Origin: a virus
Strand: one strand, 5' to 3'
DNA length: 40,161 nucleotides
IMG/VR virus record: IMGVR_UViG_3300047172_000311
Location: 1-40,161 of that record
Made by a program: the position numbers and the translations under genes. Below the pieces are notes generated by a model. That model was not told where the DNA came from. It was given only the letters and a program-made list of their open reading frames with translations, and made no database searches. This document shows, piece after piece, positions 1 through 40,161 of this stretch; within the stretch, counting starts at the first letter, position 1; every line of letters starts with the position of its first letter.

Positions 1-255
1 ATGAGCACCACAAACAAAACCCTCGCAACCCTTCACGGCTGGCAAGCATTCATGCGGGCTGCCGGCTACGGCTGGTGTGACACGATGAGGACATTCGCCG
101 CCGCAATGTGCGCCTCTGAGAACGAAAACCGGAAGAGCGCCAAGCGCGAGATCGCCTTAAGCCTCGACTACGTTGCGATGGACTGCCGGAGAACCTGCCA
201 GCAATTCGGCGTACCGCTCTGGCCGGCAATAATCAAGGAAGGGGGTGCGAAGTGA
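1..255 (+). CDS. Small hypothetical protein
   Basis: An 84-residue protein that I do not recognise. It starts with ATG at the first base of the window, so an upstream start cannot be excluded. It is mostly helical in appearance, with three cysteines and no membrane segment. Its stop overlaps the GTG start of the next gene by 4 nt, the first of a chain of such overlaps leading to the integrase, so it is very probably the first visible gene of that operon. Confidence 0.6.
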   Translation: MSTTNKTLATLHGWQAFMRAAGYGWCDTMRTFAAAMCASENENRKSAKREIALSLDYVAMDCRRTCQQFGVPLWPAIIKEGGAK

Positions 256-623
256 GCGTCACTAAGCACGCGCCGGGGCCGTGGGAGATTATCGACATCA
301 CAATATCGAAACTCCACGAGCCGAACATCGTTGACGCACGGGGCGAGTTGGTTTGCAAGCTGCCAGCGCTGTCCAACTGCCACGGAGACGTTAATGTGCG
401 CGCTCCCCAAATCGCAGCCAACGCGCACTTGATCGCTGCCGCTCCAGAGCTTTTGGAGGCGTTGAGACGCGCTGAATCGGCGCTCCGAAATATCGCCGCC
501 AATCGCCTCGCCATTGAGCGCGGTGAAATCCCTGCCTACAAGGGCATTGATTCTGACAACATCATGGATGCTGCATACGAGGTTCAAGCGGCCCTCGCGA
601 AAGCGGAAGGGGTGAAACTGTGA
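252..623 (+). CDS. Phage protein of the 'HxPGPW / AAPELLEAL' type
   Basis: A 123-residue protein with a GTG start that overlaps the previous stop. It opens with H-A-P-G-P-W and has a helical middle with A-N-A-H-L-I-A-A-A-P-E-L-L-E-A-L. This pairing is very common in small phage and prophage proteins of unknown function. The gene at 928 carries the same two motifs, so the two are paralogues separated by one gene. No catalytic motif is visible. It belongs to the operon ending in the integrase; the function is unknown. Confidence 0.75.
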   Translation: MSVTKHAPGPWEIIDITISKLHEPNIVDARGELVCKLPALSNCHGDVNVRAPQIAANAHLIAAAPELLEALRRAESALRNIAANRLAIERGEIPAYKGIDSDNIMDAAYEVQAALAKAEGVKL

Positions 624-931
624 GCGCCCGCGCGTGGAATCAGGCGGTAGCAGAGGCCGCAGTGGTCAAGGCGTTGCGCTCGCCGGACCTGGGCGCTACC
701 ATCCCGGGCGTGAAATGCCCTCACTGCCACAAGCCTATCAACATCGGTAAACTCATCCGCTCCGTGAAATCTAAGGCCCGCTCTGAGGCGAGCAGGGCCA
801 ACGGCGCGAAGGGTGGTCGCCCTCGGAAGTCGGACGAGCGGCCGCTACGAAATATCCCGAAGGCCAGAGCGGATCGCCTCAGGGCCAGAATTGACGCAGA
901 GGAGTGCGACTTAAAGCCGGGGGTGGAATGA
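620..931 (+). CDS. Small basic protein with a CxxCH motif
   Basis: A 103-residue protein starting at a GTG that overlaps the previous stop by 4 nt. It contains C-P-H-C-H near residues 33-37, a possible metal-binding knuckle. This is followed by a strongly basic stretch with R-A-N-G-A-K-G-G-R-P-R-K, an AT-hook-like sequence often found in phage DNA-binding proteins. Binding to nucleic acid is an inference from charge and motif. It lies between the two 'HxPGPW' paralogues. Confidence 0.65.
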   Translation: MSARAWNQAVAEAAVVKALRSPDLGATIPGVKCPHCHKPINIGKLIRSVKSKARSEASRANGAKGGRPRKSDERPLRNIPKARADRLRARIDAEECDLKPGVE

Positions 932-1245
932 GCACCCAAAAGCACACACCGGGACCGTGGCATTACCATCCGCTAGACCCAGTCAAGCCAGAATCCCTCT
1001 CGCTTCGGGGGCCTGATGACGAGCAGTTGGCGGCTGTATATCTGTGGGATTGGGAACCGGACGAGATGCAAGATGAAGCTCGCGCCAACGCTCGCCTGAT
1101 CGCTTCCGCACCGCAGCTTCTTGAGGCGCTGGAAATCTGCTACCAGCAACTCAAGGAGCTTACAGAGGAAGGAATGCACCTTGACGAAGCGATGGAGGTT
1201 TCCGCGGCGGCAATCGCAATGGCGACAGGAGCAACCCCGCGATGA
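928..1245 (+). CDS. Second 'HxPGPW' phage protein (paralogue)
   Basis: A 105-residue protein. The ATG at 928 overlaps the previous stop (ATGA), which is why this start is preferred over one further upstream. It begins with the same H-T-P-G-P-W-type motif and has A-N-A-R-L-I-A-S-A-P-Q-L-L-E-A-L in the middle, matching the protein at 252. The rest of the sequence has diverged, so the duplication is old. Function unknown. It directly precedes the integrase, with a 4-nt overlap. Confidence 0.75.
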   Translation: MSTQKHTPGPWHYHPLDPVKPESLSLRGPDDEQLAAVYLWDWEPDEMQDEARANARLIASAPQLLEALEICYQQLKELTEEGMHLDEAMEVSAAAIAMATGATPR

Positions 1246-2363
1246 AGGCCCTATACCGCGTAAAGCCGGTGGCGACCGGGCGCTATCAGGCCGTTGTCAG
1301 GTGGGAGGAGGGCGGCACGCGCCATCGGAAGTATTTCGATAAGGCGAGCAAGGCAAAGGCGTGGGCGGAAGCTCGCGCCATCGAGGCGCGCAATTCCGGT
1401 CTCGGGGTAATCGGGATGACGGACGAATTGCGCGTGCTGGCGATTCAGGGGCAGGAGGCGTGCGCGCCGTTCGGCAAGACTATCGCGGACGCCGTTGCCG
1501 TGGCGCTGGGCGTCTGGAAGGCACAAGCGGACTCCGTGAGCGTCAAAAAGGCCGTGGAGAGCCTTCTGGCGTCACGCGCCGGCCACAGCGTGCGGTATCG
1601 TCGCGACCTCGCGGAGCGCGTTGAGGGATTTGCGGGCGCGTTCGGGTATCGCCTGATTTCCAGCATCGCGCCGAAAGAGATTCGTGAATGGCTCCAGGGC
1701 TTGCCGGTCGGCGCGGTCAGCAAGAACAACGTGCGCAGGAATCTGAGCGTGCTCTTTGCCCACGCCATCGAAAGCGAATGGTGCCCGCGCGAGCGGGGCA
1801 ACATCATCAAGCAGGTGTCGCGCTTCAAGGAGCCGGTTGAGAAAATCGGCATCCTCACGCCAGACGAGGCGCGGAAGCTTCTTGCTGGCGCGCCAGCGCG
1901 CTTCGTGCCCTACCTGGCTATCGCGCTCTTCTGCGGCCCGCGGCGGTCCGAATTGGAACGCACGGAGGCCGCGTGCATCCGCTTCGATTCCGGCCTCGTT
2001 GAGTTGATCGTCACAAAGACCCGCGGGGCATCCCGGCGCTTCGTGAAAATGCGCGCGAACTGTCGCGCGTGGCTGGCGGCGTACCCGTTCGTGAAGCTGA
2101 CCGCGCAGCAATTCCGCAAAGACCTTGAGGCCGCTATCGAGACTGCTGGAATCCGGTCATGGCCGAATAACGCAACGCGCCACTCGTTTTGCTCCTACTC
2201 CCTGGCGCATGAGCGCGATGTAAACGACCTCACGCTTGAAATGGGCCACACGGACCCCGATACCCTCTTTGCCCACTATCGCGAGCTTGTGACGCCGGCA
2301 GATGCCCGGGAGTATTGGGGCATCAATCCTTTCGACCGCGCGGCGGCTATTGCTGCGGCGTAG
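1242..2363 (+). CDS. int: Tyrosine recombinase (phage integrase)
   Basis: A 373-residue site-specific recombinase, expected to integrate the phage at an att site. The N-terminal 60 residues look like the arm-type DNA-binding segment. A core-binding domain spans about 75-190 and the catalytic domain about 200-360. Visible catalytic residues are Arg234 (in C-G-P-R-R-S-E-L), Lys259, Arg313, His336 (G-H-T-D) and the nucleophile Tyr346. The box II motif reads N-A-T-R rather than the usual HxxR, so the first His is replaced by Asn310; this is tolerated in some family members. The ATG overlaps the upstream stop, making the integrase the last gene of a five-gene operon. Its 3' end overlaps the convergent gene at 2347 by 17 nt. 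No att core could be recognised. Confidence 0.93.
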   Translation: MKALYRVKPVATGRYQAVVRWEEGGTRHRKYFDKASKAKAWAEARAIEARNSGLGVIGMTDELRVLAIQGQEACAPFGKTIADAVAVALGVWKAQADSVSVKKAVESLLASRAGHSVRYRRDLAERVEGFAGAFGYRLISSIAPKEIREWLQGLPVGAVSKNNVRRNLSVLFAHAIESEWCPRERGNIIKQVSRFKEPVEKIGILTPDEARKLLAGAPARFVPYLAIALFCGPRRSELERTEAACIRFDSGLVELIVTKTRGASRRFVKMRANCRAWLAAYPFVKLTAQQFRKDLEAAIETAGIRSWPNNATRHSFCSYSLAHERDVNDLTLEMGHTDPDTLFAHYRELVTPADAREYWGINPFDRAAAIAAA

Positions 2364-2577
2364 CTGATGGCGGGAGGGCGGTCTGTGAGGATGCGGGAGT
2401 GTCTAAACTCTTCGCGCATTTTGAGATTCCGAAAAGGGCTAAGATGGCGAACAGCAGGACAGTAAGGCAACCGACAACAGCGCCCTTTATGACCCCGATC
2501 GGTACGCCGCACGATGGGCATTTTCGGGCTCTCGTGGAGACTTCCGCGCCGCACTCTTTGCATTTTACGAGAGCCAT
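2347..2577 (-). CDS. Zinc-ribbon membrane protein
   Basis: A 76-residue protein. C-K-E-C and C-P-S-C pairs at residues 6-9 and 20-23 form a compact zinc ribbon, followed by one hydrophobic transmembrane helix at about 28-50 and a short Ser/Pro/Thr-rich tail. This resembles small zinc-ribbon membrane proteins seen in many bacteria. I chose the ATG at 2577 because it overlaps the stop of the upstream regulator by one base (TGATG), indicating translational coupling. The gene ends inside the 3' end of the convergent integrase. Function unknown; a membrane-anchored accessory or exclusion protein is possible but unsupported. Confidence 0.75.
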   Translation of the reverse strand: MALVKCKECGAEVSTRARKCPSCGVPIGVIKGAVVGCLTVLLFAILALFGISKCAKSLDTPASSQTALPPSATPQQ

Positions 2578-2885
2578 CAGTTGCCGGGATTTTTCAGCTT
2601 CGCGCGCAGCTTCGATATTTGGGCGTCCAGCGGCCCGGTGGGCGGCGCGTGTCCGTCTTTCCATTCCCTCAAAAGGCGCTCGTCAACCTTGTCTTGCTCG
2701 CGCGCGGACAGCCTTGAAATCGGGAGTGAGAATTCGTGCTTGCTCGTGCGGTCATTTGTGGCCGCCCATCGAATCAGTCCTTCGATGAAGGCCGTCTTGC
2801 TCGGGTAGCCGTGATGGGCTGCCAAATGGCCGGCCAATTCGTCAAGCGGCCACGACATCCGCATTCGTACTTGCTTCGAGGGCAT
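2577..2885 (-). CDS. Ribbon-helix-helix-like regulator
   Basis: A 102-residue protein. The N-terminus follows the ribbon-helix-helix plan: a short basic beta strand (V-R-M-R-M-S-W), a first helix around 14-27, and a second helix containing S-K-T-A-F-I-E-G-L-I-R-W. The C-terminal half is charged and helical. RHH proteins bind DNA as dimers and often repress their own operon. A near-perfect inverted repeat lies 10 bp upstream of the start (2895-2916), where an autoregulatory operator would be expected. It is coupled to the downstream zinc-ribbon gene. The family assignment rests on secondary-structure pattern only. Confidence 0.65.
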   Translation of the reverse strand: MPSKQVRMRMSWPLDELAGHLAAHHGYPSKTAFIEGLIRWAATNDRTSKHEFSLPISRLSAREQDKVDERLLREWKDGHAPPTGPLDAQISKLRAKLKNPGN

Positions 2886-2894
2886 ACACTTAAC

Positions 2895-2916
2895 TGGCTA
2901 CACGACCGTGTAGCCA
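2895..2916. promoter_or_regulatory. 22-bp palindrome, candidate RHH operator
   Basis: Arms TGGCTACACG and CGTGTAGCCA are perfect 10-bp inverted repeats around a 2-bp centre (AC). The site is 9 bp upstream of the start codon of the minus-strand RHH gene, in the gap between the two RHH genes. The short spacer makes it more operator-like than terminator-like, and no T-run follows on either strand. Confidence 0.6.
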
Positions 2917-2967
2917 CATGCACCCTTGCCGGTCAATTGCTCGACACTGAAACTCTGTGCCATGGAA

Positions 2968-3204
2968 TTACTTTTTCGGAATCGAGGAGCGGGCGGCGCG
3001 CTCAACGCTGGAACTCTCGCCCTCTGTGATTTCCACATAGGCTTTAATCATCGCACGGACGGTCGTTGTGTGATGCGCGCCGTTTCGGTTGAGCGCCTTT
3101 TGGAAGCGCGTCGGGAGGTCTTTTTTTGGGTCGGGAGACAGGTCCTCTTTGAGCCACCTGATTTGTATTTCGCGCACCCGGGGACGTTTAGAGATTTTTT
3201 CCAT
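2968..3204 (-). CDS. Second small RHH-like protein
   Basis: A 78-residue protein from the ATG at 3204. After a basic N-terminus comes a strand-like segment (V-R-E-I-Q-I-R-W-L), a helix (P-T-R-F-Q-K-A-L-N-R) and a second helix with T-T-V-R-A-M-I-K-A-Y-V-E-I. This order fits a ribbon-helix-helix regulator, though the similarity is weak and no conserved family signature is obvious. It is the first gene of the short minus-strand operon and is separated from the next RHH gene by the palindrome at 2895-2916. A role in regulating lysogeny or integrase expression is inferred from position. Confidence 0.6.
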   Translation of the reverse strand: MEKISKRPRVREIQIRWLKEDLSPDPKKDLPTRFQKALNRNGAHHTTTVRAMIKAYVEITEGESSSVERAARSSIPKK

Positions 3205-3262
3205 GTCGGCACAGATTCTTCTTGTATCCAAAAGAGGATGCAAGAATATACGCAGCATAACG

Positions 3263-3278
3263 CAGTGCATTCAGTGCA
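3263..3278. promoter_or_regulatory. Direct repeat CAGTGCA x2 upstream of the RHH operon
   Basis: Two copies of CAGTGCA separated by TT (9-bp period) lie about 60 bp upstream of the minus-strand start at 3204. Short direct repeats at this spacing are typical of regulator half-sites. The whole stretch 3205-3456 (252 bp) contains no convincing gene. Apart from these repeats it holds the terminator at 3304-3334. Confidence 0.35.
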
Positions 3279-3303
3279 ATGACCCCTTAACCCCAAAACA
3301 AAA

Positions 3304-3334
3304 GAGCCCCGCGAGGTACGAACTCGCGAGGCTC
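3304..3334 (-). terminator. Rho-independent terminator (minus strand)
   Basis: The arms GAGCC-C-CGCGAG and CTCGCG-A-GGCTC form an 11-bp stem with one internal mismatch around a 7-nt loop. Read on the minus strand, the stem is followed at once by TTTTGTTTT, a good terminator tail. The plus-strand side has no T-run. It would end transcripts coming from the minus-strand gene at 3659-3892. Confidence 0.75.
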
Positions 3335-3456
3335 CAAAAGCGTCACCCGATGAACGATCAATTCAGAAGTGACGGGAGAGCATGGCCTACATGCCCCGTC
3401 AAGTCAACAGTGTTTTATGGCAATTCTAGTCGCCTCGCGACAAGAAAGGCGGAGCG

Positions 3457-3669
3457 TTGAGCGCGGAGCAAAAGAAACTCGTATCCGTCGCGAAGGAGAA
3501 CCCGTGGATGATGTTCACGGCGGAAGACCTCGCGAAAATCCTTGGGACATCGCTTGATTATGTGCTGGCTGCAAAGAAGGGCGGCGCTAAATTTCCTGGC
3601 CGAAAGAGCCGCCCCGAATGGGTCCAAGAGTGGCTTTACGCCAACCCCGGGATGCAGATCAAGAGTTGA
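3457..3669 (+). CDS. Small putative DNA-binding protein
   Basis: A 70-residue protein with a helix-turn-helix-like stretch (F-T-A-E-D-L-A-K-I-L-G-T-S-L-D-Y-V), followed by a basic segment and a W-V-Q-E-W-L motif that recalls excisionase-type or terminase-small-type HTH proteins. Two starts are possible: TTG at 3457, or ATG at 3508 preceded by AAGGAG at 9-nt spacing, which would give a 53-residue product. The 3' end overlaps the convergent gene at 3659 by 11 bp. The whole gene lies antisense to the predicted read-through transcript from the promoter at 3966. Confidence 0.55.
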   Translation: MSAEQKKLVSVAKENPWMMFTAEDLAKILGTSLDYVLAAKKGGAKFPGRKSRPEWVQEWLYANPGMQIKS

Positions 3670-3892
3670 TCTTCTGGATGTAGAGAATCGAGCGGCACGG
3701 GATCAGCGTTTGACCCTGCCGGAGCTTTCCCTTGCGCTTGCCCTGAGAGAACGTCTCCGGGTTCTGCGCGACGACGTACTTTTCTCCGAGGAGATCGCAT
3801 TCGCCGATGACCACGCCGCGGAAAAACTTCTCCGCTGAAAAGTGGATGTCCAATAGGTCGCCTTCAAGGTCTGTGGTTTGCCTTATTTTCAT
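3659..3892 (-). CDS. Hypothetical protein of the control region
   Basis: A 77-residue protein from the ATG at 3892 (a TTG nine bases further upstream is also in frame). It looks like a small beta-rich protein (G-E-C-D-L-L-G-E-K-Y-V-V-A-Q-N) with a basic patch K-R-K-G-K near residue 54. I do not recognise the family. It has its own sigma70-like promoter (3937-3966) overlapped by tandem repeats, and a terminator about 325 bp downstream of its stop. A lysogeny-switch or antirepressor role is inference from the arrangement only. Confidence 0.55.
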   Translation of the reverse strand: MKIRQTTDLEGDLLDIHFSAEKFFRGVVIGECDLLGEKYVVAQNPETFSQGKRKGKLRQGQTLIPCRSILYIQKINS

Positions 3893-3936
3893 GTGCGTCA
3901 ATTTTTTTTGGTAGTTCTGTTTCGTGGAAAATCAGG

Positions 3937-3966
3937 GTTATATCGTGGAATATCGTGGATTGTCGA
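3937..3966 (-). promoter_or_regulatory. Sigma70-like minus-strand promoter
   Basis: On the minus strand, a -35 TCGACA (3961-3966, one mismatch to TTGACA) and a -10 TATAAC (3937-3942, one mismatch to TATAAT) are separated by 18 bp. Transcription would start near 3930 and give a short leader before the ATG at 3892. The spacer and -35 are made of the tandem repeats at 3941-3970, so a repeat-binding protein would block the promoter. Confidence 0.55.
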
Positions 3967-3970
3967 GGAA
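3941..3970. repeat. Three tandem 10-bp repeats (operator/iteron-like)
   Basis: TATCGTGGAA, TATCGTGGAT and TGTCGAGGAA lie head to tail, with a fourth TCGTGGA core 21 bp upstream at 3922-3928. A 10-bp period places the sites on the same face of the helix. They cover the spacer and -35 of the minus-strand promoter and lie between divergent genes (3892 and 4025), which suits a cooperative regulator. Confidence 0.65.
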
Positions 3971-3981
3971 TCCGGCTTTGA

Positions 3982-3996
3982 GGAAACGGGGTTTCC
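3982..3996. promoter_or_regulatory. Inverted repeat GGAAAC-GGG-GTTTCC
   Basis: A perfect 6-bp inverted repeat with a 3-bp spacer lies between the tandem repeats and the excisionase-like gene at 4025. It is a second possible operator in the divergent control region. It has no T-tract, so it is not a terminator. Confidence 0.4.
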
Positions 3997-4024
3997 AAAA
4001 CCACCCTTAGTCTGCGGCTGCCAC

Positions 4025-4207
4025 ATGACAGCGCAACCAATCACCAAGCAGCAAGTTGCCGAGCAATTCGGAGTAAGTGTCCGCACCGTTGAGGAGTGGA
4101 TGGCATCCGGGCGCATAGCGTACTTGAAGATGGGCCGCTTAGTCAAGTTCACCCGGGCGCACGTCGAGGCATTCGAGAAAGCGCACACAATCAAACCCAC
4201 AATCTAA
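4025..4207 (+). CDS. Excisionase-like HTH_17 protein
   Basis: A 60-residue protein with the MerR/excisionase winged-helix pattern: I-T-K-Q-Q-V-A-E-Q-F-G-V-S-V-R-T-V-E-E-W-M-A-S-G-R-I, then a basic wing (L-K-M-G-R-L-V-K-F-T) and a final helix. Such proteins act as excisionases or small transcription regulators. The ATG at 4025 was chosen because everything upstream in the frame is control-region sequence and the HTH starts right after it. It is the first gene of the rightward early block, transcribed divergently from the gene at 3659. Confidence 0.8.
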   Translation: MTAQPITKQQVAEQFGVSVRTVEEWMASGRIAYLKMGRLVKFTRAHVEAFEKAHTIKPTI

Positions 4208-4211
4208 CACC

Positions 4212-4424
4212 ATGCGGATTACAGAAGTAATATACCCCGAAGTAGCGCGCAGCCTTGGCTTTGTCGCTCTTACCGTTCCCTACACCGTTGACGAACGATG
4301 GATGCTAACTCGCGCCGTCGATACCCTCAAGGCGACCGCCCGTAAGTTCCTCATAGTCGCCAGCGGCGGCGGCCATGAAATCTGGATTCCCAAGTCCGAC
4401 ATCAAAACCACCGGGCAATACTGA
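4212..4424 (+). CDS. Small hypothetical protein
   Basis: A 70-residue protein starting 4 nt after the previous stop, with alternating hydrophobic and charged stretches and a glycine-rich S-G-G-G-H. There is no motif I can name. Its stop shares a base with the start of the next gene (TGATG), so the two are probably translated together. Confidence 0.6.
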   Translation: MRITEVIYPEVARSLGFVALTVPYTVDERWMLTRAVDTLKATARKFLIVASGGGHEIWIPKSDIKTTGQY

Positions 4425-4606
4425 TGCACGTTGCAATCTTACTCATCCTGGCTTGCGCATTCGGATGCGCGCTGGGCTACAAGGCCGGCTTCGAGGATGG
4501 CCGGCACAGCGAATTCACGTTGAATAACAACTTCGCGAGCAAGATGCGGCGCGAGGAAATCCACAGGCTTTATCTCCAGGTCGGACGCGGCTCCGAACGT
4601 CTCTAA
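4424..4606 (+). CDS. Small membrane or exported protein
   Basis: A 60-residue protein with a hydrophobic N-terminal helix (residues 2-18, A-I-L-L-I-L-A-C-A-F-G-C) that could be a membrane anchor. The rest is hydrophilic. Two cysteines lie in or near the helix, but there is no clear lipobox. Function unknown; it is translationally coupled to the gene at 4212. Confidence 0.55.
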   Translation: MHVAILLILACAFGCALGYKAGFEDGRHSEFTLNNNFASKMRREEIHRLYLQVGRGSERL

Positions 4607-4648
4607 CAACCCAACGCAGTTACCAACCAAACCAAACCAAATACTACT

Positions 4649-5173
4649 ATGTGTGACTGCCATTCAATCTGCGTCCGCACAGACGGCGCGATTGCTCATA
4701 TTCCAGGCAATAGCCATTCCGGTGCCGTCGAGGCGGCCAAATGGCGCGAAAATCAACCCAACCGCGATGCCTTCTTTGTAGAGTGCGAGTGGAACGGGCG
4801 CGGCAAGTTCCCCGGCGCGGACAAGATCACCCGTAGCCCGATCAACGAGCGGCAGCGCAAGGTTATCGAAAACCATTACCATGCGCTCGAAAAGCTCATT
4901 GGCGATCCTGCGCAGCACGCAGAGCGCATGCTTCTCAAAGACGGCATTTTCGCCGGCGAGCAATACGGGGACATCCGCTGGCGTGTTATAACGGACCCGG
5001 CGTGCCCCAAGAAGGTTCTCGCCAAGCTTCTCAAGACCACCGTCTTTATCGACAAGCTTCCTGATCATCCGCTCCCGGCTGGCCTGACCAGCGTTGGCGG
5101 TTACCTCAACGTCGAGGGTTACAATCATCCGCTCCCGGCTGGCCTGACCCACAAGGGCATCATTCGCAAGTAA
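4649..5173 (+). CDS. Protein with short leucine-rich-type C-terminal repeats
   Basis: A 174-residue protein. The first ~135 residues are unfamiliar and begin with a Cys/His cluster (C-D-C-H). The C-terminus has two copies of a 20-residue unit carrying N/D-H-P-L-P-A-G-L-T, of the type found in long 'LPxGLTSVGGYLNV' leucine-rich-like repeat proteins of phages. Only two units remain, so the array may have contracted. The leader 4607-4648 is A/C-rich with no Shine-Dalgarno sequence. Function unknown; such arrays usually mediate protein binding. Confidence 0.7.
   Translation: MCDCHSICVRTDGAIAHIPGNSHSGAVEAAKWRENQPNRDAFFVECEWNGRGKFPGADKITRSPINERQRKVIENHYHALEKLIGDPAQHAERMLLKDGIFAGEQYGDIRWRVITDPACPKKVLAKLLKTTVFIDKLPDHPLPAGLTSVGGYLNVEGYNHPLPAGLTHKGIIRK
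5064..5149 (+). repeat. 26-bp direct repeat, 60-bp period
   Basis: An identical 26-bp sequence occurs at 5064-5089 and 5124-5149, beginning ATCATCCGCTCCCGGC. The 60-bp spacing equals one 20-residue protein repeat. Perfect DNA identity over 26 bp implies recent duplication or conversion, and the array can expand or shrink in frame. Confidence 0.85.
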
Positions 5174-5197
5174 GCAATCAACGAACCTACACTTATC

Positions 5198-6079
5198 ATG
5201 TCACAGCAAACACTTGCACCAATCGAAAAGCCGGGGCGCACGAGCGCCCTGGCGGTCATGGCCTCGCGGTTCTCTGTCGAGCCTACAAAGTTACTCGAAA
5301 CCCTCAAGGTAACCGTATTCAAGGGGGCGACCGACGCAGAGCTTATGGCGCTCTGCATCGTCGCCAATGAGTACGGGCTTAACCCTCTCACAAAGGAAAT
5401 CTATGCCTTTCCCGCAAAGGGAGGCGGCATCGTCCCGGTTGTATCCGTGGACGGCTGGATTCGCATTATCAACGACCATCCGCAGATGGATGGCCTTGAA
5501 TTCGAGTGGGACAACGACAAGGACGGCAGCCCGGTTTCCTGCACGGCGATCATCTACCGTAAGGATCGCACACGCGCCATCAAGGTAACGGAGTATCTGT
5601 CCGAATGCGCCCGTAACACGGAACCGTGGAAGATGAAGCACAGGATGTTGCGTCACAAGGCGCTTATCCAGTGCGGGCGCGTGGCCTTCGGGTTCGGCGG
5701 TATCTACGATGATGACGACGCCAACGACATCAGGCCGGCCAACGCAGTCGAGATCAAAGCGCCGGTGTTCGCGCCGGCAACCGTGGAAGCTGCGCAGGAG
5801 CTTCCGCTTGGCGATCCTGCTGGCGCTGCCGCGCTGCCTGAGCAGACCGCAGAGCAGCCAAAGGCGAACACGCTCAAGGTCGTGAAGGCTACTCCCCGCG
5901 AGGCGCTGACCAACCTCATGCGCGCCTCCCACGTTGAGGAACCCTCCGTGCTGACCTTCCTGGCATCTCAGGGCGAGGAAATCGCGTCCCTGGCCGACGC
6001 CGACGAACAGGTTATTGTCACATTGGTTAAAGGCTGGTCCGGCTTCGTGGAGAAAATCCGTGGGGGCGGCGCACAGTGA
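5198..6079 (+). CDS. bet: Single-strand annealing recombinase, Bet/RecT type
   Basis: A 293-residue member of the phage recombination protein Bet family. Family landmarks are the A-T-D-A-E-L-M-A-L-C-I-V-A-N-E-Y-G-L-N-P-L segment (about 47-67), the K-E-I-Y-A-F-P core, G-W-I-R-I-I-N, and C-G-R-V-A-F-G-F-G-G-I-Y near residue 168. Such proteins anneal complementary single strands during phage recombination and replication. The Ala/Pro-rich linker after residue 180 leads to a C-terminal helical domain. The stop overlaps the GTG of the exonuclease gene by 4 nt, the usual exo/bet pairing. The leader lacks a Shine-Dalgarno sequence. Confidence 0.93.
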   Translation: MSQQTLAPIEKPGRTSALAVMASRFSVEPTKLLETLKVTVFKGATDAELMALCIVANEYGLNPLTKEIYAFPAKGGGIVPVVSVDGWIRIINDHPQMDGLEFEWDNDKDGSPVSCTAIIYRKDRTRAIKVTEYLSECARNTEPWKMKHRMLRHKALIQCGRVAFGFGGIYDDDDANDIRPANAVEIKAPVFAPATVEAAQELPLGDPAGAAALPEQTAEQPKANTLKVVKATPREALTNLMRASHVEEPSVLTFLASQGEEIASLADADEQVIVTLVKGWSGFVEKIRGGGAQ

Positions 6080-7443
6080 GCGACGAACGTCTTTCGCTGC
6101 CCTCCGCATCGTCCAGGGCGCGCGATTCGCGCTGCCCTGGCGCGCTGAATCTCATCCGCGAGTTGCGCGCTGCGGGCGTGGAATTGGAGCCCGTGAAAAA
6201 GGTGTGGACCGTTACCGGAACGCGGATTCACGCGGCCTCAGCCGGCGAGGAGCTTGATCTTGAGCACACGGAAACGCTGGCGCTGGAAACGGTGCAGTCG
6301 CGGCTTGGATGGCTCCAGGAGGCGCTTGGCGTGCCGCCCGGCACAGAGGAGATCGTTGAGCGCCGGCTGTGGTTGCGTGACGGCCTGCGCAGGATCGCCA
6401 GCGGCCAGCCGGACCGCATCTGGCGCATCGGCAAGACCTCCGTCATTCCAGACATCAAAACCGGGTGGGGCGATGTCGAGGGCGAGGACACCAACCTCCA
6501 ATTCCGCGCCTACGCCGTGCTTGAGTACGTCAACCGCGGCGATGTCGAAGAGGTCATCGTTGCCACCATCAGCGCCCATGGTAAGAAACCGATGCCGGTC
6601 AGGTACGACGCGGAGGCGCTTACCCTAGCGCTGCATGAGTGGCTGGCGGAAATCGAGGCCTGCAACAAGCCGGACGCGCCGCGCATCGCCGGCGCGGTGC
6701 AATGTAACTACTGCCCGGCCAAGCTGCATTGTGACAAGGCTCAAGCTTCTATCCCCAAAGTGGCGGCGCTCACAATCCATGAGTCGGGCCTTGTGGTCAC
6801 CAATGAGCAGATTGCCGCGCTGTTGGACCGCTGCGGCCTGGCCAAGAAGATGATTGGCGAAATCGAGGCAGAGGCGAAACGGAGGCTTGAGGCCGATCCT
6901 GAGTGCCTGCCAATCGAGGGCGGCGGAAAGTGGGGCCTGAAACCTGGCCGCGTTGACCACCCGATTACGCAGCTTCGCGTTGTGCTGGCTCGGTGCATGG
7001 AGCGCGGCGTGAGCGCGGAGACGTTCACGGAGGCCGCCACGGTGACCAAAACGAAGCTCACTGACATGCTGGGCGCGGCGCTTGGCCTGAAAGGGAAGGC
7101 GCTCAAGGCCGTGGTTGACGAGGTACTACGCGGCGCGGCCGAAGATAAGCAAAGCGCGCCGTCGCTCAAAAGGATTGAAGCCGGAGCATCGGGTTCCACT
7201 CCTCCCGTAGAGGACGCAAAGCCCAAATCTGAGCCCCATAAGCACGAGTCGTTCACACTGGAACCCGGCGAGATAAAAGAGGCGAATACCTATGTCGGCG
7301 TGACGGGCGCTGATGGTCTTGACTTCAAAAAGGCGTGTAAGTTTTGGGCGGGAATCCGCGCCAAGCACGGTCTGCCGGAGTCAGTGGAAATGCGGTACGA
7401 CGAAGCAACGGGTATCGTTACGCCAGAGGGGGCTCAATCGTGA
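6076..7443 (+). CDS. Cas4/AddB-type PD-(D/E)XK exonuclease
   Basis: A 455-residue nuclease expected to resect DNA ends and supply single strands to Bet. The nuclease core shows His52 (G-T-R-I-H-A-A), Asp113 (G-Q-P-D-R-I-W), the D-I-K motif (Asp126, Lys128) and Gln142 in Q-F-R-A-Y-A. Four cysteines, Cys20 and Cys210/213/219 (C-N-Y-C-P-A-K-L-H-C), bracket the core like the iron-sulfur staple of Cas4 and AddB nucleases. The C-terminal ~200 residues are a separate, less conserved region. The start is GTG, overlapping the bet stop. The family call comes from these motifs; direction of digestion cannot be read from sequence. Confidence 0.88.
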   Translation: MSDERLSLPSASSRARDSRCPGALNLIRELRAAGVELEPVKKVWTVTGTRIHAASAGEELDLEHTETLALETVQSRLGWLQEALGVPPGTEEIVERRLWLRDGLRRIASGQPDRIWRIGKTSVIPDIKTGWGDVEGEDTNLQFRAYAVLEYVNRGDVEEVIVATISAHGKKPMPVRYDAEALTLALHEWLAEIEACNKPDAPRIAGAVQCNYCPAKLHCDKAQASIPKVAALTIHESGLVVTNEQIAALLDRCGLAKKMIGEIEAEAKRRLEADPECLPIEGGGKWGLKPGRVDHPITQLRVVLARCMERGVSAETFTEAATVTKTKLTDMLGAALGLKGKALKAVVDEVLRGAAEDKQSAPSLKRIEAGASGSTPPVEDAKPKSEPHKHESFTLEPGEIKEANTYVGVTGADGLDFKKACKFWAGIRAKHGLPESVEMRYDEATGIVTPEGAQS

Positions 7444-7709
7444 AGCGCGACGTTCTCTACGCAATCAACGGAGAGCGGTCCTATCAAGAGGATAAGTGGC
7501 CGCTCCATCAACATTCTGTCGCGGAATGGATTTTGATTCTTGAAAAGCTCGTTGCCGACGCGCGCCGCGAGTGGGTTACAGGCCACGGAGACGACTCCGC
7601 GCTGCATGAGGTCCGGCAGATCGCTGCTACGGCTGTGGCGTGCATGGAGCAATGCGGATGCCCTCTGCGTGGGCAGCCAATTAGCAAACCTACCTACCAA
7701 AACAAGTAA
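7440..7709 (+). CDS. Helical phage protein of unknown function
   Basis: An 89-residue protein. GTG at 7440 overlaps the previous stop and is followed directly by conserved-looking sequence (E-R-S-Y-Q-E-D-K-W-P). The pattern Y-Q-x-x-K-W, then H-S-V-A-E-W-I-L-I-L-E-K and E-V-R-Q-I-A-A-T-A-V-A-C-M-E-Q is familiar from small phage proteins, sometimes compared with MazG-like all-alpha folds. I see no full nucleotide-hydrolase motif, so function is left open. Confidence 0.7.
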   Translation: MKRDVLYAINGERSYQEDKWPLHQHSVAEWILILEKLVADARREWVTGHGDDSALHEVRQIAATAVACMEQCGCPLRGQPISKPTYQNK

Positions 7710-7710
7710 T

Positions 7711-8604
7711 ATGGAAAACTCCAAAATTCAATGGTGCGACCACACCTTTAACCCGTGGATTGGTTGCAGCAAGGTTTCTCCTGGGTGCCTTCACTGTTAC
7801 GCTGAAACGCTGATGGATACGCGCTATGGTCGCGTGCGTTGGGGAGCGGGAAACCCACGCATCCGGACAGCGGCGTCAACATGGCGTAATCCTATCTCGT
7901 GGAACCGCAAGGCCGAAATGGTAGAGGAAATGTGGAACGAAGGGCTCTGCGGCGATACGGAGAAACCGCGCCGGCCTCGCGTGTTCTGCGCATCCTTGGC
8001 CGACTGGCTTGACCCTCAAGTTCCGGCTGAGTGGCTTGCTGACCTACTTGAGCTAATCAACAAAACGCCTTTCCTTGATTGGCTTTTGCTTACCAAAAGG
8101 CCGCAGAATTGGGAGGACAGGCTTGCAGAGGCCAGCGAATTCCTACACCCGGAAGGCAATATCGCAAGTTGCTGGCTATCCGGCCAGAGCAACCCTGAGC
8201 TAATACCGGAAAATGTATGGATTGGCGCGACCGTAGAGGATCAACGGCGCGCTGAGGAGCGCATTCCGCAGGTACTTGGAATTCCGGCTCGCGTTCACTT
8301 CCTGTCATGCGAGCCGCTGCTTCAATTCCTCTGCATTGACCATTGGTTGCCTCAGCGTATCGGCGGCGGTAAGATTGATTGGGTTATCTGCGGAGGCGAG
8401 AGCGGCCCTGGCGCGCGTCCGATGGAATTGGAGTGGGCTCAATCGTTACGCGACCAGTGCCGTTATTTAAGCGTACCGTTCCTTTTCAAGCAGTGGGGCG
8501 AGTGGGCACCTATCGAGGGTCACTTTCTAAAGCTGGTCGGAAAGCACGCTGCGGGCCGTCTCCTTGACGGCGTGGATCACAACGAATTCCCGGGGGCAAA
8601 GTGA
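7711..8604 (+). CDS. DUF5131 family protein (phage Gp37/Gp68-like)
   Basis: A 297-residue protein. The N-terminus has the hallmark W-C-D-H-T-F-N-P-W-I-G-C with Cys19, Cys26 and Cys29 in C-x6-C-x2-C-Y, a three-cysteine cluster typical of DUF5131. The order S-W-N-R-K, F-C-A-S-L-A-D-W, L-L-T-K-R-P, V-W-I-G-A-T-V-E and C-G-G-E-S-G-P-G-A-R-P follows the family along its whole length. Members are frequent in phages and are thought to be radical-SAM-like iron-sulfur proteins. The reaction is not established. The ATG at 7711 starts 1 nt after the previous stop. Confidence 0.9.
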   Translation: MENSKIQWCDHTFNPWIGCSKVSPGCLHCYAETLMDTRYGRVRWGAGNPRIRTAASTWRNPISWNRKAEMVEEMWNEGLCGDTEKPRRPRVFCASLADWLDPQVPAEWLADLLELINKTPFLDWLLLTKRPQNWEDRLAEASEFLHPEGNIASCWLSGQSNPELIPENVWIGATVEDQRRAEERIPQVLGIPARVHFLSCEPLLQFLCIDHWLPQRIGGGKIDWVICGGESGPGARPMELEWAQSLRDQCRYLSVPFLFKQWGEWAPIEGHFLKLVGKHAAGRLLDGVDHNEFPGAK

Positions 8605-8810
8605 TGGTGTTCTCCAAAACCCATGTCATCGCCGAAGATGGAACGTGCCAGCGATGCGGCGAGGCGATTCCGGGTATCCGGCTGCTTGCAAATAGCAAGA
8701 TAGTCTTTGTGGGCGAGCGCATCGGCGTGGTTGTAACGCCCTCAACGCAGCCCGTGGCCTACGTCGCCGGGGCGAACGACACAAACGAACCGTGCGGGGG
8801 CCGTAAATGA
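8604..8810 (+). CDS. Small hypothetical protein with CxxC
   Basis: A 68-residue protein starting at ATG 8604, or at GTG 8601 one codon earlier; both overlap the upstream stop. It has a C-Q-R-C pair at residue ~15, a beta-rich centre and a further Cys near the end. It could bind a metal, but only two closely spaced Cys are present. It sits in a run of overlapping small genes. Confidence 0.55.
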   Translation: MVFSKTHVIAEDGTCQRCGEAIPGIRLLANSKIVFVGERIGVVVTPSTQPVAYVAGANDTNEPCGGRK

Positions 8811-9001
8811 GCGGCCTCGATCCAGCGTTCAAGATTCCGCCTGAATTAGCCAACTTACCATTTGGAGGTAAATTCACGGGTATAATCAAAGACGGATGGC
8901 ATGTGCGCATGCGCAGCCAGAGGCCGCAGAGGAATGACCAATGCCTGTGTGGCAGCGGCAAGAAATTCAAACGCTGCTGTTGGGGACTGTTCAATAAATG
9001 A
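8807..9001 (+). CDS. SEC-C motif zinc-binding protein
   Basis: A 64-residue protein ending in the SEC-C zinc finger: Cys46-x-Cys48, then G-S-G-K-K-F-K-R and Cys57-Cys58. The motif is the same as at the C-terminus of SecA and in many small accessory proteins, where it binds one zinc and docks to nucleic acid or partner proteins. The first 40 residues are unremarkable. It is 4-nt coupled to genes on both sides. Confidence 0.8.
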   Translation: MSGLDPAFKIPPELANLPFGGKFTGIIKDGWHVRMRSQRPQRNDQCLCGSGKKFKRCCWGLFNK

Positions 9002-9396
9002 TCCTGCCTGACCACGTTCTTGAGAAGATGAACCCTGCGGACCGCAAGCGACTCGGTAAGGCCGGCGTGACGCGCCGCGAGGCCATTGAGAAGGCTACGC
9101 TGCGGAGCGAGCGCGACTTACAGGGACAAATCGGAAATTACCTGCGGTTGCACGGCGTGTGGTTTGACCAGGATGCAATGCACAAGCGCCGCACCGGCAC
9201 AAGCGGGACGCCTGATTTCCTGTTCTCAGTCAATGGCGGCGCGTGCGCCTTAGAGGTCAAATTCGGGGACGGTAAGTTAAGCTCAGAGCAGCTATTCGCC
9301 ATCGCTCTGATGCAAACGAATGGCTGGCGTGTGGCTGTTGTCCGTTCACTGGAAGAGGTAATCCGCTGGCTGAAAGAATGGGGGCTGCAAGCGTGA
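8998..9396 (+). CDS. VRR-NUC domain nuclease
   Basis: A 132-residue protein of the VRR-NUC branch of PD-(D/E)XK nucleases. Visible residues are Asp73 in S-G-T-P-D-F-L-F, Glu86 and Lys88 in A-L-E-V-K-F, and the G-K-L-S-S-E-Q helix with Gln at ~98. Phage VRR-NUC proteins are small stand-alone nucleases thought to act on branched or flap DNA during recombination. It fits the recombination cluster beginning at 5198. The ATG overlaps the preceding stop. Confidence 0.9.
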   Translation: MILPDHVLEKMNPADRKRLGKAGVTRREAIEKATLRSERDLQGQIGNYLRLHGVWFDQDAMHKRRTGTSGTPDFLFSVNGGACALEVKFGDGKLSSEQLFAIALMQTNGWRVAVVRSLEEVIRWLKEWGLQA

Positions 9397-9797
9397 TTGG
9401 TCTTGACCACTTAGAGCTAGAGCTTACCACGCACAAGCGCACGGGATTGTGCCCGGTGAAGTTCTGCCGCAATCCTTGCAGCCCCAAGCAGCGCCATGGC
9501 GTGTGCTCTAAGTGTCATATGCGGCAATGGCGGGCGAACCATCCCATACGGGACTCCTTCAATAACCTGCGGGCAAGCGCGCGGCGGCGGCGCAAGCCTT
9601 TCGATCTTACCTTTGAGGAATTCGCGGAATGGTGCGTGGTCACTGGCTACCACGAAGCAAAGGGACGCTTCGCGCACCAAATGCAGTGCAACCGCCGCTA
9701 CCCTGACGAGGGATATACCAGGCGCAATATCCAGCCTCTTACGTGCTCTGCCAACACTGCAAAGGGTAATCGAGAGAGAGAGAGAGAGAGAGAGTGA
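9393..9797 (+). CDS. HNH-like protein with a GA-repeat C-terminus
   Basis: A 134-residue protein starting at a GTG that overlaps the VRR-NUC stop. It contains several Cys pairs (C-S-K-C-H) and a basic helix (R-A-S-A-R-R-R-R-K). The end resembles the small phage HNH families (F-A-H-Q-M-Q-C-N-R-R-Y, G-Y-T-R-R-N-I-Q-P-L-T-C, then N-T-A-K-G-N). The usual second catalytic His/Asp positions are not clear, so activity is uncertain. The last eight residues are Arg-Glu repeats encoded by a GA dinucleotide tract that reaches the stop codon. Confidence 0.65.
   Translation: MIGLDHLELELTTHKRTGLCPVKFCRNPCSPKQRHGVCSKCHMRQWRANHPIRDSFNNLRASARRRRKPFDLTFEEFAEWCVVTGYHEAKGRFAHQMQCNRRYPDEGYTRRNIQPLTCSANTAKGNRERERERE
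9772..9794 (+). repeat. GA dinucleotide tract (23 nt)
   Basis: Eleven and a half GA units directly precede the TGA stop of the HNH-like gene, and a shorter GA run continues after it. Gain or loss of one unit by slippage shifts the frame past the stop and adds about 12 residues. Confidence 0.9.
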
Positions 9798-9848
9798 GAG
9801 AGAGACGAATCCGCGCAACCTTTTTAGCTAACTAACCACCCAACCACC

Positions 9849-10970
9849 ATGAAAGAACAATTCAGAGAGCTACCGATGCGCCGCGCTACGCTGGCGATGA
9901 TCCATAAATGCAACGAGATAATTGAGGATTTTCAAGCGCAAGGTTACACCCTGACGCTTCGGCAACTCTATTATCAAATTGTCGGACATGACCTTTTCCC
10001 GGATGACAGGAAGTGGCGATGGACTGGCGCGAAGTGGGTTCGTGATGCGAACGGCACGAAGAACGCGCAGCCGAATTACAAATTCCTTGGCGATATTATG
10101 AACAACGCTAGGCTCGCCGGACTTGTCGATTGGGATGCCATCGAGGACAGGACGCGCAGCCTACGCGGGGTGAGTCATTGGGAAAAGCCATCCGATGTTA
10201 TCAAGTCTGCGGCCAACTCATTCCGAATCGACAAATGGGCATCGAAATGGGGCCAGAGGCACCGCATTGAGGTATGGGTGGAGAAAGACGCGCTGGCGGG
10301 CATTTTAGACAAGGCGTGCCGTCCGTTGGACGTTGATTACTTCTCTTGCCGCGGGTTCACTTCGCAAAGCGCGGTTTACGGGGCTGGAAAGCGCCTGGCT
10401 TACTACATCGAGCAAGGGCAAGAGCCGGTAATTATTCACCTTGGCGACCACGATCCGTCTGGAGTGGACATGACGCGGGACATTATTGCCCGGCTGGAAA
10501 TGTTCGTTGGTCAGCCAATCGAGGTTAAGCGAGTGGCGCTCAATATGGATCAAATCAGGCACTACAACCCGCCTCCAAACCCTGCAAAAAAGACCGATTC
10601 AAGGTATGATTCTTACCGCAGAACGCATGGGGATGATTCCTGGGAGTTGGATGCGCTTGATCCTGCTGTAATCGACAATCTGATAACTGACCAGGTGTTG
10701 GCCTGCCGCGATGAGGAGGCATGGGCAAAAGCTTTGGCGCATGAGGATGAACAGCGCGCATTGCTGTCGATTGTGTCTGGCCGATGGGGTGACGTTTCGG
10801 GATTGCTGGTAAACGACGAAATACCGGCGCTGTTGCGCGAGCGACTGTCAGAGGAAATGACACCCGGGATTCGGGAGAAGCTTACCCCGGAAATTCGTGA
10901 AATGGTTACCGAAGAAATCTTCGATACCTTGTTGCCTGCCCCTGAGCATCAATATGGGGAGTATTATTAG
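9849..10970 (+). CDS. Topoisomerase VI subunit A-like protein (Mini-A type)
   Basis: A 373-residue protein with the domain order of Spo11/TopoVI-A. The winged-helix (5Y-CAP) part has L-T-L-R-Q-L-Y-Y at residues 35-42, corresponding to the catalytic R-x-I/L-Y-Y motif. A Toprim domain follows with Glu145 (V-E-K-D-A) and the D-x-D pair Asp200/Asp202 in H-L-G-D-H-D-P-S-G. W-E-L-D-A-L at ~265-270 also matches the family. No TopoVI-B-like ATPase is encoded nearby, so this is an orphan A protein like the phage Mini-A group. It may cut or recombine DNA rather than act as a full topoisomerase. The C-terminal ~70 residues are acidic and helical. The leader is A/C-rich without a Shine-Dalgarno sequence. 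Confidence 0.82.
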   Translation: MKEQFRELPMRRATLAMIHKCNEIIEDFQAQGYTLTLRQLYYQIVGHDLFPDDRKWRWTGAKWVRDANGTKNAQPNYKFLGDIMNNARLAGLVDWDAIEDRTRSLRGVSHWEKPSDVIKSAANSFRIDKWASKWGQRHRIEVWVEKDALAGILDKACRPLDVDYFSCRGFTSQSAVYGAGKRLAYYIEQGQEPVIIHLGDHDPSGVDMTRDIIARLEMFVGQPIEVKRVALNMDQIRHYNPPPNPAKKTDSRYDSYRRTHGDDSWELDALDPAVIDNLITDQVLACRDEEAWAKALAHEDEQRALLSIVSGRWGDVSGLLVNDEIPALLRERLSEEMTPGIREKLTPEIREMVTEEIFDTLLPAPEHQYGEYY

Positions 10971-11691
10971 TGCTCACCTATGCCACGATATTTTCAGGCA
11001 TGGGAGGATGGGAAGTTGGCCTCAATGCCTGCGGGTGGAATCTGCTTTGGCAATGCGAGCAAGAGCCGTATTGCAGGGCGCTTCTAAAATCGAGATTCGG
11101 CGTTCCAGTGTATAACGATGTCCACACCTTACTTGAATCCCCCCCCCACGACCTGATGTGCTTGTCGGAAGCCCTCCTTGTCAGCCTTTCAGCATTGCCG
11201 GGGAACAATGTGGCCTTGCCGACGAAAGGCACCTTTATCCGGCCTTCATTAACGCCGTGCGCGCACTTCGACCACGCTACGTGCTCATGGAGCAAGTCTC
11301 AGCAATTATTGCCGATGGGCGAGCTTTTGGGGAATATCTCTCCGGATTGGTCGCGCTCAGGTATGATTCTGTCTGGCATTGCCTACCAGCTTGCGCCGTT
11401 GGCGCGCCTATCCAAAGAGACAGAGTGTGGATTATTTCCAAGTCCAACGAAGTCGATGGGCAAACGAGGGTGGGGCCTGAGCAAATCAGGAAGAGCCCGA
11501 TACAGTCCTATAATCCGAGAGAACGCATTCCGTTTTGGTTACAAGCCACCCGTCAGTTTATTGGAGTGGATAATGGGTTTCCCGATCAATTTTACAATGA
11601 TCGAGTATCAGCCGTCGGAAACGCCGTGTGTCCGCAAATCCCGCAAATCATCGGGGAGGCAATCAACGCCATCGAAGGACTCGCAGCATGA
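10970..11691 (+). CDS. C5-cytosine methyltransferase, split in two frames at a C9 tract
   Basis: Starting at GTG 10970, the first frame encodes motif I (F-S-G-M-G-G at residues 8-13) through about residue 57. The remaining motifs continue in the -1 frame after the C9 run at 11139-11147: the catalytic P-P-C-Q-P-F-S (motif IV), M-E-Q-V (motif VI), Q-R-D-R-V-W-I-I (motif VIII) and V-G-N-A-V-C-P-Q (motif X). With 7 or 10 Cs the two halves join into one protein of about 240 residues that reads smoothly through motif IV. The state could be phase-off, expressed by -1 ribosomal slippage on the C run, or a homopolymer sequencing error. The target recognition region between VIII and X is short (~45 residues). 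It may protect phage DNA from host restriction. Confidence 0.8.
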
Positions 11692-11701
11692 CGCACCCTG
11701 A
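10970..11701 (+). CDS. Zero-frame product overprinted on the methyltransferase
   Basis: If no frameshift occurs, the frame that begins with methyltransferase motif I stays open for 243 codons, to a stop 10 nt beyond the methyltransferase stop. Its later part is not random-looking. W-S-R-S-G-M-I-L-S-G-I-A-Y-Q-L, then C-G-L-F-P-S-P-T, and finally L-L-E-W-I-M-G-F-P-I-N-F-T strongly recall a common phage family ('SGTAYxLPPLVPRTS...LLPTPT...EWLMGFPxGWT'), usually found with phage cytosine methylases. The same nucleotides encode motifs VI-X in the -1 frame. Both frames may therefore be real (overprinting). The resemblance is from memory and needs a profile search. Confidence 0.45.
   Translation: MLTYATIFSGMGGWEVGLNACGWNLLWQCEQEPYCRALLKSRFGVPVYNDVHTLLESPPHDLMCLSEALLVSLSALPGNNVALPTKGTFIRPSLTPCAHFDHATCSWSKSQQLLPMGELLGNISPDWSRSGMILSGIAYQLAPLARLSKETECGLFPSPTKSMGKRGWGLSKSGRARYSPIIRENAFRFGYKPPVSLLEWIMGFPINFTMIEYQPSETPCVRKSRKSSGRQSTPSKDSQHDAP
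11139..11147 (+). repeat. C9 homopolymer tract
   Basis: Nine consecutive C residues lie exactly where the methyltransferase changes frame. Tracts of this length are typical slippage sites for phase variation, and a run of CCC codons can also support -1 ribosomal frameshifting. Confidence 0.95.
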
Positions 11702-12266
11702 CCTTGTTGAGCTTGCTCGTAAGTGGCTGATTCGGAAACGCTGTGCCGTTGTGGTAACTGAAATGGCTTCCAGCGAGTCAGAGACGCCCGATGCCATTGG
11801 CTGGCTTGCTGGGCGCTCCATCCTTGTTGAGTGTAAGACCTCGCGCGCAGACTTCCTGGCCGATGGCCGGAAATACTTCCGTGAGCAGCCGGAGCGCGGA
11901 ATGGGCCACAAGCGGTATTTTATGGCCGTGGCCGGCATGATCCGCGTGAGCGATCTTCCGCCTGGCTGGGGATTGCTTGAGGTAGGCGTTAAAATTCGAG
12001 AGGCGCACGCCGCCGAGGGCGTGACTTACAACGCCGCCGCGGAGGTTCACCTTCTGCTGTCCGTTGTGCGCCGTGGCGTCAAAATCGAAATGATCGCCTG
12101 CCGGTATTACACGATGGATGAACGGAAAAACAGGGCGACCATCACGGCGGATGAAAACGGCGCGCTATCTGAAAACGGCGGGGTAACGGATTTTGGAGAA
12201 ATGCTGGAAGATGGCGTTTCCGCAGCCGCGTCCATCACTGAAAGCGGTCAAGACCAACTTACATGA
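11688..12266 (+). CDS. PD-(D/E)XK nuclease-like protein
   Basis: A 192-residue protein with Asp35 in T-P-D-A-I-G-W and Glu48/Lys50 in I-L-V-E-C-K-T-S-R-A-D-F, a clear D...ExK nuclease core of the type seen in MmcB-like and other phage nucleases. G-M-G-H-K-R-Y-F-M-A follows, also typical. The ATG overlaps the methyltransferase stop, so a restriction or repair partnership is possible, though no recognition domain is visible. Near residues 161-168 the C-terminus carries S-E-N-G-G-V-T-D, encoded by a copy of the dispersed 20-bp element. Confidence 0.8.
   Translation: MTHPDLVELARKWLIRKRCAVVVTEMASSESETPDAIGWLAGRSILVECKTSRADFLADGRKYFREQPERGMGHKRYFMAVAGMIRVSDLPPGWGLLEVGVKIREAHAAEGVTYNAAAEVHLLLSVVRRGVKIEMIACRYYTMDERKNRATITADENGALSENGGVTDFGEMLEDGVSAAASITESGQDQLT
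12168..12187 (+). repeat. Dispersed element, copy A
   Basis: TCTGAAAACGGCGGGGTAAC, the most divergent of five related copies (others at 17875, 20111, 26562 and 32533). It is in frame as S-E-N-G-G-V-T in the nuclease gene. Its first codon, TCT, is a different Ser codon from the AGT in the other copies. Confidence 0.5.
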
Positions 12267-12994
12267 CCAAGGCCCCAGCGTTTCAGTTTTACGCAGCCGA
12301 TTATCTCGCCGACGAAACCGTTGGCCTGATGACGCTGGCAGAGGAGGGGGCTTACATCCGGCTCCTGTCCTATTGCTGGCGCGAGGGTAGCATTCCAGCC
12401 GATCCAATTTTGCTGTCCAGGCTGTGCAAGGGCGCGGATAACCAAATTATAACGGTGGTTATCAAATGCTTTAAGCAGTCGGTAAGCGAACCATCCAGGA
12501 TGATCCATGAGCGACTTGAGAAGGAGCGCGCCAAGCAGGCGGCTTGGTCTGAAAAGTCCCGTGAGGGCGGTAAAAAGGGAATGGAACGCCGCTGGCACGG
12601 CCAAAACAATAACGGTGAAATAACCACCCCTATAACGGTGGTTAAACCAAACGATAACATTGCATCTTCATCTTCATCTTCATCTTCGGATACAGATAAA
12701 ACAACGGCTCACGCCGTTGCAAAAAGCGATGCGCCGGCATCGCCAACGACGAAGGCTGCTGCGTTGTCTGATGACGAGTGGCTTACAGGACTGGAATCAG
12801 ATCCCGCATACCAGGGAATTCCGGTGAGGATCGAGTACGGCAAATGCAGAGCGTGGTGTGAAGTCAACCGCAAGCAACTGTCGCGTCGGCGCTTTGTGAA
12901 CTGGTTGAACCGCGCTGAGAGGCCGCTGAACGCCGCCGCAGGCAAATCGGGCGCTCCACCCCTGCGCGGCAAAATCGAGGGCAGCCAATGGTAG
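12263..12994 (+). CDS. DUF1376 (YdaU-type) replication protein
   Basis: A 243-residue protein beginning with the DUF1376 signature: F-Q-F-Y-A-A-D-Y-L-A-D, then M-T-L-A-E-E-G-A-Y-I-R-L-L-S-Y-C-W. DUF1376 proteins sit beside DnaC-like loaders in many prophages and are taken to be replication initiators or primosome parts. A run of eight serines (~135-142), encoded by a hexanucleotide repeat, separates it from a C-terminal helical domain with R-R-R-F-V-N-W-L-N-R. It overlaps the nuclease gene and is coupled to the loader gene downstream. Confidence 0.88.
   Translation: MTKAPAFQFYAADYLADETVGLMTLAEEGAYIRLLSYCWREGSIPADPILLSRLCKGADNQIITVVIKCFKQSVSEPSRMIHERLEKERAKQAAWSEKSREGGKKGMERRWHGQNNNGEITTPITVVKPNDNIASSSSSSSSDTDKTTAHAVAKSDAPASPTTKAAALSDDEWLTGLESDPAYQGIPVRIEYGKCRAWCEVNRKQLSRRRFVNWLNRAERPLNAAAGKSGAPPLRGKIEGSQW
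12664..12687 (+). repeat. ATCTTC hexanucleotide x4 (poly-serine linker)
   Basis: Four perfect ATCTTC units encode alternating Ser codons in the linker of the DUF1376 protein. Slippage would change linker length by two residues per unit without breaking the frame. Confidence 0.9.
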
Positions 12995-13674
12995 CCGGCG
13001 AACCATGCGAAACGTGTGCAGCGCCGTTCACACCGCGGGTGTGCGAGCTTTACGGACGCGAAATCTTCCGGCAGCGCCACTGTGACGCCTGCACGGAGGA
13101 AAAGCAGCGCAGTGAGGCGCTGGCGCTTGCCGCAGAGGCCGCAAGGCGTGTGGGTAAGATCGCCGCTGCCAAGTGGGCGCGTATCTGCCCGCCGTTGTAC
13201 CAGGACACCGACCGCGCCCGGCTGCCGCAGGACATCCTATCGCTGGTCATGGAGTGGCGCTATGGGCCGCGCGGCGTTGTGCTGTACGGCGAAACGGGTA
13301 AGCAGAAAACGCGGCTGATGTTCCAGCTTTTGCGCCGGGAATTCGAAGCCGGGCGCAAGATCATCGCCTTTGGTGCCAGCGATTTTCGGTTGAGCGCCGC
13401 CCGGGCGGCAATGGACGGCGATGCAGAGGAGTGGATTCACAGGGCGGCAACGGCTGACCTGTTTTACTTCGATGACCTAGGGCAAATGAAAATGACGGAA
13501 TCGAGCGAGGAATCGCTTCTGACGGTCATCGAGAAACGCGCGGGCAACATGCTGCCGATCATGGCTACCACGCAATACGTGGGCGAGGCGTTTACCTCGC
13601 AATTCACTCGCCAAGAGCGCGGCGCGGCCATCCTGCGCAGGATTCGAGAGTTTTGCCAAATCATCGCGCTATGA
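12988..13674 (+). CDS. DnaC/IstB-like AAA+ helicase loader
   Basis: A 228-residue protein. The N-terminus has cysteine pairs (Cys7/10 and Cys32/35, with Cys19 between) that could bind zinc. The ATPase part has a degenerate Walker A, G-E-T-G-K-Q-K-T (101-108, essential Lys107 kept), Walker B with L-F-Y-F-D-D-L-G (Asp162/163), and a sensor-like M-A-T-T-Q. Such loaders place the replicative helicase at the phage origin. No helicase is encoded here, so the host enzyme is the likely client. The ATG overlaps the DUF1376 stop. Confidence 0.85.
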   Translation: MVAGEPCETCAAPFTPRVCELYGREIFRQRHCDACTEEKQRSEALALAAEAARRVGKIAAAKWARICPPLYQDTDRARLPQDILSLVMEWRYGPRGVVLYGETGKQKTRLMFQLLRREFEAGRKIIAFGASDFRLSAARAAMDGDAEEWIHRAATADLFYFDDLGQMKMTESSEESLLTVIEKRAGNMLPIMATTQYVGEAFTSQFTRQERGAAILRRIREFCQIIAL

Positions 13675-13853
13675 GTTTCCACGCACCAAATGTTGGAAGG
13701 CTGACGCAATCCGTCCGTGAGGCGATCCGCGACGTAACGGCAGAGGAAATGAACGCGCTCCATGAGCAGGGCGTTGTATCGGATAACCGCGTTGAGTGGT
13801 CCGATGTCGCGGAGTGCGACCGCGAGGAGGCGCGGAGGTTTCTGGCGCTATGA
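13671..13853 (+). CDS. Small hypothetical protein
   Basis: A 60-residue acidic, helical protein starting at the ATG that overlaps the loader's stop. Its own stop overlaps the next ATG. No family recognised. A small replication accessory is possible by position only. Confidence 0.6.
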   Translation: MSFHAPNVGRLTQSVREAIRDVTAEEMNALHEQGVVSDNRVEWSDVAECDREEARRFLAL

Positions 13854-14935
13854 AACTGCACCCAAACCAATGCAGGATGTTGAAGCGCCGCGGCTGGGAG
13901 CTTTTTGACACTGCCACCGGAACTCTTGCGCGGCCCGCTGGAAGCCATGGAATGGGGCTGCTGCCCGTTTCAGTACGATTCGCGCTGGCGCATTGCGGGG
14001 CTCTCAACGCCCGCGAGAAATCACGGCGTTACCGTAAGGGTCACCGCACGCAGATCAACGCCTATGCCCGTGGCTATCGCGCCGACCACAAGGCCCAAGC
14101 GGCGGCGACAATGAGGCGGTGGCGGGCATCACACGGTATGGCACGCTCAACGAAGCAACACGGAGATTCTAAGAACCACAGCTTTTCAAATGTCAAGCAC
14201 AAAACTTCCATGAAACCCATTGTCGTACTTTCAGAGCCCGAGATTTGCGCCGTTTTCGGCATCACGTTGCCCAAACTGAAACGCTGGCAGCGTGAGGGTG
14301 CGCCAGCGGACAGCGAGGCTACAGAGCCAGCAATCCGCGCGTGGCTCGCTGGTAGGCCAGGATCATACAGCGTTGCGCCTGATGTTACGGCATTCGTTGA
14401 CCTGCCATCAACAGCCCAAATGGTGGCCGATGTCATTGGCCGCGATGCCACGCTGTTGCTTTGCGCCTCAAATGCCGTTCAACAGCGCGATATTTACGTG
14501 CCGCTGTCAATGCAGCGCGCAGCGAGAATAACCGATGTAATTGGCGTACAGGCTTGCGCGTTGCTGGTCGCTCAGTTCGGAGGTCAACACCTAAAACTTG
14601 CTGCCTGCTCGTGTCTTGCTCGTGCAGCACGCAAGGCGGCCATCCAACGCGCTTTTGTTTCGGGCATAGCCGTTGCGCGGCTGGCAGTCATATACGCTGT
14701 CACAGAGCGTTTGGTGCATTATTATGTTCGAGAACTTCGCAATTCAGACACTCGCAGAAATAAGAATGCGACTCTCACTCTCAACTCTGATATATCACCC
14801 CTGGGAGTAGGTTCTTCCGATGGGGGCACGGTGCGGGTTACTAAACAGGCGCAGAGTTTCTCTAGTGAACGTGGCGGAAAACGCCGTGTCGGAACGGAAC
14901 CCTCGCGCGCGCGTTCAAAAAGGGGGAGTAAGTGA
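13850..14935 (+). CDS. Mor-like transcription activator with a basic N-terminal extension
   Basis: A 361-residue protein. Residues ~55-100 are a basic stretch of repeated R-Y-R/Y-A-R/W-R motifs. From Met121 (position 14210) the sequence changes to an HTH-like unit (F-G-I-T-L-P-K-L-K-R-W-Q-R-E-G). It then continues into a Mor/C-type activator domain: D-V-I-G-R-D, I-Y-V-P, V-A-Q-F-G-G, a basic helix, then R-L-A-V-I-Y-A-V-T-E-R-L-V-H-Y-Y. Mor-family proteins switch on middle or late phage genes, and this gene lies just before the packaging and head block. The AT-rich stretch before 14210 and the ATG there suggest that the activator could also be made from an internal start. The last 60 residues are Ser/Arg/Lys-rich. 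Confidence 0.7.
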   Translation: MKLHPNQCRMLKRRGWELFDTATGTLARPAGSHGMGLLPVSVRFALAHCGALNAREKSRRYRKGHRTQINAYARGYRADHKAQAAATMRRWRASHGMARSTKQHGDSKNHSFSNVKHKTSMKPIVVLSEPEICAVFGITLPKLKRWQREGAPADSEATEPAIRAWLAGRPGSYSVAPDVTAFVDLPSTAQMVADVIGRDATLLLCASNAVQQRDIYVPLSMQRAARITDVIGVQACALLVAQFGGQHLKLAACSCLARAARKAAIQRAFVSGIAVARLAVIYAVTERLVHYYVRELRNSDTRRNKNATLTLNSDISPLGVGSSDGGTVRVTKQAQSFSSERGGKRRVGTEPSRARSKRGSK

Positions 14936-15519
14936 GGTTTTCCGACATCACAGAGCCCGTCACGTGCAGCGTGGGCGAGCTTGCCGGCATCCTGGGCATT
15001 GACGAAGATCATGTTGCGCGACTGGCGCGGCAAGCTGTGGTAGTCAAAGCGAAGCGCGGGGAATACCTCCTTGTCGAAAGCCTCAAGGGGTACATCACTT
15101 ACCAGCGCCAATCGCCGGCAGCGAAGCGCGATGCAGCCGGTGAAGAGCCCACAGAGGCCGGCGCGGACTACGAGCGCGAGCGGGCGCGGTTGACGAAGGA
15201 GAAGGCCGACAAGGCGGCGATGGACAACCAGCTTATGCGCGGGGAACTCCATGACGGGAAGGCCGTAGCGCATCACGTTGGGCAGATGCTCGCGGCCTTC
15301 CGCGCAAAGGTGCTGTCGCTGCCCAATGCGTGCGCCGGCGTTGTCGCCAACCTATCGACGGCAGACGAGTGCTTTACCGTGCTGGACGATCATTGCCGGG
15401 ACGCCCTCACGGAATTGAGCGAGTACGATCCCGCCGCGGTGGTCGGCGAGGCACGGAAGGAATTGGCAAAGCAGGAAGAGCCCGAATTGGAGCCGGTTGC
15501 ATCGCCACTGGAAGAATGA
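14932..15519 (+). CDS. Terminase small subunit (Nu1-like)
   Basis: A 195-residue protein with an N-terminal winged HTH (C-S-V-G-E-L-A-G-I-L-G-I-D-E-D-H-V-A-R-L). A long helix follows (Y-E-R-E-R-A-R-L-T-K-E-K-A-D-K-A-A-M-D-N-Q-L-M-R-G-E-L), the arrangement of lambda Nu1-type DNA-packaging proteins. It should recognise the packaging site and recruit the large subunit. The start is GTG, overlapping the activator's stop, with a purine-rich GGGGGAG just upstream, one of the few good Shine-Dalgarno sites in the window. The large subunit lies one gene downstream. Confidence 0.85.
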   Translation: MRFSDITEPVTCSVGELAGILGIDEDHVARLARQAVVVKAKRGEYLLVESLKGYITYQRQSPAAKRDAAGEEPTEAGADYERERARLTKEKADKAAMDNQLMRGELHDGKAVAHHVGQMLAAFRAKVLSLPNACAGVVANLSTADECFTVLDDHCRDALTELSEYDPAAVVGEARKELAKQEEPELEPVASPLEE

Positions 15520-15893
15520 GGACGCTCGATTACACCAAATGTATCGTGTGCGACCTCGACGCGAGCGGCGGCGTGGTAGGCGAGGGGGTTGCAGCCATCC
15601 CATGTTGTGAAGCGTGTTGGAGCGCCGGAAAATTCCAAGCATGGGCCGACCGCGGCGGCCAACGCTGGCGGGAATCAGGCATCGCAATCGAGAGTAGCGG
15701 TAACTTCGCCCTCGACCTTCGAGAAGTGGACGCATACTTGCGAAGTGATGCCCGGATTGCGGACGGCATTTGTCCGAACGGATGCGCTCTCATGGTTCGG
15801 CTGTATCCCGATTCTGACCGCCACGCGCTGTGTCCGGCATGCGGCTTCCAGGGCTTTCAAAGCTCGCCCTACGGGTTTTTGAAGGATGTTTGA
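15516..15893 (+). CDS. Cysteine-rich protein between the terminase genes
   Basis: A 125-residue protein with Cys pairs C-I-V-C (9-12), C-C-E-A-C (~30-34), C-P-N-G-C (~86-90) and C-P-A-C (~105-108), enough for two zinc knuckles. The family is not recognised. It is translationally coupled to the small terminase (ATGA) and overlaps the large terminase by 8 nt. It may assist packaging, but this is inferred from position only. Confidence 0.7.
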   Translation: MRTLDYTKCIVCDLDASGGVVGEGVAAIPCCEACWSAGKFQAWADRGGQRWRESGIAIESSGNFALDLREVDAYLRSDARIADGICPNGCALMVRLYPDSDRHALCPACGFQGFQSSPYGFLKDV

Positions 15894-17970
15894 TCAGCCA
15901 CCAACGCCCGAGCTTCGGGAGTTAGTCCGCAACATCACTGCCGGCATGCGACCGCCGCCGCGGCTGTCGCTGTCGGAGTGGGCCGACACGAAGCGGCAAC
16001 TTTCTTCTGACACCGCGGCAGAGCCGGGACGATGGCGCACGTCGCGCTTCGAGCCTCAGCGCGGCGTGATGGACTCCATCACCATCAACCAGGAAACGGT
16101 TGTAATGAAGGCCGCGCAGCTTGGGTTTACGGAGATCGTGTTGAATACCTGCGGGTACTTCATCGAGCAGGACCCATCCCCCATCCTTGTTGTCCAGCCG
16201 AACATTGAGCCGATGGCGAAAGACTTTTCCGCCGACCGGCTGGCCCCGATGTTGCGGGACACGCCATGTCTGCGGGGCATCGTGGGCGATGCGAAGAGCC
16301 GGGACGCCAAGAACACGATCCTCAACAAGACCTTCACGGGCGGCAATATCTCAGTCACGGGAGCCAACTCGCCTGCCGGGCTGCGATCCAAACCCAAGCG
16401 CATTGTCGCCTTCGATGAAGTTGACGGATACGGCCTTTCGTCGGGCCGCGAGGGCGACCCCATCTTACTCGGAAAAAAGCGGGCGGCAAATTTCTGGAAC
16501 AGGCGCTTCATTTACATATCGACGCCCACCATCAAAGGGCTGTCGCGCATTGAGAAGTTATTCGAGCAGTCAGACAAGCGGTATTACCACATTCCGTGCC
16601 CCCGGTGTCAGGCCCCGCACGTGCTCAAGTGGTCGAATGTCAAGTACGACAAGAGCGACCCGCAGACGGCGCGCTTCATCTGCCCGCACTGCTTTGGCTC
16701 GTACAACAACGCGGAGAAAAACGCCGCGGTCCGCAACGCCCGGAAGATTCTTGGCTTTGATCCGTGGATTGCCAGCGACCCCGATAAGTCGCCCGGGCCG
16801 CTCAACCCGACAGGCATTGCCGGATTCCACATTTCCGAACTGTACTCAAGCTGGCGCACGCTCTCTGAGATCGTGGCGGACTTTATCCGCGCGAAGGATG
16901 ACCCGGAGCAGTTGCAGGTTTTCATTAACACCGTGCTTGGCGAGCTATGGGTTGACGGCGGGGCACCGCTGGATGAGCACGCGCTGTTAAAACGCTGCGA
17001 GGTCTGGCCGAATGAAGTACCCGACCGCGTTTTAATGCTGACTGCCGGCGTCGATACGCACCCCGACCGGCTGGAAGTTGAGGTTGTCGGATGGGCTGGC
17101 GGTGAGGAATCATGGAGCCTCGATTACCGGGTTTTTGCCGGCGACCCCGACATTGAGGAAGGCCAGCCCGGCAGCCCGTGGCAGGCGCTCACGGATTATA
17201 TCCGCAAATCGTGGGCGCACCCGATCTACGGCGACATGGCGATTGAATGGACGTGCCTCGATACGGGCGGCCAGAACACACAGGCGACTTACAGGTATGT
17301 CAAACGCCACCGCGGCGACCGCATCTATGGCGTGAAGGGCAAAGGTGGCGAGGGAATCCCAATCATCGGGCGCGGCAAGAAGAGCGGAACAGGAAAGAAG
17401 GGGCGTGTGCCGATCACCCTCTACACGGTTGGAACCGACCAAGCCAAGGCCATCATCTATCGTCGGCTACGGCTGGACAGCCCCGGCCCTGGGTTCTGCC
17501 ATTTCCCGCTTGGCCGCGAACTCGATTACTTCCGCCAACTCACGGCGGAAAAAGTCATCACGACTTACATCAAGGGTTTCCCGAAGCGCAGCTTTGAATG
17601 TCCGAAGGACACCCGCAACGAGGCGCTGGACGTTCGCGTGTACGCCTTCGCGGCGATCACCCTGGCCGGTGTGGATTGGTCCAAGCTGGCCTTCCGAATG
17701 AAGCAACGCGCCAAACCTATGCCAAAAAGACCACGTGCAGAATCCGGGCCGGAAGAGCCGGACGAAGAGCAACATGAAGCGCCCGCGACATCAGAGCCGG
17801 AAGCGACACCAGCCCATGTCGTGACGGTTGGTGGCGGCGAGGAGGTTATCGTTATCGATGACGCCGAGACACAAAGTGAAATTGGCGGGGTAGAAGAATC
17901 GACGGAAAAAACAAAGGGTAGGCGACCTAAACGCCGTCGCCCCGGGAGGGGTTACGTTTCGAGTTGGTAG
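15886..17970 (+). CDS. Terminase large subunit, GpA family
   Basis: A 694-residue packaging motor of the lambda GpA type. The N-terminus has L-S-L-S-E-W-A-D and W-R-T-S-R-F-E-P-Q-R. The ATPase has a deviant Walker A (A-A-Q-L-G-F-T-E, ~76-83) and Walker B (I-V-A-F-D-E-V-D, Asp177/Glu178). A zinc-ribbon-like pair C-P-R-C / C-P-H-C lies near 245-272. The nuclease half begins with A-G-V-D-T-H-P-D-R-L-E-V and contains D-T-G-G-Q-N-T. The last ~60 residues form an acidic then basic tail that includes S-E-I-G-G-V-E-E (residues 664-671), encoded by a dispersed 20-bp element and repeated in the portal. Capsid filling and DNA cutting are its expected jobs. Confidence 0.95.
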   Translation: MFDQPPTPELRELVRNITAGMRPPPRLSLSEWADTKRQLSSDTAAEPGRWRTSRFEPQRGVMDSITINQETVVMKAAQLGFTEIVLNTCGYFIEQDPSPILVVQPNIEPMAKDFSADRLAPMLRDTPCLRGIVGDAKSRDAKNTILNKTFTGGNISVTGANSPAGLRSKPKRIVAFDEVDGYGLSSGREGDPILLGKKRAANFWNRRFIYISTPTIKGLSRIEKLFEQSDKRYYHIPCPRCQAPHVLKWSNVKYDKSDPQTARFICPHCFGSYNNAEKNAAVRNARKILGFDPWIASDPDKSPGPLNPTGIAGFHISELYSSWRTLSEIVADFIRAKDDPEQLQVFINTVLGELWVDGGAPLDEHALLKRCEVWPNEVPDRVLMLTAGVDTHPDRLEVEVVGWAGGEESWSLDYRVFAGDPDIEEGQPGSPWQALTDYIRKSWAHPIYGDMAIEWTCLDTGGQNTQATYRYVKRHRGDRIYGVKGKGGEGIPIIGRGKKSGTGKKGRVPITLYTVGTDQAKAIIYRRLRLDSPGPGFCHFPLGRELDYFRQLTAEKVITTYIKGFPKRSFECPKDTRNEALDVRVYAFAAITLAGVDWSKLAFRMKQRAKPMPKRPRAESGPEEPDEEQHEAPATSEPEATPAHVVTVGGGEEVIVIDDAETQSEIGGVEESTEKTKGRRPKRRRPGRGYVSSW
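17875..17894 (+). repeat. Dispersed element, copy B
   Basis: AGTGAAATTGGCGGGGTAGA, identical over 20 bp to the copy at 20111. It lies in the tail of the large-terminase gene and reads in frame as S-E-I-G-G-V-E, about 87 bp before the next ATG (17982). Confidence 0.85.
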
Positions 17971-17981
17971 CCACACTCTCA

Positions 17982-18545
17982 ATGCTTGTCGCCAGATATG
18001 CTCAAGAAATCGTCGCTGGCGAAACTTTCACAGTCCGAATCTGTGACGCGCCAGAGGTAGGCTACGCCTCGACCCAAATCTACATCGCCGGCCCCATCGC
18101 AGCGAGCGCGGCGGGCACTCTCGAAAACGGGTCATGGCTGTTTTCCGTGGATTCCACGGAATGGACCGCAGGAAATTACCAATTCGAATCATGGGGTACT
18201 TTCGCCACCGGCACCAAGCGCGTTATCGCCCGTGAGCGGTTCCATGTAAGTGCCTCGCTATCCACTTCGGGTGACGGCGCGGACATCCGCAGTCAGGCGC
18301 AAAAGAACGTGGATGCCCTTGAGGCGTATCTGGCCGGCGTTGGCAATCCTGACTCAGATCAAAGCGTATCGAGCTACCAAATCAACAACCGGAAGCTCGA
18401 AAACTACCCGCTTGACGACCCGGAAGGCCGCAAGGGCGGAGGCATCATTCAGCTTCTCGCTTACTGGCGGCATCAGGTGGCCGCTGAGCGTCGGCGTGCG
18501 CGCGGCCTGGCTGGTCCCGGCCCGAACATTAACACCTACGTATGA
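17982..18545 (+). CDS. Putative head-tail joining protein (gpW position)
   Basis: A 187-residue protein from ATG 17982 (an in-frame TTG at 17964 overlaps the terminase stop). The N-terminal half is beta-rich (V-R-I-C-D-A-P, W-L-F-S-V-D-S-T-E-W-T). The C-terminal half is helical with Y-Q-I-N-N-R-K-L-E-N-Y-P-L, a sequence typical of small proteins encoded between terminase and portal in lambda-like heads (the gpW slot). That role is assigned from position and this motif. The stop overlaps the portal start. Confidence 0.6.
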   Translation: MLVARYAQEIVAGETFTVRICDAPEVGYASTQIYIAGPIAASAAGTLENGSWLFSVDSTEWTAGNYQFESWGTFATGTKRVIARERFHVSASLSTSGDGADIRSQAQKNVDALEAYLAGVGNPDSDQSVSSYQINNRKLENYPLDDPEGRKGGGIIQLLAYWRHQVAAERRRARGLAGPGPNINTYV

Positions 18546-20152
18546 GCGATTTTCAAATGCGCCCGCGGCCTCGTTGCTTGCCCGGCCAAGACAATCGCCA
18601 GCTTTCTGCCGCAGACGGAAGGCGCTCCGCGCCGGCTGGCGGCGGGCGCGGGCCGCTGCGTGCTCTCCTTGGGGCTAACATCATCGGCGCGGCGAAGATG
18701 ACGCGCCTTGAGGCGTCATGGTCTGGAATTCCGCACACCGCGGACGCATACATTTATCAGCACTGGACCACGCTTTGCGCGCGGTCGCGCAATGGCTGCG
18801 AGGATTACGACCATCTGCGTAAGTTCATCTGGCTGATGCAAAACAACATCCCAGGTCCGAATGGATTCAGGATGACGCCGGTCCCAACGGATGATGACGG
18901 GACGGTTGATCGCGTAGCCGGAAAAGCTATCGTCCGCGCCTTCCGTCAGTGGTCAATGGCGGATAATTGCAGCCACGATGGCCGGATGAGCCGCGCGCTA
19001 ATGGAGCGCCTTGCGGTCGCGACGTGCGCCCGTGACGGCGAGGCTATCGGGCTGGTTCACACCGGACCCGATGCCGGCCCTTGGGGTTTCTCAATCGAGT
19101 TGATTGACCCGATGTTGCTCAACCCTCGCCAGTTTCAGCCGCTCCCGAATGGCAACTATGTCCGGCACGGCATCGAGTTTCCGAAGGGCGGCGGTCGCCC
19201 CGTGGCTTATCACTTCATGGAACAGGATGAGCAGCAAATGGGCTACCTCATCAACCCGTTCCAAAACAAGCGCATCGAGGCCAGTAAGGTAATCCATTGG
19301 TTCGTGCCGGAGATCGTCGGCCAGAAGCGCGGGCTTCCGTGGACGCGCACAGCACTATGGCGGCTGCGCATGCTCAGCGGAGGCGAGGATGCGGCATTGA
19401 CTAACTTCCGTGTCAGCGCCTCGAAGATGGGATTTTTCAAAGACGGTGCCGGCACGGATGATGACGTTGACCAGGATGAATTGCCGATGGATTCGGAGCC
19501 CGGCGCGTTTGAAAACATCGGCGACCGCGATTTTGTCCAGTTCAACCCCCAATTCCCAGACTCCGCGGTTGAGCCCTTCATTCGCACCATGGCGCGCAGT
19601 GCCGCTGCCGGCCTGCTCTCGACCTACCACAGTATTTCCGGCGATTTAACGCAGGTTTCCTTTTCCTCGATTCGTCAGGGAACCCTTGACGAGCGCGATG
19701 TGTGGCTTGGCATGCAGGGCTGTCAAGAGGATGGATGGTGCAAGCCGATCTACGATAAGTGGCTCGAATACTCGTTGCTGGCGCAGAAAATCACGCTGCC
19801 GAATGGCCGGCCACTGCCCTTTGAGAAGCTGGCGAAGTTCAAGGACGCCATGTTTACCGGCAAGCGCTGGCAGTGGATTGACCCGAGCGGCGAGGCCAAC
19901 GCCTCGCAGATCATGATTGGTCAGAAGCTCAAGAGCCGGTCGGCGATCATTCGCGACATCGGCGAGCGCGATCCCGAAGAGGTATGGGATGAGATCGAGC
20001 ACGAGGACAAGGAATTGAAGGCGCGCAACATCGTGCCGCTGGTTCCTCCAGGCGCAACGCCAGTGCTTCCGCCCGAAGCTGCGTCATCTACCGGCACCAA
20101 TCCGGGTGGCAGTGAAATTGGCGGGGTAGATGACGGTAAGCAAACGAAGTAA
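18542..20152 (+). CDS. Portal protein, lambda GpB family
   Basis: A 536-residue portal. Family features include the A-R-S-R-N-G and N-N-I-P-G-P-N-G-F stretch near 80-105, R-D-G-E-A-I-G-L, I-E-L-I-D-P-M-L-L-N, V-I-H-W-F-V-P-E-I-V-G-Q-K-R-G-L-P-W, and S-F-S-S-I-R-Q-G-T-L-D-E-R. Twelve copies should form the ring through which DNA enters the capsid. The Pro/Gly-rich C-terminal tail ends with S-E-I-G-G-V-D-D, encoded by the dispersed element and matching the terminase tail. The lambda-type portal contrasts with the P2-type tail downstream. Confidence 0.95.
   Translation: MSDFQMRPRPRCLPGQDNRQLSAADGRRSAPAGGGRGPLRALLGANIIGAAKMTRLEASWSGIPHTADAYIYQHWTTLCARSRNGCEDYDHLRKFIWLMQNNIPGPNGFRMTPVPTDDDGTVDRVAGKAIVRAFRQWSMADNCSHDGRMSRALMERLAVATCARDGEAIGLVHTGPDAGPWGFSIELIDPMLLNPRQFQPLPNGNYVRHGIEFPKGGGRPVAYHFMEQDEQQMGYLINPFQNKRIEASKVIHWFVPEIVGQKRGLPWTRTALWRLRMLSGGEDAALTNFRVSASKMGFFKDGAGTDDDVDQDELPMDSEPGAFENIGDRDFVQFNPQFPDSAVEPFIRTMARSAAAGLLSTYHSISGDLTQVSFSSIRQGTLDERDVWLGMQGCQEDGWCKPIYDKWLEYSLLAQKITLPNGRPLPFEKLAKFKDAMFTGKRWQWIDPSGEANASQIMIGQKLKSRSAIIRDIGERDPEEVWDEIEHEDKELKARNIVPLVPPGATPVLPPEAASSTGTNPGGSEIGGVDDGKQTK
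20111..20130 (+). repeat. Dispersed element, copy C
   Basis: AGTGAAATTGGCGGGGTAGA, identical to copy B over 20 bp. It encodes S-E-I-G-G-V-D at the portal C-terminus, 37 bp before the start of the next gene (20168). Confidence 0.85.
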
Positions 20153-20167
20153 CGCTTCGTCCTTGTT

Positions 20168-20515
20168 ATGAAGAACTTCATTGCCTCGATTCTAGTTGCT
20201 CTCGCGCTTGCCGGCATCATCACTCCTCCGGTTGCCGTTGCGCAGGCCCCATTTCAGCCCGCCGTACCGGGCGCGGTGACCAACTATGTCAACAGCTACT
20301 TTCCGGCTGTTGTGCAGTCCGGCACCTTCGCGCTGACCTCCGGCACTGCGTATGTATCAGGCACTTCCGTTGCCACTGGCGATGTCGTCATTTACACGCC
20401 TGTCACCAGCGCGACCACGGGCTGTTTTACATCCGCGCTCCAGAGCGGGACCGGATTTTCGGTCGGCAGCACGGCGACCACCGGCACTTACGAGTACCTC
20501 GTTCTGCTTCCGTAA
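20168..20515 (+). CDS. Small protein with signal peptide, head region
   Basis: A 115-residue protein with a typical Sec signal peptide: basic M-K-N, a hydrophobic core to residue ~24, and a likely cleavage after A-V-A-Q-A. The mature part is Ser/Thr/Gly-rich and beta-like (T-S-G-T-A-Y-V-S-G-T-S-V-A-T-G-D-V-V-I-Y-T-P). A short beta-rich protein at this place is usually a capsid decoration protein, but a signal peptide on one would be odd. The function is therefore open. Confidence 0.65.
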   Translation: MKNFIASILVALALAGIITPPVAVAQAPFQPAVPGAVTNYVNSYFPAVVQSGTFALTSGTAYVSGTSVATGDVVIYTPVTSATTGCFTSALQSGTGFSVGSTATTGTYEYLVLLP

Positions 20516-20558
20516 CTCTTTCGAAATTACCTCCGTGCTGAAAATCGGTCAAGACCGC

Positions 20559-22517
20559 ATGCGTGAATCCACCCCCGCCGAGGGGGAGCGGACTCGCGCG
20601 CTAAGTGCCTCCATTCGCAAGCGGGATGACGGCGGCATTGATATGTCGTTTTCTTCCGAGCGGGAAATCGAGGTATATCCCGGCGAGTACGAGGTACTAA
20701 GTCACGATCCTGGCGCGTGCGACCTCTCCCGCCTCCAGGCATCCGGCCTCCTGCTATTCAATCACAACCGCGACTTTCCGCTTGGCCGCCTCGATAGCGT
20801 CAGGACCGACAGCGACAAGATGGGTCGATGCAGCGTGCCAACTGAGGCCCGCAGTCAATCCGCTCCCGCGCAGGAGATTTGGAAGGATATTGACGCCGGC
20901 GTGCTTCAAAATACATCCGTTCGCTACAAGGTCCAGGCGTACACTCAGGAGAAGCGCGCGGACGGCAGCATTCTTTACCGGGTGACTAAGTGGCAGCCCT
21001 CCGAAGTCTCCATTGTCACCATTCCCGCAGATATTTCGACCGGCGTAAGTCGCGCCGATAACACCACAGAAAACAGCAATATGCCCATACGCAATCGTTA
21101 TCAACGCCGGTTCCTTGAAACAGACACCGGAGCCAATGCAACCACCGGCACGGGGCGCGACCCCGCGCCCGCCGCTCGCTTCGTCGCGAATGACGCAAAC
21201 CCGGAGGCCAATTTTGACGAGCTTCAACGCGCCGCCAACGGCGCGGCTGCCGCGGAGCGCACCCGGCTGGCCTCGATCCTCGAAGCGTGCCGGACTTACA
21301 ACGCCCCCGAGATCGCGGAGCGCGCCTTCCGCGAGAACCTGAGCCTTGAGGCCGTTCGCGGTCTCTTGCTGGAACAGGTGAATCAGCGCAACGACACGCT
21401 GAGCCAGTCTACCAATCCGGTCGGCATGACCAATGCGGAGGCGTCCCGCTTCCGCTTCATGAACCTCATCCGAGCGCTGAGCGATCCGACCAACCCGCGT
21501 GTCCAGGAATCCGCGAGGCTGGAACTCGAAGCGTGCCGCGCCGCAGGCGACCAGGTGAAACACCGCTCCCTCAAGGGTCTGATGATTCCCACGGACGTTC
21601 TGCTTGCGCCCCTCAACGGCGGAAATCGCCAGCGCGACAACGCTATCTCCGTACAGGGCGGCCCGGGTTACACCGGCGACGGCGGCAACGTCATCGCGAA
21701 CACGCTGCTCGCGTCGGCCTTCATCGAGATTCTGCGGCACAAGTGCGTCATCATGCAGCTTGGCATGCAACTTGGCGGCCTGATTGGCAATTTCGAGATT
21801 CCCAAGATGACCTCCAGCCAGTACGGTGGCGGGTGGATTGGTGAAGATTCGGTTGCCCCGAATACGCAGGTCGATTTCGGGCAGATTCCGCTCATGGTGA
21901 AAACCGCTGCGGCCTATGCGTACATCACCCGCAAGATGCTGACCCAACCGAGCATTGGCGTGGAAGCACTCGTGCGAAACGACATCGCCAAGAAGCTCGC
22001 GCAGCTTATCGACCTGGCCGGCTACTACGGCACGGGCAACGCCAACGACCCCGTTGGCCTCAAGAACACCAACGGCATCAATGCCGTGCAGTTTGCCGGC
22101 GCGCAGCCGACATACCTTGAGTTGGTTAACATGGAAACCCGCATCGCGTTGGATGACGCGGATGTTGACACCATGGCCTATGTCGCCAACGCGGCCTTCC
22201 GCGGCTACGCCAAGGGCACACTCAAATTCCCGGCTGCGGCCATCCCGCAGGGCGGCACCATTTGGGAGCCCGGAAAGACTGTCAACGGCTATAACTGCCC
22301 GATCACCAACCAGGTTGTCACCGGGGATTTGTTCTTTGGTAACTTCTCTGACCTGATTATTGGCATGTGGGGCGGGCTCGAAATCCTGGCCGATCCCTAT
22401 ACGAAGTCCACGCAGGGCGGCGTCATCGTGAGCGCCTTTCAGGATACCAACTTCGTCGTGCGCCGCGTGCAGAGCTTCTGCTACGGAAATCAGAACGCCG
22501 TTGCCAACCAGGCGTAA
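20559..22517 (+). CDS. Prohead protease - major capsid protein fusion
   Basis: A 652-residue polyprotein from ATG 20559 (an in-frame GTG lies at 20535). Residues ~1-165 are an S78-type prohead serine protease with catalytic His69 (L-L-L-F-N-H-N-R-D) and Ser120 (V-L-Q-N-T-S-V-R-Y). A linker of ~125 residues (helical, scaffold-like) leads to an HK97-fold capsid domain from ~300, with G-L-M-I-P-T-D, G-G-N-V-I-A-N-T-L-L-A-S-A-F-I-E, F-E-I-P-K-M-T and F-V-V-R-R-V-Q-S-F at the end. The protease is expected to cut itself and the scaffold away during maturation. There is no clear Shine-Dalgarno sequence at either start. Confidence 0.9.
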   Translation: MRESTPAEGERTRALSASIRKRDDGGIDMSFSSEREIEVYPGEYEVLSHDPGACDLSRLQASGLLLFNHNRDFPLGRLDSVRTDSDKMGRCSVPTEARSQSAPAQEIWKDIDAGVLQNTSVRYKVQAYTQEKRADGSILYRVTKWQPSEVSIVTIPADISTGVSRADNTTENSNMPIRNRYQRRFLETDTGANATTGTGRDPAPAARFVANDANPEANFDELQRAANGAAAAERTRLASILEACRTYNAPEIAERAFRENLSLEAVRGLLLEQVNQRNDTLSQSTNPVGMTNAEASRFRFMNLIRALSDPTNPRVQESARLELEACRAAGDQVKHRSLKGLMIPTDVLLAPLNGGNRQRDNAISVQGGPGYTGDGGNVIANTLLASAFIEILRHKCVIMQLGMQLGGLIGNFEIPKMTSSQYGGGWIGEDSVAPNTQVDFGQIPLMVKTAAAYAYITRKMLTQPSIGVEALVRNDIAKKLAQLIDLAGYYGTGNANDPVGLKNTNGINAVQFAGAQPTYLELVNMETRIALDDADVDTMAYVANAAFRGYAKGTLKFPAAAIPQGGTIWEPGKTVNGYNCPITNQVVTGDLFFGNFSDLIIGMWGGLEILADPYTKSTQGGVIVSAFQDTNFVVRRVQSFCYGNQNAVANQA

Positions 22518-22633
22518 TCCTCAAACGACCGAAAGCACTACCGCCGGCAAAGCGTATTTGTAAGTAGGTCAAAACTTTAACCGTCCGAAAGCCATAATTC
22601 CGGTCGCCACAAAAGAATGTGCCTCGCCCTCAC

Positions 22634-22656
22634 GCGGAACCCTTCGGGGAATTCGC
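22634..22656 (+). other. UUCG-tetraloop hairpin in the capsid-tRNA gap
   Basis: In the 198-bp gap 22518-22715 the sequence folds as GCGGA / CCC-TTCG-GGG / TTCGC with a small internal loop. No T-run follows, so a terminator is unlikely. It could stabilise or mark the 3' end of the very abundant capsid mRNA before tRNA processing. Otherwise nothing is seen in this gap. Confidence 0.35.
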
Positions 22657-22715
22657 AATCGGGTCCAGGAAATGGCGGTGCGACTTGGGGTGCAAGTAGG
22701 ACGCAGTTTTCAAAA

Positions 22716-22789
22716 CGCAGCGTAGAGCAGTCCGGTAGCTCGCTTGGCTCATAACCAAGAGGCCGAAGGTTCAAATCCTTCCGCTGCAA
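22716..22789 (+). tRNA. tRNA-Met(CAU) with initiator-type features
   Basis: A full cloverleaf is present. Acceptor CGCAGCG/CGCTGCA pairs except at position 1, giving C1xA72. The D stem GAGC/GCTC has an A11:U24 pair. Anticodon stem CTTGG/CCAAG surrounds the loop CTCATAA (anticodon CAT at 22750-22752). The variable loop is 5 nt and the T arm is GAAGG-TTCAAAT-CCTTC. C1xA72 and A11:U24 are hallmarks of bacterial initiator tRNA. The anticodon stem has only two G:C pairs next to the loop instead of the canonical three. CCA is not encoded (CGA follows A73). It sits inside the late operon, 10 nt before a small ORF. Confidence 0.92.
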
Positions 22790-22798
22790 CGATTTTCT

Positions 22799-22948
22799 AT
22801 GAAACTCAAAATCAAACTCCTCGATACCGTCATGCTGGGCGGCAAGATGCTTGGCTCTGGCACTGTTGTTGAATGCGGCAGGAGCCTCGCCAACGACCTT
22901 GTTGCGCGCGGGCTGGCGAAGCTCTACGAGGAGCCCGCGAAGAAGTAG
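22799..22948 (+). CDS. 49-residue phage head-region protein
   Basis: A small gene that begins 10 nt after the tRNA. The product has a beta-rich start (K-L-K-I-K-L-L-D-T-V-M-L-G-G-K), then G-T-V-V-E-C and D-L-V-A-R-G-L-A-K. This matches the common tiny phage proteins with 'G-x-x-V-x-(L/V)...A-x-x-L-(V/I)-x-R-G-x-A' that lie between capsid and connector genes. Role unknown. Its stop is 15 nt before the next gene. Confidence 0.75.
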   Translation: MKLKIKLLDTVMLGGKMLGSGTVVECGRSLANDLVARGLAKLYEEPAKK

Positions 22949-22963
22949 TAAGGCCACCCCGCC

Positions 22964-23410
22964 ATGTCTATCATTGCCACCATCGAAGGACACGACATCA
23001 CGTTGAATGATGACGGCTCGATTACTTACACGGCCAAGGCGGCGATTGACGATGATGGCACGGGGCCGGCGCATGGCGATCCCTGCGAGCAATCGGACAC
23101 CAGCCTTCACCTGAATGGCGAGCCGCTGAATGCGGACGTGGATCGCTACATTGTCGTGCCTCCCGCGATCATCGAGGGCGTGCAAGGCATCGTACTTGGA
23201 TGCCGGGCTGTTGTGAGTTACAACGGAGCAACCACAGAGGCCGTTGTTGGCGATGTTGGCCCGCGTTCCAAGCTCGGGGAAATCAGCATTGCCACGGCCA
23301 AGGCGCTCGGGATTCCATGGAGCCCAATCAGCGGCGGCGTGGATAGCGGCGTGAGTTATACCCTGTGGCCTGGCATTCCTGCGCCCGGGTACAACCTGCA
23401 AGCGGCATGA
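22964..23410 (+). CDS. GH75 chitosanase-like protein
   Basis: A 148-residue protein. The second half (V-V-G-D-V-G-P-R-S-K-L-G-E-I-S-I-A-T-A-K-A-L-G-I-P) matches the conserved centre of glycoside hydrolase family 75, with Asp97 and Glu106 as candidate catalytic acids, nine residues apart as I recall for fungal GH75 enzymes. GH75-like domains occur in phages, where they may cleave cell-wall or surface glycans. It lies between capsid and connector genes, is not obviously exported, and is shorter than secreted chitosanases. It could be a virion-associated hydrolase or the missing endolysin; neither is proven. Confidence 0.6.
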   Translation: MSIIATIEGHDITLNDDGSITYTAKAAIDDDGTGPAHGDPCEQSDTSLHLNGEPLNADVDRYIVVPPAIIEGVQGIVLGCRAVVSYNGATTEAVVGDVGPRSKLGEISIATAKALGIPWSPISGGVDSGVSYTLWPGIPAPGYNLQAA

Positions 23411-23754
23411 GCTTAGGTCAAAGGGCGCTGTTCACTGGCGGAAAGTTTTCCAGCGCCGCGGTGTTTCAGTTGAGCGACAGCACTGCGACCATCAAAGGTG
23501 TTTTCGATGACGGGTATTACAACGCCGCGCTAGGGGAGAACATACTGGAAGGCGCGACTCCGCGGTTAACGGTACTCATGGATGCCACGGGCAAGAACAT
23601 CCTTGACGTAAACGGCGACAACGTCCCTTTCAACGCCGCTGGCGGCATCGTCCGCGAGACGCCGCTTACTCTCAACGGCGGCACTTACTCTGTTCTCCAG
23701 GTGCAGCCCGATCTTGGAACCGGCATGGCTGTTATCGACCTGGCTCCCTACTGA
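23407..23754 (+). CDS. Putative head-tail connector (FII-like position)
   Basis: A 115-residue beta-rich protein starting at the ATG that overlaps the previous stop. It contains I-K-G-V-F-D-D-G-Y-Y, a middle strand (T-P-R-L-T-V-L-M-D-A) and a closing Y-S-V-L-Q-V-Q-P-D-L-G-T-G-M-A-V-I-D-L. This matches the layout of small head-completion/stopper proteins encoded after the capsid in lambda-like heads. The assignment is from shape, size and place. It shares one base with the next gene. Confidence 0.65.
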   Translation: MSLGQRALFTGGKFSSAAVFQLSDSTATIKGVFDDGYYNAALGENILEGATPRLTVLMDATGKNILDVNGDNVPFNAAGGIVRETPLTLNGGTYSVLQVQPDLGTGMAVIDLAPY

Positions 23755-24260
23755 TGGACAAGCTCGACATCCGCTTTGACTGGCAGCACGGCGCGCTCAA
23801 GGGGCTCGACGCCGCGCCGGCGCGCATCAAGCTGGCGATGAAAAACGCGATTACCAGCGTCACGCAATGGGCGCGCGTCCAGGTGCGCCGCGAGGTATCC
23901 AAGGCCACGGGTGTTCAACTACGGGTCATCCAGGGCCGTATGCACATTACTGTGCGGGATAACTTCGGGTGGATTTGGGTTGGGCTCAATCCTATCTCCG
24001 TGCGCCGTCTCGATCCGAAAGTAGTAAGCGGCGGCGTGCAGGCCGCAGGCCGATTCTTTCCCGATGCCTTCATTGTCGGCGGCGATGGCCCGCTTGCCGG
24101 CCAAGTTATGGTGCGCAAGGGCGCAGCCCGGCTGCCGATCCAAAAGCAGACCGTGGACATCCAGAAGGAAGGCGAGGCCGCGGTGAGGCGTATTTCTGAG
24201 CAGGTCAACACGCGGCTTTACACGGAATTCTCCCGGCAAATGGAGCGTATTGCGGCCTAG
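23754..24260 (+). CDS. Minor tail protein Z-like (tail completion)
   Basis: A 168-residue protein that resembles the GPZ/tail-completion family. It has an N-terminal helix with I-T-S-V-T-Q-W-A-R-V-Q-V-R-R-E-V-S-K-A-T, then L-R-V-I-Q-G-R, W-I-W-V-G-L-N-P-I, and F-I-V-G and M-V-R-K-G strands followed by R-L-P-I. It probably finishes the tail end that docks to the head. The neighbours are the connector upstream and, unusually, a glycosyltransferase downstream. Confidence 0.75.
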   Translation: MDKLDIRFDWQHGALKGLDAAPARIKLAMKNAITSVTQWARVQVRREVSKATGVQLRVIQGRMHITVRDNFGWIWVGLNPISVRRLDPKVVSGGVQAAGRFFPDAFIVGGDGPLAGQVMVRKGAARLPIQKQTVDIQKEGEAAVRRISEQVNTRLYTEFSRQMERIAA

Positions 24261-24291
24261 ACCGATTTCAAGCAAACCCAGTAATCAACCA

Positions 24292-25032
24292 ATGAACTAC
24301 AGCCACCAAACAAACCCATCAGTTTACACGGCGGACGCACTCCGGATAGAGGCGGTAACCGCATGCGTCGGATTCGATGACATGCTCGACGCGACGTTGA
24401 CGCTAAACCACCCGCAACTCGACACGATGATTGTGGTCACCAGCCACGATGACCGTGCCACTCAGCAGGTAGCACAAAAGCACGGCGCGATTTGCGTCCA
24501 GACGGACCTTTTCAAAAAGAATGGGCGATCCTTTAACAAGGGCGCGGCGCTCAACGCAGGCATGGGGCATTTTCAGTATCACGGATGGAGGCTGCATCTG
24601 GACAGCGATATTGCGTTGCCGGATAACTTCCGCCGTCTGCTCTTCAATGGCACACATCTGGATACCTCGTGTATCTACGGAGCCGACCGTGAGGACGCTA
24701 TTGGCACAGCCGAATTACAGGGCTCGATTACCCCGCAGCATCAGGGCGGCGCGTTTCTCTTCCCGCCCGGAAATAGACCAATCAGCCCGCGCTATGTGGA
24801 CGCCCTCCGTGGTTACGTTCCGATCGGGTTCTTCCAGTTGTGGCACGCATCCACTCAGAAGCCCTATCCGTACAGCCTCGGTACTGCCGCGCATGACGAC
24901 GTGCTCTTTGCGGAGCAGTGGCCAGCTTCCTGCCGCCGCCATCTGCCTACCGTGATTGTCCGGCATCTGTGCTCCGTGCCGCCGAGCCTCGGGGAGAATT
25001 GGGACGGCCAGCGCGGGCAACCTCGCCTCTAA
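24292..25032 (+). CDS. Family 2-type glycosyltransferase
   Basis: A 246-residue enzyme with a GT-A fold pattern. T-M-I-V-V-T-S-H-D-D (~45-54) is the nucleotide-sugar strand, followed by N-K-G-A-A-L-N-A-G (82-90) and the metal-binding D-S-D (104-106) in L-H-L-D-S-D-I-A-L-P. A later G-G-A-F-L-F-P segment and H-D-D-V-L-F-A form the acceptor-side motif. The sugar and acceptor cannot be read. It is inserted between tail-completion genes, starting after a 31-bp gap with an A/C-rich leader, and shares one base with the next gene. It may decorate virion proteins or the host surface. There is no signal peptide or membrane anchor. Confidence 0.85.
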   Translation: MNYSHQTNPSVYTADALRIEAVTACVGFDDMLDATLTLNHPQLDTMIVVTSHDDRATQQVAQKHGAICVQTDLFKKNGRSFNKGAALNAGMGHFQYHGWRLHLDSDIALPDNFRRLLFNGTHLDTSCIYGADREDAIGTAELQGSITPQHQGGAFLFPPGNRPISPRYVDALRGYVPIGFFQLWHASTQKPYPYSLGTAAHDDVLFAEQWPASCRRHLPTVIVRHLCSVPPSLGENWDGQRGQPRL

Positions 25033-25601
25033 TGTCCAATCGGCTTCCAGAGTTAGACATTGACGAGCTGCTTGACGCGCTGAAAGCCCGCTTCACGGCG
25101 AAGTTTCCCGCGCTCCAGACCGTCGATGACTATTTCCGGTTGCAGGACGCCGTTGCGGTGCCCGCCGTTGCCTTTGACATTGTGGGCATCGCGCCCGATG
25201 GCAACGGCGATGCCGGAACGGGGCAATTCGCCGCGGAGATCACGCTGGCGGCCTACTGTATCGTGTCGTACAAGGCTCAGGATGGGGTGAAGGCTAAGCG
25301 GTGCGCCGCCAGCCTCGCGGCCTCTGTGGCGGCCTTCGTATTCGATAACCGATGGGGTTGCCCTGTCCAGATTCCGACCGGCCTTGAGTGCGTGCCGGAC
25401 GTGTTCCCGGCGAAGTCCGCCCAATACGAGTGCTGGCGGGTGGAGTGGAAGCACGGGTGCTTCCTGGGCTGCAACATTTGGGCCGAGAAATCGGCATTTT
25501 TAACCAGCGATGGCGCGCGGCTCGTAACGGATAGCGGCCTCGTGCTGTGCGGCGGGGCTCCGGTAATGAAGAGTGCGACCGTGGAGGGTGGTCCGGTATG
25601 A
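25032..25601 (+). CDS. Mu gp37-like tail protein (putative tail terminator)
   Basis: A 189-residue protein resembling the phage Gp37/DUF1834 type. An N-terminal helix (L-L-D-A-L-K-A-R-F) is followed by F-D-I-V-G-I-A-P, F-A-A-E-I-T-L-A-A-Y-C, a helix over K-R-C-A-A-S-L-A-A-S-V-A-A-F-V, and a W-R-V-E-W-K-H strand. In myoviruses this gene lies just before the spike and probably closes the tube end or belongs to the baseplate. The ATG overlaps the glycosyltransferase stop, and its own stop overlaps the spike start. Confidence 0.65.
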   Translation: MSNRLPELDIDELLDALKARFTAKFPALQTVDDYFRLQDAVAVPAVAFDIVGIAPDGNGDAGTGQFAAEITLAAYCIVSYKAQDGVKAKRCAASLAASVAAFVFDNRWGCPVQIPTGLECVPDVFPAKSAQYECWRVEWKHGCFLGCNIWAEKSAFLTSDGARLVTDSGLVLCGGAPVMKSATVEGGPV

Positions 25602-26395
25602 GCGCGGCCCGGCTTGGCGAGGTTGAGCGCCGGCAAGACAACCACGTGAAGTTTGGGCAGGTTGTCGCCGCCGACTACCCGAATGCGCGCTTGCGTGTGA
25701 CCCTTGGCGATAATCAAACGGCCTGGCTGCCATGGGTAGCCGTCCGCGCGGGCGGAAATAAGTCATGGCGAGCGCCAGAAGTCGGCGAGTCGGTTATCGT
25801 CATTTCCAACGGCGACCTCGAATGCGGCTTTGTGCTGCCGGGTGTTTTTTCCACGGCCAACCCCGCCAACGGCAATAGCGCGGACATCGCCCGCGACGAT
25901 TACAAGGATGGCGCTTTCGTCCAGTACGACCGGGCGCAACATATTCTCACTGCCGACCTATCGGCGGTGTCCGGCTCTCCACAAGTCAACGTCAACGCCG
26001 GCACCAACGGCACGTGTACGACTACCACGGGTAATACCACAACCGTTCAAAAGCAAAACGATGTCAAAATCACGGTCGGCGCGAATGTCAGCATTGAAGC
26101 AACAAACAGCCAAATCACGTTTACTGTTGGCAATACTTCGATCCAGCTATCTGCCTCGGGCATCACTCTCACTGCCGCGGGGAGTAACACTGTCCAGCTT
26201 GTTGCGGGAGGAACCTCAGCCAACCAGGAAGTCACGATTAGCAGCGGCAACCTAACCGTCACGGAGGGCGCGGGCTCATTCGGCGGCGATGTTACGATTG
26301 AGGCCGCGGGCGCGGCGATCACCCTGGCGGCCCACACTCACAGCGCGGTGACATCGGGCGAGGAAACCAGCGGGCCACCCACACCCGGAACATGA
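25598..26395 (+). CDS. Baseplate spike protein, P2 gpV family
   Basis: A 265-residue protein. The N-terminal OB-fold-like part (V-K-F-G-Q-V-V-A-A-D, L-P-W-V-A-V-R-A-G) is that of gpV. The second half is a beta-helix of short Val/Thr/Ile-rich turns. The tip contains H-T-H (His246/His248), the motif that binds iron at the apex of P2-type membrane-piercing spikes. Three copies should form the needle under the baseplate. Confidence 0.9.
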   Translation: MSAARLGEVERRQDNHVKFGQVVAADYPNARLRVTLGDNQTAWLPWVAVRAGGNKSWRAPEVGESVIVISNGDLECGFVLPGVFSTANPANGNSADIARDDYKDGAFVQYDRAQHILTADLSAVSGSPQVNVNAGTNGTCTTTTGNTTTVQKQNDVKITVGANVSIEATNSQITFTVGNTSIQLSASGITLTAAGSNTVQLVAGGTSANQEVTISSGNLTVTEGAGSFGGDVTIEAAGAAITLAAHTHSAVTSGEETSGPPTPGT

Positions 26396-26580
26396 CAGTC
26401 TCCGAAGTAGCTGCGGCAGGTGGCACGATAGCGCCCGGGCGGTCATGTCCGTTTAAGGATGACTGCCGGTTGCGGTACGCCCGCGGACACGATGCGTGCC
26501 CGGCCTCCGTGTGCGCGCCGTGCCGCTACCATTGCCACGAAGCGAAGGTGCGAGCCGACCAAATGAAATCGGCGGGGTAG
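26392..26580 (+). CDS. Cysteine-rich small protein
   Basis: A 62-residue protein with six cysteines (Cys19, 25, 36, 41, 44, 48) and two His, which could hold one or two zincs. It overlaps the spike stop by 4 nt. Its last codons and TAG stop lie inside dispersed element copy D, so the final M-K-S-A-G comes from the repeat. Family not recognised; it could act in spike assembly by position. Confidence 0.65.
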   Translation: MTVSEVAAAGGTIAPGRSCPFKDDCRLRYARGHDACPASVCAPCRYHCHEAKVRADQMKSAG

Positions 26581-26581
26581 A
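26562..26581 (+). repeat. Dispersed element, copy D
   Basis: AATGAAATCGGCGGGGTAGA differs from copies B and C at two bases. It covers the stop codon of the Cys-rich gene and ends 36 bp before the next ATG (26618). The frame used in the other copies would read N-E-I-G-G-V-E here, but it is not the gene's frame. Confidence 0.8.
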
Positions 26582-26617
26582 AGGCGAGCTTCCCGCGCGC
26601 GTACCGTCGAACCTCGC

Positions 26618-26956
26618 ATGTCCGGCACCGACGCAATCACAGGCAAGCCTCTATCTGGCTTCGCGCACTTCGTGCAATCGGTGCGTGACATCCTCGGCAC
26701 TCCGATTGGATCGCGCGTCATGCGCCGCAATTACGGCTCGAACCTGGCGAACCTCGTTGATAACCCGGCCAACCCTCAGACCCTCGCGAATATCTACTAC
26801 GCAACCGCAGTTGCTCTCATGCGCTGGGAGCCCCGGATTTCGCTTACGCGCGTGTTCTGTCAGGCCATCACACCCGGGCAAGTTACTCTTTCTCTCACGG
26901 GCACCTATCTGCCGAATGGTAAGACCATCACCCTCGACGGCATCACGATTCCATGA
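26618..26956 (+). CDS. Baseplate wedge protein, P2 gpW / T4 gp25 family
   Basis: A 112-residue protein with the family core S-V-R-D-I-L-G-T-P-I-G-S-R-V-M-R-R-N-Y-G-S (~20-40), N-P-A-N-P-Q and A-V-A-L-M-R-W-E-P-R-I-S-L. gp25-like proteins connect sheath to baseplate wedge and nucleate sheath assembly. The stop overlaps the gpJ start by 4 nt. Confidence 0.92.
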   Translation: MSGTDAITGKPLSGFAHFVQSVRDILGTPIGSRVMRRNYGSNLANLVDNPANPQTLANIYYATAVALMRWEPRISLTRVFCQAITPGQVTLSLTGTYLPNGKTITLDGITIP

Positions 26957-27882
26957 CGGGCACGATTGACCTATCGCAGTTGCCCGCGCCGCAGGTTGTC
27001 CAGGTTCTCAACTACGAGACGATCTTTGCTCAAATGCTGGCCGCGCTCCAGACTTACGACCCGACCTTTACGGCGCTAGTCGAGAGCGATCCCGCGTATA
27101 AGATCATGGAGATTTGCGCGTACCGGGAAATGCTGGTACGGCAGGAGGTCAACGAGGCGGCGCAAGCGGTTATGCTAGCATACGCTACGGGAAGCGATCT
27201 TGACCAATTAGCGGCGTTGTTCGGAGTGACGCGGCTGGTAATCACGCCGGCCAACCCGGACACCTTCCCGGCCACGCCGGCAGTCATGGAGTCTGATACG
27301 GCGCTTCGCAGTCGGCTGCAACTATCGCTCGACGGATTCAGTACGGCGGGGCCGGTCGGGGCGTATCAGTTTTGGGCGCTGTCCGCTGCGGGCACCATCA
27401 AGGATGCCTCCGTTGTCGGGCCGCCCACGGTGTCACCCGGAGACGTGGTTGTGACTATCATGAGCAATTCCTACGTCAACCCGGCCAACGGCCTCGTTGA
27501 CGGGACAGCCAGCGCCGCGGAGATCGCCGCCGTAGTCGCCGCGTTGAATGCGCAGAGTGTCCGGCCCCTAACCGATCAAGTCACCGTCCAGAGCGTTACG
27601 GTTACGACTTACTCCATCACGGCGGAAATTTTCGTTGGCGACGGCCCCGATGGCGCGACCGTGTTGACATCGGCGCAAGCTGCGGTGGCAGCGCTTGTTG
27701 CCGCTCGGAGCAAGGTCGGCCTCCCTGTGTATCTCAATTCGATCATCGGCGCGCTGATGGTGCCGGGTGTTACCAATGTCACCGTCACAGCGCCCACGGA
27801 GGACGTGGCGATTGATTACCATCACACCGCATTCTGCCCGGCTGCGAACATCAACATTACCCTGGGAGGTATTGAGTCGTGA
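26953..27882 (+). CDS. Baseplate protein J (P2 gpJ family)
   Basis: A 309-residue baseplate wedge protein. The N-terminus (D-L-S-Q-L-P-A-P-Q-V-V, then D-P-A-Y-K-I-M-E) and the segment A-T-G-S-D-L-D-Q-L-A-A-L-F-G-V-T-R are classic gpJ. R-S-R/R-L-Q-L-S-L-D-G-F-S-T-A-G-P-V-G-A-Y and V-P-G-V-T-N-V-T-V-T-A-P follow the family to the end. It forms the wedge with gpW and gpI. Confidence 0.93.
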   Translation: MTGTIDLSQLPAPQVVQVLNYETIFAQMLAALQTYDPTFTALVESDPAYKIMEICAYREMLVRQEVNEAAQAVMLAYATGSDLDQLAALFGVTRLVITPANPDTFPATPAVMESDTALRSRLQLSLDGFSTAGPVGAYQFWALSAAGTIKDASVVGPPTVSPGDVVVTIMSNSYVNPANGLVDGTASAAEIAAVVAALNAQSVRPLTDQVTVQSVTVTTYSITAEIFVGDGPDGATVLTSAQAAVAALVAARSKVGLPVYLNSIIGALMVPGVTNVTVTAPTEDVAIDYHHTAFCPAANINITLGGIES

Positions 27883-28490
27883 GCATGCTTGTCCCTCCCA
27901 ACTGGACGCAGCAGGAATATGAAATGGCGCGCGCCACAGAGCGGATGTCCGCGGTCCCCGTGCCGATCCGTGAGCTTTGGAATCCTGAGACTTGCCCATC
28001 CGCGCTCTTACCGTGGCTCGCGTGGGCGCTTGTGGTCGATGCCTGGGATTCAAGCTGGACCGACCAACAGAAGCGGAACGCAATCATTCAGTCGATCAAC
28101 ATTCACAGGCACAAGGGCACGCTGGGTGCCGTGAAGGCCGTTTTCGCGCTGCTCGGGGTAAGTGCCGTGATTGTGGAATGGTGGCAGCAATCGCCGCCCG
28201 GCACACCGTACACTTTCAATGTCATCGTCGCTGGCACCAATGCCTACACGGCGGTGCAAGATAGCATCGTCAACGCCATCAACCGCGTGAAGCCCGTGCG
28301 GTCGGAAATGTTCGTGTCGGAAGTCAATGGCCTGCTCGGGACCATCAACGCAGTGGGCTACGTGTGCGCCACGATGTTTCAGCGGCTCGAATTTGCGGCG
28401 ACTCTCGGCAGCGTCCAAGCGGTCGGTCTCATTACCGATGACGGCAGGCCGATTGTAACTGAGGGCGGTGCTCAACTCGTACTCTACTAA
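27879..28490 (+). CDS. Tail protein I (P2 gpI family)
   Basis: A 203-residue protein. GTG at 27879 overlaps the gpJ stop (an ATG two codons later is also possible). Signature segments are I-R-E-L-W-N-P-E-T-C-P, L-P-W-L-A-W-A-L-V-V-D-A-W, and I-H-R-H-K-G-T-L-G-A-V-K. gpI is a baseplate wedge component that carries the fibre attachment, which fits the fibre gene directly downstream. Confidence 0.92.
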   Translation: MSMLVPPNWTQQEYEMARATERMSAVPVPIRELWNPETCPSALLPWLAWALVVDAWDSSWTDQQKRNAIIQSINIHRHKGTLGAVKAVFALLGVSAVIVEWWQQSPPGTPYTFNVIVAGTNAYTAVQDSIVNAINRVKPVRSEMFVSEVNGLLGTINAVGYVCATMFQRLEFAATLGSVQAVGLITDDGRPIVTEGGAQLVLY

Positions 28491-29650
28491 TGCCCGCTCT
28501 TAGCCTCATCATTACCAATGCCGGCATCGAGGCCCTTGCCAATGTCGGCGAGCTTGGCCCCGTAACGCTGTCGAGCATCGCCCTTGGAACCGGCAATTGG
28601 GCTCCTACCGCGGCGGCTGTGGCGTTGCAAGCTCAGGTCGCGACTCTGGCCGCCGTGGGCTCTGTGGCGGCGTCTGCCGGCATGGTGCATATCACCGCAG
28701 AGGATGCGACAAACGCCGCCTATACGGCCTACGAAGTCGGGATCGTCACCAGCACAGGGGTGCTGTTCGCGATTTACTCGCAATCGACTCCCATCTTCGT
28801 GAAGAGCGCCGGCAGCGTTGGCCTTATCGCCGCGGATTTTGTTATCTCCGGGCTGCCGCCCGGCAGCGTAACGGTGGGAACTGCGACCTTCCAGTATCCG
28901 CCCGCCACGCAGACGACTATGGGCGTTGCGGAGATCGCCACGCAAGCGGAGGTCAACGCCGGCACGGATGATACCACCATCGTTACCCCGCTCACGCTTC
29001 ACGGCTGGGTGACCGGCAACTTCCTCCAGGTGGCGAACAATCTCAGCGACGTTGCGAGCGCGGCAGTTTCGCGCGCCAACCTCGGGCTCGGGACCGCTGC
29101 GGTGCTCAATGCGCCAGCGGTCGGTAACGCCACGGCCAATCAGGCAGTCGTTGGCAACGATACGCGCCTTGCAGATGCTCGCAACCCGCTGCCTTCCAGC
29201 GTCGTTCCCGTTAGCCTTTCAGCGGCGGCCATGGCGGCTATCACTCTGGCTGTGCTGCAAACCCTCTATCCCGTTGGGGAGTTGTTCATCACGCGGCAGG
29301 CCGGGAACCCGAACGGTATTTTGGGATTTGGCACTTGGGTGGCCTACGGTGCTGGGAAAACGCTGGTCGGTTTCAACACGGGCGACCCGAATTTTGGCGC
29401 GCTCGATCAAACGGGCGGCGAGCTTACACACACCCTCGCTGTTGGCGAAATCCCGGCTCATAGCCACACGTTCAACAAAATCATTTCAGAGAATGCCGGA
29501 AGCCAGATGCAGGACGGCGGTGAAGCGGGCTATGCCTATGTGGCCAACACTTCATCCGGCGCGCTGAGCGTCAACAACACTGGTGGCGGTGGGGCTCACA
29601 ATAACCTACAACCGTACATCACGGTCTATTTCTGGAAACGAACCGCCTAA
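28490..29650 (+). CDS. Tail fibre / collar protein (gpH-like)
   Basis: A 386-residue fibre. The N-terminus matches tail-collar fibre proteins (L-I-I-T-N-A-G-I-E-A-L-A-N, I-A-L-G-T-G) and should bind the baseplate. The middle is Ala/Thr-rich with D-T-R-L-A-D-A-R-N-P and L-Y-P-V-G-E-L-F. The end has the receptor-binding fold of short fibres: G-G-E-L-T-H-T-L-A-V-G-E-I-P-A-H-S-H-T-F and L-Q-P-Y-I-T-V-Y-F-W-K-R. HxH motifs there usually hold metal in the trimer. It determines host range. Confidence 0.9.
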   Translation: MPALSLIITNAGIEALANVGELGPVTLSSIALGTGNWAPTAAAVALQAQVATLAAVGSVAASAGMVHITAEDATNAAYTAYEVGIVTSTGVLFAIYSQSTPIFVKSAGSVGLIAADFVISGLPPGSVTVGTATFQYPPATQTTMGVAEIATQAEVNAGTDDTTIVTPLTLHGWVTGNFLQVANNLSDVASAAVSRANLGLGTAAVLNAPAVGNATANQAVVGNDTRLADARNPLPSSVVPVSLSAAAMAAITLAVLQTLYPVGELFITRQAGNPNGILGFGTWVAYGAGKTLVGFNTGDPNFGALDQTGGELTHTLAVGEIPAHSHTFNKIISENAGSQMQDGGEAGYAYVANTSSGALSVNNTGGGGAHNNLQPYITVYFWKRTA

Positions 29651-29654
29651 TTTT

Positions 29655-29987
29655 ATGGACGAAGAAACAACAATTTCCGCGCTGCCTGCGATTGGAGCCG
29701 TTCACGCAGGCACCGTATTTCCGGCAGATGACAGCGGCGAGACTTACAAGGTTTCGGCTGCTCAGTTGCAGGTTTTTCTTGCATCTTACTTTGCCACTGT
29801 TGCCCAAGGCGCGCTCGCGGCAAGCGCCGTGCAGCCCGCCGCGCTTGCGGCGGCTGTGGCGACCCTAGGTGCGGCAATCTCCGCACTCCAGGGGCCGCAA
29901 ACATTCATTACGCTGGTCGATTCGAATGGACAGAATTGGAAGGTATCTATCGACGCCAACGGAAATCTGCAACAGATCGCACAATAA
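29655..29987 (+). CDS. Fibre-associated hypothetical protein
   Basis: A 110-residue protein. After a polar start it has Y-K-V-S-A-A-Q-L-Q-V-F-L-A-S-Y-F, a sequence often seen at the beginning of phage tail spikes. An alanine-rich helix and a beta hairpin (D-S-N-G-Q-N-W-K-V-S-I-D-A-N-G-N-L) follow. It could be a short fibre accessory or adhesin base. It overlaps the next ATG by one base. Confidence 0.65.
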   Translation: MDEETTISALPAIGAVHAGTVFPADDSGETYKVSAAQLQVFLASYFATVAQGALAASAVQPAALAAAVATLGAAISALQGPQTFITLVDSNGQNWKVSIDANGNLQQIAQ

Positions 29988-30805
29988 TGAGATACCTCGC
30001 CATATTCTTTGCCCTGGCATGTTCCGCTGTTGCTCAAACCGCTCCGTCTGGAACCAACTGGAAGCTGGTCAATACGGGGACCGACATGCAGACCATGTAC
30101 GGTCAAAAGATATTCAGTGCCACTGGATCACAAGATACCCCATTGGTAGGGGAATCGACCTCCGGGGCGTCGGCTGGCGTCTTTACTCAGAGCGTCAACT
30201 TCACGTCGCCCACTTTGACGATTACCCGCACGGGAGTATCTGGCGGAAGCATCGCCACCGGGCCGATTATATTCGCCCAAGGGCAACAGGAATCAACTGC
30301 TAACACGCCGATCCTTGAGGCCGGTGCGTGCTTAGCGGTGTCTGGGGATAACTACGTTATCACGTGGGGGGACGCGAGCGCATCCATTTCGGGCGGCGTC
30401 ATGGACGGCACTGGATACGCGAAGGGCAAACTATCTGTCGATCCTGTTCACCGGCAACTAGTCGCAGAGGATGGGATAACGCCGGTTCTCACGTGGACGG
30501 GAGGTTCCATCCAGTGCGCCAACTTCGCAGTTAGCAACCTCAGTGGATACCCAAACAATTCGTCCCAATACCTAGCTGGTAACGCGACGTGGCAAGTTCT
30601 TCCTACCGTCACGGCCTTTAACAGCATTTTGGTGTCTGGATCTTGCACAATCCACAACGCCGGGTTGTCCGGTCATCATGGGTGGGTCCAGAGCACCGGA
30701 ACCAATGCGCTCGGGCTTGTGATTACAGGCACCAATGCTGTTGTAAAAAGCAGCGCAGGAACCTCCGATACATCCGCCTTCACTCTCTTTTTCACCAACT
30801 ATTAA
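29987..30805 (+). CDS. Beta-rich exported protein
   Basis: A 272-residue protein with an N-terminal signal peptide (M-R-Y-L-A-I-F-F-A-L-A-C-S-A-V-A-Q, probable cleavage after A-V-A-Q). The mature part is Gly/Ser/Thr-rich and beta-like, with S-Q-Y-L-A-G-N-A-T-W-Q near the end, a phrase common in phage spike and fibre proteins. A virion adhesin carrying a signal peptide would be unusual; an exported prophage protein displayed on the host is another option. It follows the fibre genes without a gap. Confidence 0.65.
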   Translation: MRYLAIFFALACSAVAQTAPSGTNWKLVNTGTDMQTMYGQKIFSATGSQDTPLVGESTSGASAGVFTQSVNFTSPTLTITRTGVSGGSIATGPIIFAQGQQESTANTPILEAGACLAVSGDNYVITWGDASASISGGVMDGTGYAKGKLSVDPVHRQLVAEDGITPVLTWTGGSIQCANFAVSNLSGYPNNSSQYLAGNATWQVLPTVTAFNSILVSGSCTIHNAGLSGHHGWVQSTGTNALGLVITGTNAVVKSSAGTSDTSAFTLFFTNY

Positions 30806-30811
30806 AATCAC

Positions 30812-31873
30812 ATGAAATACACCAAAACCCTACTGTCCGCCGCAATCTCTGCGCTGATTGCGTTCCCGGGTAACTCGCGCGCGCAAAGCCCAACGCCCAC
30901 TCCGACTCCGAATCCGATTGCATCCAGCTACACGAACAAATCGCTTTCGGTCCCCCAGCGGTTGCTCCTGGCCGATGGCGTGATTTCCAGCGGCACGGAC
31001 GCCGCGGATGTCGCCGCCGCTGCGGAGTTCATGTTGACCGCGCGGCCCGTCATAAACCTGCTCAATGCTTACCCGGCGTTTCCGGGTCAGGTGCTCGCCG
31101 ATCCTACGTTGTCCGGCACCATCACGGACGCGACGGCCATCGGCCATCTTTACGCCGACGCCGTGCTATTCCAGACGGACGCCACGCCCACATTGCCGGC
31201 CAAGCTGGCGTATATTCAACCGCTCTTGAGTTCCACGCTCTACAACGCCACACAGGCCGCCTGGGTGGGGCGGGAGTATGGCAATATCGCCGCCAAGGAA
31301 TCGACGGCACAATACAATGCCGGTGACTATACCGATTCGATTGCCACGGCGCTGCCGGCTGTCGGTTACAGCATGTATCCCGCTTGGAATGTATTCCGGG
31401 CGAAGGTTGCTCAGCGGTCACCCGATGCCCTGAGTTGGGCGGAACTTATTTACTACATGCAGCCGTACAATAAGTCGCAGGACGGCATTAATGCGGTCAC
31501 GACCGCTTTCCGTGCGCTGGACCTGAATCTTTACAGGGCGAATCAGTTCATCGCGTATGAGTCCAGCGGTACGGGCACGAACCCACTGGCCGGGACTGCG
31601 CTGCCATCGGGGGTTGTATTTAACAACAGCTTCTCCCTTCTAGGCCCGGCAACGCCCGCGCTGAATCTGGCCTTGAGCGGCAGCAATACGGCGGCGCTTA
31701 ATTTGGCTGTGAGCAATTTTGCGACTGCCCGGCAAGGCAAGTTCCTGAATGCGGCCACGGCGTTCGTGGCACAGTGGATTCGTAACTGTGACGGCAATAT
31801 CGTCAACGCGAATGCCTACATGGCTGCGCAGGCTGCCGGCCAGCCTTACACCATCACGGAGTTGCAGCAATGA
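30812..31873 (+). CDS. Exported hypothetical protein, Thr-Pro linker
   Basis: A 353-residue protein with a clear signal peptide (M-K-Y-T-K-T-L-L-S-A-A-I-S-A-L-I-A-F, cleavage near S-R-A-Q) followed by a T-P-T-P-T-P-N-P linker. The remaining ~310 residues are helical and Ala-rich (A-A-D-V-A-A-A-A-E-F-M-L) with no catalytic motif that I can name. There is no Shine-Dalgarno sequence at the ATG. Its stop overlaps the next exported protein's start, so both are made together. Confidence 0.65.
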   Translation: MKYTKTLLSAAISALIAFPGNSRAQSPTPTPTPNPIASSYTNKSLSVPQRLLLADGVISSGTDAADVAAAAEFMLTARPVINLLNAYPAFPGQVLADPTLSGTITDATAIGHLYADAVLFQTDATPTLPAKLAYIQPLLSSTLYNATQAAWVGREYGNIAAKESTAQYNAGDYTDSIATALPAVGYSMYPAWNVFRAKVAQRSPDALSWAELIYYMQPYNKSQDGINAVTTAFRALDLNLYRANQFIAYESSGTGTNPLAGTALPSGVVFNNSFSLLGPATPALNLALSGSNTAALNLAVSNFATARQGKFLNAATAFVAQWIRNCDGNIVNANAYMAAQAAGQPYTITELQQ

Positions 31874-32328
31874 AATGGCTCGCCGCATTACTGATGCTGG
31901 TCGGGGTGGCGCGGGCTCAGGACGATGACACGCCCGCGCCCGCGCCGATCCCAACGCCGGCACCCATCGTGGTAGTTGCGCCAACCGATCCGACGCCCGC
32001 TCCGGTGGTTGTCGTTACCGGCTCGGCGTCGGCTCCCGCTCCGGTGGTTGTCGTTACCGGCTCGGCGTCGGCTCCCGCTCCGGTGGTTGTCGTTACCGGC
32101 TCGGCGTCGGCTCCCGCTCCGGTGGTTGTCGCCGCCGCGCCCGTCGATTCCGATGATGGCGATGGCTGGCGGCGAATCTCTGAATACCTCAACGAGCCGC
32201 AGGCCCCGAGCGTAAGCATGAGCGTGGCGGCCTATGCCCGAACGGCAATCCGTAACATCATCCGGCACCAGGGTTACACGCACGCCGCTTTGCTACAGGC
32301 GCAGTCCATTATCCAACAAGCACAATGA
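31870..32328 (+). CDS. Exported protein with a 13-residue repeat stalk
   Basis: A 152-residue protein: signal peptide (residues ~1-18, ending V-A-R-A-Q), an acidic Pro/Ala stretch, then three full copies of A-P-A-P-V-V-V-V-T-G-S-A-S plus a partial fourth. A short helical C-terminal domain follows (A-Y-A-R-T-A-I-R-N-I-I-R-H-Q-G-Y). The repeat looks like a rigid periplasmic stalk, as in spanin-like or anchor proteins. It lies immediately before the holin-like gene, so a lysis role is plausible but unproven. Confidence 0.65.
   Translation: MKWLAALLMLVGVARAQDDDTPAPAPIPTPAPIVVVAPTDPTPAPVVVVTGSASAPAPVVVVTGSASAPAPVVVVTGSASAPAPVVVAAAPVDSDDGDGWRRISEYLNEPQAPSVSMSVAAYARTAIRNIIRHQGYTHAALLQAQSIIQQAQ
31996..32131 (+). 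repeat. 39-bp tandem repeat, 3.5 copies
   Basis: Units start at 31996, 32035 and 32074, with a partial fourth at 32113. They are perfect copies (each beginning CCCGCTCCGGTGGTTGTCG). Perfect identity means recent expansion, and copy number probably varies between isolates in 13-residue steps. Confidence 0.93.
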
Positions 32329-32537
32329 GCGATAAAGAAGCACAGCACAGGGAAGAGAATTGCGAGGATGGAAACACCAAACTCGTGCTGTGGCGGCTGG
32401 GCGAGCTTGAGAGAAAGCTGGCGGAACGTGACGCCGAAATATTCAAGCGCCTGGCTGCCGTCGAGCGGTGGCAATACACGCTGATGGGCATGGGTGTCAT
32501 AGCCGGATGGATTGCTGACTGCCTGTTTAAGAAGTGA
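32325..32537 (+). CDS. XhlA-like small membrane protein (holin candidate)
   Basis: A 70-residue protein with a charged coiled-coil N-terminus (L-G-E-L-E-R-K-L-A-E-R-D-A-E-I-F-K-R-L) and one C-terminal transmembrane helix (Y-T-L-M-G-M-G-V-I-A-G-W-I-A) ending in K-K. This is the layout of XhlA-type haemolysin/holin-accessory proteins. It overlaps the repeat-stalk gene by 4 nt. The TGA stop lies inside dispersed element copy E. Confidence 0.7.
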   Translation: MSDKEAQHREENCEDGNTKLVLWRLGELERKLAERDAEIFKRLAAVERWQYTLMGMGVIAGWIADCLFKK

Positions 32538-32552
32538 AAATGGCGGGGTAGA
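32533..32552 (+). repeat. Dispersed element, copy E
   Basis: AGTGAAAATGGCGGGGTAGA differs from copies B and C at one base. It starts at the stop codon of the XhlA-like gene and ends 47 bp before the next ATG (32600). In the shared frame it reads S-E-N-G-G-V-E-H-H-A-stop, outside any gene. Confidence 0.85.
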
Positions 32553-32599
32553 ACACCACGCGTAATCGCCGCAGTATCCAGGTAACCAAACGCTATACT

Positions 32600-33040
32600 A
32601 TGTCCCTCAAAACCTTCTTCGCAAACATCGAGGCCGACGCCTCCCGGTTCTTTGACAAGCTTCCCGCCGAGGAGCAAGCGCTTCTCACCGCGCTCAAGCC
32701 GATCTTTACCGGAGCGCTCGGCACCTTCGTTTCCACCATGCTGCCGGTCGCGGAAAGTCTCGTGCTCGGCATCGCAACCTCCGGCCTGCCCTCCGATGAA
32801 AAACGCACCGCGGCTGTCTCGCAACTCACGTCCGCGGCTGAGTCCGCTGGCCTTACTGTTATCTCTGGCGCTGCTAACCTCGTTGTCGAGGCCGCTTACA
32901 GCAAGCTCAACGCCTCCGGCGCTCTCCCTGCCGTTGCCAGCGCTCCGGCTCCTGTCGAGCCCGCTGCCAGCACTCCCGCCGCGCCCGCCGCTGTGGAAGC
33001 GCCTGCTCCTGCCGCTGTTGCACCTTCGGCTGTCGGCTGA
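32600..33040 (+). CDS. Amphipathic protein with an Ala/Pro tail
   Basis: A 146-residue protein. Residues ~25-110 alternate amphipathic and hydrophobic helices (A-L-G-T-F-V-S-T-M-L-P-V-A-E-S-L-V-L-G-I-A). The last ~40 residues are Ala/Pro-rich. The size and its place beside the XhlA-like gene suggest a lysis or membrane role, though no helix is strongly transmembrane. The leader is A/C-rich without a Shine-Dalgarno sequence. A short TTG-initiated ORF overlaps its end (33018-33119, 33 residues) and is not called. Confidence 0.6.
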   Translation: MSLKTFFANIEADASRFFDKLPAEEQALLTALKPIFTGALGTFVSTMLPVAESLVLGIATSGLPSDEKRTAAVSQLTSAAESAGLTVISGAANLVVEAAYSKLNASGALPAVASAPAPVEPAASTPAAPAAVEAPAPAAVAPSAVG

Positions 33041-33112
33041 GGCTGACACCATACGACCGCACGGCACACCCGAAACCGAGTACATCATCTGGCTCAAGAC
33101 CGATAACATCCC

Positions 33113-33220
33113 ATGGTAGCAACGATCCTGACTCACTTGGCGGCTTTCTCAGCCGGCTTTGTGGTCGGGGTCGTTGCCCTTGTGGTTTACCTGTCCAAGT
33201 TCATCGGCCCTTACCGCTAA
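33113..33220 (+). CDS. 35-residue membrane micro-protein
   Basis: A short ORF from ATG 33113 encodes 35 residues, most of them one transmembrane helix (A-F-S-A-G-F-V-V-G-V-V-A-L-V-V-Y-L), ending K-F-I-G-P-Y-R. It lies in the gap between two other membrane-associated genes. Single-helix micro-proteins in lysis cassettes can be pinholin- or antiholin-like. Translation is inferred only from its composition and place. Confidence 0.45.
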   Translation: MVATILTHLAAFSAGFVVGVVALVVYLSKFIGPYR

Positions 33221-33243
33221 TGAAATCCCCCAAGAAATAGCTT

Positions 33244-33561
33244 ATGCAAAACTCCTTCGTCCAATTCGTCATTCGACAGTTTAGCGGCAGGTTCGCCGCG
33301 GTCGTCAATTCGGCCATCCTATTCGTTGTGCTCCAGGCGTTCGCGTGGCTCGGCGCGAAGTTTCCGCCCCTGGCCGCAATCTGCGATCCGCAGTCCGTTG
33401 CCACTTGGCTGAGTCTTGCGCTCATTACGGGGCTGAATGCTCTGACCAATCACCAACACCTTCTCGATAAAGCGACCATGACCAAGTTAATTGTGTCGCT
33501 GCAAAACACGCCCCCTGTCATCCCGGTCGAGCGCGCCACATTCGTTCACGGACCCAACTAA
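33244..33561 (+). CDS. Membrane protein of the lysis region
   Basis: A 105-residue protein with one or two hydrophobic segments (A-V-V-N-S-A-I-L-F-V-V-L-Q-A-F-A-W-L and A-T-W-L-S-L-A-L-I-T-G-L-N-A-L) and a polar C-terminus. Two short helices and a polar tail are compatible with a class II holin. It is the last gene before the sheath. No endolysin with a standard lysozyme, amidase or peptidase motif is found nearby. Confidence 0.65.
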   Translation: MQNSFVQFVIRQFSGRFAAVVNSAILFVVLQAFAWLGAKFPPLAAICDPQSVATWLSLALITGLNALTNHQHLLDKATMTKLIVSLQNTPPVIPVERATFVHGPN

Positions 33562-33564
33562 TCT

Positions 33565-35088
33565 ATGAGTCAATTCTTCCACGGCGCGCGGGTCACCAAT
33601 GCGCCCTCCACGCCGCCCCCGATCACTTCCGTATCTTCGTCCGTTATCGGGCTGCTCTGTACGGGCGACAATGCGCAGGCGGCTGTTGCGGCCACGCTGA
33701 ATACCGGCTTGGCGGGCACCAACAACGCGCTGGTATTCACGGCGGTCAACAGCGGCAGCGTTGGCAATCAAATATCCGTGGCGATGATGAATCCTGCGGC
33801 GGATACTCAGGCGCTATCCGTGGCGGTCAATACCACGGCCATTCTCGTTTCTCTCGCCACGGACGGTGAGGGGAATATCACCAGCACGGCGGCTCAGGTG
33901 CTCGCGGCCATCAACGCCGATTTGGCGGCGGCTGCGCTGGTTACCGTCACGGAGGGCGCGGGGTCCAGTGGGGCCGGCGTCGTCACGGCAAGCACCGCGC
34001 TATTCCTCAGCGGCGGCATTGATTGCGCGTTCCCGATTGATACCCCCGTGCTTGTCCCGGGCGGTCTTGAGCAGGCCGCGGCGCTGATTGGCACGGTAGG
34101 CACCGGCTATCAGGCGCTCACGGACATTGCGAACCAGGGTGAGGCAACGGTTATCGTTGTGCGCGTCACGGACAGCATGGTTGCGGCCACGCTGAGCACC
34201 AACCTTGTCGGCAGCGTTGACGGCGAGGGCGGCTATCACGGCGCGCAGGCGTTCATGGGCGCTGAGGCGCTTACCGGCGTGCGCCCGATGATCCTCATTG
34301 CTCCCGGCTTCACCGGCAACGGCTTTACCGGCGCGGTCGCGGTGACCAACGCGCTGCTCAATGTCGCCAACTCGCTCCGGGCGCACGTCATTGTCGAGGG
34401 TCCGAATACCACGGACGCCGCCGCAGTGGCCTACGGGCAGGGCTGGGGCACGCGCCGGCTGTTCCTCGTTGACCCCGGATTGCAGGAGGTCGCGCCGACC
34501 GGCAACACGATCAACGTCACGAACTCCGCGACCGTTGCCGGCCTCATCGCCTGGGTGGATAACAACCTCGGCTTTTGGTGGTCGCCCTCGAATCAGACCG
34601 TTACAGGCATCACGGGGACCACGCGGCCCGTGGATTATACGCAGGCCAACCCGAATTGCCGGGCCAACTATCTCAACAGCCAAAACGTGGCGACGTTCAT
34701 CCGCCGCAACGGTTTCCGGCTGTGGGGCAATCGAACCCTTAGCGCCGATCCGACCTTTGCTTTCCTGTGCGTGTCCAGGACGGACGATGTTATTGCGCTG
34801 TCGATTCAAGACATCGTGAACGATTGGGCCGTTGACCATCCGGTTAACGGTACGTTCTTCTCGGACGTTACGGACGAGATCAACAACTACTTCGCAACCC
34901 TCGTTTCGCAGGGTTCGATTGCGGGCGGAAACGCCTATCCAAACCCGACCTTAAACACGCCTTCGAACATCGCCAGCGGCAAGGTGTACTTCAATTACGG
35001 GTGGTCCCCGAGCTACCCGGCTGAGGACATCGAAATTTCTGACCAGGTGGTTGAAACCTTTCTCGCGTCCCTCACTTCAAACTCCTAA
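33565..35088 (+). CDS. Tail sheath protein (gpFI-like)
   Basis: A 507-residue contractile sheath protein. The start F-F-H-G-A-R-V-T and V-S-S-S-V-I-G-L-L-C-T-G-D, the core R-P-M-I-L-I-A-P-G-F, G-T-R-R-L-F-L-V-D-P, W-W-S-P-S-N, and N-Y-L-N-S-Q-N-V-A-T-F-I-R-R-N-G-F-R-L-W-G-N-R are family features. P2 FI is about 400 residues. The extra length is an inserted beta-rich, Ala/Thr-rich domain at ~50-155 (from L-V-F-T-A-V-N-S-G-S to L-F-L-S-G-G), probably on the outer surface. There is no Shine-Dalgarno sequence. Confidence 0.93.
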   Translation: MSQFFHGARVTNAPSTPPPITSVSSSVIGLLCTGDNAQAAVAATLNTGLAGTNNALVFTAVNSGSVGNQISVAMMNPAADTQALSVAVNTTAILVSLATDGEGNITSTAAQVLAAINADLAAAALVTVTEGAGSSGAGVVTASTALFLSGGIDCAFPIDTPVLVPGGLEQAAALIGTVGTGYQALTDIANQGEATVIVVRVTDSMVAATLSTNLVGSVDGEGGYHGAQAFMGAEALTGVRPMILIAPGFTGNGFTGAVAVTNALLNVANSLRAHVIVEGPNTTDAAAVAYGQGWGTRRLFLVDPGLQEVAPTGNTINVTNSATVAGLIAWVDNNLGFWWSPSNQTVTGITGTTRPVDYTQANPNCRANYLNSQNVATFIRRNGFRLWGNRTLSADPTFAFLCVSRTDDVIALSIQDIVNDWAVDHPVNGTFFSDVTDEINNYFATLVSQGSIAGGNAYPNPTLNTPSNIASGKVYFNYGWSPSYPAEDIEISDQVVETFLASLTSNS

Positions 35089-35093
35089 GCGCC

Positions 35094-35606
35094 ATGCCCG
35101 CAGCCGATAACATTCTCAGAAACTTCCAGCTATACATTGACGGCAAAGGGTACGCCGGCAACTGCGAGGAGTTTCAACCCCCTAAGCTCACGCTTCACAC
35201 TGAGGACTTCAAGGCCGGTGGCCTCGATACCAGCCTCAAGATTGAACTCGGCATGGAGCCGATGGAGGTCATGTTCACGCTCACTGACTTTGACCCGCAG
35301 GCGCTCGCGACCTGGGGCGTCGGTCCGGGCAATGCGATTCCCATTGTGGCGCGCGGCGCGCTACAGAATCTCAACGGCAGTGTGACGCCGATTGTCGAGT
35401 ACATCCGCGGAACTGTCCGCGAAATGGACCCGGGCACATGGCAGCCGCAGGCGAAATCCTCGCTCAAGTTCACCATTGACGCGACCTACTATCGCCGCAA
35501 CGTGAACGGCGTTGCCGTTACCGAGATCGACGTAATCAACATGAAGCGCGTCATCAACGGCGTGGATACCCTCGCCAAGATTCGCACCGCGCTGGGCATT
35601 TCTTAA
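35094..35606 (+). CDS. Major tail tube protein (gpFII-like)
   Basis: A 170-residue tube protein. N-I-L-R-N-F-Q-L-Y-I-D-G-K-G-Y-A-G, then L-E-M/G-M-E-P-M-E-V-M-F-T-L, and R-G-T-V-R-E-M-D-P-G-T-W-Q at ~105-120 are characteristic. The end D-V-I-N-M-K-R-V-I-N-G-V-D is almost diagnostic of P2 FII-type tubes. It follows the sheath by 5 nt and is followed by a strong terminator. Confidence 0.95.
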   Translation: MPAADNILRNFQLYIDGKGYAGNCEEFQPPKLTLHTEDFKAGGLDTSLKIELGMEPMEVMFTLTDFDPQALATWGVGPGNAIPIVARGALQNLNGSVTPIVEYIRGTVREMDPGTWQPQAKSSLKFTIDATYYRRNVNGVAVTEIDVINMKRVINGVDTLAKIRTALGIS

Positions 35607-35633
35607 CAAGCTTTCCGTTTGGTTGGGGTTGGC

Positions 35634-35661
35634 GGCCATGACTGCGAAAGTGGTCATGGCC
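35634..35661 (+). terminator. Terminator/attenuator after the tail-tube gene
   Basis: Arms GGCCATGACTGC and GTGGTCATGGCC close a 12-bp stem (two G:U) over a GAAA tetraloop, followed by GTTTTCC. It sits between the abundant tube protein and the assembly chaperone, so it likely lowers transcription of the downstream tail genes rather than ending the operon outright. Confidence 0.75.
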
Positions 35662-35686
35662 GTTTTCCTGACTGGACACTTACTCT

Positions 35687-36202
35687 ATGCAAACCACCAA
35701 ACCCGAATCCAAAGACATCACTCTCAAGTATCCAGTCGGCGACTTGAAGGCACTCACCATGCGCCGGCCCAAGGTGCTCGACATGATGGCATCCGCGTCA
35801 TCCGCTGGCGATGAGATCGAGCAGGCAATCGCCCTCATTTCGAATCTCTGCCTTATCTCGCCCGCCGCGGTGGAGGACATGGACGCCGGCGACTTCAAGC
35901 GCCTGAATACCGCGTTTGCCGACCTGACCGCCAGTGATCCGGTGAAGGACTACGAGCCCGGGAAGGCTATCATGCTGGGCGTTCCGGTTGTCATTGAAGG
36001 CGGCACGAAGGTTACGGCCATCACGCTTCGGAAGCCGACCGTCAAAGACCTCAAGACCGCGCGGAAGGGAGCGACCGGCGACATCAACCAGGAGGTTGCG
36101 CTGTTCTCGCTCCTGAGCGGCCTGAGCACGGAGAGCATCCAGGGGCTTGATTGGGCCGACTACCTCACGCTGAAAGGCATCTACGGCGATTTTTTGGCAT
36201 AA
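35687..36202 (+). CDS. Tail assembly chaperone gpE
   Basis: A 171-residue zero-frame product of the P2 E-type pair. It has L-K-Y-P-V-G-D-L-K-A-L-T-M-R-R-P-K-V-L-D, and later V-T-A-I-T-L-R-K-P-T-V-K-D-L-K, in the style of phage tail assembly chaperones. It ends just after a T-TTT-TTG slippery site. It should coat the tape measure during tail assembly together with the frameshifted form. Confidence 0.88.
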   Translation: MQTTKPESKDITLKYPVGDLKALTMRRPKVLDMMASASSAGDEIEQAIALISNLCLISPAAVEDMDAGDFKRLNTAFADLTASDPVKDYEPGKAIMLGVPVVIEGGTKVTAITLRKPTVKDLKTARKGATGDINQEVALFSLLSGLSTESIQGLDWADYLTLKGIYGDFLA

Positions 36203-36333
36203 TCACCCGGCAGTATCTCACCCGCGCGACCCTGGCGCTGGCGAGTTATACCGGGTGGCAGCCAAGCGAGATTGACGCCCTCGAAATTGAAGAGCTTCAA
36301 GAGTACCTGAGCGAGCTTCCGAAATCGAAATGA
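35687..36333 (+). CDS. Frameshifted tail assembly chaperone E+E'
   Basis: The -1 frameshift at 36190-36196 extends the chaperone by ~44 residues: G-I-I-T-R-Q-Y-L-T-R-A-T, then Y-T-G-W-Q-P-S-E-I-D-A-L-E-I-E-E-L-Q-E-Y-L. The W-x-x-x-E-I-x-x-L-x-x-x-E-L pattern is that of gpE'. P2 uses the same slippery heptamer at the same place, so recoding here is well supported. The E' part has no start of its own with a leader. The stop overlaps the next micro-ORF. Confidence 0.9.
36190..36196 (+). promoter_or_regulatory. -1 ribosomal frameshift site T-TTT-TTG
   Basis: The heptamer falls in the correct phase of gpE (TTT at 36191-36193, TTG at 36194-36196), six nt before its stop. Slipping back one base joins the E' frame. 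Confidence 0.9.
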
Positions 36334-36401
36334 ACATCCTCCAAATCCTCATGCTGATACTGGCCGCTGAGTTGATCTACCTCGCGATCCTGATTACATG
36401 A
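36330..36401 (+). CDS. 23-residue hydrophobic micro-ORF
   Basis: An ATG overlapping the E' stop opens a 23-codon frame (I-L-Q-I-L-M-L-I-L-A-A-E-L-I-Y-L-A-I-L-I-T) whose stop overlaps the tape-measure ATG. The product would be almost wholly one hydrophobic helix. It may be translated only to couple E' and the tape measure. Confidence 0.4.
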   Translation: MNILQILMLILAAELIYLAILIT

Positions 36402-38458
36402 GCAGCCGCAATAAGTTTGCGGCCATCATCGCGATTTCCGGGCAGATGGATAAGTCTGTTGCGAATGCCTTCAAGGCAATCTCGCAGGAGACATCCAAGC
36501 TCGGAAAGGAAATGGCCGCGCTCCGGAGTAAGGAGAGCTTGGCCTTTGAGGCCAAAGACCAGGAAGCCGCAATCAAGCGCGAGGAGGCGGAACTAAACCG
36601 GCTCATCGCGAAAGAGAAGAAAGCGCAGGCGGCGGCTGCCAGCGGTGGGCCGGCAGAGCAGCGCGCCGCCGAAAAGGCGACCGCCGCGGTGCAGAAGCAA
36701 ATCCGCGTGGTCGATCAGGAGTACGCGGCCATGCACAAGCTGGATGACCAGCTAAAGCGCAACGGCATTGACTCCTCGAAGCTCGACAAGGAGACGGAAC
36801 GGCTCGGCTCCTCGATCACCAGGATGGATCGCCGCATGGCGATTACCGGCCATCTGCAAGAGGTCGGGAGCGCGTTCGGCGGCGTAACCTCGGAATTGAA
36901 GAGCCTCGGCATGCAGGCCGGTCTTGTGGCCGGCACCGTGGGCTATCTGTTCAAGTCCACGCTATTTGACAACGCCACGAAGTTTGACAGCCTGAAAACG
37001 CAGCTTCGCAACGTCTCGCTGTCGAGCGCGGACGCGGAGAAGAACTTCCAGTGGATTACCAATTTCGAGCCAACCGTTCCATACAAGATTGACGATGTTA
37101 CCGCAGCTTTCGTGAAGCTGAAAAACATCGGGCTCGACCCGACCAGCGGCATCCTGACCACCGTTGCCAACGCCGCGGCGCAATTCGGTGAAACGGATAT
37201 GACGCGCCCCGTTGACGCGCTGACCTCCGCCATCTTCCGCCATCGGTACACGATGCTTGGCGGTTACGGCATCGGCGCGACCGCCGACCCAAAAAAGAAG
37301 GGTATGGAAACATTCACGTGGTTTGACCAAATGGGCAAGAAGCAGGTCAAAACCGTGGACACCCATAACATGCAAATGGTGGCTTCCACCATTCAGGCCA
37401 TTTGGAACGACAAGTACCAGGGGGCGTCCGATAGGTTTATGAAAACGTGGGCCGGCATGATTTCCAGCCTCAACACCAGGTGGGAAATGTTTGAGTTGAA
37501 CATCATGAACGCAGGGCTCTTCGATTGGATGAAGGGCAAGCTCGGCAACCTTCTCGACTGGATCAATACCAACACGAAGAACGGAAACCTCATCAAGTGG
37601 GCAAATGACATTGGGAAGGCAATCATGTCTGCCGGACAGTCCATTTGGGATACCGGCCTCAAGATCGTGTCAGCGTGGAAGTGGGCCAACGATGCCTTTC
37701 AGCCGATCCTTGGCGACAGCGCGGCATTGAAGCTGTCCCTGGGCATCCTGGCGGCGGTTGAGTTTGGTCCGCTGGTTATCTCAATCGGGCAACTCGGGGT
37801 CGCGCTCTACAAGGTCGGCGCGGCGGCTGTGGTAGGCATCGGGCCTATCGGCTGGCTGGTTATCGGTGTAGTGGCCGCCGTCGCGCTCGCCAGTTACGAG
37901 ATTTACACCCATTTGGACTTCATCAAATCCACATGGGCCGCGGCGTGGACTTCTGCGAAGGATATTTTCGGGAATGCCTTTGCCTCGATTTGCGACCTGT
38001 TCAACGCCACGGTCGATCTTTTCACAGGGTTTTTCACCGGGGATTTTACGGCCTTCAAGGCCGACGTCACGGCATTTGAGGATCACTTTCTTGCGGCGAT
38101 TCGCGCCATCGCCGATGCGTGGAACAGCGTGCGAAGTACGTTCTCTGATGGCCTGTTCGGCGCTGCTGGCGTATTTGGCTCCGGCAAAATCTCGGCCCCG
38201 AGCGCGGCGCAATGGCAGGCCGGCGAGGCTCAGGTTGCTGCGAACAAGGCGCGGTATGGTCGCGCCGGCGTCATCCGCGGCAGCTTGCCGCAACTTCCGC
38301 CCGTGGCCGGAACGACAACGACCGTGAATAACAGCCCGACCTATCACATCACGGTGAACACCGCGAGCGGTCAAGACCCCGCAAAGGTTGCGGCGGATAC
38401 GAAGTCGCGCTTGCAGGCTCAGGAGCCCGCGCTGGCCGGAGGGTATCTCCATGACTAG
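36398..38458 (+). CDS. Tape measure protein (gpT-like)
   Basis: A 686-residue protein that sets tail length. The N-terminal ~130 residues form a long charged coiled coil (E-A-A-I-K-R-E-E-A-E-L-N-R-L). A conserved region follows (F-D-S-L-K-T-Q-L, F-V-K-L-K-N-I-G-L-D-P, T-W-A-G-M-I-S-S-L-N-T-R-W). Hydrophobic segments at ~445-510 (A-A-V-V-G-I-G-P-I-G-W-L-V-I-G-V-V-A-A-V-A-L-A) may insert into the host membrane on injection. It is shorter than P2 gpT (about 815). It directly follows the chaperone genes, as in P2. Confidence 0.92.
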   Translation: MSSRNKFAAIIAISGQMDKSVANAFKAISQETSKLGKEMAALRSKESLAFEAKDQEAAIKREEAELNRLIAKEKKAQAAAASGGPAEQRAAEKATAAVQKQIRVVDQEYAAMHKLDDQLKRNGIDSSKLDKETERLGSSITRMDRRMAITGHLQEVGSAFGGVTSELKSLGMQAGLVAGTVGYLFKSTLFDNATKFDSLKTQLRNVSLSSADAEKNFQWITNFEPTVPYKIDDVTAAFVKLKNIGLDPTSGILTTVANAAAQFGETDMTRPVDALTSAIFRHRYTMLGGYGIGATADPKKKGMETFTWFDQMGKKQVKTVDTHNMQMVASTIQAIWNDKYQGASDRFMKTWAGMISSLNTRWEMFELNIMNAGLFDWMKGKLGNLLDWINTNTKNGNLIKWANDIGKAIMSAGQSIWDTGLKIVSAWKWANDAFQPILGDSAALKLSLGILAAVEFGPLVISIGQLGVALYKVGAAAVVGIGPIGWLVIGVVAAVALASYEIYTHLDFIKSTWAAAWTSAKDIFGNAFASICDLFNATVDLFTGFFTGDFTAFKADVTAFEDHFLAAIRAIADAWNSVRSTFSDGLFGAAGVFGSGKISAPSAAQWQAGEAQVAANKARYGRAGVIRGSLPQLPPVAGTTTTVNNSPTYHITVNTASGQDPAKVAADTKSRLQAQEPALAGGYLHD

Positions 38459-38891
38459 CCCCATGATGGTGCTTGGAGGGTATCTTTTCTCCCTACAGAC
38501 CGCCGCGCCGCAGGGCGTGAAGCATCAGCGGGAATGGGAGTGGGTTGAAAACGAGGTCATCAGCCAAACGCCCGATTTGCAATACACTGGCCCGAAACCT
38601 GAGAAGATGACGCTCAAGGGCGTGATGTACCCGGAGTATTACGGCGGCACGCTCCAGATGGACACCATTGCCGTGATGGCCTCCGCGGGGCTGCCCATGC
38701 TGCTTGTGAGCGGCGTTGGCATGATCCTGGGCTTTTGGGTTATCGAGTCCGTCATCGAGGACAAGGCGGAACTGGACAGTAACGGCCAGCCTCGGAAGAT
38801 CGAATTTGAAATCGGGCTTAAGCAGTTTGGTAACATGACGGCAGCCATTCAGTCGCTCGTGAACGCCGCGGAGAACCTGATTGGAGTATGA
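38451..38891 (+). CDS. Tail protein U (P2 gpU family)
   Basis: A 146-residue protein. ATG 38451 overlaps the tape-measure stop. It has M-V-L-G-G-Y-L-F-S-L, W-E-W-V-E-N-E, P-D-L-Q-Y-T-G-P-K-P-E-K-M-T-L-K-G-V-M-Y-P and L-G-F-W-V-I-E-S-V, the standard gpU sequence of P2-like tails. It acts in tail completion. Coupled to gpX. Confidence 0.92.
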   Translation: MTSPMMVLGGYLFSLQTAAPQGVKHQREWEWVENEVISQTPDLQYTGPKPEKMTLKGVMYPEYYGGTLQMDTIAVMASAGLPMLLVSGVGMILGFWVIESVIEDKAELDSNGQPRKIEFEIGLKQFGNMTAAIQSLVNAAENLIGV

Positions 38892-39103
38892 GCACGCCTG
38901 CCAGCTATCTCACAAAGACCGGCGATACCGTTGATTACGTCTGCTGGGCCTACTACGGAAGCACGGATAACGGGCAGGTTGAGGCCGTGCTGGCAGCCAA
39001 CAACGGGCTGGCTGACTACGGGCCGATTCTGCCGGCTGGTGTTGCCATCAGCTTGCCGGTCATCACGGCCACGCCAGCGCCGTCTCTCACGATCCTGGGA
39101 TGA
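38888..39103 (+). CDS. Tail protein X (gpX, LysM-like)
   Basis: A 71-residue protein with the gpX/LysM pattern: Y-L-T-K-T-G-D-T-V-D-Y-V-C-W-A-Y-Y-G, then V-E-A-V-L-A-A-N-N-G-L-A-D-Y-G-P-I-L-P-A-G and I-S-L-P. P2 X is encoded in the head-tail gap, whereas here it lies between U and D. The arrangement U-X-D is common in other P2-like prophages. It overlaps both neighbours by 4 nt. Confidence 0.9.
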   Translation: MSTPASYLTKTGDTVDYVCWAYYGSTDNGQVEAVLAANNGLADYGPILPAGVAISLPVITATPAPSLTILG

Positions 39104-40161
39104 CGCCGTACTTCACAGTTTTCAACGCCGGCCAGAATCGGGACTACTCCGCGATCCTGCTTGAGTTGTACCTTACCGACGAATCGAAGGAGAAGAGCGA
39201 CAGCGTGAGCTTTCGGCTATCCGATGTCGGCGGCGTCATCGCGCTTCCCAAGAAGGGGGAAATGATTCAGGTCAGCATCGGGCAGGATGGACAGGCCGTG
39301 AAGCAGGGGCAGTACGTGGTTGACGATGTTGACATTGAGGGGCCGCCCGACTCGATCACCGTTTCCGGCAGCGCGTGCCCCTTCCAAAACGCCTCAAGCT
39401 GGATCGCCATGCAGACCCGGCGCACCCGCTCATGGGACAACATCACGCTTGGGACGCTCGTCCAGGGCATCGCCGCGGAGCACGGGCTACAGGCCGCCTG
39501 CGACCCGGCGCTTGCCAGCATCGCCATTACGCACCTTGACCAGACAAGGGAGAGCAATATGAACCTCCTAACGCGGCAGGCGCGGCTTTACGCCGGCGTG
39601 TTCAAGCCGGTCAACGGCACCCTGGCAATTTCCGCCTTTGGTACCGGCAACACGGTGGCCGGCGCGGCCATGCCGGTTGTGAACATCGCGCGCGCGCCGG
39701 GCATGAAGTCGCAGTGCAAGATTTCCAAGAAGCTCGACTTTGACGACGCCCGAGCCTCCTACGTGGACGTTGCGAACGGCAAGACAACGACCGTCAACGC
39801 TGCCGGCCAAACGGTCACAGACGCCAGCGTTGGCACAACGAAGGTACATCACGATAACCACACCCAGCCGGACGCCATGCGGGCGCTCAGCGTTGCAAAG
39901 TCCAAGCTGCGCAGCTTCAAGAGCGGGTCATGTACCCTGCATCTGGACTTGCCGGGCGCGACCTGGGCTGTCACGGCTGAGCAACAGGTGAACCTCACCG
40001 GCTGGCGGCCAGAGGTAAGCGGGCTGTGGATCACGAAGCGGGTTGAAATCCGGCTGGACCGGCAAAGCGGCCTGCGTACCATCATCGAATGCGAGACACC
40101 CGGGGACGGCAGCCAAGAGCGCGAGCAGGTTATCAGCGACCCGGACGAAAGCGGGTCTTGA
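39100..40161 (+). CDS. Phage late control protein D (gpD)
   Basis: A 353-residue protein, the baseplate hub of P2-like tails. D-S-V-S-F-R-L-S-D, L-P-K-K-G-E-M-I-Q-V, Y-V-V-D-D-V-D-I-E-G-P-P-D and S-N-M-N-L-L-T-R-Q-A-R follow the gpD family; the C-terminal half (V-H-H-D-N-H-T-Q, W-R-P-E-V-S-G-L-W-I-T-K-R-V) is also typical. The name 'late control' is historical. It ends exactly at the window edge, so whether more genes follow is unknown. Confidence 0.93.
   Translation: MTPYFTVFNAGQNRDYSAILLELYLTDESKEKSDSVSFRLSDVGGVIALPKKGEMIQVSIGQDGQAVKQGQYVVDDVDIEGPPDSITVSGSACPFQNASSWIAMQTRRTRSWDNITLGTLVQGIAAEHGLQAACDPALASIAITHLDQTRESNMNLLTRQARLYAGVFKPVNGTLAISAFGTGNTVAGAAMPVVNIARAPGMKSQCKISKKLDFDDARASYVDVANGKTTTVNAAGQTVTDASVGTTKVHHDNHTQPDAMRALSVAKSKLRSFKSGSCTLHLDLPGATWAVTAEQQVNLTGWRPEVSGLWITKRVEIRLDRQSGLRTIIECETPGDGSQEREQVISDPDESGS

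Follow-up and report, generated by a model that had tools for sequence, protein, structure and literature searches.

Genomic context of the tRNA gene

The window, meaning the whole stretch of DNA analysed here, spans 40,161 bp and is a complete virus record. It carries the gene set of a temperate myophage, with a tyrosine integrase, RecT, terminase, portal, protease/major head protein, neck, sheath and tape measure. The only tRNA gene of the record, a tRNA(CAU), lies on the plus strand at 22716-22789. The principal features are as follows:

1242-2363, plus strand: tyrosine integrase, which marks the phage as temperate
20352-22517, plus strand: major head protein fused to a protease domain, upstream neighbour of the tRNA; true start uncertain
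22518-22715, plus strand: stretch of 198 nt between the capsid stop codon and the tRNA
22716-22789, plus strand: initiator-type tRNA(CAU), positions 1-73, CCA not encoded (sequence, ARAGORN, RF00005, HMMs)
22799-22948, plus strand: 49-aa ORF, downstream neighbour of the tRNA, 45% identical to the ORF found in the corresponding position of locus L102

The placement of the tRNA inside the late operon, proposed in an earlier note made from the sequence, was confirmed: the major head protein gene precedes it, a small conserved gene follows with its start codon 9 nt downstream, and all flanking genes are on the plus strand. The reading frame that crosses the tRNA on the minus strand (22577-23401) is probably spurious, an antisense ORF.

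A search between 20100 and 24300 turned up nothing resembling a promoter, and nothing resembling a terminator adjoins the tRNA. A promoter or terminator of its own was rejected on that basis, and the simplest assumption is that the gene is cotranscribed with the late operon. Gene order and the absence of such sites thus suggest that the tRNA would be produced together with the capsid mRNA. The 198-nt stretch upstream has no counterpart in L102. It gave no match to any Rfam family, and folding of the whole gap was not better than that of shuffled sequences (z = +1.17); a structured RNA or a second tRNA in this stretch was rejected on the latter two grounds.

Shine-Dalgarno sites are few, as the earlier note had observed. 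A match to at least four bases of AGGAGG precedes 9 of the 52 predicted genes, compared to 11% of non-start ATGs. With matches near background and many G-poor leaders, the window suggests a host in which translation initiation mostly does without Shine-Dalgarno pairing.

Two further regions were noted. A cytosine-methyltransferase-like reading at 10970-11691, recognised by eye from its SPPCQPF motif, is split over the frames 10970-11701 and 11158-11691 as if frameshifted; the first of these gave no Pfam match. Among the neck and tail genes, a 260-aa ORF (24250-25032) resembles a glycosyltransferase by eye only and has no PHROG or Pfam match.

Structure and initiator identity of the tRNA

ARAGORN, one of the checks suggested in the earlier note, called a tRNA-Met(CAT) at 22716-22790 (+) in the window. 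The Rfam model RF00005 reached 66.8 bits at 22716-22789 (gathering score 29, E = 1.4e-12), a score that rules out a chance fold. The parts of the tRNA, all on the plus strand and assigned from the sequence, are as follows:

22716-22722: 5' acceptor strand; C1 at 22716 stands opposite A72 at 22788, a mismatch
22725-22741: D arm; stem GAGC/GCUC with A11:U24
22743-22759: anticodon arm CUUGG-CUCAUAA-CCAAG; U29 at 22745, A41 at 22757, anticodon CAU at 22750-22752
22765-22781: T arm
22782-22788: 3' acceptor strand, followed by A73 at 22789

Position 1:72 has no Watson-Crick pair (C1xA72, by sequence and RF00005) and is followed by G2:C71 and C3:G70. The D stem places a purine at 11 and a pyrimidine at 24, both as in initiators. 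The determinants of formylation are C1xA72, G2:C71, C3:G70 and A11:U24 (PMC7949028), and every one of them is present. The anticodon stem consists of C27:G43, U28:A42, U29:A41, G30:C40 and G31:C39 and closes a CUCAUAA loop; the run of three GC pairs at 29-31:39-41 is therefore broken by U29:A41. A73 is encoded and CCA is not, the next bases downstream being CGA.

The tRNA scored 50.5 bits with an initiator HMM and 31.3 bits with an elongator HMM; both models were built here and are small (22 distinct bacterial chromosomal initiators and 12 elongator-type CAU tRNAs, respectively), and each identity call comes from a single tool, ARAGORN or these HMMs. Elongator Met or Ile2 identity was rejected given positions 1:72 and 11:24 and the HMM scores. 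The tRNA is of the initiator type, in agreement with the earlier note.

In a single-strand energy model, an alternative anticodon hairpin was predicted at -25.0 kcal/mol versus -24.8 kcal/mol for the cloverleaf, unlike the E. coli and rhizobial initiators, which fold directly into the cloverleaf. The hexamer ACGCAG of the 5' acceptor strand occurs twice within 22701-22722, 15 nt apart, once just upstream of the tRNA and once in it. The upstream copy could rival the 5' strand for pairing with the 3' acceptor strand.

Anticodon stems of chromosomal and phage initiators

Chromosomal initiators were tallied by hand with a pattern that fixed the D arm and the loop, left the anticodon stem free and was read at 29-31:39-41. 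The controls span five groups and 320 matches. Verrucomicrobiota initiators were AGG:CCT, i.e., A29:U41, in all 88 of 88 cases. The 104 alphaproteobacterial matches comprised 102 AGG:CCT, one AGG:TCT and one TGG:CCA, giving A29:U41 in 103. The GGG:CCC type dominated in the phylum of Caloramator (33, with 2 AGG:CCT), the class of a Legionellales genome (30, with 1 AGG:CCT) and the phylum of a Bryobacteraceae genome (54, with 1 AGG:CCT), and it accounted for the 7 further chromosomal initiators. These two stem types cover 318 of the 320 chromosomal matches. The only chromosomal TGG:CCA stem (U29:A41, 1/320) sits in a Mesorhizobium prophage with the gene order ParB, NusG-like antiterminator, tRNA, HNH, TerS, TerL, portal, protease, capsid.

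The viral set comprised the 138 distinct initiators among the matches listed from two pattern scans; it is non-random and may include sequences of chromosomal origin, whose sole effect would be to weaken the contrast between phages and chromosomes. U29:A41 was found in 29 of these 138 listed matches, and Caulobacter phages RB23, CcrSC and CcrColossus, Sinorhizobium phage phiLM21 and Mycobacterium phage PegLeg carry it as well. Stems outside the two chromosomal types made up 57/138 of the viral initiators listed versus 2/320 of the chromosomal ones (Fisher's test, p = 1e-31, a value that overstates certainty because related sequences are not independent). U29:A41 is thus enriched in phages and almost never present in the bacterial chromosomes sampled.

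Among the viral matches listed, position 29:41 was always paired (A:U 74, G:C 35, U:A 29), 31:39 was G:C in 111/138 and 30:40 was G:C in 135/138. An AGC:GCT type, with C31:G39 flipped and A29:U41, was present in 15 of the 138 and absent from the chromosomal sample. An alignment of 33 phage initiators, which was chosen to include many with U29:A41 and in which the search pattern dictated an invariant D stem, gave a stem covariation score of 0.545 compared to 0.155 for shuffles, while 1:72 was unpaired in 29 of the 33. Covarying stems together with an open 1:72 position indicate that phage initiators are under selection as initiator tRNAs.

The earlier note had read the reduced GC stem as a phage modification. 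It was correct that the stem has two GC pairs where E. coli has three, and U29:A41 does look phage-like; however, the two-GC stem in itself is common. Two large bacterial groups normally have such initiators, so the difference from E. coli does not demonstrate modification by a phage.

The three GC pairs are termed highly conserved in all domains of life in a review (PMC7949028). In our comparison, two large bacterial groups and the majority of the phage initiators sampled break this rule at 29:41, whereas the middle pair is fixed. On the ribosome, A1339 of the 16S rRNA makes a type I A-minor contact with G30:C40, and G1338 makes a type II contact with 29:41 (PMC11497404). The viral stem variation fits this picture, and the difference between the two contacts may explain why U29:A41 is tolerated. 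These natural variants offer a way to test which pair is read by the ribosome, IF3 and initiator-cleaving toxins. The single gene studied here is ordinary among phage initiator tRNAs; the stem comparison that came out of it is the useful part.

Relatives of the gene and recurrence of its placement

The best matches of the tRNA were other phage initiators (67/74 positions), and Verrucomicrobiota initiators reached at most 57/74. Phage initiators are nearer than the bacterial ones compared, which argues for a phage history. As the gene also lies in a phage genome among phage genes, the phage origin assumed in the earlier note was borne out. It is a real gene that adds to the initiator tRNAs already known from phages.

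The nearest relative of the phage, L102, has a capsid protein 70% identical to that of the window. Only 59 bp separate its counterparts of the capsid gene and the 49-aa ORF, and there is no tRNA at that junction, so either one lineage acquired the tRNA with its flank or the other lost them. No initiator tRNA was found in about 85 loci retrieved via the terminase or capsid protein, many of which end before the site, and conservation of the tRNA at this site in related phages was rejected accordingly. The closest terminase (50% identity) and capsid protein (46%) in any bacterial genome belong to one Verrucomicrobia MAG, and these identities are too low to assign a host.

Placement of an initiator tRNA at the start of a late operon or inside it recurs in phiLM21, RHph_TM3_3_3, the Mesorhizobium prophage and Erythrobacter phages ZS04 and R6L. 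In RHph_TM3_3_3 the tRNA adjoins a NusG-like antiterminator, and in the two Erythrobacter phages an initiator-like tRNA lies between the terminase and portal genes. The latter are unannotated tRNA(CAU) genes with C1xA72 but C11:G24 (L347:3001-3077 in ZS04, L358:2001-2077 in R6L). The tRNA-Met of phiLM21 (L346:5995-6071) is on the minus strand in GenBank; by both ARAGORN and its sequence it lies on the plus strand, like the late genes. A scan of 83 proteins flanking phage initiators returned 4 NusG-like antiterminators, 3 HNH nucleases, 3 integrases and 2 small terminases, and a fixed gene neighbourhood is weak by this count. E. coli also expresses an initiator tRNA from a protein operon, metY-nusA-infB, according to a statement quoted in PMC8522696.

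Possible function of the tRNA

We consider it probable (roughly 0.6) that the tRNA is a working supplementary phage initiator, made with the late transcript, that tops up the initiator pool. It would be transcribed with the head genes, released by host RNase P and by enzymes that trim the 3' end, and completed by CCA addition. Host MetRS would then charge it and Fmt formylate it, and on entering the common pool it could raise or restore initiation capacity during peak expression of capsid and tail genes. U29:A41 would be tolerated because the ribosome reads 29:41 via a type II A-minor contact, while G30:C40, with the type I contact of A1339, is kept. We counted in favour of this reading the formylation determinants, the HMM scores, the covariation with an open 1:72, the strand shared with the late genes, the lack of promoter-like or terminator-like sites nearby, the recurring late-operon placement, the retention of G30:C40 and the E. 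coli example of metY. Counted against it were the missing CCA, the slight preference of the energy model for another hairpin and the lack of the gene in L102. The further suggestion of the earlier note, that such a tRNA tilts initiation toward phage messages, was not upheld. One initiator pool serves all messages of a cell, the 30:40 pair, the most strictly conserved of the stem, is preserved, and nothing specific to particular messages was found.

The stem divergence would also be explained if the phage initiator replaced a host initiator cut by a VapC-type toxin and its altered stem made it a poor substrate. VapC enzymes cut initiator tRNA in the anticodon arm (PMC8522696), and phage tRNAs have been proposed to resist anticodon nucleases (PMC10264068). 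However, the loop of the tRNA is the canonical CUCAUAA and the differences lie in the stem, whereas nuclease-evading phage tRNAs in the sense of PMC10264068 are altered in the anticodon loop, at the cleavage site; phages are also reported to generally avoid tRNA-fMet where VapC-LT2 is present (PMC10264068). The enrichment of non-chromosomal stems among the viral matches listed (57/138 versus 2/320) speaks for nuclease evasion, which we regard as possible but doubtful. A broader form of the idea is equally tentative: phages may keep a separate pool of initiator tRNA genes whose stems have departed from the two chromosomal types at 29:41 and 31:39, with G30:C40 fixed, to escape host factors that recognise the anticodon arm of the host initiator, such as VapC-type nucleases, and placement at or in late operons would sustain initiation during capsid making.

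Three other explanations are less likely than either a supplementary initiator or nuclease evasion. A recently captured passenger gene without effect would agree with its absence from L102 and the other related loci that reach the site, but all stems are intact and the nearest tRNAs are phage initiators (67/74), making this unlikely. The tRNA fits exactly between two cistrons, with 9 nt left to the next start codon, which would suit a role as RNA punctuation: its removal would split the late transcript after the capsid gene and determine how stable the capsid and downstream messages are relative to each other, the tRNA product being of little importance. Any tRNA would serve that purpose, yet initiator determinants are kept here and across the phage class, and we consider this role improbable as well. 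Least probable, and very unlikely, is tRNA-dependent lysogeny, in which the integrase disrupts the host initiator gene and the phage copy stands in. The window does encode a tyrosine integrase and the mechanism is known for other isotypes (PMC10865867), but a tRNA in the late operon with no promoter-like site near it is expected to be silent in a lysogen. Elsewhere in the window there is no match of at least 12 bases to its own initiator or to three reference initiators, and cores of about 10 bp are indistinguishable from chance. The shared sequence in known systems of this kind is only about 10 bp long. Prophages of the phiLM21 type that carry tRNA-fMet use other tRNAs as attachment sites and rebuild these (PMC12429752).

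Comparison with known systems

Caulobacter phages RB23, CcrSC and CcrColossus share A11:U24, CUCAUAA, U29:A41, G30:C40 and G31:C39 with the tRNA described here, and the anticodon stem of RB23 is identical (CUUGG/CCAAG). In contrast, these are giant lytic phages that encode CCA and have U at position 1, and no capsid gene adjoins their initiator tRNAs in the stretches read. Sinorhizobium phage phiLM21 and phiLM21-like prophages (PMC12429752) are temperate, like the phage described here, and have a lone initiator-type tRNA that carries U29:A41 beside the late operon. The phiLM21 tRNA differs in lying between NusG-like/HNH and terminase genes, in its CGUGG/CCACG stem, in G at position 1 and in its encoded CCA. 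Erythrobacter phages ZS04 and vB_EliS_R6L likewise have a tRNA(CAU) with C1xA72 inside the head operon, but with a GCGC D stem (C11:G24) and a 28:42 mismatch in the anticodon stem. The E. coli initiator, about 78% identical, shares C1xA72, A11:U24 and the CUCAUAA loop, and differs in G29:C41, which completes its three GC pairs (PMC7949028), in its chromosomal location and in its encoded CCA.
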